Source: Candidatus Kaiserbacteria bacterium (GTDB lineage Bacteria > Patescibacteriota > Minisyncoccia > Phycocordibacterales > UBA2100). From it: DNA of 46,722 bases. A program made the position numbers and the translations under genes. Shown piece by piece: positions 1 through 46,722 of this stretch (positions are counted from its first letter, which is position 1; each line of letters begins with the position of its first letter). The notes below the pieces were generated by a model. That model searched no databases and was not told the origin of the DNA. It saw nothing but the letters and a program-made list of their open reading frames with translations. The stretch lies in assembly GCA_016867375.1 (NCBI GenBank), contig VGJQ01000004.1, positions 1 to 46,722 on the forward strand. The letters are read 5' to 3'.

Positions 1-54
1 CCTAATGGAATCGAGAAGTGCTACCTCCCAACCCTAAGGTGAAGTGTATTTTTT

Positions 55-82
55 TTGCCCTCCTTTCGAAAGCTGCTATGAT
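55..82 (+). promoter_or_regulatory. thrS promoter, leaderless type
   Basis: TTGCCC (55-60), a 16-nt spacer and an extended -10, TGC-TATGAT (74-82). Only 6 nt separate the -10 from the ATG at 89, so transcription should begin at or next to the start codon. No Shine-Dalgarno precedes the ATG. Confidence 0.6.
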
Positions 83-88
83 GACACG

Positions 89-1822
89 ATGAATCTCGAA
101 TACATCCGCCACACCCTCGCGCATCTCATGGCAGCTGCTGTCAAGGAGCTTTACCCTGAGGCCCACCCGACTATCGGCCCCGCGATCGACAATGGCTTCT
201 ACTACGACTTTGATACGGAAAAACTAAAAGAAGACGACCTCAAAAAGATCGAAAAGAAAATGCGCCAACTCCTTCCCTCCTGGAAAGAGTTTACCCACGA
301 AGTCGTCACTGCCGACAAAGCGCGTGAAGTATTTGCAGGCAATCAGTACAAAATCGAACTCATCGACAATCTCGAAAAAGAAGGCGCGACGATCACGCTC
401 TACACGTGTGGTGGATTCACCGACCTCTGTCGCGGCGGGCACAGTGAGTATCCGTCCAAAGAAATCGCGCCGGATTCATTTCAGCTCGACAAGCTCGCTG
501 GCGCCTACTGGCGCGGCGACGAGAAGAACCCGATGCTTACCCGCATCTACGGCCTCGCATTTGAGAGCAAAGAGGCACTCGATGCATACCTGGCACAGCG
601 CGAAGAAGCCGAAAAGCGTGATCATCGCAAGCTCGGTGCCGATCTCGACTTATTTCATTTTGACGAATCGATCGGCAAAGGGCTCCCGATCTGGCTCCCC
701 AAAGGAAATATCATCAAAGAAGAGCTTGAGAACTGGGCAAAGGAAATTGAGCAACAGTGGGGCTATAGCCGCGTGACGACTCCGATTATCACCAAAGAAG
801 ACCTCTTTTACACATCGGGTCACCTCCCGCTCTACAAAGACAGCATGTACGCACCCATCCAGATTGAAGGGGAACAGTACTACATCAAGCCGATGAATTG
901 TCCGTTTCATCACAAGACGTTTGCTGCGCGACCCAAGAGCTATCGCGATCTCCCCGTGCGTCTCGCAGAATACGGCTGGTGTCATCGCTATGAAGATTCC
1001 GGCAGTCTCTTCGGTCTCATGCGCGTGCGCGGCATGCAGATGAACGACGCACATATTTACGTTGCCAAGGAAGATGCAGTGGAAGAGTTCGTCAACGTCA
1101 TCAAGTTGCATGAATACTACTATCAGGCGCTTGGTATCACAGACTACCACATGGAGCTCGCGCTGCGGGACCCGGCCAAGATGGACAAATATCATGGCGA
1201 CGAGGATGACTGGAAAGATGCCGAGCGCATGACGATCGAAGCGATGGAAAAATCCGGTGTGCCATATGTCGTCGTCAATGAAGGTGCAGCATTTTACGGT
1301 CCGAAGATGGATTTTCAGATCAAATCGATCACGGGGCGCATGTTTACCGCATCGACTAATCAGCTCGATCTCTACATGGGCAAGCGCTTCGGACTCGAAT
1401 ACACTGGCAAAGACGGCGAAAAGAAAACGCCTGCGATCATTCACCGAGCACCTTTGGGGACGCACGAGCGATTTATCGGATTTCTCATAGAGCATTTCGC
1501 CGGTGCGTTTCCGACGTGGCTCTCCCCTGTCCAGGTGGCGATTCTCCCGGTGTCCGAAAAACACGCGGACTATGCCGCGCACATTCGTGAGCAGCTGCAG
1601 GGTGCTGGTGTGCGCGTCGAAGTGAGCGACACCGACAGCCTCGGCAAGCGCATCCGCGCCGCCAAGATGCAGAAAGTCCCGTATGTGATCGTCATCGGCG
1701 ACAAAGAAGTCGAACAACAGAATCTCACCGTCGAGAGTCGTGTGGGCAAATGGGATACGACGCCGTCGATAGAAGAATTCGTCACATCGATCACCAAAGA
1801 GATCAAAACGCGGTCTCTCTAA
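89..1822 (+). CDS. thrS: threonyl-tRNA synthetase lacking the TGS domain
   Basis: Charges tRNA-Thr in the cytoplasm. The frame is open from 44, but I start at the ATG at 89 (577 aa) because the extra 15 residues are not ThrRS-like and a -10 box lies 6 nt before this ATG. The protein opens directly in the editing domain: HTLAH at residues 8-12 and, later, CRGGH carry the editing His/Cys residues. The catalytic core follows, with KPMNCPFHH (active-site zinc Cys), WCHRYEDSG in motif 2 and HRAPLGTHERF in motif 3, then the anticodon-binding domain. The usual N-terminal TGS domain of about 60 residues is missing. A matching tRNA-Thr(UGU) lies at 20977-21049. Identity is secure; the start is inferred. 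Confidence 0.96.
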   Translation: MNLEYIRHTLAHLMAAAVKELYPEAHPTIGPAIDNGFYYDFDTEKLKEDDLKKIEKKMRQLLPSWKEFTHEVVTADKAREVFAGNQYKIELIDNLEKEGATITLYTCGGFTDLCRGGHSEYPSKEIAPDSFQLDKLAGAYWRGDEKNPMLTRIYGLAFESKEALDAYLAQREEAEKRDHRKLGADLDLFHFDESIGKGLPIWLPKGNIIKEELENWAKEIEQQWGYSRVTTPIITKEDLFYTSGHLPLYKDSMYAPIQIEGEQYYIKPMNCPFHHKTFAARPKSYRDLPVRLAEYGWCHRYEDSGSLFGLMRVRGMQMNDAHIYVAKEDAVEEFVNVIKLHEYYYQALGITDYHMELALRDPAKMDKYHGDEDDWKDAERMTIEAMEKSGVPYVVVNEGAAFYGPKMDFQIKSITGRMFTASTNQLDLYMGKRFGLEYTGKDGEKKTPAIIHRAPLGTHERFIGFLIEHFAGAFPTWLSPVQVAILPVSEKHADYAAHIREQLQGAGVRVEVSDTDSLGKRIRAAKMQKVPYVIVIGDKEVEQQNLTVESRVGKWDTTPSIEEFVTSITKEIKTRSL

Positions 1823-1829
1823 TTTCCAA

Positions 1830-1865
1830 CTCCAGTAAACTCACCAATTGGTGAGTTTACTGGAG
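1830..1865. repeat. 36-nt perfect palindrome after thrS
   Basis: Arms CTCCAGTAAACTCACC and GGTGAGTTTACTGGAG around AATT. It lies 8 nt after the thrS stop and has no T-run, so it is probably a repeat or an mRNA 3'-end stabiliser rather than the terminator, which follows at 1893. Confidence 0.7.
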
Positions 1866-1892
1866 TGTCCGAATAGAGTTGTCTGTTCACAC

Positions 1893-1929
1893 AAAACGAA
1901 AACTCCCTGTTTTAGGGAGTTTTCGTTTT
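1893..1929. terminator. bidirectional terminator, thrS / surface protein
   Basis: Perfect 16-bp stem (AAAACGAAAACTCCCT with its complement) and a 5-nt loop. A-rich 5' and T-rich 3' arms serve both strands. It sits between the convergent thrS (+) and the surface-protein gene (-). Confidence 0.85.
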
Positions 1930-1976
1930 CACTTTGGAGCGCCTATAGGAAGCGGGCGGCGGCAGTCGATTACTTT

Positions 1977-3557
1977 TTAGGCGCGGTTGATGAAGATGCG
2001 CGGCATCTCATCGGCATTGTGAGCCTGTGCGATCACCATGGTGTCGCTCGTCGCATTGCGGACTTCGCGTGTCGGGAGATCGGTGAGTACCGTGCTCGGA
2101 GTGCTTGAAGTCTTTTTCTCTGCGACTGCTGTTGCCGCGGTCTGCGTCTTTGCGGGCTGTGCGCGGCGGCTGCCTGCAGTCCCGAGAGCCAGTGCGAAGC
2201 CTCCCTTGTAGTAGACCGCGAGGTAGGCTGCGGCGATCGCGAAGGAGAGAAGAGCTGCCCAGTAGAGTCCGTTGCCGACAGGGCCGAAGTCAAAGCCAGT
2301 GTACGGGATCTGCGAGAGCGAGACGTACGGCTTCACAGGGACCTGCGGCGGTACATATACCGGCGGCTGAGGCACATAGACAGGTGGCTGGTATACCGGC
2401 TGAGCCTGATAGACCACTTGGGTCTGGCAAGTGCCGGTGCCCCCTTCGCCGTAGACGGTCATCGTGTAGATCGTCGTGCCACTCACGGGATAGACCGTCG
2501 TCGAACCGTTGGGATTGACCGAGCCGACATTTGGGCTGATCGATGCGGTGTATGCATTGGTCGAGGACCATGAGAGCGTCACCGGGCTATTGCTGTAGCT
2601 GTTGTAGTAGGAGCTTGAGACCGAGATCGTGCAGGTCGGTGCCTGGCGATTTGCCGGGAAGGTGTAGTTGATCAGCTGTTGGATCGGGGTCTGGAAGACC
2701 GGAGCCGGGTTGTTGTTGATGTTGGTGTTGGTGATAGTGATCGGCTGGCCGTTGACCGTGATCGTGTTGGTGTTGTTGCCTGTCGTATTGGTGTTGGTCG
2801 TCGTATTTTTGATCGGACCGACGGAAGTGCTGTTGTTGATCGGACCTGTCGACGCCGATGCAGTCGTGTTTTGAGTCACCGTCTGATTGCTCGGGATGCC
2901 CGGAGTTGACGGTGTGATGGAGATGGAGATCGGGTTTGACTGCGTCTGAGTGTTGCCCTGTGACTGAGACTGAGTCTGAGTCTGGCCCACCGGACCCGAA
3001 GGGGTGCCGACGACCACAGGACCTGCCATAGAATGTCCGAAGCCGGAGGGCCAGCCCGTATTGATCGGCCAGGTCGGGATCGGGCCGCTGTCTACAAAGT
3101 AGCCGCCGCCAGTCGCATATCCACCGTATCCGCCATAGCCTCCAAATCCGCCTATGCCACCGTAGCTTGGGGTGTAGGAGTACATCGGGGAAGCATAGTT
3201 TCCGTAGTTATAACCACCAAAGCCGTAATCCGGGTACGAGGTATCGTAATAGTCGTTGTACGCAGAGGTGTCGTAATAATCGTAGTTGTATGCGGACGTA
3301 TCGTAATAGTCGTTGTACGCAGAGGTGTCGTAATAATCGTAGTTGTATGCGGACGTATCGTAATAGTCGTTGTACGCAGAGGTGTCGTAGTAGTCATAAC
3401 TGCAACATCCGCCGTCGTATGAGCCGCCGTCGTAGCCATACGCGGAGGTATCATAATAATCGTATTGCGCGAACGCGACCGAAGGAATCATGCCGCCAAG
3501 GGCAAAAATCGCTCCGACAGACATGATCGCAATTTTCTGTGAGTAAGTATTGTTCAT
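1977..3557 (-). CDS. repeat-rich surface protein with Ig-like domain and IPYTG motif
   Basis: A 526-aa exported protein. Residues 1-31 form a signal peptide ending AFA before Q. Residues ~32-110 are tandem copies of YDTSAYN/DY, followed by Gly/Tyr-rich (~110-165) and Asn/Thr/Gln-rich (~190-290) stretches. A short Ig-like domain with LSWSSTNA and TTIYTMTV segments carries two Cys (CTIS...TCQT). A Pro/Val-rich spacer leads to IPYTG at ~417-421, directly before a hydrophobic segment. IPYTG resembles an LPxTG sorting signal, but ~65 residues follow the membrane segment, so it is not a classical sorting tail. A sortase is encoded at 8190-8891. A consensus promoter precedes the gene. A role in the cell envelope or attachment is inference. 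Confidence 0.8.
   Translation of the reverse strand: MNNTYSQKIAIMSVGAIFALGGMIPSVAFAQYDYYDTSAYGYDGGSYDGGCCSYDYYDTSAYNDYYDTSAYNYDYYDTSAYNDYYDTSAYNYDYYDTSAYNDYYDTSYPDYGFGGYNYGNYASPMYSYTPSYGGIGGFGGYGGYGGYATGGGYFVDSGPIPTWPINTGWPSGFGHSMAGPVVVGTPSGPVGQTQTQSQSQGNTQTQSNPISISITPSTPGIPSNQTVTQNTTASASTGPINNSTSVGPIKNTTTNTNTTGNNTNTITVNGQPITITNTNINNNPAPVFQTPIQQLINYTFPANRQAPTCTISVSSSYYNSYSNSPVTLSWSSTNAYTASISPNVGSVNPNGSTTVYPVSGTTIYTMTVYGEGGTGTCQTQVVYQAQPVYQPPVYVPQPPVYVPPQVPVKPYVSLSQIPYTGFDFGPVGNGLYWAALLSFAIAAAYLAVYYKGGFALALGTAGSRRAQPAKTQTAATAVAEKKTSSTPSTVLTDLPTREVRNATSDTMVIAQAHNADEMPRIFINRA
3241..3390. repeat. 57-nt tandem repeat (minisatellite) inside the surface-protein gene
   Basis: Two full 57-nt units (3241-3297, 3298-3354) and a partial third (3355-3390), nearly identical. 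Each unit encodes 19 residues made of two YDTSAYN modules. The period is a multiple of three, so changes in copy number keep the frame. Confidence 0.9.
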
Positions 3558-3598
3558 AAGGTTTTCGGAAACGCTTGTAATAATCAGATTATAAGACC

Positions 3599-3626
3599 AT
3601 TATATCAAATCAAATAGCTTTGTCAA
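3599..3626 (-). promoter_or_regulatory. consensus promoter of the surface-protein gene
   Basis: On the minus strand, TTGACA (3626-3621), 16 nt, TATAAT (3604-3599): both hexamers perfect. The predicted leader is about 35 nt, with no clear Shine-Dalgarno before the ATG at 3557. Confidence 0.85.
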
Positions 3627-3666
3627 CCCCCCCTCTAGTCAGCCTCTTAGTAAGGATGGTAGGGAG

Positions 3667-3698
3667 AAAAATTAGGGTGCGGCTACGGAGCCGCACCC
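3667..3698 (-). terminator. terminator overlapping the stop codon of 3683-4141
   Basis: On the minus strand, stem GGGTGCGGCT / AGCCGCACCC with a 4-nt loop, then a T-rich tract (A-run at 3667-3674 on plus). The TAG stop (3685-3683) lies at the hairpin apex, so the last codons form one arm. Confidence 0.8.
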
Positions 3699-4141
3699 CT
3701 GAGCGCCCCTTCGGGGGTGTGAGAATTGCACCACGCACTTCCCTTGAGACACAAAATCCAGCCCGGAGGGGCCCGGTTGAGGCCAGCCCCGATATCAGCT
3801 TCCGAAAGCACTGCTTTGTTGTCTGTGTTGCAGAGTTGGATCTCCACTGCATTGCGGTATCTAAACGCACCGTAGCAAAATCGGCCTCGTGTGGTGTGGA
3901 CCGGCTTTGGGTCCGTCCATTTGCGGCCACCCGCATATGTAATCGAGGCGACCACACTGTCAGGATGCCACTGGTCGAAGTTGATGGGTATGCATGGCAA
4001 GGGTTTTAGTGCGCGTGGCCTTGGGTGATGATACGCTCTGCATGCTTCATTCTTACAGCTACCGTCTTTTGCCGGAGCTTGCAGAATGGTGCACATGGAA
4101 GCGATCATTGCCGCACTGATGACAAAGATCTTTTGCAGCAT
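3683..4141 (-). CDS. small secreted Cys-rich protein, unknown family
   Basis: I do not recognise the family. I start at the ATG at 4141 (152 aa), where a signal peptide begins (MLQKIFVISAAMIASMCTIL, cleavage near APA-K). The frame extends upstream to 4231, but those residues are Arg-rich and precede the hydrophobic segment. The mature part has about eight Cys (for example KNEACRAY, RFCYGAFRY, IQLCNTD, WILCLKGSAWCNS), suggesting disulfides outside the membrane. The last residues (TPEGALRGAAP) are encoded by hairpin DNA of the terminator region, so the C-terminus may be an extension into a former 3' UTR. It lies downstream of the membrane protein at 4316, with a terminator between them. Confidence 0.6.
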   Translation of the reverse strand: MLQKIFVISAAMIASMCTILQAPAKDGSCKNEACRAYHHPRPRALKPLPCIPINFDQWHPDSVVASITYAGGRKWTDPKPVHTTRGRFCYGAFRYRNAVEIQLCNTDNKAVLSEADIGAGLNRAPPGWILCLKGSAWCNSHTPEGALRGAAP

Positions 4142-4246
4142 CCGGATGTTCTTTCTGTTGCAAGACCCTCTTCGTGAGAGTCTGAACACGTACGAAATTA
4201 ATCGTAGATATTCAGAATATCGCGAAGACATTAAAAAACGTGAAGA

Positions 4247-4295
4247 AGAAAAAATGAGGAGCGGTATAATATCTTGTCAGATACGATACCGCTCC
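4247..4295 (-). terminator. terminator of the 4316-4831 gene
   Basis: On the minus strand, 10-bp stem GGAGCGGTAT / ATACCGCTCC with an internal loop, followed by TCATTTTTTC. It begins 21 nt after the stop codon of the gene. Confidence 0.75.
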
Positions 4296-4315
4296 ATCCA
4301 TAAGTCCGTCACCAC

Positions 4316-4831
4316 TTAGTCATGGTGAGGGCAGGCCCAACGGGCGTGAATGCCGACCTTTTTGACGAGTCTCGCCCGCGAGCCATCAGGACAGGTAAAC
4401 GAGTTATTGTTCCCCACTACCTGATGATTCTTGAGAAAGCCGTCTTTAGGTGCCGGACCGAGCGACTCGTAGGCATCGGCAGCGATCTCTGCCGGAGATT
4501 TCCGATGAGGACCTTTTGCCCGCGGATCGCCTTGGGGATCCTGCTCTTCGCCTTCAAACAAGCCCGTGCCGGAGTCATTCAGCTTAGGCGCCGGAGGCGT
4601 CTGCGGCTGCCCGCCCTTTTCCAGCTTCTCAATGCGCTCGCCGAACGGCTTGAGCGCCTCAGTCAGCTGTTCGAGGGTAAGCGGTGTCGGTTTCGGCTCC
4701 TCCTGCTGGACGACCGGCGCCAGAGGCTTTTCAGCCGTCGGCGACGAGTGCCACCAGCGCCACCCGAGGCCGCCGAGCACGAGAAGTGCCGCAGCACCTA
4801 TTAGAAACTTCGAGTTTTTCCAGAAGTTCAT
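4316..4831 (-). CDS. membrane-anchored protein, unknown family
   Basis: No family recognised. With the ATG at 4831 (171 aa) it begins MNFWKNSKFLIGAAALLVLG, a short basic N-terminus and one membrane helix. A Pro/Glu/Lys-rich linker follows, then a C-terminal region with two Cys (SFTCPDGS, RWACPHH) that may form a small disulfide- or metal-stabilised knot. I chose this start because GGAGG lies 9 nt upstream. An in-frame ATG at 4903 (MDNTVTDM), preceded by AAGGGA, could give a 195-aa form with 24 extra residues. A TTGACA-type promoter lies upstream and a terminator follows, so it is a single-gene unit. Confidence 0.65.
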   Translation of the reverse strand: MNFWKNSKFLIGAAALLVLGGLGWRWWHSSPTAEKPLAPVVQQEEPKPTPLTLEQLTEALKPFGERIEKLEKGGQPQTPPAPKLNDSGTGLFEGEEQDPQGDPRAKGPHRKSPAEIAADAYESLGPAPKDGFLKNHQVVGNNNSFTCPDGSRARLVKKVGIHARWACPHHD

Positions 4832-4967
4832 GAGTAGTTCCTCCTTGGTGTAGTACACCCCGGTGAGGGGGTGACGGATCATGTCGGTCACGGTGTTATC
4901 CATAACCATTCCCTTTTTTGAATGGGCTCTTCCGTCGTCCAAATACGTATGGCACGGAAGTGACACT

Positions 4968-4995
4968 ATTGTATCACTGGTAAATATTTTGTCAA
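4968..4995 (-). promoter_or_regulatory. promoter of the 4316-4831 gene
   Basis: On the minus strand, TTGACA (4995-4990), 16 nt, TACAAT (4973-4968). The predicted transcript has a leader of roughly 60-130 nt, depending on which start codon is used. Confidence 0.75.
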
Positions 4996-5079
4996 TACCA
5001 TCGGTACTGTCATATACGGCCATGAAGTACAAACAAAAAAAGCGCGAAGAATGGGTACTTCGCGCTTATATATCCTGAG

Positions 5080-6138
5080 TTAGGTCCCCTCCTCATCAGA
5101 ATGTTCTTCATTGGAGGGTTTGTTGCTTCCATGAGGCTTGGAGCCAGCGGCTGCTGCCACATTGACCACAGGTATGGGGTTTGCACCACCACCCGACGAT
5201 TGGATGGTTGTTTCGTTTGCCTGGCCTCGGCCGACGTTTACCTGTCTCCGAGCCTTTTCCCTGAGATCATCGCGCTCCCCCTTCGGTAGCGCATTGAAGG
5301 TCTCTTTCGTGTATCCCATTGAATGGATCTGCATCCAAATGAGCTCGTTGACGGTCTCCATATCAGCCTTCTCGGCGACGCGCTGTAGGTGTTCACCCAC
5401 CGCGCTATCGGCAAATTTCTTGAGCTTGCCCTCCGGTCTGATGCCGGTGATATCGAGATTTACGATGCTCACGCCGAGTTGTTTGATATCCGCTTGACCA
5501 CTTTCAAGAGCAGAGTCAGTAAACTCTTTGAGGATCTCCTTGTCGGATGTGTATGGCGGTGTCAGGCCGGTGAGCATGGCGATGAGTTTTGCGGTAAACA
5601 CATATTTTGCGAACGCGATTTCTTCCCACGTCATTTCAGTGCCCTTATCGCGGATCTCTTTTGCCAAGAGCGCCAGGGCGCGTACAGCGACTTCTTCGCG
5701 TCCTCCGTTGTCGAGGAACAAGCGAAAGCGTTGTGCCTCATCGTAATCCGGCTTCATCACGAGGAGTCCCTCGACGATGACGGATCCTCCGGGGACCAAC
5801 GCGCCATCATCGCTTTTGAGCGAGGTGCGGACGTCGTCGATCGCAAACGGTACTTTGATCGGCTCGATTTTCTCCTGACGCATATCCTCAATGTACGGCG
5901 CCAAAAACACAGGGCCTTCTCTGAGAATGACCGGATACCGATATTCGAGAATATCTGGCATCGCGACCATGGGAGATGGCTTTGATGGCACCTCTCGATA
6001 TGAGGCAATGCCGATGAAGACTATAAGCACGACAAGGCCGAGAGCAATCAGAATCATCCATGACATGCCGGTGGCGAAGCAAAAGATCGCTGCGCCGCCA
6101 AGAACTGCCATGAACCATTCCGTCACAGTGCGTGGCAT
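5080..6138 (-). CDS. SPFH/band-7-like membrane protein
   Basis: A 352-aa protein with two adjacent hydrophobic segments at residues ~8-50, then a band-7/SPFH-like region. The segment GPVFLAPYIEDMRQEKIEPI resembles the start of SPFH domains, where a strand ending in L-x-P-x-I precedes the core sheet. A long charged helical part (LKEFTDSALESGQADIKQLG...) and a low-complexity Ser/Gly/Asn tail with an acidic end follow. The family scaffolds membrane microdomains or regulates membrane proteases; the substrate here is unknown. GGAGG lies 8 nt before the ATG at 6138. Assignment rests on pattern and is moderately sure. Confidence 0.6.
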   Translation of the reverse strand: MPRTVTEWFMAVLGGAAIFCFATGMSWMILIALGLVVLIVFIGIASYREVPSKPSPMVAMPDILEYRYPVILREGPVFLAPYIEDMRQEKIEPIKVPFAIDDVRTSLKSDDGALVPGGSVIVEGLLVMKPDYDEAQRFRLFLDNGGREEVAVRALALLAKEIRDKGTEMTWEEIAFAKYVFTAKLIAMLTGLTPPYTSDKEILKEFTDSALESGQADIKQLGVSIVNLDITGIRPEGKLKKFADSAVGEHLQRVAEKADMETVNELIWMQIHSMGYTKETFNALPKGERDDLREKARRQVNVGRGQANETTIQSSGGGANPIPVVNVAAAAGSKPHGSNKPSNEEHSDEEGT

Positions 6139-6281
6139 GAAAACCTCCCTATGTTGTTAAGAGCGAGCGGCCAGGTGGCCACGGCTGTGAATATCTTTAC
6201 CACGAAGTAATGAAAAAAGCAAGTCCCTGACCAACAAGAAGCCCCGGACCTAAGGATCCAGGGCTTGAAGGAATCGTTCCC

Positions 6282-6524
6282 TTATTTTTTGATCACACGC
6301 CAGAGCACGTAGCCGATCACGGCTATAATGACGTACTGGCCGAAATCATACCAGAGCTGGTGTATAAATACTTTGAATTGCCAGCTCGTGAGGTGCATGG
6401 CGGGTTGCACGTGCTTATGCATGATATCGCGTGACGATCCCGGTTCTACCTCGACGTCGTAGATCGCGATGATGAGCATAAGCAGGAGCACGGTACCCGC
6501 GCAGAGCAGGATTTTCTGCAGCAT
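6282..6524 (-). CDS. small two-helix membrane protein, unknown
   Basis: 80 aa, with hydrophobic segments at ~4-22 (ILLCAGTVLLLMLIIAIY) and ~60-77 (YVIIAVIGYVLWRVI) around a polar, His-containing loop of about 40 residues. No family recognised. AAAGGG precedes the ATG by about 9 nt. A weak hairpin (AAGCCC...GGGCTT, 6239-6267) lies just after the stop. It is divergent from the similar two-helix gene at 6652. Confidence 0.6.
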   Translation of the reverse strand: MLQKILLCAGTVLLLMLIIAIYDVEVEPGSSRDIMHKHVQPAMHLTSWQFKVFIHQLWYDFGQYVIIAVIGYVLWRVIKK

Positions 6525-6592
6525 GAGATGCTACCCTTTCTTAGAGAGGTACTAATGTAATTGTACCACATATTATTCGAAAAGGGAAGGTA

Positions 6593-6621
6593 TTTACAAA
6601 ACTAAGATAGTATGGTAAACT
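6593..6621 (+). promoter_or_regulatory. promoter of the 6652-6993 gene
   Basis: TTTACA (6593-6598), 17 nt, TAAACT (6616-6621). This gives a leader of about 24 nt carrying GGAGG (6641-6645), 6 nt before the ATG. Confidence 0.6.
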
Positions 6622-6651
6622 CTTCGGCGGAGCTAAAATCGGAGGTGAGAA

Positions 6652-6993
6652 ATGTGGAAGAACCTTTTCAAGGGCAAGATCGCCGATGTCATTATCGCCA
6701 TTTTGATCGTCGCGGCTGCCCTGGGTCTCATAGCTGAAGTGAGTCGGACTCATTTCACTTTCTTGCACGCACCGGTCGTCGAGGCATCACAGATGATGCA
6801 GCCGATTCTCGTCTATCTGGCCATGGCGCTTGTCATCTGGTTTTGCATCAGGGGCATGCTCTCCGCTCTCTGGGAGCCGTTTAAGGCCAAAGAGGAGCCA
6901 GCCAAAGGCGGCGGAGGTGGCGGAAGCAAGAAGGATAAAAAGCCTGACCAAAAGAAGAGTGATAATAAGAAAAAAGGCGAGGCGAAGCATTGA
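6652..6993 (+). CDS. small two-helix membrane protein with Lys-rich tail
   Basis: 113 aa. Membrane helices at ~10-30 (IADVIIAILIVAAALGLIAE) and ~50-70 (ILVYLAMALVIWFCIRGML) are followed by a Gly-run (GGGGGG) and a strongly basic tail (KKDKKPDQKKSDNKKKGEAK), which probably faces the cytoplasm and could bind nucleic acid or lipid head groups. No family recognised. The gene has its own promoter, a GGAGG site and a terminator, and is divergent from 6282-6524. Confidence 0.65.
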   Translation: MWKNLFKGKIADVIIAILIVAAALGLIAEVSRTHFTFLHAPVVEASQMMQPILVYLAMALVIWFCIRGMLSALWEPFKAKEEPAKGGGGGGSKKDKKPDQKKSDNKKKGEAKH

Positions 6994-6997
6994 TGCG

Positions 6998-7038
6998 GCG
7001 CCACACGATCACGAGTGATCGTGTGGCGCATTCTTTTT
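6998..7038 (+). terminator. terminator of the 6652-6993 gene
   Basis: 15-bp perfect stem GCGCCACACGATCAC / GTGATCGTGTGGCGC with a 2-nt gap at the apex, then TTCTTTTT. It starts 4 nt after the stop. Confidence 0.85.
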
Positions 7039-7101
7039 GCGTATTCAAAAAAGAATTGGCCGTCGCGTGAAAGCGACGGCCAAGGAAAGATCTGTCCGAT
7101 C

Positions 7102-7833
7102 TCAGAAGCACCCTGAGTGGAACGGGCACTGGACGTTGCCGGGCTTTCCCACTACCACGTCGGTGCCAGGATACACGCCATTACCGGGATCATAACCGTT
7201 ACCGGGGTAGTTTCCGTATCCGATATCTCTACCGGATCCGGCGATCCCCCCGTGACCGACGTCCCAGCCGTATCCGGCAGGTGCGCCGAATCCCGGCACT
7301 GCAGGAACCCCCGGATTTGAGGGTGTTCCTGGAGGCGAGCGAACTCCCGGATCTGAAGGACGTCCCGGGCGTGAGGGAACGCCAGCACGCGAAGGAACTC
7401 CCGGCATTGAAGGAGCGCCAACACGTGCAGGTGTACCAACGATTGCAGGCTTTCCTGCATCCATCGGTACTCCCACAGGTGCCGTCGGGAAGTGGAATGT
7501 TGTGTAATTCGGTCCCGAAGGCACGACATCATACCCAAACGGCTTGATCGGGCCGAAGCTGATGCGTAGTGGCTTTTCCCAGCCCTTGAAGTAGTCCGAC
7601 CAAGAGTATTGCTTCTCTTGTGATGGGCTCGTACGCGGCGGCTGTTGCTGCGTGAAGCCTTGCGGCTTCGGCGGCAACGGACGATCGATGTGCGGGATGA
7701 TCGGCAGATGACCCTGCCTCTCTTGCTGATCAAGATAGGCGGTGCCGACCAGACCGATCAGCAAAAGAATACCCACTCCTTTTGCCGGTGTTTTCCAATC
7801 CGCCATCGGCGGTTCTTTTTTCTTCTTGGCCAT
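7102..7833 (-). CDS. membrane-anchored Pro/Gly-rich protein
   Basis: 243 aa. A Lys-rich start (MAKKKKEPP) precedes one membrane helix at ~18-35 (AKGVGILLLIGLVGTAYL). A Pro/Gln-rich stalk follows, then repeats of the type GVPSRPG / GTPSNPG / GAPSMPG at residues ~115-180 and a Gly/Tyr-rich tail ending in two Cys (VQCPFHSGCF). The spacing is not the strict G-x-y of collagen, so I do not call it collagen-like. It is probably an extended surface stalk (inference). GGAGG lies 5 nt before the ATG. It has a consensus promoter of its own. Confidence 0.65.
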   Translation of the reverse strand: MAKKKKEPPMADWKTPAKGVGILLLIGLVGTAYLDQQERQGHLPIIPHIDRPLPPKPQGFTQQQPPRTSPSQEKQYSWSDYFKGWEKPLRISFGPIKPFGYDVVPSGPNYTTFHFPTAPVGVPMDAGKPAIVGTPARVGAPSMPGVPSRAGVPSRPGRPSDPGVRSPPGTPSNPGVPAVPGFGAPAGYGWDVGHGGIAGSGRDIGYGNYPGNGYDPGNGVYPGTDVVVGKPGNVQCPFHSGCF

Positions 7834-7877
7834 GCGGCCCTCCTTTCGTTTGTTTGAATCGGATATTGACTGTGTTA

Positions 7878-7906
7878 ATTATACACCATTATAGTTATAA
7901 AGTCAA
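7878..7906 (-). promoter_or_regulatory. promoter of the 7102-7833 gene
   Basis: On the minus strand, TTGACT (7906-7901), 17 nt, TATAAT (7883-7878). The leader of about 40 nt carries GGAGG. Confidence 0.8.
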
Positions 7907-7930
7907 TCGCACGGTGAGGTGACAGATGCG

Positions 7931-7965
7931 CGGCAAAAACCCTTGTCTTGCAAGGTTTTTTGCCG
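7931..7965. terminator. hairpin with T-run, possible terminator
   Basis: Stem CGGCAAAAACCCTTG pairs with CAAGGTTTTTTGCCG across a short loop. The internal A/T runs would let it act in either direction. It lies between the promoter of 7102-7833 and the palindrome cluster that follows the sortase gene. Confidence 0.45.
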
Positions 7966-8015
7966 CCTTTGATTGAGGTCTAACACTTGATCACGTGGCG
8001 ATCAGATTTTCACAG

Positions 8016-8134
8016 ATATTCCCTATCTGACGCTATAGCGTCAAATAGGGAATATGAGGAAGGCTCAACCTTCCTCAAGTACACAAGTCAGACTTGTGTA
8101 CTTGCTCCAGATATGTCGAGGTCAGACCTCGACA
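8016..8134. repeat. cluster of four tandem palindromes after the sortase gene
   Basis: Four palindromes fill this part of the 357-nt spacer. 8016-8055: arms ATATTCCCTAT around TGACGCTATAGCGTCA. 8055-8077: arms TGAGGAAGG with a 5-nt loop. 8076-8104: perfect 14-1-14 palindrome centred GTCAGAC. 8114-8134: perfect 10-1-10 palindrome, also centred GTCAGAC. The rest of the spacer holds the 7878-7906 promoter and the 7931 hairpin; I see no gene in it. Confidence 0.85.
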
Positions 8135-8189
8135 CTATTGTTTTGTGCGTAAAGTGAGTGGGTGCTTTCTTGGTGTTGGTCAATGATGG

Positions 8190-8891
8190 TCAATTGGTGC
8201 CGACAAAATCTGCTTCGAGGACGAAGCGTGCGCTTTTACCGGAGAGTGTGTCACAGGTGACGAGTGTGAGCTTCGGACTCATCTCGGGTGAGAGCTCGAC
8301 TTTTGCATCATCAGCATTGACTTGGCGTACCGATGAGACGCGATAGCGGTAGGTCCTGCCATTGTCGCCGGTGAGTGTGATCTCGTCTCCCGCTATGAGT
8401 TCGGGGATATCGTTGAATGCGCGGTACATCTGATTTCGTACGACAGGCAAGTGTGAGGTATGTGCGAAGATGAGGACGTTGCCCCGACCTCCGAGCATGG
8501 CCGAATCGACATAGCGCACCGGGCCCGAGGTGAGTATCGCATCGAGTGTTGCGATGTCGCGCGACAAAGGATTCTGTACAGGCAAATCGAGATCAATCGC
8601 GGAGATGGTGATGCGCGTCGGTCGTACGCCGGAGGCTGTAGTCTGACTCGGTATCGCCGCATTGGCGATGATGGGGGCAGACTGTTCCGGGGTGCGCTGC
8701 GTTGCTTTGGCGCGCGGCGATTCGGTGCTGCCTGTGGTGAGCGACGAAGGAGTCGAACCATCGATATAATACGGCACAAATCCGATCGAGTCGGCAGCCG
8801 AAAGCGTGCAGAAGAATACAAAGACGACCAATGCCACAAATACCGAAAACGGCGTCTTTTTCTCGTGGTGTGAAGAGTCGTGCTGACCCAT
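8190..8891 (-). CDS. sortase, membrane-anchored
   Basis: A sortase-fold cysteine transpeptidase of 233 aa acting outside the membrane. A cytoplasmic start and one signal-anchor helix (~13-33) are followed by a Ser/Thr/Ala linker and the catalytic beta-barrel from ~90. The three catalytic residues are visible: His144 (LIFAHTS), Cys213 (TLVTCDT) and Arg222 (SARFVLEA). Size and layout fit class D/E-like sortases. Its likely local substrate is the IPYTG protein at 1977-3557 (inference). A perfect promoter sits 8 nt before the ATG and there is no Shine-Dalgarno, so the mRNA should be leaderless. It is divergent from the CARDB gene. Confidence 0.9.
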   Translation of the reverse strand: MGQHDSSHHEKKTPFSVFVALVVFVFFCTLSAADSIGFVPYYIDGSTPSSLTTGSTESPRAKATQRTPEQSAPIIANAAIPSQTTASGVRPTRITISAIDLDLPVQNPLSRDIATLDAILTSGPVRYVDSAMLGGRGNVLIFAHTSHLPVVRNQMYRAFNDIPELIAGDEITLTGDNGRTYRYRVSSVRQVNADDAKVELSPEMSPKLTLVTCDTLSGKSARFVLEADFVGTN

Positions 8892-8899
8892 AGAATTTA

Positions 8900-8928
8900 A
8901 TTATATATCAAATATACCATAGTGTCAA
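8900..8928 (-). promoter_or_regulatory. sortase promoter, perfect consensus, leaderless
   Basis: On the minus strand, TTGACA (8928-8923), 17 nt, TATAAT (8905-8900). Only 8 nt lie between the -10 box and the ATG (8891), so the predicted leader is 0-2 nt. This is the cleanest leaderless example in the window. Confidence 0.85.
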
Positions 8929-8967
8929 CTATTGCAGCAGGGCTGTATTTGTGACACGATAATGCTC

Positions 8968-9657
8968 ATGGCAGACTTGAAATTACCATATGCCGAGGAC
9001 GATGGCGAGGATACACTCCCCCCTTCTCATACACCCCCCAAGAAGCGCTTGAGTGCCAACATCCCGGCCTTGGTCGGCTTCCTCGCCCTTGCGGTGATCG
9101 TCATCTGGGGTCTCTCGCACCTCGCCACACTCTCGCGGCCGTGGTTTGTCTCGCTTCTATACCCCAAGCGAGACACGACACACCGTGCGACGTCGACTCT
9201 TTCACGCCCTTCGCTCGGGACTCCTGTCGTGACGCAAAATCTCCAAAAGAAAAAGCCATCTGCGCCGGTGCGTTCGGCCTCTGCACCTGATCTCACCGTC
9301 TTCATCCTCGCTATCGGCGTTATCGATCCGATGACGGGTGTCTTCGTCAATCGTCCGCCGTCCTCCCCTGCTGATATCGTCGCCGCACAGTTTGACATCG
9401 TCAATAGAGGTGGGTCGTCCACGGGCGCATGGTATTTCAGCGCGCTTCTACCGACTGTGTATGGCGGCTACCCATACCTTTCGCCGGTACAGGAGCCACT
9501 GGGTCCGGGTGATCATGTCGTCAATACGCTGCGCTTCTCGCCGATCATCTCTGGCGGTGGTGTATTCAGCGTCGTCGTCGATTCTGAAGGAATGGTGCGT
9601 GAGTCCAATGAGACCAATAATACCGTCGCGGAATTCATTCCGATGATGATGTACTAG
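8968..9657 (+). CDS. membrane-anchored CARDB-domain protein
   Basis: 229 aa from the ATG at 8968; ATGs at 8932 and 8962 are in frame but add non-conserved residues. One membrane helix lies at ~35-55 (IPALVGFLALAVIVIWGL), then a Ser/Thr/Pro linker. A C-terminal CARDB-like beta-sandwich carries the hallmarks APDLTV, FDIVNRGGSSTGAW, PLGPGDH and ESNETNN. CARDB domains are adhesion or scaffold modules on bacterial surfaces. The gene is divergent from the sortase and shares its short promoter region. No sorting motif is seen, so anchoring is by the N-terminal helix. The start is uncertain by 2-12 codons. Confidence 0.8.
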   Translation: MADLKLPYAEDDGEDTLPPSHTPPKKRLSANIPALVGFLALAVIVIWGLSHLATLSRPWFVSLLYPKRDTTHRATSTLSRPSLGTPVVTQNLQKKKPSAPVRSASAPDLTVFILAIGVIDPMTGVFVNRPPSSPADIVAAQFDIVNRGGSSTGAWYFSALLPTVYGGYPYLSPVQEPLGPGDHVVNTLRFSPIISGGGVFSVVVDSEGMVRESNETNNTVAEFIPMMMY

Positions 9658-9735
9658 AGTCTGGTACACAGTCAGTGCGACAGCTCTCACTCAATTACCA
9701 CCCCCATATATCTGCTTTGTCTTTTTTATCTTTCC

Positions 9736-10971
9736 TTATTGCCCCAGCTTTGCGTGGGTAGCCGGTGTGTTGAAGGATGATAACGAGTAGCACATCTGCT
9801 GACAGGTGTTTTCTATGATGTGCACCGACATAAAGCTGCCCAAGACGTGTACACGGTCCCATCCGGGTAGTGCGACGAGTGATCCAGATTCTCCACTGGC
9901 GCCGACCTGATCTACCTCACCCTTTTCATTACGATGACGTTCTCTTCCTGCGTGGGGCGGCTTTATCATAAAGAGTGCGTCTTTTTCGTACGGGTATTTC
10001 TCGTCAACATCATCCCCGTAGACGATCTTTCTCGTCACATCTGTCCATGGCATGGCGATCGAATAGTCGATCACGAGGTGGCCCGGGGATCCTTCGGATA
10101 CTTTGGGGTCGAAGCTCAACGAAACGACCGGCTGACCTGCGATGGTCTCCCTCGTAAGATGAGGATTGAGAACTGGCAGATCTTCGACCCGTTCTCTCGT
10201 AAGATTTTTAAACCATGAGTACTTGTCTGGAGTGACGAGCATAGTGGCTGCATCTACATCGGGGCTCGTGGTAAATTGATCTCTCAATGCAGGCGGCGCT
10301 TGGGCCAGGCAGTGCCGGGCTGTGCTGAAGCTTAGTGTGCGCACCGCATCTCGATACATAAAGCCATTGCAGTGTATGAAGCCCGGTACCGAAGATTTTA
10401 TCTTGAATGCGGCATTGCGGAGCGTGCGTAGGGTGGCGGGTGCGCAGAGAGATTCGAATTTGTCGATACTCTCTCCACGGGCGCATGCCCCCCTGATTTC
10501 TGTAGAGACGTGATCTGCGATCCTGATGATGTCCCAAAATCTCTGGGGATTGTAGCGCAGTCGTGGGTCATTGAATGCCTGCATGTAGGGGCCTTCGGAG
10601 GTAAAGGCGCGTTCCAAAAAGAGGATTTTGTCGGTCAGGGGTACGTCTTCGGAGAACATCAGGCGTTCGATATACGCGATCTCCTGATCGCTCAATGTCA
10701 GGGAGTTGATCGTCTCTTTGAACCATCGTGCGTATTCAGGATGAACAGATTTTCTAGGGATGGTCTCCGGTGTGTGCATGTGCGGTGTCTGATTATCGAA
10801 GTAGTACGTGTATGCCTCTTCTGCCGGTGCGGGTGCTGCCTGCAAAGCGCCGGCCATCGCGAGCGCGAGGCGGAGCGACTTTGTCGCATTGTCGCGCTTT
10901 TTGTCGTGCAGACGATCTCGCTGCTCTGTGTCAGGTCTTCTCTTGCGCTTCTCCATGCGGTCCATCGACAT
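9736..10971 (-). CDS. secreted trypsin-like (S1 fold) serine protease candidate
   Basis: 411 aa. A long, very basic start (residues 1-31) precedes a hydrophobic export segment (~32-50, SLRLALAMAGALQAAPAPAEE). The C-terminal half shows a trypsin-like triad in order: His220 in STARHC (compare TAAHC) with CNGF about 20 residues before it for the usual His-loop disulfide, an Asp in DVDAATMLV (238 or 240), and Ser362 in GASGESGSLVAL (compare GDSGGPL). The N-terminal ~150 residues are of unknown family. The protein probably acts outside the membrane on envelope or host-cell proteins (inference). TATAAT ends 6 nt before the ATG and no Shine-Dalgarno is seen. Confidence 0.65.
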   Translation of the reverse strand: MSMDRMEKRKRRPDTEQRDRLHDKKRDNATKSLRLALAMAGALQAAPAPAEEAYTYYFDNQTPHMHTPETIPRKSVHPEYARWFKETINSLTLSDQEIAYIERLMFSEDVPLTDKILFLERAFTSEGPYMQAFNDPRLRYNPQRFWDIIRIADHVSTEIRGACARGESIDKFESLCAPATLRTLRNAAFKIKSSVPGFIHCNGFMYRDAVRTLSFSTARHCLAQAPPALRDQFTTSPDVDAATMLVTPDKYSWFKNLTRERVEDLPVLNPHLTRETIAGQPVVSLSFDPKVSEGSPGHLVIDYSIAMPWTDVTRKIVYGDDVDEKYPYEKDALFMIKPPHAGRERHRNEKGEVDQVGASGESGSLVALPGWDRVHVLGSFMSVHIIENTCQQMCYSLSSFNTPATHAKLGQ

Positions 10972-10977
10972 GGGATC

Positions 10978-10983
10978 ATTATA
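10978..10983 (-). promoter_or_regulatory. -10 box of the protease gene, leaderless type
   Basis: TATAAT on the minus strand, 6 nt before the ATG (10971). No convincing -35 and no Shine-Dalgarno. Confidence 0.6.
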
Positions 10984-11074
10984 CCCTCCAGCACGGGTGT
11001 ATTTACTGGAGTATGTTCAAAACCCAGGCACGAGGCGCACCCTTTCGGAAACCGGATTTTTCTGCTGAAAAATA

Positions 11075-11112
11075 ATATGCTATCTCTACCCTATAGCGTA
11101 GAGATAGCATAT
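11075..11112. repeat. 15-bp inverted repeat after gyrB
   Basis: Arms ATATGCTATCTCTAC and their exact complement around an 8-nt loop. It lies between the protease promoter and the gyrB stop. No T-run follows, so I do not call a terminator. Confidence 0.7.
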
Positions 11113-11168
11113 GTCGTGTCGCGATAAAAAATAAGCAGTCCTCAGATCAAACCAGCGTAAGGTACGCG

Positions 11169-13295
11169 TTAGATATCCAGTGTCGCTTCTTTGGCGTGCG
11201 AGGTGATGAATGATTTGCGGGCCGGGACGTCGGTACCCATGAGCATATCGAAGATGCGATCGGCATCCTGTGCATCGTCGATCGTGACTTGCTTGAGGAC
11301 GCGGTTGGACGGATTCATCGTGGTCTCGGAGAGTTCTTCGGGGTTCATCTCGCCCAAGCCTTTGTAACGCTGGACGGAGATTTTTGCTTGGCGCACCGGA
11401 GCTTTGGCGGAGGCGGCTTCTTCCTCGGTCTCCATCTCATCCGACTCCGCTAAAGCTTCGTCGGACACAGCGGGCATATCCTCGCCGACGTATTCGATGC
11501 GCTGCTCGTCGGTATATGCGTAGAAGACTTCTTTACCCTTCTTGATCTTGTAGAGTGGCGGCTGTGCGATGTAGACGTACCCGCCGTCGATCACGGGGCG
11601 GAAATGACGATAGAAGAGTGTGAGCAGAAGGGTGCGGATGTGCGCTCCGTCGACATCGGCATCGGTCGCGATGATGATCTTGTGGTAACGGAGCTTGGAG
11701 AGGTCGAAGATGTCGCCGATTGCGGTACCCATCGCGACGACGAGATTCTTGATTTGTTCGGAAGCGAGCATTTTGTCGAGGCGGGCGCGCTCGATGTTGA
11801 GGATCTTGCCGCGCAGCGGGAGGATCGCTTGCGTGCGGCGATCGCGACCCATCTTGGCGCTGCCGCCTGCCGAATCGCCCTCTACGATGAAGAGTTCGGA
11901 TTCTTCGGCCGACTTCGTCTGGCAGTCGGCAAGCTTGCCCGGGAGGGTCATGCCGTCGAGCGCTCCTTTGCGGAGGATCGAATCCTTGGCGGCTTTGGCG
12001 GCTTTGCGGGCCTTCATGGCGAGCGCTGCTTTGCCGATGATCTCACGCGCTTCGTCCGGATGCTCCTCGAGAAATGCGGCGAAAGCTTCGCTAAAGACAG
12101 TCTGTGTCGCGCTCAATGCCTCCACCGAGCCGAGCTTACCCTTGGTCTGTCCTTCAAACTGGATTTCGCGCATCTTGATCGAGACGACTGCCGTGAGGCC
12201 TTCGAGGACGTCGTCGCCGGTGAAATTATCGGAATCCTTTCCTCCGGAGGAGGATCCGCCTTTGGCGGAGCCGCTACCTTTTGCAGCGGTGTTGAGCGTG
12301 CGCGTGAGGGCTGTCTTGAAGCCGGTGATGTGTGTGCCGCCTTCGGGATTGTAAATATTATTTGCAAATGCACTGATGCGTGCGGTGATGTCGTCGACGT
12401 ATTGCAGAGCGATCTCCACCTGTACGCTGTCTTTTTCACTGCCGCCTGTTGGGATGAAGTCTTTTTCGACGTAGAAGATCGTCTTGTGAAGCGGGGTCTG
12501 ATGGCGGTTCTGGAAGCCGACGAGACTGCGCAAGCCACCCTCAAAGTAGAAGGTCATTGACGGTGCGTCGATCCCAAGATCGCGCATCCAGAAGGTGTCC
12601 TTCTCGTCGAGTTTGTCGATGTCGCGGCCTGAGAGATCGCGCATGTCGATGATGGTGATGCGTAGGTCCTTGACCAGATAAGCCTGCTGGCGGAGATGAT
12701 TGATGATGGTCTGGAAATGGTATTCGATGACGGAAAAGATCGACGGATCGGCATCGAAGGTGATGATGGTGCCGGTGCGATCGGAGGGGCCGACTTTCTT
12801 TACCTGCGCGACAGGCTTGCCGCCGTTTTTGTATTCCTGCACGTACTTGCCGCCATCGCGATGGACCTCGGCGCGCATGTAGGTGGAGAGCGCATTTACC
12901 ACTGATGCACCAACGCCATGGAGACCGCCGGAGACTTTGTAGCCCTCGCCGCCGAATTTGCCGCCCGCATGAAGCACGGTGAGGATGGTCTCGAGTGCGG
13001 AGACTTTTGTCTTGGGGTGGATGTCGACCGGGATGCCGCGGCCGTTGTCGGTGACGCGGATACGATTGCCCGGCAAGATCGCGACTTCGATGTCGTCGCA
13101 GAAGCCGCCCATCGCTTCGTCGCGTGAGTTGTCGAAGATTTCCCAGACGAGGTGGTGGAGGCCGTCGATTCCGGTGGTACCGATGTACATGCCCGGGCGG
13201 CGGCGCACTGCCTCGAGCCCCTCCAATACCGTGATGTCGGAAGCATCGTAATGACCCGCTTTTTTGGTCTCCTTTGCTGGTGCTTTCTTGGCCAT
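11169..13295 (-). CDS. gyrB: DNA gyrase subunit B
   Basis: 708 aa, the ATPase subunit of type IIA topoisomerase that supercoils DNA with GyrA. GHKL ATPase motifs are visible (EIFDNSRDEA, DNGRGIPVD, GGLHGVGASVVNAL), then the transducer domain and the TOPRIM domain (IVEGDSAGGSAKMGRD, DADVDGAHIRTLLL). The C-terminus ends as in Gram-positive GyrB (SHAKEATLDI), without the long insertion of E. coli. An unusual Gly/Ser/Lys insert (SAKGGSSSGGKDSDN) coincides with a palindromic DNA repeat at 12241-12272. An acidic insert precedes QRYKGLGEMNPEEL. ParE is the alternative, but the sequence reads as GyrB. Confidence 0.93.
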   Translation of the reverse strand: MAKKAPAKETKKAGHYDASDITVLEGLEAVRRRPGMYIGTTGIDGLHHLVWEIFDNSRDEAMGGFCDDIEVAILPGNRIRVTDNGRGIPVDIHPKTKVSALETILTVLHAGGKFGGEGYKVSGGLHGVGASVVNALSTYMRAEVHRDGGKYVQEYKNGGKPVAQVKKVGPSDRTGTIITFDADPSIFSVIEYHFQTIINHLRQQAYLVKDLRITIIDMRDLSGRDIDKLDEKDTFWMRDLGIDAPSMTFYFEGGLRSLVGFQNRHQTPLHKTIFYVEKDFIPTGGSEKDSVQVEIALQYVDDITARISAFANNIYNPEGGTHITGFKTALTRTLNTAAKGSGSAKGGSSSGGKDSDNFTGDDVLEGLTAVVSIKMREIQFEGQTKGKLGSVEALSATQTVFSEAFAAFLEEHPDEAREIIGKAALAMKARKAAKAAKDSILRKGALDGMTLPGKLADCQTKSAEESELFIVEGDSAGGSAKMGRDRRTQAILPLRGKILNIERARLDKMLASEQIKNLVVAMGTAIGDIFDLSKLRYHKIIIATDADVDGAHIRTLLLTLFYRHFRPVIDGGYVYIAQPPLYKIKKGKEVFYAYTDEQRIEYVGEDMPAVSDEALAESDEMETEEEAASAKAPVRQAKISVQRYKGLGEMNPEELSETTMNPSNRVLKQVTIDDAQDADRIFDMLMGTDVPARKSFITSHAKEATLDI
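12241..12272. repeat. in-frame GGATCC-type palindromic repeat inside gyrB
   Basis: CCTCCGGAGGAGGATCC followed by GCCTTTGGCGGAG. It encodes most of the Gly/Ser/Lys insert of GyrB. It resembles 29950-29979 in atpD and 41628-41657 in a spacer, which share the core GGATCCGCC. Confidence 0.65.
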
Positions 13296-13306
13296 AGAGT
13301 GCGGGA

Positions 13307-13315
13307 ATTATAGCA
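13307..13315 (-). promoter_or_regulatory. gyrB extended -10 promoter
   Basis: TGC-TATAAT on the minus strand, 11 nt before the gyrB ATG, giving a leader of about 4 nt. No Shine-Dalgarno. Confidence 0.7.
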
Positions 13316-13337
13316 GAAAATCGGACGGAATGGGTCA

Positions 13338-13366
13338 TTGACAAGTGTATGCCAATGATGTATCAT
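13338..13366 (+). promoter_or_regulatory. promoter of the 13405-13707 gene
   Basis: TTGACA (13338-13343), 17 nt, TATCAT (13361-13366). The same -35/spacer/TATCAT layout recurs at 34759-34787 and, with TTGACT, at 24143-24115. Confidence 0.75.
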
Positions 13367-13404
13367 ATACACTAGAAATGGGCTCACTAAGAAAGGTTGA
13401 TGCT

Positions 13405-13707
13405 ATGCGCTTTGTTCTCACTCTTGTCATGCTGTCCCTTCTTATGGGGACGACGGCGTATGCGGGCTACGTCCCAAATGACGATGATTTCTTTCACCCA
13501 TACTTCTCGCCTGTAGACTATGTGGCGATGGAAGCGGCGGCGAAGTGTCTCGAAAAGCATGATTTGTCACCGCTAGAGGTCGAGGGCGATGACGGCGAGG
13601 TGGTACTCGTCGCACCGGGCATGGCTCGGAAAACGAACGGCACAAAATGGTCGCCTGGTGATCTGGACCGCATGGTCGCGGCCAACGTATGTCTGTGGCC
13701 CCGATGA
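13405..13707 (+). CDS. small secreted protein, unknown family
   Basis: 100 aa with a clear signal peptide (MRFVLTLVMLSLLMGTTAYA, cut before GYVPN). The mature domain is acidic, about 80 residues with two Cys (AAAKCLEKH and ANVCLWPR) that may form one disulfide. GAAAGG lies 8 nt before the chosen ATG. An in-frame ATG at 13378, only 11 nt after the -10 box, would add nine residues before the signal peptide. The gene forms a complete single-gene unit with its own promoter and terminator. Confidence 0.65.
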   Translation: MRFVLTLVMLSLLMGTTAYAGYVPNDDDFFHPYFSPVDYVAMEAAAKCLEKHDLSPLEVEGDDGEVVLVAPGMARKTNGTKWSPGDLDRMVAANVCLWPR

Positions 13708-13718
13708 CGGTATTGATG

Positions 13719-13754
13719 GCCGCCGGAAGCGATTCCGGCGGCTTTTCTTTTTTT
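13719..13754 (+). terminator. terminator of the 13405-13707 gene
   Basis: 10-bp stem GCCGCCGGAA / TTCCGGCGGC, loop GCGA, then TTTTCTTTTTTTT. Confidence 0.9.
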
Positions 13755-13827
13755 TCGTGCACATGATACTGTTTTGAGAGGATGGTATCGTCTGCAATCG
13801 TGCGGGCGAAAAAAGTGGGAGGAAGTC

Positions 13828-14409
13828 ATGGGTCCTCGCAGTAGCGATTCAAATGTGATGTGGCCGGATTCACGAAGGTCTTATAGGGTCGAAACTCGCA
13901 GGGTGGAGAGTGTGCCTGCGACACCGGCCACCAAAGAGACCCTCTTCGATGTTGTCGAATACGAACACTCGCAACTAAGGTCCGAGCGATGGAAGCGCAT
14001 ACGGGAAGCGTGGAAGATCTATGTGGTCGTCCAGATTTTCTTTTTGATTCTCGGGATCGTGTTTCCCGATGGATTCACCACCGGCGCGGTCTTCTGCTCT
14101 TCGTTTATCACCTGGCTCTGGTTTGGGCTTGATATCAAAAGCGTGATCTGGCGGGAATCCGATCTGCGGATGGAGACGCCGACCATGTGGTATTTTGCCA
14201 ACGGCGAGACACGCTATGTGCCGCCGGAAATCGTTGAGCTTGTCGTGAAAGCGAAAGGGTCGGATCCGGGACTCAAGAACTTCAAAGTTCGTTGGATCGG
14301 CCAGAACGATCCGATTGTCCTGATGTTCCGAACAGGTTCAAAGCCGGAAATCATCGCTGTCTACGACGTGGACGAGGACGGTACGGCGGTTATCAAATAT
14401 TCGCGGTAA
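13828..14409 (+). CDS. two-helix membrane protein, paralogue A
   Basis: 193 aa. GGGAGG lies shortly before the ATG at 13828; the longer frame from 13774 lacks such a site. A polar N-terminus of ~75 residues precedes two membrane helices (IYVVVQIFFLILGIVFP and TGAVFCSSFITWLWFGLDI). A C-terminal soluble domain reads ...VRWIGQNDPIVLMFRTG...IIAVYDVDEDGTAVI. No known family recognised. The next gene has exactly the same length, the same layout and a matching C-terminal pattern, so the two are tandem paralogues. A terminator follows at 14425. Confidence 0.65.
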   Translation: MGPRSSDSNVMWPDSRRSYRVETRRVESVPATPATKETLFDVVEYEHSQLRSERWKRIREAWKIYVVVQIFFLILGIVFPDGFTTGAVFCSSFITWLWFGLDIKSVIWRESDLRMETPTMWYFANGETRYVPPEIVELVVKAKGSDPGLKNFKVRWIGQNDPIVLMFRTGSKPEIIAVYDVDEDGTAVIKYSR

Positions 14410-14424
14410 TGCTTTTGCATTCAA

Positions 14425-14456
14425 GACCGCCAAGCGCAAGCGCTTGGCGGTCTTTT
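14425..14456 (+). terminator. terminator of paralogue A
   Basis: 12-bp perfect stem GACCGCCAAGCG / CGCTTGGCGGTC, loop CAAG, then TTTT. Confidence 0.85.
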
Positions 14457-14543
14457 GCTTGCAGTACCATGAGATGCGTATTAGAGTATTCATTGGAAAG
14501 ACCGATGTGTTTTCGGTCTCGATATAGAAATGGGAGAAGTAAG

Positions 14544-15125
14544 ATGAGTCAGCATGAATCTGTCGTCCTCGAAGGCAAACTCCTTTCGCCGACTGAGTTT
14601 CTCAAGGCAAACAATATGTATTGGCCTGCGTGGTGGGTGAGCGTGCATAAGTTGTGGGCTCTCGCGCGCTATGGGCTGGTGGATAGTCTCAACGGATTGA
14701 CGCTGATTTCTGCTGTCGGTTCATATATCGTCGCGGGAATGATAGTGTTCTGGGTATCGTTGTTCCAAAGCGTGTTTGTTCCTATCAACGCATGGGCGTT
14801 CTTCGGACAAATCGGACTTATCGGCACTGTCTTTTTTGTCACTTTCGGAATGAAAATGAAGTGCTTTCCCTTCTGGATGAGGACGGAGGTCAAGAAGAAG
14901 AATTGGTTTTCCCAGGGCCATAGAGGTGAAAGAGATCTCCCTTACGAAGCGAAACGTGTGCGCGACCTTATCGGAGCCGCATATCCAGATGCAAAGATCA
15001 CTGTCGAGGCGCTCGGCTATGATCCGATCATGTGGGTGCAAATCCCGGGTACGCGGCGGCGCCATGCGGTCTGCATCTGGGACTACGACAAGGTCGGCAA
15101 TGCGATCATGCTGCATCCTAAGTAA
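14544..15125 (+). CDS. two-helix membrane protein, paralogue B
   Basis: 193 aa from the ATG at 14544, with GGGAG 8-9 nt upstream. Two hydrophobic helices (LISAVGSYIVAGMIVFWVSL and FFGQIGLIGTVFFVTFG) are followed by a soluble domain ending VEALGYDPIMWVQIPG...AVCIWDYDKVGNAIM. This matches paralogue A: (I/L)G-x(1-2)-DPI, a short strand, then (A/V)V-x(1-2)-YD-x-(D/V)-x-G-x-A(V/I). The N-terminal part differs. Function is unknown; the shared C-terminal domain may sense or bind a ligand (speculative). A terminator that overlaps the pheT 3' end closes the unit. Confidence 0.65.
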   Translation: MSQHESVVLEGKLLSPTEFLKANNMYWPAWWVSVHKLWALARYGLVDSLNGLTLISAVGSYIVAGMIVFWVSLFQSVFVPINAWAFFGQIGLIGTVFFVTFGMKMKCFPFWMRTEVKKKNWFSQGHRGERDLPYEAKRVRDLIGAAYPDAKITVEALGYDPIMWVQIPGTRRRHAVCIWDYDKVGNAIMLHPK

Positions 15126-15133
15126 TCAATCCG

Positions 15134-15167
15134 CCGCCGAGCTTCGCGCTCGGCGGTCTTCTTTTTC
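15134..15167. terminator. terminator between paralogue B and pheT
   Basis: 9-bp stem CCGCCGAGC / GCTCGGCGG with a 5-nt loop, then TCTTCTTTTT on the plus strand. It touches the pheT stop codon at 15167. Confidence 0.8.
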
Positions 15168-17044
15168 TAGCGGATTTCAAAACCCTTTGCAGAGAGCACC
15201 GTTGATACTTTTTGCATGATCAGATTGACCTCTTCGTCGGTGAGGGTCTTTTCAAATGACTGGAAGATCAGTCGGAATGCGAGCGAAGTCTTGTCGGCCT
15301 TGGTGAAGGTGTCGAAGAGCGCAACGCGTTGCAGTAATTCCCCCGATTCTTTTTTGAACACGTCTGAAATGTAGGATCCGACGGATCCTACATTTGCTTC
15401 GTGGTGTAATGTTGACGGAGTCCAGAAGGCGATATCGCGGACGATATAGGGATAACGTGAATACGGTGCATAACGAATCGCGGCTGATGTGGGTAGATTA
15501 ATGTAGGACATCGGATGTCCTACATTTTGCGTGTGCTCGGAGAGAGGTTTTTCGGATGCTTTTCCTTTTTCGGTGATGGTGCCGACCATCTGTATTTCTT
15601 TGGCGTCAGGCCATACGGTCCCTATCTCGAAGAGTTTGATCTCTTTGAGTCCGAGCAAGTCCTTGTTTGGGATATTTTTCTTGAGCGCCTCGGTGAGTCC
15701 GTCGATGAGTGTCGTGCGCAGGTACGGGCGTACGCCGTCTACCTTGTTGGCGACGACGCGTTCGCCCTTTTCCGCAAAGACACTGGTGAAGACCTCGCTG
15801 TAGCCTTGCGCAATCAGGTCCTCGCGGATACGTTCGGCTGCCGCGAAGCTGTGATTGATCTCTGGTAGGGCGGTGCTCGGTGGTAAGGGTGTCGAGGGGA
15901 CTTTGTCGTAGCCTAGGTGGCGGCCAACTTCTTCGATGAGTTCTTCGGGAATCGTGAGATCGAGGCGCTCAAAGGGGGGTGTGACGGTGAAGACGGGAGC
16001 CGGTGATAAGTCTGACTTATCACCATGGTGATAAGTCTGACTTATCACCGGCTCTTGCACGAAAAGTAATCCGAGGCGGGTGAATACGTCGGACACTTCG
16101 TCGGTGGTGATGCTCATGCCAAGGGTTTTGTTGATATGGTCGAGAGTGACAGAGACCGGCTTGATCTCCTGCTTTACGGGATAGGCATCAGTGAAGCCGA
16201 CGATCTCCCCACCAGCGATCTGCTGGATTAGGAGTACCATGTCGCGCATGGCATAGGCTGGCCATTCGGGCGACATCCCCTGCTCGAAGCGTGCCGATGC
16301 ATCAGTGCGGAGCTTCATGTGTTGTGCGGCTTTTCGGACCGCAGCGCCATCGAAGCTCGCGGCTTCGATGATGATGTCTTTGGTGTCTTCGGTGATGGAT
16401 GCAGGCATACCGCCCTTTACTCCCGCGACGCCGATTGCTGTGCTGTCATTGGAGATGACGAGTATCGATGGATTGAGCGTGTATTCTTTCCCGTCGAGTG
16501 CCAGTAATTTTTCCCCTTCTCTTGCAGGGCGGATGTCTATTTGATATTTTTCGTTTTTTGTTTTTAATTTTCCTGCATCAAATGCGTGGAGGGGTGCTCC
16601 GATATTGAACATGACGAAGTTGGTCGCGTCGACGACGTTGTTGATCGACTTCTGTCCCATCTTTTCCAGGTATGAGACGAGCCACTGCGGCGAGGGTGCT
16701 ACCTTGACATCGCGGATGTATCCGGCGATGTAGCGATGGCAGCGCGGGTCGTCGATTGATACCGAGACCGCGTCTGTCTGCGGTGATAAGTTTAACTTAT
16801 CACCGAGTGGGTGATTTTTGAGGGGGATGTTCAAGATCGCCGATATCTCTTTGGCAATGCCACGATATGAGAGGCAATCGTGCCCCCTATTGGCGGTGAC
16901 CTTTACATCGAGGATATGATCATCGCCATGCTGCTCGATCCCGTCGATCTCAAAGACGTGGAAAGTGAGCGCATCGGCGAGGGTGTCCGCATCGGGAAGC
17001 GGAGTATCAAAGAAAGCCTGGAGCCATGCGCGTGAGATTTTCAT
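15167..17044 (-). CDS. pheT: phenylalanyl-tRNA synthetase beta, without the inserted OB domain
   Basis: 625 aa, beta subunit of PheRS. The N-terminus passes directly from EIDGIEQHGDDHILDVKV to TANRGHDCLSYRGIAKEI, so the tRNA-binding OB domain (~110 residues) found between these segments in E. coli-type PheT is absent. The B3/B4 editing region, B5, the synthetase-like core and a C-terminal FDX-ACB domain (SLAFRLIFQSFEKTLTDEE) remain. Four palindromic DNA elements lie in frame and encode loop peptides such as GDKSDLSP, GDKLNLSP and QNVGHPMSYINL. The ATG overlaps the TGA of the upstream gene (ATGA), so translation is probably coupled. Confidence 0.95.
   Translation of the reverse strand: MKISRAWLQAFFDTPLPDADTLADALTFHVFEIDGIEQHGDDHILDVKVTANRGHDCLSYRGIAKEISAILNIPLKNHPLGDKLNLSPQTDAVSVSIDDPRCHRYIAGYIRDVKVAPSPQWLVSYLEKMGQKSINNVVDATNFVMFNIGAPLHAFDAGKLKTKNEKYQIDIRPAREGEKLLALDGKEYTLNPSILVISNDSTAIGVAGVKGGMPASITEDTKDIIIEAASFDGAAVRKAAQHMKLRTDASARFEQGMSPEWPAYAMRDMVLLIQQIAGGEIVGFTDAYPVKQEIKPVSVTLDHINKTLGMSITTDEVSDVFTRLGLLFVQEPVISQTYHHGDKSDLSPAPVFTVTPPFERLDLTIPEELIEEVGRHLGYDKVPSTPLPPSTALPEINHSFAAAERIREDLIAQGYSEVFTSVFAEKGERVVANKVDGVRPYLRTTLIDGLTEALKKNIPNKDLLGLKEIKLFEIGTVWPDAKEIQMVGTITEKGKASEKPLSEHTQNVGHPMSYINLPTSAAIRYAPYSRYPYIVRDIAFWTPSTLHHEANVGSVGSYISDVFKKESGELLQRVALFDTFTKADKTSLAFRLIFQSFEKTLTDEEVNLIMQKVSTVLSAKGFEIR
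15367..15395. repeat. 29-nt single-base-centre palindrome in pheT
   Basis: Perfect 14-1-14 palindrome with arm AAATGTAGGATCCG and central A. It lies in frame and encodes the loop around EANVGSVGSY. Confidence 0.9.
15500..15526. repeat. 27-nt single-base-centre palindrome in pheT
   Basis: Perfect 13-1-13 palindrome with arm AATGTAGGACATC and central G. The identical 27-mer recurs after murF at 42528-42554. Confidence 0.92.
15997..16054. repeat. 58-nt double palindrome in pheT
   Basis: Two identical 23-nt palindromes (arm GGTGATAAGTC, central T; 16002-16024 and 16027-16049) inside an outer GAGCC/GGCTC pair. The whole forms a near-perfect larger palindrome. It is in frame and encodes GDKSDLSP-type peptides. 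Confidence 0.92.
16781..16803. repeat. 23-nt single-base-centre palindrome in pheT
   Basis: Perfect 11-1-11 palindrome, arm GGTGATAAGTT, central T. One base per arm differs from the copies at 16002 and 16027. It encodes LGDKLNLSP. Confidence 0.9.
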
Positions 17045-17451
17045 AGGAAGAAATTTTTAAATAGGGTGTCTAGATCTTCTACGGTATTGTATTTTTCAAC
17101 ACGGACGTTGCGGTTACCTGAAAGCATGGCCGAAAGCCTTCTCCCCTCCTGCTCGCGATATAAACAGATTATTTTTTTTCCATGGCTTTCAGCATGCCCG
17201 ATTTCGTAACCTACTCCGAGGCTAGGAATGGAAACTTCCGCGACAACTACGTCGCATTCTTGAATCCACGCCACATCGCGTGTATAAATGTCCTCGTTTG
17301 TTCGCTGTGTTTCTCCAAGATGACTTAAGTTCGTATCCCCAATATGTTCTGTGAGGACAGTACCATGCTTCCCCAAAAGCCTGATAGCGGTTAAATACAG
17401 ATCTTGATCGTCTCTACCTCCCCTAATTGCTCCCGCGAAGTAAATTTTCAT
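17041..17451 (-). CDS. DNPH1/Rcl-like 2'-deoxynucleoside 5'-phosphate N-hydrolase
   Basis: 136 aa, nucleoside deoxyribosyltransferase-like fold. It matches vertebrate DNPH1 (Rcl) along its length: IYFAGAIRGGRDD, GTVLTEHIGD, ECDVVVAEVSIPSLGVGYEI with the conserved Glu in GYE, then KIICLYREQEGRRLSAM. The family hydrolyses the N-glycosidic bond of deoxynucleoside monophosphates (nucleotide-pool sanitation or salvage). It begins 3 nt after pheS and overlaps pheT by 4 nt, so it is co-transcribed with both. Its DNA is visibly more A/T-rich than pheS and pheT, suggesting insertion of a foreign gene into the operon (inference). Confidence 0.85.
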   Translation of the reverse strand: MKIYFAGAIRGGRDDQDLYLTAIRLLGKHGTVLTEHIGDTNLSHLGETQRTNEDIYTRDVAWIQECDVVVAEVSIPSLGVGYEIGHAESHGKKIICLYREQEGRRLSAMLSGNRNVRVEKYNTVEDLDTLFKNFFL

Positions 17452-17454
17452 AAA

Positions 17455-18243
17455 TTAGAATTGGTTAACGAACCTGAGGTCGGCGCTGTGCATGTGGCGG
17501 ATGTCGTCGATGCCCCAACGCAGGAGTGCGAGGCGGTCGAGGCCCATGCCGAATGCGAAGCCGGAATAGGTGTGTGGGTCGACACCGGCGTTCTTGAGGA
17601 CATTGGGGTGGACGAGCCCCGCACCCATCATCTCGATCCAGCGATTACGCAGCTTTTCGGGGACATGTTCCCCAACCAAGCGCATATCGACTTCGACGGA
17701 AGGCTCAGTAAACGGAAAGAAGCTCGGACGGAAACGTATCTCGACGGATGCATCACGGAAGATGCCGGCAAAGAACGCTTCGAGTGTACCTTTGAGATGT
17801 GCGAGCGAAATCCCCTCCCCTACGACGAGGCCCTCGATCTGGAAGAACTCCGCTTCATGTGTCATGTCAGTCGCTTCGTTGCGGAAGACTTTGCCGGGGA
17901 CAATGATGCGATATGGCGGCTGTATACCCTTTTTGATCTGCTCTTCCATGTAGCGGATTTGCACAGGGCTGGTATGCGTGCGCAAGACCTCTGTCACAGC
18001 AAGGTCCGACCTTGCTGAACTCAGCAAGGTCGGACCTTGCTGTGATGCAATGTGCGGCTTGATGAAAAAGGTGTCTTGCATGTCGCGTGCGGGGTGATCT
18101 TGCGGCACGTTGAGTGCGTCGAAATTGTGCCACTCGTCTTCAAGTAAGGGACCTTCGGCAAAGGTGAATCCCATATCGAAAAAGATCCGGTTGGCTTCGC
18201 GGATCAGCGATGAAATAGGATGAATGTGTCCCCTCTCTGGCAT
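17455..18243 (-). CDS. pheS: phenylalanyl-tRNA synthetase alpha, N-terminally reduced
   Basis: 262 aa from the ATG at 18243; the frame is open to 18318, but that extension is not PheS-like and a TATACT box lies 6 nt before this ATG. The protein begins at the catalytic module (HPISSLIREANRIFFDMGFT, EDEWHNFDALN). The N-terminal tRNA-binding coiled coil of ~85 residues in other bacteria is missing. Motif 2 (FRNEATDMTHEAEFFQIEG) and motif 3 (FGMGLDRLALLRWGIDDIR) are intact. A 20-residue insert after DTFFIKPH coincides with a 52-nt palindrome. With PheT also lacking its OB domain, tRNA contacts are reduced on both subunits. Confidence 0.94.
   Translation of the reverse strand: MPERGHIHPISSLIREANRIFFDMGFTFAEGPLLEDEWHNFDALNVPQDHPARDMQDTFFIKPHIASQQGPTLLSSARSDLAVTEVLRTHTSPVQIRYMEEQIKKGIQPPYRIIVPGKVFRNEATDMTHEAEFFQIEGLVVGEGISLAHLKGTLEAFFAGIFRDASVEIRFRPSFFPFTEPSVEVDMRLVGEHVPEKLRNRWIEMMGAGLVHPNVLKNAGVDPHTYSGFAFGMGLDRLALLRWGIDDIRHMHSADLRFVNQF
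17994..18045. repeat. 52-nt near-perfect palindrome inside pheS
   Basis: Two single-base-centre palindromes (GTC-C-GAC and GTC-G-GAC centres) in tandem, joined by AACT, in an outer TCACAGC/GCTGTGA pair. Mismatches lie only at the middle. The DNA is in frame and encodes an insert absent from other PheS proteins. Confidence 0.92.
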
Positions 18244-18249
18244 AAAAGC

Positions 18250-18255
18250 AGTATA
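18250..18255 (-). promoter_or_regulatory. -10 box of the pheS operon, leaderless type
   Basis: TATACT on the minus strand, 6 nt before the pheS ATG. A weak TTCAAT lies 16 nt upstream. No Shine-Dalgarno. Confidence 0.55.
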
Positions 18256-18296
18256 ACGTAGCGAGTCATGGATTGAAAACGGATGGAGCGAGTTGG

Positions 18297-18392
18297 TAAG
18301 GGCTCGTCCACAAATCACATACTCGTTATTTGTGGACTACACTTATGGGTCCGTTCATTTGGTGTTGAACTTATTTATGAACGGGACCTAAG
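18297..18392. repeat. structured 95-nt repeat, copy 1
   Basis: Shares TAGGGCTCGTCCACA-like start (TAAGGGCTCG here), TGTGGACTACACTTATGGG, CCGTTCAT and ATGAACGGGACCTAA with copies at 22343, 24194 and 26342. Two hairpins: GTCCACA/TGTGGAC and CCGTTCAT/ATGAACGG. It lies between divergent pheS and the glycosyltransferase gene. Confidence 0.85.
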
Positions 18393-18472
18393 TGTTTTGC
18401 CGTCTTCGCAGCCGCGACGGCGGCGAGATTGAGCGCTGGGCCAGCAGGCCCAGATAGCGACGGCAAAACACT
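18391..18472. repeat. long inverted repeat with inner hairpin upstream of GT2
   Basis: Outer 14-bp perfect arms AGTGTTTTGCCGTC (18391-18404) and its complement (18459-18472) enclose a hairpin CTGGGCC/GGCCCAG (18436-18453). GCCGTC can instead pair with GACGGC at 18416-18421, giving two exclusive folds. It abuts the GT2 promoter. Confidence 0.75.
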
Positions 18473-18491
18473 TACCCCGAGCGGAAAAGCG

Positions 18492-18500
18492 TGGTATTAT
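18492..18500 (+). promoter_or_regulatory. extended -10 of GT2 gene, leaderless type
   Basis: TGG-TATTAT, 8 nt before the ATG at 18509. A weak TTACCC lies 17 nt upstream of the hexamer. Confidence 0.55.
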
Positions 18501-18508
18501 GTGGTGCA

Positions 18509-19759
18509 ATGTTGTGGGCTACAGGCGTCGGCATCATGTATGTCTTTCTTTTTGTCTCCCTGTATTTTCAGGTGTTTATGCTCGTGTCGTTTATCGAGGT
18601 GCGGCGGCGTCCGCGTCATCCTGATCTCATCGGCCCTGCCGGATACGCAGATGATGATGCGCTCCCATCAGTGGCGGTCATCGTACCTTGCTTCAATGAG
18701 GAATTGACGGTAGGGGCGACTATCGAATCCTTGCTCGCGCTCGATTATCCCGAGGACAAGCTCGAAATCATCATCGTCGATGACGGCTCCAAAGACGACA
18801 CACTTCTGACAGCTCAAGGTTATGAAGACGATCCACGTGTGCGCGTATTCCATAAAGACAATGGTGGTAAGCACACGGCGATGAATTATGCGCTCGCGCA
18901 CACGAATGCCGATCTGATCGGCTGTCTCGATGCGGATTCAGTCGTCTCGCCCGACGCGCTGCGCCACATTACGCCGGTCTTTGCGGATCAGCGGGTGGCT
19001 GCCGTGACGCCGGGCATCCTCATCAAGAAGCCGGAAAACGCGCTGCAGCACATGCAACACGCCGAATACAGCCTGAGCGTGTTTAATCGTTTTACACTCG
19101 CGGGGCTGGGTTCGGCATTTATCACCCCGGGGCCGTTCTCTTTTTTCCGTACGAAAGTGGTGCACGAAGCAGGCGGCTGGCGGCATGGCCACTCGACCGA
19201 AGACCTCGAGATGGCGCTGCGTATTCAGGAAATGGGTTACCTCATCGCCAATGCTCCCGCAGCAAGCGTGCACACCGGCACGCCGCGTACCGTGCGTGCA
19301 CTCATCCGCCAACGCGTCCGCTGGACGTACGGATTCTTGCGCAACGCCGTCGAATATCGACATATGTTTGGGAGTCGCGCATATGGCAATCTCGGACTGA
19401 TCATCTTGCCGATGGCGCTCGCCTCGATTGGTATCGCGATTTTCTTCTTTTTGCGGATATTATTTTACCTGGTGCAGGAGATCGAGCATTTCTTGGTGCG
19501 GTATGAGGTGGTCGGCCTCTCGATCATGCCGACATTTGATCCATTCTATGTGAATACGAGCGCTTTGTGGTTTGTCATTTATGTGGCGATCGCGCTCGTG
19601 CTTGTGCTCATTGCGCTCGGTAAAGGGCTTGGCACTGGCAAGCGCGGACTTCCGGGAGGCACCCCGCTCTTCGTCTTTTTCTATAGCTTCCTGGTCCCGG
19701 TGTGGCTGACGATGGCTGTGATACGAGCTGTATTCAAAACCGGAGTGCGCTGGCGATAA
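18509..19759 (+). CDS. family 2 glycosyltransferase, processive membrane type
   Basis: 416 aa. An N-terminal membrane helix (~8-27) precedes a cytoplasmic GT-A domain: VAVIVPCFNEE, IIIVDDGSKDDT, the DAD metal/UDP motif at 141-143, TED at 230-232 (catalytic base) and QRVRW at 268-272. Three further membrane segments follow. This Q-x-x-R-W pattern marks processive synthases of the BcsA/PgaC/NodC type, which make and export a beta-linked polysaccharide. The product cannot be read from sequence. I start at the ATG at 18509; a GTG at 18491 lies within the -10 region. The gene is divergent from pheS and is followed by the thioredoxin-like gene. Confidence 0.9.
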   Translation: MLWATGVGIMYVFLFVSLYFQVFMLVSFIEVRRRPRHPDLIGPAGYADDDALPSVAVIVPCFNEELTVGATIESLLALDYPEDKLEIIIVDDGSKDDTLLTAQGYEDDPRVRVFHKDNGGKHTAMNYALAHTNADLIGCLDADSVVSPDALRHITPVFADQRVAAVTPGILIKKPENALQHMQHAEYSLSVFNRFTLAGLGSAFITPGPFSFFRTKVVHEAGGWRHGHSTEDLEMALRIQEMGYLIANAPAASVHTGTPRTVRALIRQRVRWTYGFLRNAVEYRHMFGSRAYGNLGLIILPMALASIGIAIFFFLRILFYLVQEIEHFLVRYEVVGLSIMPTFDPFYVNTSALWFVIYVAIALVLVLIALGKGLGTGKRGLPGGTPLFVFFYSFLVPVWLTMAVIRAVFKTGVRWR

Positions 19760-19762
19760 GGA

Positions 19763-19869
19763 TAGCCACTGGCCACTAGGGTTTAGTCACTAGAGACTGT
19801 CCACAACAGAGCGTCGATACCAGTAATTGCTTTTGTTCACTATTGGCTATACCCTAATAACTAATCACT
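19763..19869. repeat. TAGTGGCTA/TAGTGATTAG repeat spacer before 19870
   Basis: GCCACTAGGGTTTAG near the left end and CACTATTGGCTA...TAATCACT directly before the ATG. The same two ends, in the same order relative to the start codon, occur in the spacers before atpC and atpH. Confidence 0.7.
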
Positions 19870-20643
19870 ATGGATATCGATACTCAAGACCCGATCATCG
19901 CCGCGCGCAGTGCTCAGTGGAGCACGTATCTCATCGCATTTCTCATTACGTCATTCATTTTTGCTACCGCGTTTCTGGCGAGTAGCTATTTCAATAGCCG
20001 CCGCGTCGCCGACGTGCGCACCACCCAGGACGACATATCGACAGACATCCTTTCGCTCGAGACGCAATTTGATCTTCTCCAGGAATATTCATGCGCAAAC
20101 GTGGCTGAAAATACAATCCTCCCTTCCGCGCTGCAGACCTTGGCAAATCGCCTCGCATACCTCGAAGGTCAGCGCGCGAGCAATACCGATGAGGTCGTGC
20201 GCCTAAAGCGCCTCTACTCGCTCCTCGAGATCAAGGATTATCTCCTGATGAAGCGGATTGCCGCGAAGTGTGGTCTGAAGCCAGTCTTTATCCTCTACTT
20301 CTACTCCAATGAGGGTGATTGTCCGGACTGCGAAAAGCAGGGATACGCACTCACGGCGCTTGCACAGACGTACCCGCAGCTGCGCATCTATTCCTTCGAC
20401 TACCATCTCGGTGTCTCTGCTTTGCAGACGCTTATCGCGATCGCCGATGTCGAGGGTGAACTACCAGCGCTCTATATGAATGGTCAGACCCACTACGGAT
20501 TCAAAGATGTCGAAGATATCGAAAAGATCCTCCCGCAGCTCAAGACGCTCGAAAAGAGCGCGACTTCGACTCCGGCGACCCGTTCGACCCCCTCGACAAG
20601 TTCGGGGCGAGCAAGCTCAGGGCAAGCAACGAAGAAGAAGTGA
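19870..20643 (+). CDS. membrane-anchored thioredoxin-like protein (CPDC)
   Basis: 257 aa. One membrane helix (~18-40), a helical region (~45-130), then a short thioredoxin-like domain with FYSNEGDCPDCEKQ (CPDC at 151-154) and a C-terminal strand region ELPALYMNGQTHYGF. The CxxC suggests a disulfide redox role near the membrane; which side is not clear. The last ~28 residues (SATSTPATRSTPSTSSGRAS...) are encoded by a palindromic repeat, not by conserved sequence. The ATG follows a TAATCACT repeat directly, with no Shine-Dalgarno. Confidence 0.7.
   Translation: MDIDTQDPIIAARSAQWSTYLIAFLITSFIFATAFLASSYFNSRRVADVRTTQDDISTDILSLETQFDLLQEYSCANVAENTILPSALQTLANRLAYLEGQRASNTDEVVRLKRLYSLLEIKDYLLMKRIAAKCGLKPVFILYFYSNEGDCPDCEKQGYALTALAQTYPQLRIYSFDYHLGVSALQTLIAIADVEGELPALYMNGQTHYGFKDVEDIEKILPQLKTLEKSATSTPATRSTPSTSSGRASSGQATKKK
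20564..20633. repeat. palindromic repeat forming the 3' end of the thioredoxin-like gene
   Basis: Pieces such as CCCCTCGACAAGTTCGGGG and GCAAGCTCAGGGCAAGC resemble the TCGACAAGCTCAGGGC-type dispersed repeats seen in many environmental bacterial genomes. It is read through as a Ser/Thr-rich tail. Confidence 0.6.
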
Positions 20644-20671
20644 TACCATCCCCAACTAACCTACCAATGGT

Positions 20672-20749
20672 GTCTTTGCGAGCGAAGCGAAGCAATCTAG
20701 GGTAAGTGGTAGCACTCTGGATTGCTTCGGCCAAAGGCCTCGCAAAGAC
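20672..20749. repeat. TTTGCGAG...CTCGCAAA dispersed palindromic repeat
   Basis: Outer arms GTCTTTGCGAG and CCTCGCAAAGAC with inner GAAGCAATC/GATTGCTTC around a 22-nt middle. It resembles the widespread TTGCGAGGAGCGAAGCGACGAAGCAATC-type repeat family, in an intergenic position. Confidence 0.75.
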
Positions 20750-20832
20750 GGCAAAGACGGAATTTCCCATTGACGGACGATTAATGAGAGATGGTATTAG
20801 GAAGCTATAAATCTGGATAAGATGGATAAGAT

Positions 20833-20890
20833 TAATCCGTAAGGCGTCGCCTCACGGATTAGTAAGGCGTCGCCTTACGGATTACGCCTT
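20833..20890. repeat. AAGGCG-T-CGCCTT palindromes
   Basis: 20833-20861 is a 14-1-14 palindrome with one mismatch (arm TAATCCGTAAGGCG). It is followed by a second AAGGCG-T-CGCCTT copy. The same core recurs at 38103-38121. The rest of the 334-nt spacer (20643-20977) holds the repeat at 20672; I see no gene. Confidence 0.8.
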
Positions 20891-20976
20891 TTAAAATTAC
20901 ACCAAAAACACAAAAGGCCAAGCGAGACCCGGTTTCTATATTAAGGACTCCTCGTCGATATATATTAAAGATTTTG

Positions 20977-21049
20977 AGCCGCCTCGCGGATTTGAACCGC
21001 GGACCTACTCATTACAAGTGAGTTGCTCTACCGACTGAGCTAAGGCGGC
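20977..21049 (-). tRNA. tRNA-Thr(UGU)
   Basis: 73 nt, complete cloverleaf on the minus strand: acceptor GCCGCCT/AGGCGGC, D-arm TAGCTCAGTCGGTAGAGCA, anticodon stem ACTCA/TGAGT around loop CTTGTAA (anticodon TGT), T-arm GGTTCAAATCC. CCA is not encoded. It starts 25 nt after the upstream membrane-protein stop, so it is probably transcribed with rpsB-tsf. Confidence 0.96.
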
Positions 21050-21074
21050 TTCGGTATTGAGTATTGTGCCTCGG

Positions 21075-21707
21075 TCAGGTTTCTTTTTCAACCTTTCTCG
21101 ATCGGCTCGTTTTCTTGAACGATTTTTTTGCGGTCCCCTTGCGCTGCTCTGTGCCCAATACTTTTTTCATTTGAGAGCCGAGGGTAACGGGGTCGTGGGT
21201 TGTCGCAGGAGCTTCGATGATGTGGATTGGCTCGGATTCCTCTATGTCTCGCGTCTCCATCGGTGTGGCCGACATGTGGATGGCGGGATGATCATGTGTC
21301 GGCGAGGGTGATGCAGTGAAGGGAGTCGGTGCGGCATAGGACGTATTGCCTGCCACTTGCTTGAGGAATGTTGATCGGGGTGCTTGGCGTTCGAAGCGAT
21401 GTTTGTATGAGACAAAATCCGCGAGACGGTGCGCCTGTACGCCGGAAAAATGCGCGGCCCGTGCAAATCCGAGTGCGCCCTCGTGTATGAGGTAGCGGCT
21501 CAAGAGCCCCAAAAGCGGGACGATCTTGGCGGCTTCTTCGCGGCTGTTCATGAGGGAGGATTTGAGGCGAAGCGCTTTTTGGTCGGCTTTCTGGCGTAGG
21601 TTGGGTGCAAGTTCCAGGCCGCGTCGGATTTCCCATGCTTTGAATGCAAATAGGAATACGATACCGGCGAGTGAAAACGCGAAAATGATGGTGGCAAAAA
21701 CACCCAT
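21075..21707 (-). CDS. membrane protein of unknown family downstream of tsf
   Basis: 210 aa. One N-terminal membrane helix (~4-24, TIIFAFSLAGIVFLFAFKAW) with no cleavage site, then a basic helical region (~28-110) and a Pro/Thr/His-rich disordered part with a very basic end (KKSFKKTSRSRKVEK). No family recognised. The ATG at 21707 lies 6 nt after the tsf stop, so it is translated from the rpsB-tsf transcript. Topology suggests a cytoplasmic domain tethered to the membrane, and the basic tail may contact RNA or ribosomes (speculative). Confidence 0.6.
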   Translation of the reverse strand: MGVFATIIFAFSLAGIVFLFAFKAWEIRRGLELAPNLRQKADQKALRLKSSLMNSREEAAKIVPLLGLLSRYLIHEGALGFARAAHFSGVQAHRLADFVSYKHRFERQAPRSTFLKQVAGNTSYAAPTPFTASPSPTHDHPAIHMSATPMETRDIEESEPIHIIEAPATTHDPVTLGSQMKKVLGTEQRKGTAKKSFKKTSRSRKVEKET

Positions 21708-21713
21708 ACGCGA

Positions 21714-22295
21714 TTAGCGGACAGAGAGTCGTTCGAAGCGGACGAGCTCCACTTTCTCGCCGAATTTCTGGATGGCCTGATTGATCATCTCTGCGACGGT
21801 GATCGAGGGATCTTTGACAAATGGCTGTTCGAGGAGGACTTTGTCGCGCAGATAGCTGTCGATCTTGCCTTGGATCACTTGTTCGCGCTTGTCGGCAGGG
21901 ACTTTCGCGGCCTCTTCTTCAAACACGGACTTTGCGGCGGCGATGTCGGATTCTTGCACTTCTTCGCGGGATTTGAACTGAGGATTCATCGCGGCCACAT
22001 GCATGGCAATATCGTAAGCGAGCTTGCTGAATGCCTCATTTTTGGAGACGAAGTCCGTCTCGCTCGCGAGTACGACAGCGCCGACGACAGCGCCGCCAGC
22101 GTGGGTGTATGCGGCAGCGACTCCGGCACCGAGCGTGCGATCGGCCTTTTTGGCGGCTGCGCTCGCGCTGATTTTGCGGAGGATGACTTTCGCTTTTTCG
22201 ATATCGCCTCCGGCTTCTTCGAGTGCTTTCTTGCACTGCATGACCGAGACGCTCGTCTCATCTCGTAACTTTTTGATTTCTTCGGTTGTTACCAT
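21714..22295 (-). CDS. tsf: elongation factor Ts, short form
   Basis: 193 aa, nucleotide exchange factor for EF-Tu. The UBA-like N-terminus (KKLRDETSVSVMQCKKALEEAGGDIEKA) and the TDFVSKNEAF core motif are intact. Only one core subdomain is present, as in the short EF-Ts of Thermus rather than the ~280-aa E. coli form. It follows rpsB, the usual order, but the spacer of ~195 nt carries a copy of the 95-nt structured repeat. No Shine-Dalgarno is seen before the ATG at 22295. Confidence 0.95.
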   Translation of the reverse strand: MVTTEEIKKLRDETSVSVMQCKKALEEAGGDIEKAKVILRKISASAAAKKADRTLGAGVAAAYTHAGGAVVGAVVLASETDFVSKNEAFSKLAYDIAMHVAAMNPQFKSREEVQESDIAAAKSVFEEEAAKVPADKREQVIQGKIDSYLRDKVLLEQPFVKDPSITVAEMINQAIQKFGEKVELVRFERLSVR

Positions 22296-22342
22296 AAGGA
22301 AAGTTTGTAGTTATTAGTTTTAAGTTTACAGTAAAAAATCCC

Positions 22343-22433
22343 TAAGGGCTCGTCCACAAATTAACGTACCCGTTATGTGTGGACTACACTTATGGGCCCG
22401 TTCATTAGTGAGCCTCATGAACGAGACCTAAAG
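22343..22433. repeat. structured 95-nt repeat, copy 2
   Basis: 91-nt copy between rpsB and tsf. Hairpin 1 (GTCCACA/TGTGGAC) is intact. Hairpin 2 (CCGTTCAT/ATGAACGA) has a shorter loop than the other copies. Confidence 0.85.
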
Positions 22434-22489
22434 ATATATTCTCAACTGCGGCTGTAATTATACTACAGTCCGCTCGTAATTTCTAATTT

Positions 22490-23206
22490 TTAGGCGGTCG
22501 CCTTGGGGGTGGACTTGGAGGCGGCAGGTGCGCGTTTGCCTTCGGCGTAGCCTTCAGCAATCGCCTCGACGACGAGGCGCACGCTGCGGATCGAGGTGTC
22601 GTTGCCGGGGACTGGATAGGTGATGAGAGAAAAATCACAGTCAGAGCTCGCAAGACCGATGACCGGGATGCCGAGCTGGACGGCTTCCTGCACGGCGGTC
22701 GATTCATGGCGAGTGTCGACGACAAACAATGCAGCTGGAAGATCAGTCATCTTGGTGAGGCCGCCGAAGCGTCCGGCGAGCTCATTGATCTCGCGATCGA
22801 TGAGAAGGCGCTCCTTCTTGGTGTATTTTTCGAGCTCGCCCTTTTCGCGCTCTTCGGTGAGCTTTTCAAGGCGGTCGATGCGCTTGCGGATGCCTTTGAA
22901 ATTGGTCAGGGTGCCTCCGATCCAGCGGCCTGCCACGAATGGCATGCCGATAGCCTCGGCGCTGGAGCGCACGATGGAAAGGACTTCGTGCTTGCCACCG
23001 ACAAAGAGGATCTGCTTGCCACCCGCGGCGAGTGCCGAGGCAAATGCTATGGCTGCCGCGAGGCGCTTGCCGGTCTCTTCGAGGTCGAAGATATCGGTGC
23101 GGTCCTTGGTGCCAAAAAGGTAGGGGGCGGCAGAGGGGTGGCGGCGCGTGCGGGCATAGCCGAAGTGCGCACCAGCTTCAAAAAGGGTCTGAATATCGTT
23201 TGACAT
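22490..23206 (-). CDS. rpsB: 30S ribosomal protein uS2
   Basis: 238 aa. I start at [20 protein letters not shown] (23206), the usual S2 start; the frame extends to 23272 with unrelated residues. Typical S2 segments are present: [62 protein letters not shown]. It is the first gene of rpsB-tsf-21707-tRNA-Thr. TGC-TACTAT lies 13 nt before the ATG, giving a leader of only ~6 nt and no Shine-Dalgarno. Confidence 0.96.
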
Positions 23207-23270
23207 ATTGAGTGGTGGAATAGTAGCAGAAAGGACGGGAATGCGCAATAGATTAGCATGATTAGCATGC

Positions 23271-23301
23271 AAAACAAAAAGGCCCGCGTAGCGGGCCTTT
23301 T
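23271..23301. terminator. terminator between 23306 gene and rpsB
   Basis: GGCCCGC / GCGGGCC with loop GTA, A-run before and TTTT after on plus. It closes the minus-strand gene at 23306 before the rpsB promoter. Confidence 0.85.
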
Positions 23302-23305
23302 AGGC

Positions 23306-24061
23306 TTAGTGCCGGGAGGGATTAGCCGGCGAGTTCTTCTCGCTTTTTCCCTTTCCCCCTCCTGCGCTCCCAGGCGCCTTGATCCTATGATTCCAGACCT
23401 CGGGCCAAAGGGCATCGAGTTTGGCGAGGACTTTTTTCATGTCCAGGAAAAATTTCGCAGCCTCATGGGCGCGTTTGGTGTCGCCATCTCTTACTCCCAG
23501 TATAAGATCGTTGATGCCGGCGCGTCGGAGGCCGTGTACCTCCAATTCACCACAATGGAGATAGCGATCGCTGATGCGACGCGCGGTCTCCGCGAAGATA
23601 TCGTGGAGGATGAGCACCAACATCTGTCGCGGGTGTCGCTCGTAGTCATACTCCGAGAACATCCGCAGCTTTTCCTTATCCGTGCGGAAATGATCGAGGA
23701 TTACCTCGAGCACATGCTCGGCTCTCGGAATTCGTCGCATTCGCTTCAGCTCTTCTTTTTCGCGATATGTATCCCAGGCGTGCTGGGCCTGCCATCGCGC
23801 CTTGGACTTCGTCTCCTTGATCGCCCCGAGAATCTCGTTTCTCGAGATCCCGAATGCGTCTTGGAGGACGCCGTCATCGCGCACGATATTATTCTCGAGC
23901 GCCACGGTGATGAGGATTCCTCGAGCCTGGCGAGCCTTCTTCGAGAGCTTCGCTGCGAACAGATCGCTTGCCGAAAAAGGCTTTTCAAAAGCCAATATTT
24001 CTGCGAGCTTCCGGAGAGGTAGAGGTAGGTGCCTCTCGGGTAGATGTTCCTGTCCGATCAT
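23306..24061 (-). CDS. basic protein with possible DnaA-C-terminal-like helix-turn-helix
   Basis: 251 aa from the ATG at 24061, chosen because AAGGA lies 9 nt upstream; upstream TTG/GTG codons give up to ten more residues. Residues ~35-95 (KLSKKARQARGILITVALENN...DAFGISRNEILGAI) are helical, and the pattern K-x-R-x-x-R...F-G-I-S...I-x-x-A-I loosely recalls DnaA domain IV or another HTH. This is a weak match. The remainder is helical and charged, with a Gly/Lys tail. It has its own TTGACT-17-TATCAT promoter, a 5' leader that can form a hairpin (ACACCGC/GCGGTGT), and a terminator. Function unknown. Confidence 0.55.
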   Translation of the reverse strand: MIGQEHLPERHLPLPLRKLAEILAFEKPFSASDLFAAKLSKKARQARGILITVALENNIVRDDGVLQDAFGISRNEILGAIKETKSKARWQAQHAWDTYREKEELKRMRRIPRAEHVLEVILDHFRTDKEKLRMFSEYDYERHPRQMLVLILHDIFAETARRISDRYLHCGELEVHGLRRAGINDLILGVRDGDTKRAHEAAKFFLDMKKVLAKLDALWPEVWNHRIKAPGSAGGGKGKSEKNSPANPSRH

Positions 24062-24114
24062 TTTTTTCAATTCCTTTCGATACACCGCCAACAGCAGCGG
24101 TGTTTCTGGGGCGT

Positions 24115-24143
24115 ATGATACATTGTAAATATAAAAAAGTCAA
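24115..24143 (-). promoter_or_regulatory. promoter of the 23306-24061 gene
   Basis: On the minus strand, TTGACT (24143-24138), 17 nt, TATCAT (24120-24115). Leader of ~47 nt with a small hairpin. Confidence 0.7.
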
Positions 24144-24181
24144 TACCCGCCGTTGTATGTCTGTCCCATCATCATAAAAAG

Positions 24182-24300
24182 CATGTCCGTCCCTAAGGGC
24201 TCGTCCACATATAACGTACCCGTTATTTGTGGACTACACTTATGGGCCCGTTCATTTTGGGTTGAACGTATGTATGAACGGGACCTAAGGGGCGGACATG
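24182..24300. repeat. structured 95-nt repeat, copy 3, with extra outer stem
   Basis: Core 24194-24290, flanked by CATGTCCGTCCC and GGGGCGGACATG, which pair 11 of 12 and close the element. Hairpins GTCCACA/TGTGGAC and CCCGTTCAT/ATGAACGGG are intact. Confidence 0.85.
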
Positions 24301-24326
24301 TGTATATTTCTATCTGCTCGATCCTA

Positions 24327-24821
24327 TCACCATGAGCGAACAGGGTCTTTTCGCGCGAAAGGGGCGAGGACGCAGATACCGACGATGAGTCCTACGGTAT
24401 TACTTATCAGGTCCCACTCGGTGTCATAACGGTCGAATGTATACCGTGGATCGGTGATACCGAGCAAGAATTCGCCACATTCGTTGATCAGTCCGAGGAT
24501 GGACACTGTACATGTGGCGAGGGCGGCAAACCGCGGGACGCCGAGTCGAGGAGCACCCTCGCGCAGTGCACAGAAGCAGGCGAGTGTGACAGCGAGTCCC
24601 CCACCTACCACATGTCGTGCGCGGTCAGCCCACCAGGGGTCTGGTAGATACACACCGAGCGCATACCCGATGATGCATGTGGTCGTGATGATGAGTACAG
24701 ACCCAAAGGCGCGCGCATCGATACTGATAGAGCGCGTGAGATTGAAGAATCGTGGCATGAAGAGTCGCAGTAGGATATATGCAGTACAGATACCGATCGT
24801 CCGCAGGATGTCGACACACAT
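24327..24821 (-). CDS. VanZ/DUF2238-like membrane protein
   Basis: 164 aa with about four membrane helices. The pattern DRARHVVGGGLAV, then INECGEFLLG, then TEWDLISNTVGLIVG matches the polar-residue layout of VanZ-like/DUF2238 proteins (D-x-x-x-H...N-E...E...D-x-x-x-N-x-x-G). The family is of uncertain function; VanZ members affect cell-envelope properties. GAGGTGGGG lies directly upstream of the ATG. It sits between a 95-nt repeat copy and prfA, on the same strand. Confidence 0.6.
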   Translation of the reverse strand: MCVDILRTIGICTAYILLRLFMPRFFNLTRSISIDARAFGSVLIITTTCIIGYALGVYLPDPWWADRARHVVGGGLAVTLACFCALREGAPRLGVPRFAALATCTVSILGLINECGEFLLGITDPRYTFDRYDTEWDLISNTVGLIVGICVLAPFARKDPVRSW

Positions 24822-24911
24822 TCCCCACCTCGTGAGCTTAATGTCCTATATAGAAATGAAGCATGAAAATCCGGCCGAATCAACCGGATCACATATGGCG
24901 GTGACAAGCTG

Positions 24912-25913
24912 CTACTCGTCTTCTGCGTCGTCTCCCGTTTGGATGGCATCGGGATTGGCGTCGGCTGCGGCGAGGGCTTCGAGGACGGGCTCGAGGCGGC
25001 CGCTCATGATGCCCGGGATATTAGACCAGGATTGCTTGATACGGTGGTCGGTGATGCGGTCCTGGGGGAAATTGTAGGTGCGGATCTTTTCGCTGCGATC
25101 GGCGGTGCCCACTTGCTGCTTGCGGTCCGCGGCGCGCTTGCGGGCGTCTTCCTCATCCTTCATCTGTTGGAGGCGGCTCATGAGGAGTGTCATGGCCTTC
25201 TCGCGATTTTGCTGCTGGCTGCGCTCGGAGGTGCAGCGGACGTCGATACCGGTCGGCTTGTGGATGAGGCGTACCGCTGTCTCTACCTTGTTGACATTTT
25301 GCCCCCCTGCCCCGCCCGAGCGGGAGAATTCGATGTCGATGTCGCCGGGATTTACTTCGATCTTGGTGCGTTTGTAGATCGGGAGGATGGCGACGGATGC
25401 GGTCGATGTGTGGATGCGTCCTTGCTTTTCGGTCGCCGGTACGCGCTGGACGCGATGCACGCCGGTCTCCCACTGGAGGATGCGGTAGCAGTCAGCGCCC
25501 TTGATTTCAAACTGCGCTTCTTTGTAGCCGCCCACGGCACCGCGGGATTCATCGAGCGCATGCCACTTCCATCCGCGCACTTCGGCGAAGCGTAGGTACA
25601 TGCTCGCGAGCTCCTCGGCAAAGAGTGATGCCTCATCGCCGCCGACGCCCGCACGGATTTCAAGGACGATTTCGTTGGGCCATTCGCGCTCCTCATCTGC
25701 ACCGACGATTGTGGCGATCTGCTCCATGAGTGCGTCTTTTTGTGCCGCGATCTCCTCGATCTCCTTTTCGGCGAGCTCTGCCATCGCAGGGTCGAGCTCG
25801 GTCAGGTCTTGGGCATCGCGCTCGGCTTGTGTGAGGCGCTTCCATTCTTGCACGAGGTACGAGACGCGGTGGTCATCGGCATAGTCGATGGGGTTTATTT
25901 TCTCTTCGGACAT
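24912..25913 (-). CDS. prfA: peptide chain release factor 1
   Basis: 333 aa. Ends translation at UAA and UAG. GGQ (203-205, [18 protein letters not shown]) is the peptidyl-hydrolysis motif, and the stop-reading motif PAT lies at 159-161 ([14 protein letters not shown]), as in RF1 and unlike the SPF of RF2. Length is slightly below the usual ~360. TAGAAT lies 6 nt before the ATG at 25913 and there is no Shine-Dalgarno, so a leaderless mRNA is likely. UGA also ends genes in this window, so an RF2 must be encoded elsewhere. Confidence 0.95.
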
Positions 25914-25919
25914 ATCGTA

Positions 25920-25925
25920 ATTCTA
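25920..25925 (-). promoter_or_regulatory. -10 box of prfA, leaderless type
   Basis: TAGAAT on the minus strand, 6 nt before the ATG. No good -35. Confidence 0.5.
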
Positions 25926-25949
25926 AAGCATTTAATTAAAATACGCTCG

Positions 25950-26032
25950 TGATGAGTGATTAGCCACTCGTGTTTGGCCACTAGTGGAATACGGGGAGGA
26001 AATTCTAGTCGCCAGTGGCTAGGCCCTAGTGG
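25950..26032. repeat. TAGTGGCTA/TAGTGATTAG repeat spacer, rpmE-prfA
   Basis: GTGATTAGCCACTCG, GGCCACTAGTGG, CGCCAGTGGCTAGG and CCCTAGTGGCTA fill most of the spacer between the rpmE stop and prfA. Same family as the spacers in the ATP synthase operon. Confidence 0.7.
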
Positions 26033-26293
26033 CTACCTCTGCTTCTTTGCGGCGGCGGCGCGCTTTTTGAATTTGTCGACGCGGCCGGCGGTGTCGATGG
26101 TCTTGGACTGACCGGTGTAGAAAGGGTGCGATGCGCTCGAGATTTCCACCTGGTAGAGAGGATAGTCCTTGCCATCCGGACCCTTGCCGGTCTTAGTGGT
26201 CTTGATGGTAGAACCGATCAAAAAGCTCTTGCCCGAGGTAGAATCCTCGAACAATACGGTACGATACTCTGCGGGGTGCAAATCCTTTTTCAT
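26033..26293 (-). CDS. rpmE: 50S ribosomal protein bL31, zinc-free type
   Basis: 86 aa. [20 protein letters not shown] and [20 protein letters not shown] are typical of bL31. It has no Cys, so it belongs to the zinc-independent form (type B). The C-terminus is a basic tail ([13 protein letters not shown]). TGA-TATGAT (extended -10) lies 8 nt before the ATG with no Shine-Dalgarno. It precedes prfA on the same strand, a common L31-RF1 neighbourhood, with a repeat-filled spacer between them. Confidence 0.94.
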
Positions 26294-26301
26294 GTGGCGA
26301 G

Positions 26302-26310
26302 ATCATATCA
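26302..26310 (-). promoter_or_regulatory. extended -10 of rpmE, leaderless type
   Basis: TGA-TATGAT on the minus strand, 8 nt before the ATG at 26293. Confidence 0.6.
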
Positions 26311-26341
26311 CACATAGGCCTGGTTCTGCAAGTATCACCAG

Positions 26342-26438
26342 TAGGGGCTCGTCCACATATACCGTACCCGTTATGTGTGGATTACGCTTATGGGCTCGTT
26401 TATTTATGTAATGAAGTTGTGTATGAACGGGCCCTAAA
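26342..26438. repeat. structured 95-nt repeat, copy 4 (most diverged)
   Basis: GTCCACA/TGTGGAT and CGTTTAT/ATGAACG keep pairing through G-U wobbles despite base changes. It lies between the lytic transglycosylase stop and the rpmE promoter. Confidence 0.8.
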
Positions 26439-26501
26439 GACAGGCGCTGTCATTCTGATACACGTACCTGTAGGCGACTTACCACCTTTTTGAAACGAAG
26501 A

Positions 26502-27848
26502 CTACCGCTGTTCGATGATGTCGATATTGGCCTGATATTCCTCGGCGTAGCCCATGACGCCATTGCCGTAGAAGGCGTAGGCGGGTTTTTTGGCATTGGT
26601 CCATCCGGCGAAATAGCGCAGCGCAGCAAGGCGTTCTGCGGCAGGGGTCCGACTGTCTGCACCATTGTCGGCCATGAGGAGCGCGGTCGCAAAGGTGGCG
26701 GTCCGCGGATCCCAAGGATTGGCGGGTCTCTGGCCGGTAGCACCCGCGATGCGTTCCTCATAGAGCACCCAGGTGGATGGGATAAACTGGGCGGGACCCA
26801 TGGCACCGCCATAGCCGCTGGATTGTGGACACGAGACGACCTGTGTCGTCGGGTCGAGCCCCAGATCGCTCGTGATCCGCATGAAAGGATCTACGTCGCG
26901 CGACCCCTTCATCACCTGTCTGAAGAAGGTGCCGGTGTTCTTGCCTTTGCCATCGCCTTTGTTGGGAGTATTCGTCACGAGGCATTGGCCGACGTTTTCT
27001 CCGAGGTTGGTCTCTTGGCGCAGTATTGCCAGTATGAGTGCCGGGCGTACGCCCGTCTTTGCCCCCGCCTCTTTGGCATACGCATATATGTCACCAAAGG
27101 AGACGGATTTTGTATCGCGCAGTGCGAAGAGTTGCGCTTCGATCTGTGCCGCACTCTTCTTCTTTGCGGTGATCATGGTCTGGTAGACGGTCTCCTTGCC
27201 TTTTGCAGCCGAGACGAGGTCCTTCTTTTCTTTCTGGGTATTTTTCAGTGATTGCTGTTGCAGATACTGGATGTGGCGCAGCTCTTCGGTCTCTTGCTTC
27301 TGGTCTTCGAGTGCCTGCTTGCGAGCGGAGAGATCGGAACGCTGTGTCGCCATCCGTATGAACGAGGCGTTCATCGCCTCCTGCACCTGTTCGAATTCGT
27401 CGAGATCCCGGAATATGTCGGTGAGCGATCCACCCAAGGCTATTTCGACGAGAGACATGTCGTCCATCTGATTGGTCGTCCGCAATATCTGCGCGAGCGC
27501 TGTCTGATCGCTCGCGACGCGTGCGTCGAGCTCGCTGATGCCGGATTGTTTTTGTGAGATGCCTGCACGGATCGCTTTGATGGTGAGATCGCGCTGCTTG
27601 ATCTGGAGCTGCGCTTCTTGGATCTTGTAGTCGAGGATGGAGACGTCGCGCTCATATGAGGTGCGCTGTTTTTGGGCATCTGCAAGCTGTGTCTGGTTCT
27701 GCTGGATTTCTGTCTGCACCTGTGCGAGCTGTGCCTGTAGGCGCGCGCGTTCTTCCGCAGCGCTTTCGGACTGAGCAAATGCCGATATAGGGGTGAGCGA
27801 CGTCAACGACGCAAGAAAAAAAGCAATACCAGATAGAGTGGCACGCAT
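26502..27848 (-). CDS. secreted coiled-coil lytic transglycosylase
   Basis: 448 aa. Signal peptide (~1-25, ending AFAQ), then a long coiled coil (~28-250) rich in Gln/Glu/Lys like the regulatory arms of EnvC/PcsB. A C-terminal lytic-transglycosylase-like domain follows: ALILAILRQETNLG with the likely catalytic Glu at ~283, YGGAMGPAQFIPSTW, and NPWDPRTATFATALLMADNG. It should cleave peptidoglycan glycan strands during growth or division, the coiled coil controlling access. A division complex is encoded at 43.9-46 kb. TATAAT lies 7 nt before the ATG, with no Shine-Dalgarno. Confidence 0.88.
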   Translation of the reverse strand: MRATLSGIAFFLASLTSLTPISAFAQSESAAEERARLQAQLAQVQTEIQQNQTQLADAQKQRTSYERDVSILDYKIQEAQLQIKQRDLTIKAIRAGISQKQSGISELDARVASDQTALAQILRTTNQMDDMSLVEIALGGSLTDIFRDLDEFEQVQEAMNASFIRMATQRSDLSARKQALEDQKQETEELRHIQYLQQQSLKNTQKEKKDLVSAAKGKETVYQTMITAKKKSAAQIEAQLFALRDTKSVSFGDIYAYAKEAGAKTGVRPALILAILRQETNLGENVGQCLVTNTPNKGDGKGKNTGTFFRQVMKGSRDVDPFMRITSDLGLDPTTQVVSCPQSSGYGGAMGPAQFIPSTWVLYEERIAGATGQRPANPWDPRTATFATALLMADNGADSRTPAAERLAALRYFAGWTNAKKPAYAFYGNGVMGYAEEYQANIDIIEQR

Positions 27849-27855
27849 GCGGATT

Positions 27856-27861
27856 ATTATA
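27856..27861 (-). promoter_or_regulatory. -10 box of the lytic transglycosylase gene, leaderless type
   Basis: Perfect TATAAT on the minus strand, 7 nt before the ATG (27848). Confidence 0.65.
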
Positions 27862-27895
27862 ACGCATTTCTCGAAGGATCAATGCTTCATGATGA

Positions 27896-28204
27896 TCACT
27901 GTGCGGCGCGTGCGCGCTTGTCGGCGAGCGCGACGATTGCGTCGGCGCTATCGAGTGTATGGATCTTTACGCGGTGCGTATGGCCGCATCGCACGCATCG
28001 GTACAGGATAACGTAATTGGGTGTCGTGCCTTCGACGGCAGTCGGCTCCATAGCACCCGCACAAGTGCTCGCACGATCGCCGGGATGTACGTCGACATGC
28101 TTGCTCCACAGGCATGAGGGACAATGATCGGTGTATCCATCGCCAGAGACATGCGTGCCGCATTTTTCGCAGATAAAATCCTCGATGGTGCGTTTGAAGC
28201 TCAT
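27896..28204 (-). CDS. RNHCP-domain zinc-binding protein
   Basis: 102 aa from the ATG at 28204 (MSFKRTIEDFICEKC). Matches the RNHCP domain: an N-terminal C-x-x-C (CEKC), then YTDHCPSCLWSKHVDVHPGDR (RNHCP-CL-S-HVD-PGDR in the family; RN reads TD here), a further Cys, and a C-terminal C-x-x-C-G-H (CVRCGHTH). The Cys pairs probably bind zinc. The role of the family is not established; nucleic-acid binding is often assumed. CATAAT lies 6 nt before the ATG. It sits between atpC and the lytic transglycosylase on the same strand. Confidence 0.8.
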   Translation of the reverse strand: MSFKRTIEDFICEKCGTHVSGDGYTDHCPSCLWSKHVDVHPGDRASTCAGAMEPTAVEGTTPNYVILYRCVRCGHTHRVKIHTLDSADAIVALADKRARAAQ

Positions 28205-28210
28205 AGGTAG

Positions 28211-28216
28211 ATTATG
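28211..28216 (-). promoter_or_regulatory. -10 box of the RNHCP gene, leaderless type
   Basis: CATAAT on the minus strand, 6 nt before the ATG at 28204. No Shine-Dalgarno. Confidence 0.5.
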
Positions 28217-28225
28217 CCACAAACT

Positions 28226-28254
28226 GAAATTACAAAGCGACGCTTTGTAATTTC
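28226..28254. repeat. 29-nt single-base-centre palindrome after atpC
   Basis: Perfect 14-1-14 palindrome, arm GAAATTACAAAGCG, central A. It begins 4 nt beyond the atpC stop and overlaps no gene. Confidence 0.9.
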
Positions 28255-28258
28255 GTAT

Positions 28259-28513
28259 TTACAAAAGTACGATTGCGCTGTTGTGGGAGCATTCGAGCAC
28301 ACCGTTGTCGATCGGGAAGGTATGCCTTTCGCCGCCCATGACGCGCACGGCGATGGTACCCTTTTTGAGCGTCGTCACAAGCGCTGCATGGTGCGGGAGG
28401 ATCGTCAGCTCGCCCTCGCTGCCGGGCACAGTCGCTGCAAGTGCAGGGCCGTCGAAATGCGTTTTGCTGACGCTCGCGATCACCAGATTGAATGTGGGGG
28501 GGTAGTTTTGCAT
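28259..28513 (-). CDS. atpC: ATP synthase epsilon subunit, beta-sandwich only
   Basis: 84 aa. The N-terminal beta-sandwich of F1 epsilon is present (FNLVIASVSKTHFDGPA, GSEGELTILPHHAALVTTLKKG, IDNGVLECSHN). The C-terminal two-helix domain that inhibits ATP hydrolysis in other bacteria is absent, so this enzyme should lack epsilon inhibition. Last gene of the atp operon. The ATG follows a TAATCACT repeat directly and has no Shine-Dalgarno. Confidence 0.9.
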   Translation of the reverse strand: MQNYPPTFNLVIASVSKTHFDGPALAATVPGSEGELTILPHHAALVTTLKKGTIAVRVMGGERHTFPIDNGVLECSHNSAIVLL

Positions 28514-28596
28514 AGTGATTAGCGACTAGCCAATAGTGATTAGATTTTTTGTAGGTATCTTTCTTAAGAATCTTACATTTCACGAATGGCTAAACC
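28514..28596. repeat. TAGTGATTAG/TAGTGGCTA repeat spacer, atpD-atpC
   Basis: AGTGATTAGCGACTAGCC and AATAGTGATTAG next to atpC. GGCTAAACCCTAGTGGCTA near the atpD end continues into the atpD stop region. Its organisation mirrors the 19763-19869 spacer in inverse orientation. Confidence 0.7.
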
Positions 28597-30054
<1,458 letters not shown>

Positions 30055-30069
30055 TTAAATATAAAAAGG

Positions 30070-30426
30070 CTAGGCTCTAACCTTCATGGTCTTTAGGCTC
30101 GCAAGAAGAATACGAATAAGTTCGTCGCTTTCATTCAAGAGTCGCTTAACCTCCTCACTTTCTTGAATGCCATACTCTGCTATGACCTCAAGCCAATACT
30201 TTGTCTCGTTTGCGGATTGAAGTGCTATATGGAAATAACGAACAAAGCCTGCTTTGGTCACTGCTCCATGAGCTTCTGTAATATTTGCGCCAACGGAGCC
30301 TGAACTTCGAATCACTTGATTGAAGACATGGTATAAAACTTTATCCGGAGCATGTTTGTGAGCGAGGCGCATGATTGCGACTGAAAACTGTATGAGCCGA
30401 GGCTTGAGTGGATTTTCGTTTTGCAT
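30070..30426 (-). CDS. four-helix bundle (S23 / 23S rRNA intervening-sequence-like) protein
   Basis: 118 aa, entirely helical. It fits the S23/IVP four-helix-bundle family: KVLYHVFNQVIRSSGSVGANITEA, YFHIALQSANETKYWLEVI and the RLLNESDELIRILLASLK end. The family was first seen inside 23S rRNA intervening sequences and is common as stand-alone genes near repeats; its function is unknown. Here it lies between atpG and atpD on the same strand, flanked by A/T-rich segments that are inverted relatives of each other. Its own DNA is A/T-richer than the atp genes. I read it as a cassette inserted into the operon (inference). Confidence 0.82.
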   Translation of the reverse strand: MQNENPLKPRLIQFSVAIMRLAHKHAPDKVLYHVFNQVIRSSGSVGANITEAHGAVTKAGFVRYFHIALQSANETKYWLEVIAEYGIQESEEVKRLLNESDELIRILLASLKTMKVRA

Positions 30427-30463
30427 ATTTTATATTTTTGATTTTTAGTTTTATATTTTTCCC

Positions 30464-31420
30464 CTACCTCATCGCCTCCATGCCCGATGTGATCTCGGAT
30501 ACTTCGCGGGTGATGGCTGCTTGGCGGGCTTTGTTGAAATGGCGGGTGTAGGATTTGACCATGTCTTTGGCCTTGTCGGTCGCGCTCTTCATGGCGACGC
30601 GGCGTGCGCTGTGTTCGGACGCTTTTGATTCGATGAATGCGTGGAAGACCATGATGTTGATGAGGCGCGGAAGGAGCTCTGCGAGGACCTGATCGACGGA
30701 GGGTTCGACGAGATAGATCGCTAGGGGTGGGACGGGTGCCTCGCTGCGGGGAGCGTAGCGTCCGCGCGCGGGGCGGATGCCGGCGACCGTCTCGCGGACT
30801 GCTTCCGGCGTGACGGGTATGACCTGGTGCGCGAGCGCCTCTTGCTCAAATGTCGAGATAAAATTCGTGTATATGACAAGGCATGTGTCGATCTCCCCGA
30901 CTGCATGCCAAGAGAGTAGTTCATCTGTGATGGTGCGCAGGTCGGATTCGGAGAGATCATCGCTGACGTTTTCCCTGCGGATGCGGACATCGTAGCCGCG
31001 ATTGGCGAAGTGTTCGGCGCCACGGCGGCCGATCGCGATCATGATCGTCTGCTCGGGTCCTAGGTTGCGTGCGGCGATTTCGTGTTCGGCGCGGCGGATG
31101 ACGGAGCTGTTGAGCGAACCGGCAAGCCCTTTGTCGCTCGTCACTATGATAAGGCAGGTGCGAAATTTGGGTTTCGTAAACCCAAAATTTGGGTTTACGA
31201 AACCCAAATTTCGCACCATGAGGGGGTGATGCGAAGTGTCCAGGGATCTGGAGAGGTGCTCAAGGACGGAGAGAGCGGCGGCGGCATAGGCGCGGCCGGC
31301 GAGCGCGCGCTCTTGGGTCTTGCGCATCTTGACCGCGGAGACGGCTTCCATGGCGTGGGTCACCGTCCCCGTCTTGCGGTACGACTGGATTTTGATTTTT
31401 ATGTTTTTGAGGCTGGCCAT
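30464..31420 (-). CDS. atpG: ATP synthase gamma subunit
   Basis: 318 aa, the central rotor stalk. The N-terminal helix (ASLKNIKIKIQSYRKTGTVT, HAMEAVSAVKMRKTQ) and C-terminal helix (RRVAMKSATDKAKDMVKSY, FNKARQAAITREVSEITSG) are canonical, as is LIIVTSDKGLAGSLN. An insert just before that strand (MVRNLGFVNPNFGFTKPKF) is encoded by a 61-nt perfect palindrome. The start lies just after the stop of the coiled-coil gene (TAG-CATC-ATG), with no Shine-Dalgarno, suggesting coupled translation. Confidence 0.95.
   Translation of the reverse strand: MASLKNIKIKIQSYRKTGTVTHAMEAVSAVKMRKTQERALAGRAYAAAALSVLEHLSRSLDTSHHPLMVRNLGFVNPNFGFTKPKFRTCLIIVTSDKGLAGSLNSSVIRRAEHEIAARNLGPEQTIMIAIGRRGAEHFANRGYDVRIRRENVSDDLSESDLRTITDELLSWHAVGEIDTCLVIYTNFISTFEQEALAHQVIPVTPEAVRETVAGIRPARGRYAPRSEAPVPPLAIYLVEPSVDQVLAELLPRLINIMVFHAFIESKASEHSARRVAMKSATDKAKDMVKSYTRHFNKARQAAITREVSEITSGMEAMR
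31157..31217. repeat. 61-nt perfect palindrome inside atpG
   Basis: 30-nt arms (starting GGTGCGAAATTTGGGTTTCG) around a single central base. No mismatch. In frame. Confidence 0.95.
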
Positions 31421-31424
31421 GATG

Positions 31425-31832
31425 CTAGTTGAAGTGTTGTCGTGTCAGCTCTTGGAAGTCAGCTTTATGTTTAATAAGTTCTTCCAGTATGTCTTGGTAG
31501 CGGGAGATGCTTTCTTCGCTCTTAGCGAGGAGCCCTTCGAATGTGCGTATATTGTCCTCGATCATCTTGATGATATTTTTTATGATCTTTTGAGTACTTT
31601 CCATGTCGGGATTTTCGCTCATGTCAAACGCTACTTGATGATCCTCCAACTCTTTTTTGTTTCGATCAATCTCTGCAAGCAGATCATCACGCTCCTTTTT
31701 CGCGACAACAATCCATTCACGGACCCTCTTGATCTGCATCTCGGTATCATTTGATTCATCCGACAATTCTTGCAGATCGGGCGCTTCTGGCAGCACTTGT
31801 TTTTTGTCTATGTGTCGGAATCCCTCTAGCAT
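31425..31832 (-). CDS. coiled-coil protein of unknown family inside the atp operon
   Basis: 135 aa, soluble and strongly helical/coiled coil throughout (heptad-like AKKERDDLLAEIDRNKKELE and FEGLLAKSEESISRYQDI), acidic at the start. No signal peptide, membrane segment or known motif. It starts 3 nt after the atpA stop and ends 4 nt before the atpG start, so it is translated as part of the ATP synthase operon. Its DNA is A/T-richer than its neighbours. It could be an assembly factor or extra stalk component, or a passenger gene; the sequence does not decide. Confidence 0.7.
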   Translation of the reverse strand: MLEGFRHIDKKQVLPEAPDLQELSDESNDTEMQIKRVREWIVVAKKERDDLLAEIDRNKKELEDHQVAFDMSENPDMESTQKIIKNIIKMIEDNIRTFEGLLAKSEESISRYQDILEELIKHKADFQELTRQHFN

Positions 31833-31835
31833 AGG

Positions 31836-33404
31836 TTATTTCGTCGCAAACAATTCCGGATGTGCGAGCTTGAATTCTTCCATTGCGCGGCCCAGGCTTT
31901 TTTGGGAGTCTTCGGAGACGAGGCCGGTCTCTTTGATCTCTGCCAGGGTCTTCGCGTGTTGGCCGTCTAGGTAGTCGATGAATTGTGCTTCGACGGCGGT
32001 CACCTCTTTGACCGCGACATCGGCGAAAAATGCGTGCGTGGCAGCGTAGAGGATGGCGACCTGCTTTTCAAACGGCAGCGGTTCGCCGTTTTTCTGCTTC
32101 AAGACTTCGACCATGCGCTGGCCGGATGCGATGCGCTCGGCGGTCGCCTTGTCGAGGTCTTGGGCAAACTGCATGAAAGCTTCGAGTTCGCGGAACTGTG
32201 CAAGCTCAAGCTTGAGCTTGCCGGCGACGGATTTCATAGCCTTGGTCTGCGCATCACCGCCGACGCGTGAGACCGAGAGACCGACGTCGATCGCCGGGCG
32301 CACTCCCTTGTTGAAGAGGTCGGTCATGAGGAATATCTGGCCGTCGGTGATCGAGATCACATTGGTCGGGATGTATGCCGAGATGTCGCCTTCGAGCGTC
32401 TCGATGATCGGAAGTGCGGTGAGTGATCCCCCACCCTTCTCTTCGCTGAGGCGACACGCGCGCTCGAGGAGACGTGAATGCAGATAGAAAATGTCGCCCG
32501 GATACGCTTCGCGGCCCGGCGGACGACGCAGGAGGAGCGAGAGCTGGCGGTAGGCGGTCGCCTGCTTGGAGAGGTCGTCGTAGATGACGAGCACGTCTTT
32601 ACCGGCGTCCATAAAATATTCGCCGATCGCCGCGCCGGTGAATGGTGCGAGGTATTGGAGTGTCGCCGGTGCCGAGGCCGAAGCATCGACGATGATGGTG
32701 TATTCGAGTGCGCCCGCGTCGCGCAGCTGCTGCATGATCCGCGCAGTCTTGGATTCCTTTTGGCCGATGGCGACGTAGATGCAGATGGGGCGTGTGTCTT
32801 CAGGACCATTCTTTTGATTGATAATCGTATCTATCGCGATAGTGGTCTTGCCGGTCGATCGGTCGCCGATCAGGAGTTCGCGCTGGCCGCGGCCGATCGG
32901 GATCATGGCGTCGATCGCCTTGATGCCGGTCTGGAGCGGGACGGAGACGTGTTTGCGGTCGATCACGCCGCTTGCCTGGCGTTCCACGGGCATCATGGTC
33001 GGATTCTTGAAAGGACCCTTGCCGTCGATAGGTTCGCCGAGCGCATTGACCACGCGGCCCAGAAGCTCTTCACCAGAGGGCACCATGAGCACCTTGCCGG
33101 TCGATTTGACCGTCATGCCTTCGGTCACGCGCGCGGTGTCGCCGAGGATCGAGGCACGGACACCATCCTCTTCGAGGTTGAGGATGAGGCCCAGTAGGGT
33201 GGACGTCTGATGCATCGAGTCCTCGAGCTTTTTGCCCTTACCCTCTTCGAATACGATGACTTCGCTCATCACCGCTTTGGACAAGCCATCAATCGCGACG
33301 ACGCCGTCGCCCACCGCCGTGACGCGACCGACGTGCTGGTGATCGTGCGTGGGCGTGTAGCCTTCGATTTCTCTGACGATTTTCTCTACGATTGATGGGT
33401 CCAT
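31836..33404 (-). CDS. atpA: ATP synthase alpha subunit
   Basis: 522 aa, non-catalytic nucleotide-binding F1 subunit. Walker A at 180-187 (GDRSTGKT), [19 protein letters not shown], and the [14 protein letters not shown] segment near the catalytic interface are intact. A short Lys/Gly-rich segment ([17 protein letters not shown]) extends a loop in the N-terminal barrel. The upstream spacer (33405-33458) is filled with TAGTGATTAG/TAGTGGCTA repeats and has no Shine-Dalgarno. Confidence 0.96.
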
Positions 33405-33411
33405 AGGGGTA

Positions 33412-33443
33412 GTGATTAGTGAATAGTGGCTAGTGATTAGTAA
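33412..33443. repeat. TAGTGATTAG repeats before atpA
   Basis: GTAGTGATTAGTGAATAG and TGGCTAGTGATTAG in tandem, 8 nt before the atpA start on the minus strand. Confidence 0.75.
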
Positions 33444-33458
33444 AATGCAGAGGAATAC

Positions 33459-33860
33459 TTATGTGGTGGCGGCTTGGTAGATGGCGAGGAGGTGCTTTTT
33501 GTAACTGGCGTCGATGAGATGCCCTTGGCCCTCAAGACGCCATCCGCCGATGAGCGATGCGTCGATATGTGTCTCCCCTTCTTCGCCAAGGCTACGCAGG
33601 GCAGGGATGTTGAGTTTTTCAAGAGCAGCTAGTGCTTCTTTACGCGCATGCGCTTCGTCGCCTTTGTGCGCGATGGTAAGCGTCATGGTGCTTCGCGTGC
33701 GCTCGCGCGCGGCGAGCCGCTCAAATGCGCGGGCGATGCGCGGCATAAGCTCGGTACGGCCCTGGGCTTCTAACTGGGTGTGTATCGCATGCACGGCCTT
33801 CTCGGGCTCCATGCCGCCCTCGATCAGTTGCCACAAAGCTTGTGCGTACGCGTTTTGCAT
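33459..33860 (-). CDS. atpH: ATP synthase delta subunit, short
   Basis: 133 aa, against ~175 in most bacteria; peripheral-stalk subunit linking F1 to subunit b. The N-terminal helical bundle is shortened (AYAQALWQLIEGGMEPEKAV). The C-terminal strand region is recognisable (DASLIGGWRLEGQGHLIDAS, KKHLLAIYQA). The segment PALRSLGEEGETH is encoded by a dispersed repeat that also occurs at 41729-41755. Its position between atpF and atpA supports the call. The ATG directly follows a TAATCACT repeat. Confidence 0.85.
   Translation of the reverse strand: MQNAYAQALWQLIEGGMEPEKAVHAIHTQLEAQGRTELMPRIARAFERLAARERTRSTMTLTIAHKGDEAHARKEALAALEKLNIPALRSLGEEGETHIDASLIGGWRLEGQGHLIDASYKKHLLAIYQAATT
33577..33602. 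repeat. CTTCGCCAAGGCTACG repeat inside atpH
   Basis: CCTTCTTCGCCAAGGCTACG then CAGGGC; nearly identical to 41729-41755 (one base differs). Imperfect palindrome, in frame, encoding ALRSLGEEG. Confidence 0.85.
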
Positions 33861-33946
33861 AGTGATTAGTGATTAGCCAATAGTGAATAGTGTCTCATAA
33901 ATCCTGAATGTTTTTTCGTATTTGTATTCATACCAGTGGCTATTCC
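33861..33946. repeat. TAGTGATTAG/TAGTGGCTA repeat spacer, atpF-atpH
   Basis: AGTGATTAGTGATTAGCC and AATAGTGAATAG directly before atpH on the minus strand. CAGTGGCTATTCCCTAG at the atpF end. Between them ~40 nt without repeats. Confidence 0.75.
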
Positions 33947-34396
33947 CTAGTGGCTATTCCCTCTCAATATCTTCTCGGCGGCGAGCATCGCGGTGCGGGC
34001 GATCTGGCGCTCACTCTCTTGGAGTGCGAGGCGCTGGGCCTCTTCTGCGCGTGCCTGCGCCTCGCGCATGGTTGCCTCGGCTCGTGCTTCGGCGGCCTTC
34101 ATGATCTCGTTGCCCTTCTCATCGGCGCGTGCGCGAGCGGCAGCGGCGAGCGCTTCGGCATCGCGCGCGGCAGCACCGATGATCTGCTCCCCTTCTTCCT
34201 GGGCGGCTAGAAGATTGCGGTCCGCCTCCTCGGCTTTGCGCACACCCTCGGCGATCTTGGCGCGGCGCTCGTCGATCAGCTTCATCATCGGCTGATAGAG
34301 GAAATAGGTAAGTGCTCCAACAAGGATGCCAAAATTGATCCCCTGGATGATAAGGAGTCGCCAATCGATGCCGAATGCTGAGAAGAGTTGGTGCAT
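33947..34396 (-). CDS. atpF: ATP synthase subunit b
   Basis: 149 aa, peripheral stalk. One membrane helix at ~12-32 (LLIIQGINFGILVGALTYFL) is followed by a long Ala/Glu/Arg coiled coil to the end, typical of F0 subunit b (YQPMMKLIDERRAKIAEG). Located between atpE and atpH as usual. The ATG is preceded by three or four tandem AGCCACT repeats and no Shine-Dalgarno. Confidence 0.93.
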   Translation of the reverse strand: MHQLFSAFGIDWRLLIIQGINFGILVGALTYFLYQPMMKLIDERRAKIAEGVRKAEEADRNLLAAQEEGEQIIGAAARDAEALAAAARARADEKGNEIMKAAEARAEATMREAQARAEEAQRLALQESERQIARTAMLAAEKILRGNSH

Positions 34397-34425
34397 AGTG
34401 GCTAGTGGCTAGTGGCTAGTGGCTA
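34397..34425. repeat. tandem TAGTGGC repeats before atpF
   Basis: AGTGGCT repeated four times head to tail at 7-nt period, directly upstream of the atpF ATG (minus strand). Confidence 0.8.
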
Positions 34426-34458
34426 AAAAGCCGCAAGCCAAAAAGCCGCGCAGTACGG

Positions 34459-34686
34459 TTACACGAACATGATCACGAACGCCACGACGAGCGCCAAGAT
34501 GCCGAGCGCTTCCGCGAACGCGATCGCGAGTACCATATTTGGGGCGATCTTGCCGGCGGCGTCAGGATTGCGGCCCATGGCGTCCATGCCCTTACTGCCG
34601 ATCCAGCCGATGGCAATGGCCGGTCCGAGGATGCCAAAGGTTGCGATGAGTGCAGTGCCGATAACTTTTATTGCTTCGATGTCCAT
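34459..34686 (-). CDS. atpE: ATP synthase subunit c
   Basis: 75 aa, two-helix hairpin forming the rotor ring. TM1 has the Gly/Ala-rich GPAIAIGWIGSKGMDAMG, the loop has RNPDA, and TM2 carries the ion-binding Glu in AFAEALGILALVVAF. The Q-x-x-x-P / E-S-T ligands of sodium-type rings are absent, so a proton ring is more likely (inference). I start at the ATG at 34686; the longer frame upstream is not c-like. An extended -10 lies ~40 nt upstream. Confidence 0.95.
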   Translation of the reverse strand: MDIEAIKVIGTALIATFGILGPAIAIGWIGSKGMDAMGRNPDAAGKIAPNMVLAIAFAEALGILALVVAFVIMFV

Positions 34687-34726
34687 ATGAATGTGATTAC
34701 ATAACCAATAAACATTTAATGTAGTC

Positions 34727-34735
34727 ATTATAACA
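34727..34735 (-). promoter_or_regulatory. promoter of atpE and the downstream atp genes
   Basis: TGT-TATAAT (extended -10) on the minus strand gives a leader of ~35 nt before atpE. Together with the terminator at 34972, it suggests that atpEFHAGDC is transcribed apart from atpB. Confidence 0.6.
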
Positions 34736-34758
34736 CTCGTATTCCTAGGTATTGCATA

Positions 34759-34787
34759 TTGACAAATAATGCTTATGGTGATATCAT
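34759..34787 (+). promoter_or_regulatory. promoter of the 35-aa membrane peptide gene
   Basis: TTGACA (34759-34764), 17 nt, TATCAT (34782-34787). Back-to-back with the atpE promoter. Confidence 0.75.
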
Positions 34788-34840
34788 TGTACCGGATGGA
34801 GAATCGACATGATTCTCTTTTTATGTGGAGGAAGACGACC

Positions 34841-34948
34841 ATGATCGGGCAGAATGAAAAGGAGCCTTTTTTAGACTCGAAGTGGGGCGCGATTGTGCTT
34901 TTGGTTGCAATGATTGTGTGCGTCATTGTATCTGCAATCGCAGGCTGA
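34841..34948 (+). CDS. 35-aa single-helix membrane peptide between atpE and atpB
   Basis: Short gene on the opposite strand to the atp genes: MIGQNEKEPFLDSKW, then one membrane helix (GAIVLLVAMIVCVIVSAIAG) and TGA. Support is unusually good for its size: TTGACA-17-TATCAT promoter, GGAGG 9 nt before the ATG, and a terminator at 34972-35002. No family recognised. Its position suggests, but does not show, a link with the ATP synthase membrane sector. Confidence 0.7.
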   Translation: MIGQNEKEPFLDSKWGAIVLLVAMIVCVIVSAIAG

Positions 34949-34971
34949 CCCCCTGTGGTATTTCAACGCGT

Positions 34972-35002
34972 AAAAACGCCCCAACACTGAGTGGGGCGTT
35001 TT
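34972..35002. terminator. bidirectional terminator between the peptide gene and atpB
   Basis: 11-bp stem AAAACGCCCCA / TGGGGCGTTTT, 8-nt loop, with T-runs on both strands. It would stop both the peptide transcript (+) and the atpB transcript (-). Confidence 0.85.
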
Positions 35003-35056
35003 GATTTTGTGCATTTTTACTGTGCCCCGTGAGGGTCGCCTACCCCGTGAGGAGAT

Positions 35057-35878
35057 TTAGTGTCCTTCTACGGGGGTGATCGCAAACTTGATGAAAAATA
35101 GCGTCAGGAGCATAAACACAGACGCTTGGACGAACCCGATGAACACTTCAAATGCCATGAATGGCACAGGTATGACATACGGGACTAAGAATGTGACAAC
35201 CGCAATCAAGACTTCCCCAGCAAAGATGTTGCCAAAAAGACGGAAGGAAAAGGATATGAAGCGTGTCATTTCCCCGATAAATTCGGTGAGGCCAAGTACG
35301 AAGTTGATCGGAGAGGAAAAGTTGAAAAACTTGCCTGCATAGCGCCAAAAGCCGACGGCGACGATACCCATGACTTCGATGAAGATGACGGCGACGACAG
35401 CAAGCGCGAGTGTGGTGTTGAGGTCGGTATTCGGGCCGCGCAAAAGCGATACCTCATGGCCGTCGTGCTTCACGGTAATGGATTTGATGCCAGGGACAAA
35501 CTCAAGCCAGTTGGATACAAGAATGAAGAGGAATAGGGTGATGAGGAGTGGAAATACACGCCGCGCCCACTTTGCGTCGTCGAGTGTCTCATGGACAAAG
35601 TCGTAGAGGAAGGTCAGGATGGTCTCGATAAAAGTCTGAAAACGCCCTGGTATGAGCGCGAGGCGCTTGCCGAGTCCGATGGCGAGGATGAGCAGGAGGA
35701 TGGCTGACATCCAGCTCGTGATGAGGGTATTGGTGATCGGTACACCGCCGATGGTGGTGACAACTTCCGGCGAGAGTGCTACGTGGATGCCATGGGAAGC
35801 CGCTTCGTGTGCGACAGCAGCCTCATGTGCGACCGCGTCTGCAGCGATCGGCATGTCGAAGGCAATCTGCTCGAACAT
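35057..35878 (-). CDS. atpB: ATP synthase subunit a
   Basis: 273 aa, five or six membrane helices. The essential Arg lies in FISFSFRLFGNIFAGEVLIA, and NWLEFVPG and FFNFSSPINF are typical of subunit a. The N-terminus is Ala/His-rich (AVAHEAAVAHEAASHGIH). It is separated from atpE by a bidirectional terminator, a convergent small gene and a new promoter, so it is probably its own transcript. TAGACT lies 9 nt before the ATG; no Shine-Dalgarno. Confidence 0.94.
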   Translation of the reverse strand: MFEQIAFDMPIAADAVAHEAAVAHEAASHGIHVALSPEVVTTIGGVPITNTLITSWMSAILLLILAIGLGKRLALIPGRFQTFIETILTFLYDFVHETLDDAKWARRVFPLLITLFLFILVSNWLEFVPGIKSITVKHDGHEVSLLRGPNTDLNTTLALAVVAVIFIEVMGIVAVGFWRYAGKFFNFSSPINFVLGLTEFIGEMTRFISFSFRLFGNIFAGEVLIAVVTFLVPYVIPVPFMAFEVFIGFVQASVFMLLTLFFIKFAITPVEGH

Positions 35879-35928
35879 AATGCAGAAAGTCTACCATGGC
35901 TTTTTTGAGGGCCAAAGTGCGCGGATTG

Positions 35929-36573
35929 TTATCGCTGTGGTGGGAGGAGGACGTTGTCGATCAGGTAGACGATACCGTTCTCTGCTTCGTATTTGTGGAT
36001 GAAGATCGCGCTGTTGACGAGCGGGATCTGGTCGGCGCCGAAGCTGAAATTGAGCATATCGCCCGACATGGCTTGGATGGTCCCCGCTCTTTGCGCTTGT
36101 GCATCGATCATGCGACCGTCGATGACGTGATATTGCATGAAGCGGAGCTTCTGTGCGTCGGTCATTTTTGTGATGGTGCCTGGCGGGAGCTGGCTGAATG
36201 CACCGTTGGACGGTACGAAGATGGTGTAGGGGCCTTTGCCGTCGAGTGCGGTGGCGACGCCGGTCGATTTGAAAAGTGCTTTGAATTGGGATGTGTTTGG
36301 GATCTTCTGCGCGACGGTCACGACGGACGAAAGTTTGCGCGCGGTACTCTGCGATGATGCGGTGGATTTTGAAGAGGCCTTTGCAGGGGCGCCGTCCCCA
36401 TTCTCTGCGCTCGTAAGTACGAGATTCTCGAAACTGAAATCTGATCCAGCGGCAGACCTCTCTTGATATACGAATATGGCGATGGCTGCGAGGACGGCGA
36501 GTGCGGCTACTATCCAGGTGGTGCGCGACGCTCTTCTCTCGCGCGAAGTCTTGGCCCCTTTGGCGAATGGCAT
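35929..36573 (-). CDS. membrane-anchored fasciclin (FAS1) domain protein
   Basis: 214 aa. A basic start and one membrane helix (~19-37, WIVAALAVLAAIAIFVY), a Ser/Ala/Lys linker, then a FAS1 domain: TSQFKALFKSTGVATALDGK, GPYTIFVPSNGAFSQLP, LRFMQYHVIDGRM and NGIVYLIDNVLLPP. FAS1 proteins are extracellular adhesion modules. TGA-TATAAT lies 6 nt before the ATG, no Shine-Dalgarno, so a leaderless mRNA is predicted. Confidence 0.9.
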   Translation of the reverse strand: MPFAKGAKTSRERRASRTTWIVAALAVLAAIAIFVYQERSAAGSDFSFENLVLTSAENGDGAPAKASSKSTASSQSTARKLSSVVTVAQKIPNTSQFKALFKSTGVATALDGKGPYTIFVPSNGAFSQLPPGTITKMTDAQKLRFMQYHVIDGRMIDAQAQRAGTIQAMSGDMLNFSFGADQIPLVNSAIFIHKYEAENGIVYLIDNVLLPPQR

Positions 36574-36579
36574 CTGCGG

Positions 36580-36588
36580 ATTATATCA
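36580..36588 (-). promoter_or_regulatory. extended -10 of the FAS1 gene, leaderless type
   Basis: TGA-TATAAT, perfect hexamer with TG extension, 6 nt before the ATG at 36573. Confidence 0.7.
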
Positions 36589-36622
36589 CGCACAGGTCTC
36601 TCATGTGGGGATAAAGTAAGTA

Positions 36623-36651
36623 TCGACAAGGCCACTCGATGATGCTATTTT
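36623..36651 (+). promoter_or_regulatory. promoter of the 36689-37015 gene
   Basis: TCGACA (36623-36628), 17 nt, TATTTT (36646-36651) with TGC before it. Confidence 0.5.
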
Positions 36652-36688
36652 CTGCGTAGACCACCCATACATGAAGTGGAGATTGAAG

Positions 36689-37015
36689 ATGTCGGTCGTG
36701 ATACACGTCGGCTTCCAGCCGTTAACGTATGAAGAGATGCAGCGACTCGAGCCCGGACAGGTCATAGATGCGTATGTGGATACGGAATCTTATGAGAACC
36801 ACCATTCTGTGAAGAAAATTCCTCTTGAGATCACGATTCTCGAAGTCTTGAATGATGCAGATGATGGAGGTATGCGCATCAGATTTTCATATCCTGGCTG
36901 CAGTGTTCCAGAGGGAAGGGAATGTACCGCTTTGTATCGCAGAATATTTTCCAACGGCGCGCATGTAAAGAGTCCCGGCATGTTGGCTCGATGCGCCTCA
37001 TTTTTTGTCTCCTGA
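36689..37015 (+). CDS. small soluble protein, unknown family
   Basis: 108 aa from the ATG at 36689 (MSVVIHVGFQPLTYEEMQRL), with GGAG ~8 nt upstream; an ATG at 36671 would add six residues. No signal or membrane segment. The pattern of short strands (IPLEITILEVL, MRIRFSYPG) suggests a small beta-barrel. Three Cys are present. No family recognised. The gene has its own promoter and two downstream hairpins, so it stands alone. Confidence 0.55.
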   Translation: MSVVIHVGFQPLTYEEMQRLEPGQVIDAYVDTESYENHHSVKKIPLEITILEVLNDADDGGMRIRFSYPGCSVPEGRECTALYRRIFSNGAHVKSPGMLARCASFFVS

Positions 37016-37050
37016 GACGCGTCGGAATATACGCGTATTGACATACTTAC

Positions 37051-37080
37051 CCCCCTCTCTCGTATGAGGGGGAGTTTTTT
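37051..37080 (+). terminator. terminator of the 36689-37015 gene
   Basis: CCCCCTC / GAGGGGG, 8-nt loop, then AGTTTTTT. Confidence 0.85.
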
Positions 37081-37082
37081 AT

Positions 37083-37118
37083 GCGCCAAAAATCCCCGTT
37101 TACGGGGATTTTTGGCGC
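37083..37118. terminator. perfect hairpin, terminator of the AdoMet-decarboxylase-like gene
   Basis: GCGCCAAAAATCCCCG pairs exactly with CGGGGATTTTTGGCGC. It lies 29 nt after the stop of the minus-strand gene at 37147 and 3 nt after the plus-strand terminator. Confidence 0.65.
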
Positions 37119-37146
37119 ACCACATCATGTGTGTATCGGGACGAGG

Positions 37147-37539
37147 CTACTTCCGCATCGTGACATTGATCGTGTAGTCGGATGCTTCGAAGAATGCCTT
37201 GGCAAACTCTGCCGTCTGCACGGGATCGTAGAATTTGCACGAGAAGACGTCGAGATAGGTCGTGTTGGTGGCATTGGCAAAGTGTGCCGAGATGAGACTC
37301 GTCTCGATAAGCTGCGTCATCGAGAAGCCAGCTACGCGCTCGTCTTCGCCGAAGTCGACCACGACGGTGTCGCCGAATCGCTTCATACTAATACGGTCGC
37401 ACAAGGCGACCACGAATTCCTTGATTTTTTCTGCGTCGCGGATAGTCTCCGCTTTGCAGCCGTGCAGGTCGATGGCCGAAGCCAATCCCCATGCATCAGA
37501 ATGTTTGTAATCTGCCTCAATGCTTTGTATGTCGATCAT
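37147..37539 (-). CDS. S-adenosylmethionine decarboxylase-like protein, altered processing site
   Basis: 130 aa, resembling bacterial AdoMet decarboxylase (SpeH/SpeD class 1B) in size and pattern: AIDLHGCKAETIRDAEKIKE near the start, a central strand, and YLDVFSCKFYDP matching the conserved D-x-F-T-C. In the family, ESH supplies the Ser that self-cleaves to form the pyruvoyl cofactor; here the region reads LIETSLISAHF and the usual H-T-W-P-E is missing. Either cleavage uses another Ser/Thr or this is a non-enzymatic homologue. No spermidine synthase lies nearby. Confidence 0.6.
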   Translation of the reverse strand: MIDIQSIEADYKHSDAWGLASAIDLHGCKAETIRDAEKIKEFVVALCDRISMKRFGDTVVVDFGEDERVAGFSMTQLIETSLISAHFANATNTTYLDVFSCKFYDPVQTAEFAKAFFEASDYTINVTMRK

Positions 37540-37647
37540 GAGCCATAAAATTAGTTGCTATTGATATACTGCAAATATACAACATTTGAAGGAAGTCAAA
37601 CAGGTTATCCACATGTTTGGTGCTGGAGAGATACAAGGCGCGGCGGC

Positions 37648-38064
37648 CTATTTTGCATCAGAGGGCGGACGATGATCGCCGATGCCGTGCTCGCGCTCTC
37701 GCTCGCGTACCTCGTGTTCGTCCATCCCAAAATGGTGCCCCACTTCATGCCAGATCGTATCGGCGATCACGTCGCGCACATCGAGCCTGTCTTCTTGCGC
37801 CACTTCGAGTATCGGCAGACGGAAGAGTGTGATCGTGTCGGGCATTGTCATCCCGATGCCGTATTCTTCTCCGCGCGCGGCAAGCGGAATGCCGTGGTAA
37901 TACCCCAGGAGTGTCTCGTCTTCATCGAGGCCTTCGAGCGCGCGTAGCTCCTCTGAGGGCCCGTCTTCGACGAGGAGCGCGACGTTTTTTATCTTGTCGC
38001 GCACCCATTGCGGCAAGCGCTCGTACCCTTCCTCGATGAGTGTCTCAAATTCGGACTGCTTCAT
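37648..38064 (-). CDS. zincin-like metallopeptidase family protein
   Basis: 138 aa, cytoplasmic, matching the short 'metallopeptidase family' (zincin-like, formerly DUF1025). An acidic N-terminus (LPQWVRDKIKNVALLVEDGP) precedes LLGYYHGIPL and the HEVGHHFGMDEHE zinc motif (HExxH plus Glu). The substrate is unknown. TGA-TATCGT lies 6 nt before the ATG with no Shine-Dalgarno. Confidence 0.88.
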   Translation of the reverse strand: MKQSEFETLIEEGYERLPQWVRDKIKNVALLVEDGPSEELRALEGLDEDETLLGYYHGIPLAARGEEYGIGMTMPDTITLFRLPILEVAQEDRLDVRDVIADTIWHEVGHHFGMDEHEVREREREHGIGDHRPPSDAK

Positions 38065-38070
38065 GTTACT

Positions 38071-38079
38071 ACGATATCA
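38071..38079 (-). promoter_or_regulatory. extended -10 of the zincin gene, leaderless type
   Basis: TGA-TATCGT, 6 nt before the ATG at 38064. Confidence 0.45.
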
Positions 38080-38102
38080 CGTGCACAAAAGATGGCTCAA
38101 TC

Positions 38103-38121
38103 CGTAAGGCGTCGCCTTACG
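38103..38121. repeat. CGTAAGGCG-T-CGCCTTACG palindrome
   Basis: 9-1-9 perfect palindrome. It shares its arms with 20833-20890 and is followed by a partial ACGCCTTACG copy. Confidence 0.85.
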
Positions 38122-38138
38122 AGCACGCCTTACGAGCA

Positions 38139-38170
38139 AAAAGAAAAGGCGCGCCTGACGGCGCGCCTTT
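38139..38170 (-). terminator. terminator of guaB
   Basis: 11-bp stem AAAGGCGCGCC / GGCGCGCCTTT, 4-nt loop, T-rich tract on the minus strand. Confidence 0.85.
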
Positions 38171-38188
38171 GAATATGTCACCACTTCC

Positions 38189-39703
38189 CTACCTACTGTA
38201 GTTGGGTGCGGCGGTGATGTGAAGGAGATCGTGCGGATGTGATTCGCGCAGGCCGGCTGAACTCATCCGGAACGGAATCGCTTTTTCCTGGAGCTCGGCT
38301 ATCGTGTGTGCGCCGTTGTACCCCATGCCTGAGCGAATGCCGCCGACGAATTGATACAGCGATTCGGCAACTGGCCCCTTGTAAGGTACTTCGCCCTCGA
38401 TACCTTCCGGGACGAGCTTGCCTACAGTGAGCGCGCCCTGACCATACTTTGCGGCCAAGTCGGCGCTCTTACGCATGACAGCCACTGAGCCCATCCCTCG
38501 ATAGTATTTGACGATTCGTCCGTCCGGCTTTTCGATCTTTTCGCCGGGCGATTCGTCGGTGCCGGCAAGGAGACGGCCGATAATGAGGCCTGATGCGCCG
38601 ACCGCAAGTGCGATGACCATGTCGCCCGAATTGCCTACGCCACCATCTGCAATGACGGGGACATCATAGCCTTCGAGTGCGCGCACGGATTCGTAGACTG
38701 CAGAGACTTGCGGTTTGCCGATACCAGCGACGATACGCGTCGTACAGATAGAGCCGGGACCTTGTCCCACTGCGACGGCATCTGCGCCCGCATCTGCGAG
38801 GCGTCGCGCCGATTCGCCATTGGAGACATTGCCAGCGATGACGTCGATGTGCGGATAGCGGCGTTTGAGTTCGCGGATAGTGGCGATGCCTGTCTTAGTA
38901 TCGCCATGTGCCGTGTCGATCTGGAATGCATCGCATTGATTGGCGGCCAAGAGTTCGGCACGCTCAAACGCATTATCACCAGAGCCGACTGCGGCGGCGA
39001 CGCAGAGCTGTTTGTTGGCGTCGGTGTTGCGCATGAATTCGGATGGTTTCTTGAAGATATCTTTGAGATCGGAAAACAAGTACATGCCCGAGAGTTTGCC
39101 GTCGTCGAGCAGTAGAAGTACTTTTTTCTTGGTCTTGAGCATGACGCGATACGCCTCTTCGGGCGTCGTCTCTTTAGGTGCCGTCACCAGGTCCTTCTGA
39201 AACGTCATGATGTCGTTCATGCGCGCGCCCGGGTCGATACAAAAATCAAAATCGTTGCCGGTCACGAGACCGTCGACATCTCCGAAGTCATTGACGACGG
39301 GCAGTGTGCGAAACGATCGTTTGTTTTGCTCGAGCATGTTGAGCACATCTCTGACGACTGCATCGGGCGAGACGGTGGTAGGAGTCGCAATGCGTCCGTG
39401 GCGCTGGTTTTTGACGCGCCAGACTTTGCGTGCCTGCTCCTCGGGCGACATGCCGCGATGGATGATGCCGATACCTCCGGCTTCGGCCATGGCGATCGCC
39501 ATGCGCGCTTCGGTGACGGTATCCATTGCCGAACTCACGATCGGGATATTGAGTGTGATCCTTCGGGAAAGACGGGTCCGTACATCGGTATCCGGCGGTA
39601 GAATGTCGGAGTGTAGAGATTCTAAACGGATGTCTTCGAACGTAACACACATGAACTCTGCATCAAGCGTCTCGAATAATTTCACCATTCTGGGATGAGG
39701 CAT
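38189..39703 (-). CDS. guaB: IMP dehydrogenase
   Basis: 504 aa; oxidises IMP to XMP, the committed step of GMP synthesis. The TIM barrel is split by two CBS domains (~105-220). The catalytic loop has Cys320 in [29 protein letters not shown] and [11 protein letters not shown] bind the substrate phosphate and IMP. An N-terminal extension ([17 protein letters not shown]) is slightly longer than usual. AAGGAGAGG lies just before the ATG, so this gene uses Shine-Dalgarno initiation. Confidence 0.96.
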
Positions 39704-39794
39704 CTTGTCCTCTCCTTTTGTGTGACGAGATATGTGCGGAGCTGCGCCCCGCCTGTAGGCACAATATAAGAAAAGTGCGCATAAAACAAATATG

Positions 39795-39827
39795 AAAAGG
39801 CAGCACGAGCCTGAGGGCGCGTGCTGC
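39795..39827 (-). terminator. terminator of the GNAT gene
   Basis: GCAGCACG / CGTGCTGC stem with internal pairs, CTTTT on the minus strand, just after the stop at 39839. Confidence 0.75.
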
Positions 39828-39838
39828 TTCCGATTCTT

Positions 39839-40279
39839 TCAGAGCTCGAGTCGGAAACATCCAGTATCCCGCTCCTTAAATCCAAGGGATGTGTAGAGTG
39901 CTCGGGCCTCCACGCGAGAGGGATTGCTCGTGAGCTCGATATGCTTGAGTCCGCATCTGCGGCCGGTGTCGATGGCGCGTTGTACGAGTGCCCTGCCGAT
40001 CCCCTGTCTGCGATATGCTTGGTCGACGATCACATCTTCGATGATTCCGACGCGTCCTGTCGGCTTGTGGTAGTACGCGAGCATCGTCATGCCGACGATA
40101 TTATTCTTCCCCTCATTCCGTGCGACGAAGAGGAAGTTTTGCTGGACCATGGTGCGCAGGTCGACCATGGTGAGTGGCGCTGCTTTCGGCGAGAACTGCT
40201 TGAGCAAGGCATTGAGCTGCGTGAGCTCTCGCGGCTGTATCAGATGTGGCGAGAGTCTAGAAATAGTGATCTCGGTCAT
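39839..40279 (-). CDS. GNAT family N-acetyltransferase
   Basis: 146 aa from the ATG at 40279 (MTEITISRLSPHL), preceded by a run of G that can pair with 16S rRNA; the frame extends upstream to 40339. GNAT fold with the acetyl-CoA pyrophosphate loop VIVDQAYRRQGIGRALVQRA, the preceding strand GIIEDVIVD, and the C-terminal ALYTSLGFKERDTG motif. Substrate unknown. Confidence 0.88.
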   Translation of the reverse strand: MTEITISRLSPHLIQPRELTQLNALLKQFSPKAAPLTMVDLRTMVQQNFLFVARNEGKNNIVGMTMLAYYHKPTGRVGIIEDVIVDQAYRRQGIGRALVQRAIDTGRRCGLKHIELTSNPSRVEARALYTSLGFKERDTGCFRLEL

Positions 40280-40363
40280 GACGACCCCCCTGATTTTTTT
40301 GTCTGTATCAAGCTTACTTCCGCGCACACGAACAGGCAAGTCAGAATTGCTTTATGAATTGCT

Positions 40364-40669
40364 TCACCTACTTATTACAAGCGCGCAGAGGAGAAGCAGT
40401 ACGATGCCGATGGCGAAGATGCCTATCGTTTGAAGAAAGAGCTTGACCGCCTTTTCGCGATACCCGTCGAGGAGCATCAGTATGGGCTGGTAGAAAAATA
40501 GGTAGGCCATTAGCGCGACGGAGAGCACGAGGAGCGAGAGCATTACCATCGGGTAGATGAAGCTTTCCTGCGGGAATCCGTGAAAATTAGTGCTCAAGAA
40601 TATCCCCGTCACCAGCACGACGATATAGGCGATCGCAAATAATGCGTTGTAGAAAGGGTTTTTGGTCAT
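40364..40669 (-). CDS. small three-helix membrane protein, unknown
   Basis: 101 aa from the ATG at 40669 (MTKNPFYNALFAIAYIVVLV). Three membrane helices: ~9-29, ~42-66 (MVMLSLLVLSVALMAYLFFY) and ~80-100 (TIGIFAIGIVLLLLCALVI). No family recognised. TATACT lies 6 nt before the ATG with no Shine-Dalgarno. It is encoded upstream of the GNAT gene on the same strand, ~85 nt apart. Confidence 0.65.
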   Translation of the reverse strand: MTKNPFYNALFAIAYIVVLVTGIFLSTNFHGFPQESFIYPMVMLSLLVLSVALMAYLFFYQPILMLLDGYREKAVKLFLQTIGIFAIGIVLLLLCALVISR

Positions 40670-40675
40670 GGATTG

Positions 40676-40681
40676 AGTATA
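40676..40681 (-). promoter_or_regulatory. -10 box of the three-helix protein gene, leaderless type
   Basis: TATACT on the minus strand with TG directly before it, 6 nt before the ATG. Confidence 0.5.
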
Positions 40682-40699
40682 CATTCCATTCCAACATCC

Positions 40700-40730
40700 A
40701 CGTAGTCTAGTCCACGTAGTCTGACTACGT
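40700..40730. repeat. ACGTAGTC repeat and GTC-T-GAC palindrome
   Basis: ACGTAGTC occurs twice, the second copy as an 8-1-8 palindrome with its complement (40714-40730). The centre is the GTCNGAC form seen elsewhere. Confidence 0.8.
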
Positions 40731-40815
40731 AAAGCGGCACCTGACACCTTTATTCACAAAGCTTTCAAGCGAATGTCGCAGAATGGCTCAAATACAAGTC
40801 ATTACAGAAGGAGGT

Positions 40816-41298
40816 TTAACCTCTTGTTTTGGATACATTACAGGTTTGTATAAACTCGAACAGTTGATCAAATCCCTGGAAATAATCCTCGTTATGCTTC
40901 CGCGCATCAATAAGGTATTTTTGTATTTCTTGGTTTTTGTAGGCCTTTTCAGTCAGATCAGAAAAGTTCGCGCATGTGGAATCAGAATCTAGCAAGTTTC
41001 TTGCTAAGTTAAATCCAACATCGTTTAAATCGTTAAGAAAATCATCTATCTCGTCGGACGTAAATTTTTTAAGGATGGGGTTATGGTGCTCAATAGCCAT
41101 TGAAATTTTCCTATTCGAACCTGAGTTGAGTCTATCGTAATACAGAAGGGATAATTGATTTTTCCGACTCAACTGATTATTGGCGATGTCGTTTATCTGA
41201 TATGCAGAAAAACCAACCCCGATAACAACAACAAATACTTGGAAGACATCAAGGAATCTTTTTATGTATTCCCACTTTAAGTATCTTTTGAGACTCAT
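40816..41298 (-). CDS. A/T-rich membrane-anchored protein directly after tRNA-Glu
   Basis: 160 aa. One membrane helix at ~15-33 (FLDVFQVFVVVIGVGFSAYQI), then a mostly helical, charged soluble part with two Cys. No family recognised. The DNA is clearly more A/T-rich than the rest of the window, suggesting recent acquisition. The ATG lies only 4 nt after the tRNA-Glu sequence; GAGGT in the tRNA acceptor arm is positioned as a Shine-Dalgarno. It would have to be translated from a tRNA-processing intermediate or an unprocessed transcript. Confidence 0.6.
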   Translation of the reverse strand: MSLKRYLKWEYIKRFLDVFQVFVVVIGVGFSAYQINDIANNQLSRKNQLSLLYYDRLNSGSNRKISMAIEHHNPILKKFTSDEIDDFLNDLNDVGFNLARNLLDSDSTCANFSDLTEKAYKNQEIQKYLIDARKHNEDYFQGFDQLFEFIQTCNVSKTRG

Positions 41299-41302
41299 GT
41301 TG

Positions 41303-41374
41303 TGACCTCACGGGGAATCGAACCCCGCTTTGATCCGTGAGAGGGATCTGTCCTAGCCGATAGACGATGAGGCC
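41303..41374 (-). tRNA. tRNA-Glu(CUC)
   Basis: 72 nt on the minus strand: acceptor GGCCTCA/TGAGGTC (one G-U pair), D-arm TCGTCTATCGGCTAGGACA, anticodon stem GATCC/GGATC around CTCTCAC (anticodon CTC), T-arm GGGGTTCGATTCCCC. CCA is not encoded. Glu with CUC rather than the commoner UUC means another isoacceptor is likely elsewhere. Its 5' end overlaps the 3' end of a GIY-YIG gene. Confidence 0.95.
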
Positions 41375-41616
41375 TTTGTGTCGATTTTCTCAAATAAATC
41401 TTTGCGGGCACGAGCGGTTTTCTTGAGGAAAATCTCCCGTTTCCTTGCCATAGTTTTATCATTATATTGTTCTGTGTACAACAGGCTCCATGGTCGATAC
41501 CCCTTTGTCGACCGCACTTCCCCTCTATTATGTTCCTGCAGTCGATTCTCGACATCATGAGATATGCCGATGTAATGACGACTGCTTTCGTTGATGAGGA
41601 TGTAGAGATGCCACAT
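41353..41616 (-). CDS. GIY-YIG nuclease domain protein overlapping tRNA-Glu
   Basis: 87 aa, a single GIY-YIG domain of the UvrC-type/YhbQ-like stand-alone family: HLYILINESSRHYIGISHDVENRLQEH holds the Y-I-L / Y-I-G strands and the catalytic Arg; the conserved Glu lies in ARKREIFLKK. The last ~22 nt, including the stop, lie inside the tRNA-Glu gene, so the C-terminus (DTKASSSIG) is encoded by tRNA sequence. DNA repair or mobility is possible; the sequence does not decide. Confidence 0.85.
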   Translation of the reverse strand: MWHLYILINESSRHYIGISHDVENRLQEHNRGEVRSTKGYRPWSLLYTEQYNDKTMARKREIFLKKTARARKDLFEKIDTKASSSIG

Positions 41617-41627
41617 AGGGAACCGTG

Positions 41628-41657
41628 TCCTCCAGAGGAGGATCCGCCTCCGGCGGA
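41628..41657. repeat. GGATCC-type palindromic repeat, spacer copy
   Basis: TCCTCCAGAGGAGGATCC followed by GCCTCCGGCGGA. Related to the in-gene copies at 12241 and 29950. The spacer 41616-42001 holds this, the repeat at 41729 and the palindrome at 41836; no gene is visible in it. Confidence 0.8.
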
Positions 41658-41728
41658 AGAGGGATCTGTCCTACTTGCCCGCCTTTGGCGGGGCCGATAT
41701 CCTCCGAAGGAGGACAGGGACGATGGGG

Positions 41729-41755
41729 CCCTTCTTCGCCAAGGCTACGAAGGGC
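41729..41755. repeat. CTTCGCCAAGGCTACG repeat, spacer copy
   Basis: CCCTTCTTCGCCAAGGCTAC then GAAGGGC: imperfect palindrome CCCTTC...GAAGGG, nearly identical to the copy inside atpH at 33577-33602. Confidence 0.85.
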
Positions 41756-41835
41756 ACAGCCTTCCTCGCATAGCGAAATAAGAACTCTTGCAAAATAACA
41801 CAAAAAAAGAACGCGAGCACTCTGCCCGTGTTGTA

Positions 41836-41864
41836 CATTGTAGAAAGTCAGACTTTCTACAATG
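41836..41864. repeat. 29-nt single-base-centre palindrome
   Basis: Perfect 14-1-14 palindrome, arm CATTGTAGAAAGTC, central A (GTCAGAC centre). Intergenic. Confidence 0.92.
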
Positions 41865-42001
41865 CGTAAATATTGCAGAAAATGAAAGCGGCGGCGAAGC
41901 AAGCTTTGCTATTTGACTACTGGTTGCCTTTGCTGCATGCTGGGCGCAGTTTGGTATATCTGTGGTGACGTAAGGCTATCACAAGGGGCATCAAAGACAC
42001 C

Positions 42002-42223
42002 TTGGAACGCAGAGCTGCACGGCTCGGCGTGACTCTCGATCAGCTTCGTGAGTATGATAGAAAAGCGCTTCGCGAATCGGACTATCCGACCGCGGATTGT
42101 CTGGGTGAGCATGAGATCAGTGACGCACGCTTGCGGAAGATGATTCTCCATGTGCTGGAGTGTCCCATGTGTGCGGCACTCCTTGATGTCGCGGAGCAGG
42201 ATGCGAAAGCATCGAAAATGTGA
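42002..42223 (+). CDS. small protein with anti-sigma-type zinc motif
   Basis: 73 aa starting at a TTG (42002), the only start codon in an open stretch that begins after a TGA at 41966; AAGGGG lies 13 nt upstream, rather far. The C-terminal half reads HVLECPMCAALLDVAEQ, the H-x3-C-x2-C pattern of zinc-associated anti-sigma domains, with another Cys and His (DCLGEHEI) before it. No membrane helix and no sigma factor gene nearby, so its role is open. A terminator follows directly. Confidence 0.5.
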   Translation: MERRAARLGVTLDQLREYDRKALRESDYPTADCLGEHEISDARLRKMILHVLECPMCAALLDVAEQDAKASKM

Positions 42224-42231
42224 ACGAGTGA

Positions 42232-42267
42232 AGCGTTCGATCCATCACGGGTCGGACGCTATTTTTC
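42232..42267. terminator. terminator between 42002-42223 and the DUF1653 gene
   Basis: AGCGTTCGATCC / GGGTCGGACGCT with one mismatch, then ATTTTTC on the plus strand. It reaches the stop codon of the convergent DUF1653 gene. Confidence 0.75.
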
Positions 42268-42516
42268 TTTGATCAGCCTGAATCGTGGACGGCCGTCGGG
42301 GAGGGCGGAGAAAAAATCCTTCTCGTGGCGATACCAAAAGTCATGATCGTGTGGCCACAGGTGCTCGTAGATTACTCCCCTCACCTCATGTTGCTCACAG
42401 TCCCGCACACCGCGCTGTACGAGCCGGTAGATGCCACCTTTGTAGTGCTCGTACACTTCGCCGGGTGCGGCGAGCGCTTCTTCACGGGTGGCACAGAGCG
42501 GGTGTTCGTCTGTCAT
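42259..42516 (-). CDS. DUF1653 domain protein
   Basis: 85 aa. GEVYEHYKGGIYRLVQRGVR, VIYEHLWPHDHDFWYRHEKDF and the PRFRLIKE end match the DUF1653 pattern (H-Y-K-G-G-x-Y ... Y ... F ... R-F). The family is small, cytoplasmic and of unknown function. It lies downstream of murF on the same strand. Confidence 0.8.
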   Translation of the reverse strand: MTDEHPLCATREEALAAPGEVYEHYKGGIYRLVQRGVRDCEQHEVRGVIYEHLWPHDHDFWYRHEKDFFSALPDGRPRFRLIKEK

Positions 42517-42526
42517 GTCGTGTGAA

Positions 42527-42555
42527 TAATGTAGGACATCGGATGTCCTACATTA
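42527..42555. repeat. 29-nt single-base-centre palindrome at the murF stop
   Basis: Perfect 14-1-14 palindrome, arm TAATGTAGGACATC, central G. Its inner 27 nt are identical to the in-gene copy in pheT (15500-15526). Its last bases form the murF TAA stop. Confidence 0.93.
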
Positions 42556-43857
42556 GCGGTCGAGCCATTCGGGGTCTTGGCGGACGAGGAGCTCTGAAGC
42601 GCGGTCCGGCTCGGCCATGATCTCAAGGACGGTCTTTTCCATACGTATCCCTTGTGAGCCTTTAATGAGGACTATATCGCCTTCTTGTATTTCTGGTTCG
42701 AGCTCTTTGCCAGCGCGGACGGATTCGTTTTGCTCGTATTCACGGATATGGGTATCGGGCATACCGGCATCAAGCGCCGCCTCTCCTATCGCGCGTGCGC
42801 GGAAGCCGACGGTGAGAAGCATATCTGCGCAGGCGGCGGCACGTACACCTACGGTGCGGTGCGCATCGGCGCTGTATTTGCCCAGCTCAAGCATGTCGCC
42901 CATGATCGCGATCTTTCGCCCCTTGGTCTGTATCGAGGTGAGTGTGTCGAGTGCGGCGAGGGCGGCTGCGGGCGAGGAATTGTAGGTGTCGTCGATGATG
43001 GTGGAGCCGCGAATGCCGCGGAGGATGCGGAGTCTGCCTGGCGAAGGCTCCCAGTATGAGAGGTCTCCGGCTGCTGAGACGGCGTCGATACCTGCTGCTC
43101 CTGCTGTAGTGAGTGCAGCGAGCGCGGCATACACGCGCGGGCGACCCAAGGCGCCGGTGAGCGAGACAGGCACCGATACTTCCGGTGAGGGGGTCTTGGT
43201 GTGTACTTCGATGCGGAATCGGATTCCGATTGGCGCGCCATTCTCATACAAAATCTCTTCATGCGAGGCGCTGTATTCATTCTCTGGCGAGAGGCCGTAG
43301 GTCACACACAGGCCCGGGTATTTGGAGCGGAGATCACGAATGCGCGGGTCGTCGCCGTTGACGATAAATGTGCCGCCGGGCTTGAGGTGCTCGATGAGCG
43401 CACTCTTCTCGCGCAACAGAGCTTCAGGAGAATCGAAATACTCTACATGGGCGGGTATCTCAGGGATGCCTGTAATCAAAGCTATGTCGGGGCGCAGCCA
43501 CGATGCGATCGAGCGGATGTCCCCTGGCCGGTCGGCGCCTACTTCGAGCACGAGCCAATCGGGATAGCGTGCGGGGCGGATGACGACAAGGAGTCCGCGG
43601 ATGATATTCCACAGCCATTTCACGGGATTGTGCCAGGCATTGTCCAGGCCGAGGATGGTGAGCGGGACGCCGATCTCGCTGTTGAAGCTTTTTTCACTCT
43701 TGCGTACATGGAGATGATCCGAGAGTGCGGCGAAAATCGCGTCTTTGGTGGATGTCTTGCCGACCGAACCGGTGACGGCGATGATGCGTGGCTGGTGACG
43801 CTTCAAGACCGCACGCGCTTCCCAGGTAAGTATATGTACGATGATTTTTTTGAGCAT
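42553..43857 (-). CDS. murF: UDP-MurNAc-tripeptide--D-Ala-D-Ala ligase
   Basis: 434 aa; adds D-Ala-D-Ala to the peptidoglycan precursor. The ATP-binding loop GSVGKTSTKDA lies at 30-40. SEKSFNSEIGVPLTIL and VLEVGADRPGDI are typical of MurF. The central domain carries VNGDDPRI, and the C-terminal domain DDTYNSSPAAALAALDTL, GDMLELG and LIKGSQGIRMEK. It lies downstream of ftsI. TATAAT lies 19 nt before the ATG. Confidence 0.93.
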   Translation of the reverse strand: MLKKIIVHILTWEARAVLKRHQPRIIAVTGSVGKTSTKDAIFAALSDHLHVRKSEKSFNSEIGVPLTILGLDNAWHNPVKWLWNIIRGLLVVIRPARYPDWLVLEVGADRPGDIRSIASWLRPDIALITGIPEIPAHVEYFDSPEALLREKSALIEHLKPGGTFIVNGDDPRIRDLRSKYPGLCVTYGLSPENEYSASHEEILYENGAPIGIRFRIEVHTKTPSPEVSVPVSLTGALGRPRVYAALAALTTAGAAGIDAVSAAGDLSYWEPSPGRLRILRGIRGSTIIDDTYNSSPAAALAALDTLTSIQTKGRKIAIMGDMLELGKYSADAHRTVGVRAAACADMLLTVGFRARAIGEAALDAGMPDTHIREYEQNESVRAGKELEPEIQEGDIVLIKGSQGIRMEKTVLEIMAEPDRASELLVRQDPEWLDR

Positions 43858-43918
43858 ACTAAGAAAGTAGAATTACATTATACACTGCCGAAAAAATGCA
43901 CCATTTTCGTACACACGG

Positions 43919-45655
43919 CTATCGATCCGGTGGGATGTTGTAGTAATTGATCAAGAAATGGGCGATGTCCATGAAGGGGCGGGCCAGGGTCGCAGAGGCG
44001 TAGGTCTGTCCCTGCGGCTCGATCGCAAAGAGAAAGACGATGAATCGCGGATCGTGTGCAGGAAAATATCCGAAGAAGGAGTGTAGATAGGTGCCCTCTG
44101 GATAGTATCCCCCGCCCGGCTTAGGTATCTGCGCGGTGCCGGTCTTGGCGGCGATCGCATAGTGCTCTTGTTTGAGTGTGCCATGGAGGAGCTCGGTGTC
44201 GAAGACTTTGACGAGCATGTTGGTCACGGTGGCGGCGGTTTCGCTCTTGAGTACGCGCCTGCCCTCTGGGATGGATACTGCGCGCGTGATGCCACTGTCG
44301 TATTTGATCGCAGTCACGACGTGCGGTGTGGGCAGGATGCCGCCGTTGGCGAGTACGGCGAGCGCGCGGGTCATGGCAATGGGAGAGACCGAGATGCCTT
44401 GGCCGTACGCTGCGGTGTCGTAGTTGATGTTTGGACCCAAGCCATCACCCAGTGGAGAGAGATCGCCCGTGACTTCGCCCGGCAGATCGATACCAGTCTT
44501 CTCGCCGAGGCCGTAGGCGCGCATGTAGCGCGTGAATACAGGATACCCCATCTTATCGGCGATGAACGATACACCGAGATTGAGCGAAAAATTGAGAACG
44601 TCTTGCATGGTAGCGAGGCCGCGGGACTTCTGGTCGAAATTGCAAATGCGATAGGTGCTCACCGTGATGCATCCGCGATCTTGGTAGGTGGTCTCGGGGG
44701 TGATGGCGCCTGCATCGAGTCCGGCTGCTACGGTCAGCGGCTTCATGATGCTCCCCAACTCATAACGCCCGGCCACCATTGGATTGGAATAGACAGCCGG
44801 ATCAGACTCGAGATTGTACGTATTGGGGTCAAAGGACGGACGCAATGCCATCGCGATGATCTCGCCGGTATGCGGATCCATCACGATGCCGCCGGCGCGT
44901 TTGGGTGTGTAGGTCTTCATCACGATGTCGAGCGTCTCCTCCAGTTCGCGCTCGACGCTCGGTTCGATGGAAGTGATGATGTTGCCCGAGTGTGCCGCCG
45001 GGTCGCTGGTGATGAGGGTCTGTGCGCTCGTAAATATTTCCGCAAATGGATTGATGGATATGGATGCCGATTCATGAGCGAGTGTGTCTTGGTAGAAGTT
45101 TTCGAGGCCGTAGAGTCCGCGTCTGCGCTCGCCGCTGTACCCGACGAATCCGAGCACGTTGGCAGCGAGCTTTTGTGCAGGGTAGAAGCGCCACTGATCG
45201 CGTACGAGGATGACGCCGGGGATTCGGAGCGCGCGTACCGCTTTTGAGGCCGCGTCGTCAAGCCGGAAGGCGACCTCTTCATACGGATCATTCTTCTTTG
45301 CGGTGCTTTGCATGAAGCGATTGCGGTCTATTGGCACGATCGCATTGAGCGCTTTGTATGCAGCGTCGGCATCGACGAGGTGCGGGGGCTGTATCGCCAC
45401 ACGCCAGCCGTTTTGCATGACAGCCGCTGATACCGCTACTTTGTCTTTGGTGGTGAAATAAATCGAACCTCGGTCCACGAGGTCGGGATTCGTGTCGACG
45501 TATTGCCCCATCGCATTGCGTTGGTAATCTTCGCCGTGCACAATCTGGATGAAATAGAGCCGGATGGCGAGTAAAAGCGCCACGAGTATAAAAAAGGCGG
45601 ACAAGACGCGGGCGCGCAAACGGATACTGAGTCGTGATCGAGGAATGGCTGTCAT
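43919..45655 (-). CDS. ftsI: penicillin-binding protein, FtsI/PBP2-like transpeptidase
   Basis: 578 aa. One membrane helix at ~15-36 follows a basic start. A dimerisation domain follows (DRGSIYFTTKDKV), then the transpeptidase with SxxK at 302-305 (GSIMKPLT), SxN at 357-359 (FSLNLGVS) and KTG at 504-506 (AAKTGTAQI). Septal peptidoglycan cross-linking is the expected role, from its place between ftsL-like/rsmH and murF. AGGGG lies ~9 nt before the ATG at 45655, and TATAAT ~40 nt upstream. Confidence 0.92.
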   Translation of the reverse strand: MTAIPRSRLSIRLRARVLSAFFILVALLLAIRLYFIQIVHGEDYQRNAMGQYVDTNPDLVDRGSIYFTTKDKVAVSAAVMQNGWRVAIQPPHLVDADAAYKALNAIVPIDRNRFMQSTAKKNDPYEEVAFRLDDAASKAVRALRIPGVILVRDQWRFYPAQKLAANVLGFVGYSGERRRGLYGLENFYQDTLAHESASISINPFAEIFTSAQTLITSDPAAHSGNIITSIEPSVERELEETLDIVMKTYTPKRAGGIVMDPHTGEIIAMALRPSFDPNTYNLESDPAVYSNPMVAGRYELGSIMKPLTVAAGLDAGAITPETTYQDRGCITVSTYRICNFDQKSRGLATMQDVLNFSLNLGVSFIADKMGYPVFTRYMRAYGLGEKTGIDLPGEVTGDLSPLGDGLGPNINYDTAAYGQGISVSPIAMTRALAVLANGGILPTPHVVTAIKYDSGITRAVSIPEGRRVLKSETAATVTNMLVKVFDTELLHGTLKQEHYAIAAKTGTAQIPKPGGGYYPEGTYLHSFFGYFPAHDPRFIVFLFAIEPQGQTYASATLARPFMDIAHFLINYYNIPPDR

Positions 45656-45691
45656 GATGCTAAGCCCCTAGTGCGCGGCTTGTATCGCGCA

Positions 45692-46027
45692 TTATATCGC
45701 ACCTTGATCGAATGTGGCTGCGCCGACAGTGCCTGGGCGATATACGTATTCCTGATCATTCACAGCAGAAAGCCCTAGAAGCGCGCCTGTCTCGGGAGTC
45801 AGATTTTGTGAGAGGGCAAAATATTCGCGCTCGAGCTGCCCGATCGCAGTCTCCAGCTGCGCAGAGCGGACAGTCGCTTCTTTATGCGCGATGATGTTGA
45901 GTACGGATGCAGCGACAAAATAGAGATAGACGCACAGGAGGATACCAAGTACACCCAAAAGGACCCACAGGAGCGTGTGTTCCCACTGGTATTCGATGGT
46001 CAGGGCGTGTACTTGTTTGTTGATCAT
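45692..46027 (-). CDS. FtsL-like division protein
   Basis: 111 aa. One membrane helix at ~18-38 (TLLWVLLGVLGILLCVYLYF) is followed by a short coiled coil (AHKEATVRSAQLETAIGQLE) ending in LTPETGALLGLS. Sequence similarity to FtsL is weak, as is usual, but size, topology and position between rsmH and ftsI match ftsL in division and cell-wall clusters. FtsL partners FtsB/FtsQ to activate FtsW-FtsI. Confidence 0.65.
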   Translation of the reverse strand: MINKQVHALTIEYQWEHTLLWVLLGVLGILLCVYLYFVAASVLNIIAHKEATVRSAQLETAIGQLEREYFALSQNLTPETGALLGLSAVNDQEYVYRPGTVGAATFDQGAI

Positions 46028-46100
46028 GTGGGTAAAAGCAAAACTTAAAACATTACATAGTAAACATGTATAGGATCCCGATCCTTAATTTTTATGTTTT

Positions 46101-46722
46101 TTATTTCATTTTTTCTATAACACGAAGCTTGGCGCTGCGGGCGCGTGGATTGTGTGCGAGCTCTTCGGGAGTCGGTACAATGGGCTTTTTGGTGATTCGC
46201 CTTCCCGTCTTTGCTTTTTCCCATTCCACGAAGGTCTGCTTGACGATGCGATCTTCGATACTATGGAAGGTAATGACAGCGATGCGTCCGCCGGGGGCGA
46301 GCATCTGATAGGCGCTTGCGATACCCTCTTGCAAGCTGCCGAGCTCGTCGTTGACGGCGATGCGCAGGGCCTGGAAGGTCTTGGTGGCGGGATGGATGCG
46401 CCCGTAGCGGTATACGCTTGGTACGCATGCTTTGATCACTTCCCCGAGATCGCGTGCGGTCTCAAACGGCTTTTGGTCACGCCTCTCTACGATCGCGGCG
46501 GCGATGCGGCGGGCGTATCGTTCTTCTCCCCATCCTGCGATGATGTCGATGAGAGATTGTTCTTCCCATTCGTTGACGATCTCGCGGGCGGTGAGTGTCT
46601 CGGACGTGATGTCTTTGACGTAGGTCATGAGGAGTGGCTCGTCGCTCAAGAATGAGAATCCCCTGCCGGCGGATAACTGGTATCCGCTCCAGCCGAGATC
46701 GAAGAGCGCTTTGTCGATTCGA
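46101..46722 (-). CDS. rsmH: 16S rRNA m4C1402 methyltransferase (partial, 5' end beyond the window)
   Basis: The 3' 207 codons are in the window. The reading frame continues to the edge: RIDKALFDLGWSGYQLSAGR followed by GFSFLSDEPLLMTY, matching the D-LG-SS-Q-GFSF pattern of RsmH. Further on are IHPATKTFQALRIAVNDELG and GGRIAVITFHSIEDRIVKQ, both diagnostic. It methylates N4 of C1402 in 16S rRNA and commonly heads the division cluster before ftsL and ftsI, as here. The methionine-like TTG at 46649 is internal, not the start. Confidence 0.93.
   Translation of the reverse strand, partial: RIDKALFDLGWSGYQLSAGRGFSFLSDEPLLMTYVKDITSETLTAREIVNEWEEQSLIDIIAGWGEERYARRIAAAIVERRDQKPFETARDLGEVIKACVPSVYRYGRIHPATKTFQALRIAVNDELGSLQEGIASAYQMLAPGGRIAVITFHSIEDRIVKQTFVEWEKAKTGRRITKKPIVPTPEELAHNPRARSAKLRVIEKMK

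Follow-up and report, generated by a model that had tools for sequence, protein, structure and literature searches.

The window, the whole 46,722-nt stretch of DNA that was analysed, is contig C4 of a genome assembly of 1,008,099 bases in 50 contigs (G000, 96% complete). The host is an ultra-small Kaiserbacteria-like Patescibacterium. Among the genes of the window are pheT, pheS, and atpG, and scattered through and between genes are odd palindromes, in which two arms mirror each other around a single central base (Table 1). An Rfam search of the window returned two tRNAs and nothing else. The original prediction had listed perfect 29-mers together with shorter or one-mismatch forms, and a direct scan of the window located all of them. 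Beyond that list, the scan added a pair in pheS and a 61-nt palindrome within atpG.

Table 1. Features of the window; odd palindromes are labelled REP following the reading favoured in the text, and predicted RAYT genes are given as contig:coordinates.
Feature	Position	Strand	Palindrome form	Context
REP, arm family GTACACAAGTC	8076..8104	.	perfect 29-mer	intergenic; core has 6 perfect genome copies
REP, arm family TGTCGAGGTC	8114..8134	.	shorter, perfect	intergenic; cognate RAYT C11:4814-5536
pheT	15167..17044	-		five REPs in frame
REP TGTAGGATCCG-A-C..	15367..15395	.	perfect 29-mer	in frame in pheT; 8-aa insertion vs nearest relative and congeners
REP family TGTAGGACATC	15500..15526	.	shorter, perfect	in frame in pheT; same REP at orthologous place in nearest relative G043; cognate RAYT C31:3945-4616
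REP doublet (REPIN/BIME-like) GGTGATAAGTC x2	16002..16049	.	shorter, perfect (16002 and 16027)	in frame in pheT; 17-aa insertion; loop holds unrelated odd palindromes in other congeners
REP GGTGATAAGTT	16781..16805	.	shorter, perfect	within pheT
pheS	17455..18318	-		REP doublet in frame
REP doublet CAGCAAGGTC	17997..18042	.		in frame in pheS; 18-aa insertion vs G043; cognate RAYT C5:42482-43183
REP pair, arms CGTAAGGCG	20833..20878	.	one-mismatch 29-mer (20833)	intergenic; one mismatch in first copy
REP family AATTACAAAGCG	28226..28254	.	perfect 29-mer	intergenic; cognate RAYT C14:1368-2054
atpG (ATP synthase gamma)	30464-31420	-		carries 61-nt REP doublet
REP doublet, family TTTGGGTTTCGTAAACCCAAA	31157..31217	.		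in frame in atpG; cognate RAYT C35:5531-6217
REP, arms CGTAAGGCG	38103..38121	.	shorter, perfect	intergenic
Short REP ACGTAGTC-T-GACTACGT	40714..40730	.	shorter, perfect	intergenic
REP, arms TGTAGAAAGTC	41836..41864	.	perfect 29-mer	intergenic
REP family TGTAGGACATC	42527..42555	.	perfect 29-mer	3' edge of Mur-ligase gene 42553-43857 (-)

Perfect palindromes with a single-base centre and arms of at least 9 nt are in clear excess. The window has 14 where Markov shuffles give 0.5, and the genome has 149 where one Markov-4 control gives ~5. The predicted bias of the centre was borne out genome-wide, with GTC-N-GAC accounting for 72 of the 149, followed by GCG-N-CGC (27), GCC-N-GGC (9), and ATC-N-GAT (8). 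The proposed constant 14-1-14 geometry of 29 nt did not survive the same survey. Arm lengths spread from 9 nt up, with 27, 30, 30, 20, 12, and 12 palindromes at 9, 10, 11, 12, 13, and 14 nt, respectively, and 14 nt is not a peak. The apparent 29-mers are family cores of 17–25 nt extended by a variable mirrored flank. Sharing of arms, first noticed for two pairs, is real and far wider, with TGTAGGACATCGGATGTCCTACA present in 7 copies, one of them mismatched.

Sorting the 149 palindromes by arm gives ~20 families with core arms of 8–12 nt, exemplified by TGTCAAAAGTC, GTACACAAGTC, GGCACAAGTC, GGTGATAAGTC, TGGAGAGTC, CAGCAAGGTC, TGTCGAGGTC, TGTGGAGGTC, TGTGCAAGCC, ACACGAAGC, ATGTAGGACATC, ATTACAAAGCG, and AAAAGGCG. 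Many palindromes form close inverted or direct doublets that jointly make one larger palindrome, an arrangement known as BIME or REPIN. A GTAG/GTGG foot is clear only in the families of the transposase genes on contigs C31 (GTAG..CTAC) and C6 (GTGG..CCAC), plus a few minor arms, and a foot search found no shared tetranucleotide in the flanks of the remaining families.

The source genome also encodes a set of candidate partners for these families. A search with PF01797 (Y1_Tnp) recovered 12 genes and a weaker 13th, 11 of the 13 above the family cut-off, and matches occur in 45 of the 52 genomes of the genus. The products are 223–261 aa long. All 13 have the H-x-H motif, an Arg, and the Tyr without variation, and they share His and Arg residues upstream. 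Eight of the ten tested match the NCBIfam model 'REP-associated tyrosine transposase' under its curated cut-off (best E 8e-12), while those on C6 and C11 have zero NCBIfam matches. A profile search matches PDB entry 4er8, the E. coli TnpA_REP (E 0.0017), and a single-sequence PDB search with one of the proteins as query gave no real match. For the AlphaFold model of one product (mean pLDDT 84), the top Foldseek match is 4er8 (E 6e-5), a RAYT structure solved with a REP hairpin bound. The 13 genes are read as RAYT/TnpA_REP-like Y1/HUH transposase genes.

Each RAYT gene is flanked by palindromes of a private family. Named by contig, the pairs are C5 with CAGCAAGGTC, C10 with GGCACAAGTC, C6 with GTGGAGGTC, C11 with GTCGAGGTC, C14 with ATTACAAAGCG, C25 with TGGAGAGTC, C23:1315 with ACACGAAGC, C27 with TGTGCAAGCC, C31 with ATGTAGGACATC, C1 with GGAACC, C22 with GAAGTC, C35 with TTTGGGTTTACGAAACCC, and C23:15230 with AAAGGCG. 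RAYTs C22, C35, C23:15230, and C1 have further private palindromes alongside. Within 500 bp of a RAYT lie 25 of the 149 palindromes against 3.2 expected, an 8-fold excess. Among RAYT-near palindromes, 22 of 27 belong to that RAYT's own arm family, which was never reached in 20,000 label shuffles, a permutation test that is partly circular because the families were named from RAYT flanks. The nearest relative, G043, displays the same pattern with other arms. Its RAYTs are flanked by TGGAAGGTC, TGGCGTAAGTC, and TGCGAGAATC, the first of these being its own dominant family. Within the source genome, the C6 REP (GTGGAGGTC-A-GACCTCCAC) and the C11 REP (GTCGAGGTC-A-GACCTCGAC) have arms one mirrored base pair apart. 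For the window families GTACACAAGTC, GGTGATAAGTC, and TGTAGAAAGTC, a matching RAYT is absent from the 96% complete assembly.

Because each RAYT has a private arm family whose palindromes flank it, and in several cases also interrupt the gene in frame, we conclude, at a probability of roughly 0.9, that the odd palindromes are REPs, single or in inverted doublets like REPINs/BIMEs, of about a dozen separate REP-RAYT systems. By analogy with known TnpA_REP biochemistry, each RAYT, a putative Y1-tyrosine HUH nuclease of the TnpA_REP or IS200-IS605 kind, would recognise its own arm family as a single-stranded hairpin and would cut and rejoin it during replication, scattering copies. A perfect palindrome with a one-base apex would fold to a hairpin whose centre base would be the sole strand marker. 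Mobility of the REPs and the single-strand mechanism are argued from known relatives, and the mode of arm turnover is likewise an inference. The original prediction had offered two explanations. The first, a mobile palindromic element with a conserved centre, draws support from the shared arm families, the cognate transposase genes, and the in-frame insertions missing in relatives.

Copies inside genes are frequent. By the calls of a home-made gene caller, on which these counts depend, 54 of the 149 odd palindromes fall inside predicted genes, with each of the three phases represented, and 79 are intergenic; the coding share of the genome is 82%. Hosts of in-frame copies include pheS, pheT, atpG, gatA, uvrA, uvrB, ligA, and mnmA, as well as genes for Dus, TsaD, a UvrD-type helicase-nuclease, MiaA, an IF-2-like GTPase, and a class-V aminotransferase, with the names gatA, mnmA, miaA, and ligA resting on family matches or alignment. 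The TsaD gene (C37:2834-4192) holds at least five odd palindromes in frame. Orthologous sites were compared in full with G043. Among the 41 comparable copies, 18 are length insertions of 4–24 aa, 8 show no length change, and 15 were scored as a palindrome at the same place in both species, though for two of these 15, which make up the pheT doublet, the match is a coincidence of 7 nt and the site in G043 is empty apart from it. Under the REP-RAYT reading, frame-keeping insertions would persist where a surface loop or linker is permissive, and this would explain why the same pheT and gatA loops carry palindromes across several species. In-frame copies reveal which protein loops accept insertions.

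This distribution also bears on a purely functional view, in which the palindromes would be immobile and maintained by selection, either as RNA hairpins (terminators or mRNA stabilisers) or as protein-binding sites. The many intergenic copies could act as RNA, but a third of copies sit inside genes in any reading frame, convergent gaps are not enriched (14 of 91 intergenic copies against 114 of 663 gaps), and the families turn over among close species. A functional origin is hardly credible on these grounds, and an intrinsic terminator or other RNA function was rejected given the lack of convergent-gap enrichment and the many copies in genes.

The genome also contains palindromes with even centres. 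Two even families, of 16 and 26 copies, are never found within genes, unlike the odd ones. A dispersed family of the form GTCCACACATAACG-NNNN-CGTTATGTGTGGAC comprises about 63 elements with arms CACAxATAACG (e.g., C10:21415 and C5:22556), has zero copies inside genes, and is almost missing from the nearest relative. Another, GGCTGACAATTTTCCCAATTGGGAAAATTGTCAGCC, is a 38-nt perfect even palindrome in 19 copies (e.g., C8:16971 and C16:14054). It is only intergenic, lies between convergent genes in 8 of 18 cases, and its main form is missing from G043; it could be terminator-like or another mobile repeat. In the window, an even palindrome with a GACGCTATAGCGTC core and TATTCCC-type arms occupies 8021-8058, just ahead of the odd REPs at 8076 and 8114. 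This family has five intergenic copies in the genome and none in G043.

Many orthologous places hold different families in the source genome and G043. The pheT loop at residue 330 contains ATGAGGTC, ATGAGATG, or GGTGATAAGTC palindromes, whose carriers are scattered over the species tree, needing five changes and clustering no more than shuffles. A single origin of this insert was considered and finds no support in the tree. ATGAGATG is a multicopy family in several congeners, and part of the site sharing is repeated insertion into tolerant loops such as this one. Across congeners (G034, G022, and G003), the linker of gatA varies in content: where some species have REPs, others have different short repeats of a tandem-like kind (GAACAGC..., AATCCGAA...). 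The gatA match in G003 has one in-frame TGA.

Repeated independent insertion into a few tolerant loops, instead of inheritance with change of arms, might account for the shared sites as a whole, and would be compatible with the REP-RAYT reading. The scattered pheT carriers, the fact that the pheT REPs come from families with multiple copies in some of the carrier genomes, and the general length variability of the gatA linker point this way. Other sites do not fit as easily. An in-frame REP lies within the RAYT gene itself in C5, C10, C6, C11, and C27 of G043, ahead of the HUH motif in C5 and C10 and past the Tyr in C6 and C11. In C6, C11, and C27 of G043 the internal palindrome shares an identical codon and phase with no alignment gap. 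Similarly, in the aminotransferase gene (C30:3843 in the source genome, C23:4478 in G043) both doublet centres fall on exactly corresponding bases, although the four arms all differ, and do so in step. Nor was a common target motif found in the REP flanks, where positions beside the core carry no more than about 0.34 bits each. With evidence on both sides, independent insertion as the general cause of site sharing is an evenly balanced proposition.

The arms of the internal palindromes in C6, C11, and C27 of G043 are GTGGAGGTC, GTCGAGGTC, and TTGGAAGGTC, respectively, and in each case the core equals the repeats flanking the gene. The arms of these three homologous RAYTs differ mirror-wise. 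This pattern looks like inheritance with coordinated arm replacement, for which conversion, homing, and precise re-insertion are candidate routes. When the specificity of a RAYT lineage shifts, its REPs may be rewritten at the sites they already occupy, such that scattered 20-nt elements evolve in concert, although we hold this only tentatively. New mirrored arms would be installed by RAYT-directed homing or by hairpin-templated conversion, and overwriting of this kind would cover copies locked in frame in genes and in the RAYT itself.

Mirroring also extends beyond the arms. Outside the family core, a mirrored flank is lacking in 14 of 77 distinct family/extension combinations against 58 expected, and reaches at least 3 nt in 30 of 77 against about 1.2, an excess that is inflated if the cores of some families were drawn at least one base shorter than they are. 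Such flanks could come from a copying step templated by the hairpin. This relates to the second explanation in the original prediction, a replication template switch that writes perfect palindromes. In the form of template switching at hairpins (quasipalindrome correction), it would copy one arm from the other, and so write and perfect palindromes with no transposase. Flanks mirrored far above chance and the mirrored change of arms at homologous sites agree with it, but it does not explain why ~20 families recur with shared arms at numerous unlinked loci, nor why they pair so tightly with RAYTs. As an account of the palindromes it is very improbable, and, in view of the shared families and the RAYT pairing, pure template switching was rejected as the main cause. 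It may still operate in addition to REP dispersal, where it may explain the perfect arms, the mirrored flanks, and the joint change of arms.

Patescibacteria are regarded as streamlined, and a ~1 Mb genome with 13 RAYT genes and well over 100 REPs, several of them within indispensable genes for translation, ATP synthase, and repair, contrasts with that image. A PF01797 match was found in 67 of 145 sampled genomes of the phylum, with at most 8 in every other genome listed. A published survey places such transposase genes mainly in large genomes (PMC6006769). A search of a library of open-licence papers found no report of REP/RAYT in Patescibacteria. With its many RAYT/REP pairs side by side, and near-identical ones such as C6 and C11 among them, the genome is a natural setting in which to test REP recognition by RAYTs and the switching of arm sequence in a REP population.

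Among known systems, the REP-RAYT (TnpA_REP) pairs or REPtrons of Proteobacteria (PMC2817692, PMC8266576) likewise combine multicopy short palindromes, single or in inverted pairs, with a Y1/HUH transposase gene flanked by each family and with a related fold and catalytic motif. In the broad sense of REP-RAYT, multicopy shared arms, conserved HUH and Tyr residues, and transposase genes flanked by their own family are all present here. The E. coli REPs are imperfect, with a bulge and a GTAG foot, whereas those described here have perfect arms and a one-base apex, usually without GTAG, and 13 RAYTs share 1 Mb. As most families lack a GTAG/GTGG foot, they are not canonical GTAG REPs. Group 3 RAYTs have perfect palindromic REPs, but with loops of 3–4 nt and GTAG (PMC8266576).

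TnpA_Y1 subclass 2.4, or RAYT group 4, has 'double foot' REPs and REPs in frame inside the RAYT genes themselves (PMC6006769). The mirrored foot (5' GT[AG]G with 3' C[TC]AC) recurs here in the C6 and C31 families, though not in most others. The internal REP of subclass 2.4 generally lies between HUH and Tyr (PMC6006769), in contrast to its position before HUH or after Tyr here. In-frame REPs and dimers in DNA repair and tRNA-related genes are shared with the intragenic GTAG/CGTC REPs of Opitutus terrae and Rickettsia conorii, and recB of two Xanthomonas species holds different REPs at about the same site (PMC3733652). The present elements differ from the Opitutus and Rickettsia REPs (PMC3733652) in lineage, in having no unpaired GTAG or CGTC head, the GTC sitting at the apex instead, and in the presence of RAYTs, cognate to many of the families. 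They likewise fall outside the CGTC-tagged class, which is marked by an unpaired CGTC at one end and by having no transposase of its own.

Rickettsia palindromic elements (RPE) resemble the copies described here in that they too are palindromes inserted into coding genes with the reading frame preserved. RPE-1-type elements are longer, at about 100–150 bp, compared to unit cores of 17–25 nt and doublets of about 50–60 nt here, and they are not known to have a RAYT partner. Precedents exist for REPs and RAYTs as such, and for REPs located within genes, RAYT genes included. By described features, the double-foot and RAYT-internal REPs of subclass 2.4 (PMC6006769) come closest. Several features are unusual here: the REPs are perfect, with a single-base apex and mostly no GTAG foot; many cognate pairs share each megabase; the host belongs to this particular lineage; and arms are replaced in a coordinated way at fixed sites.
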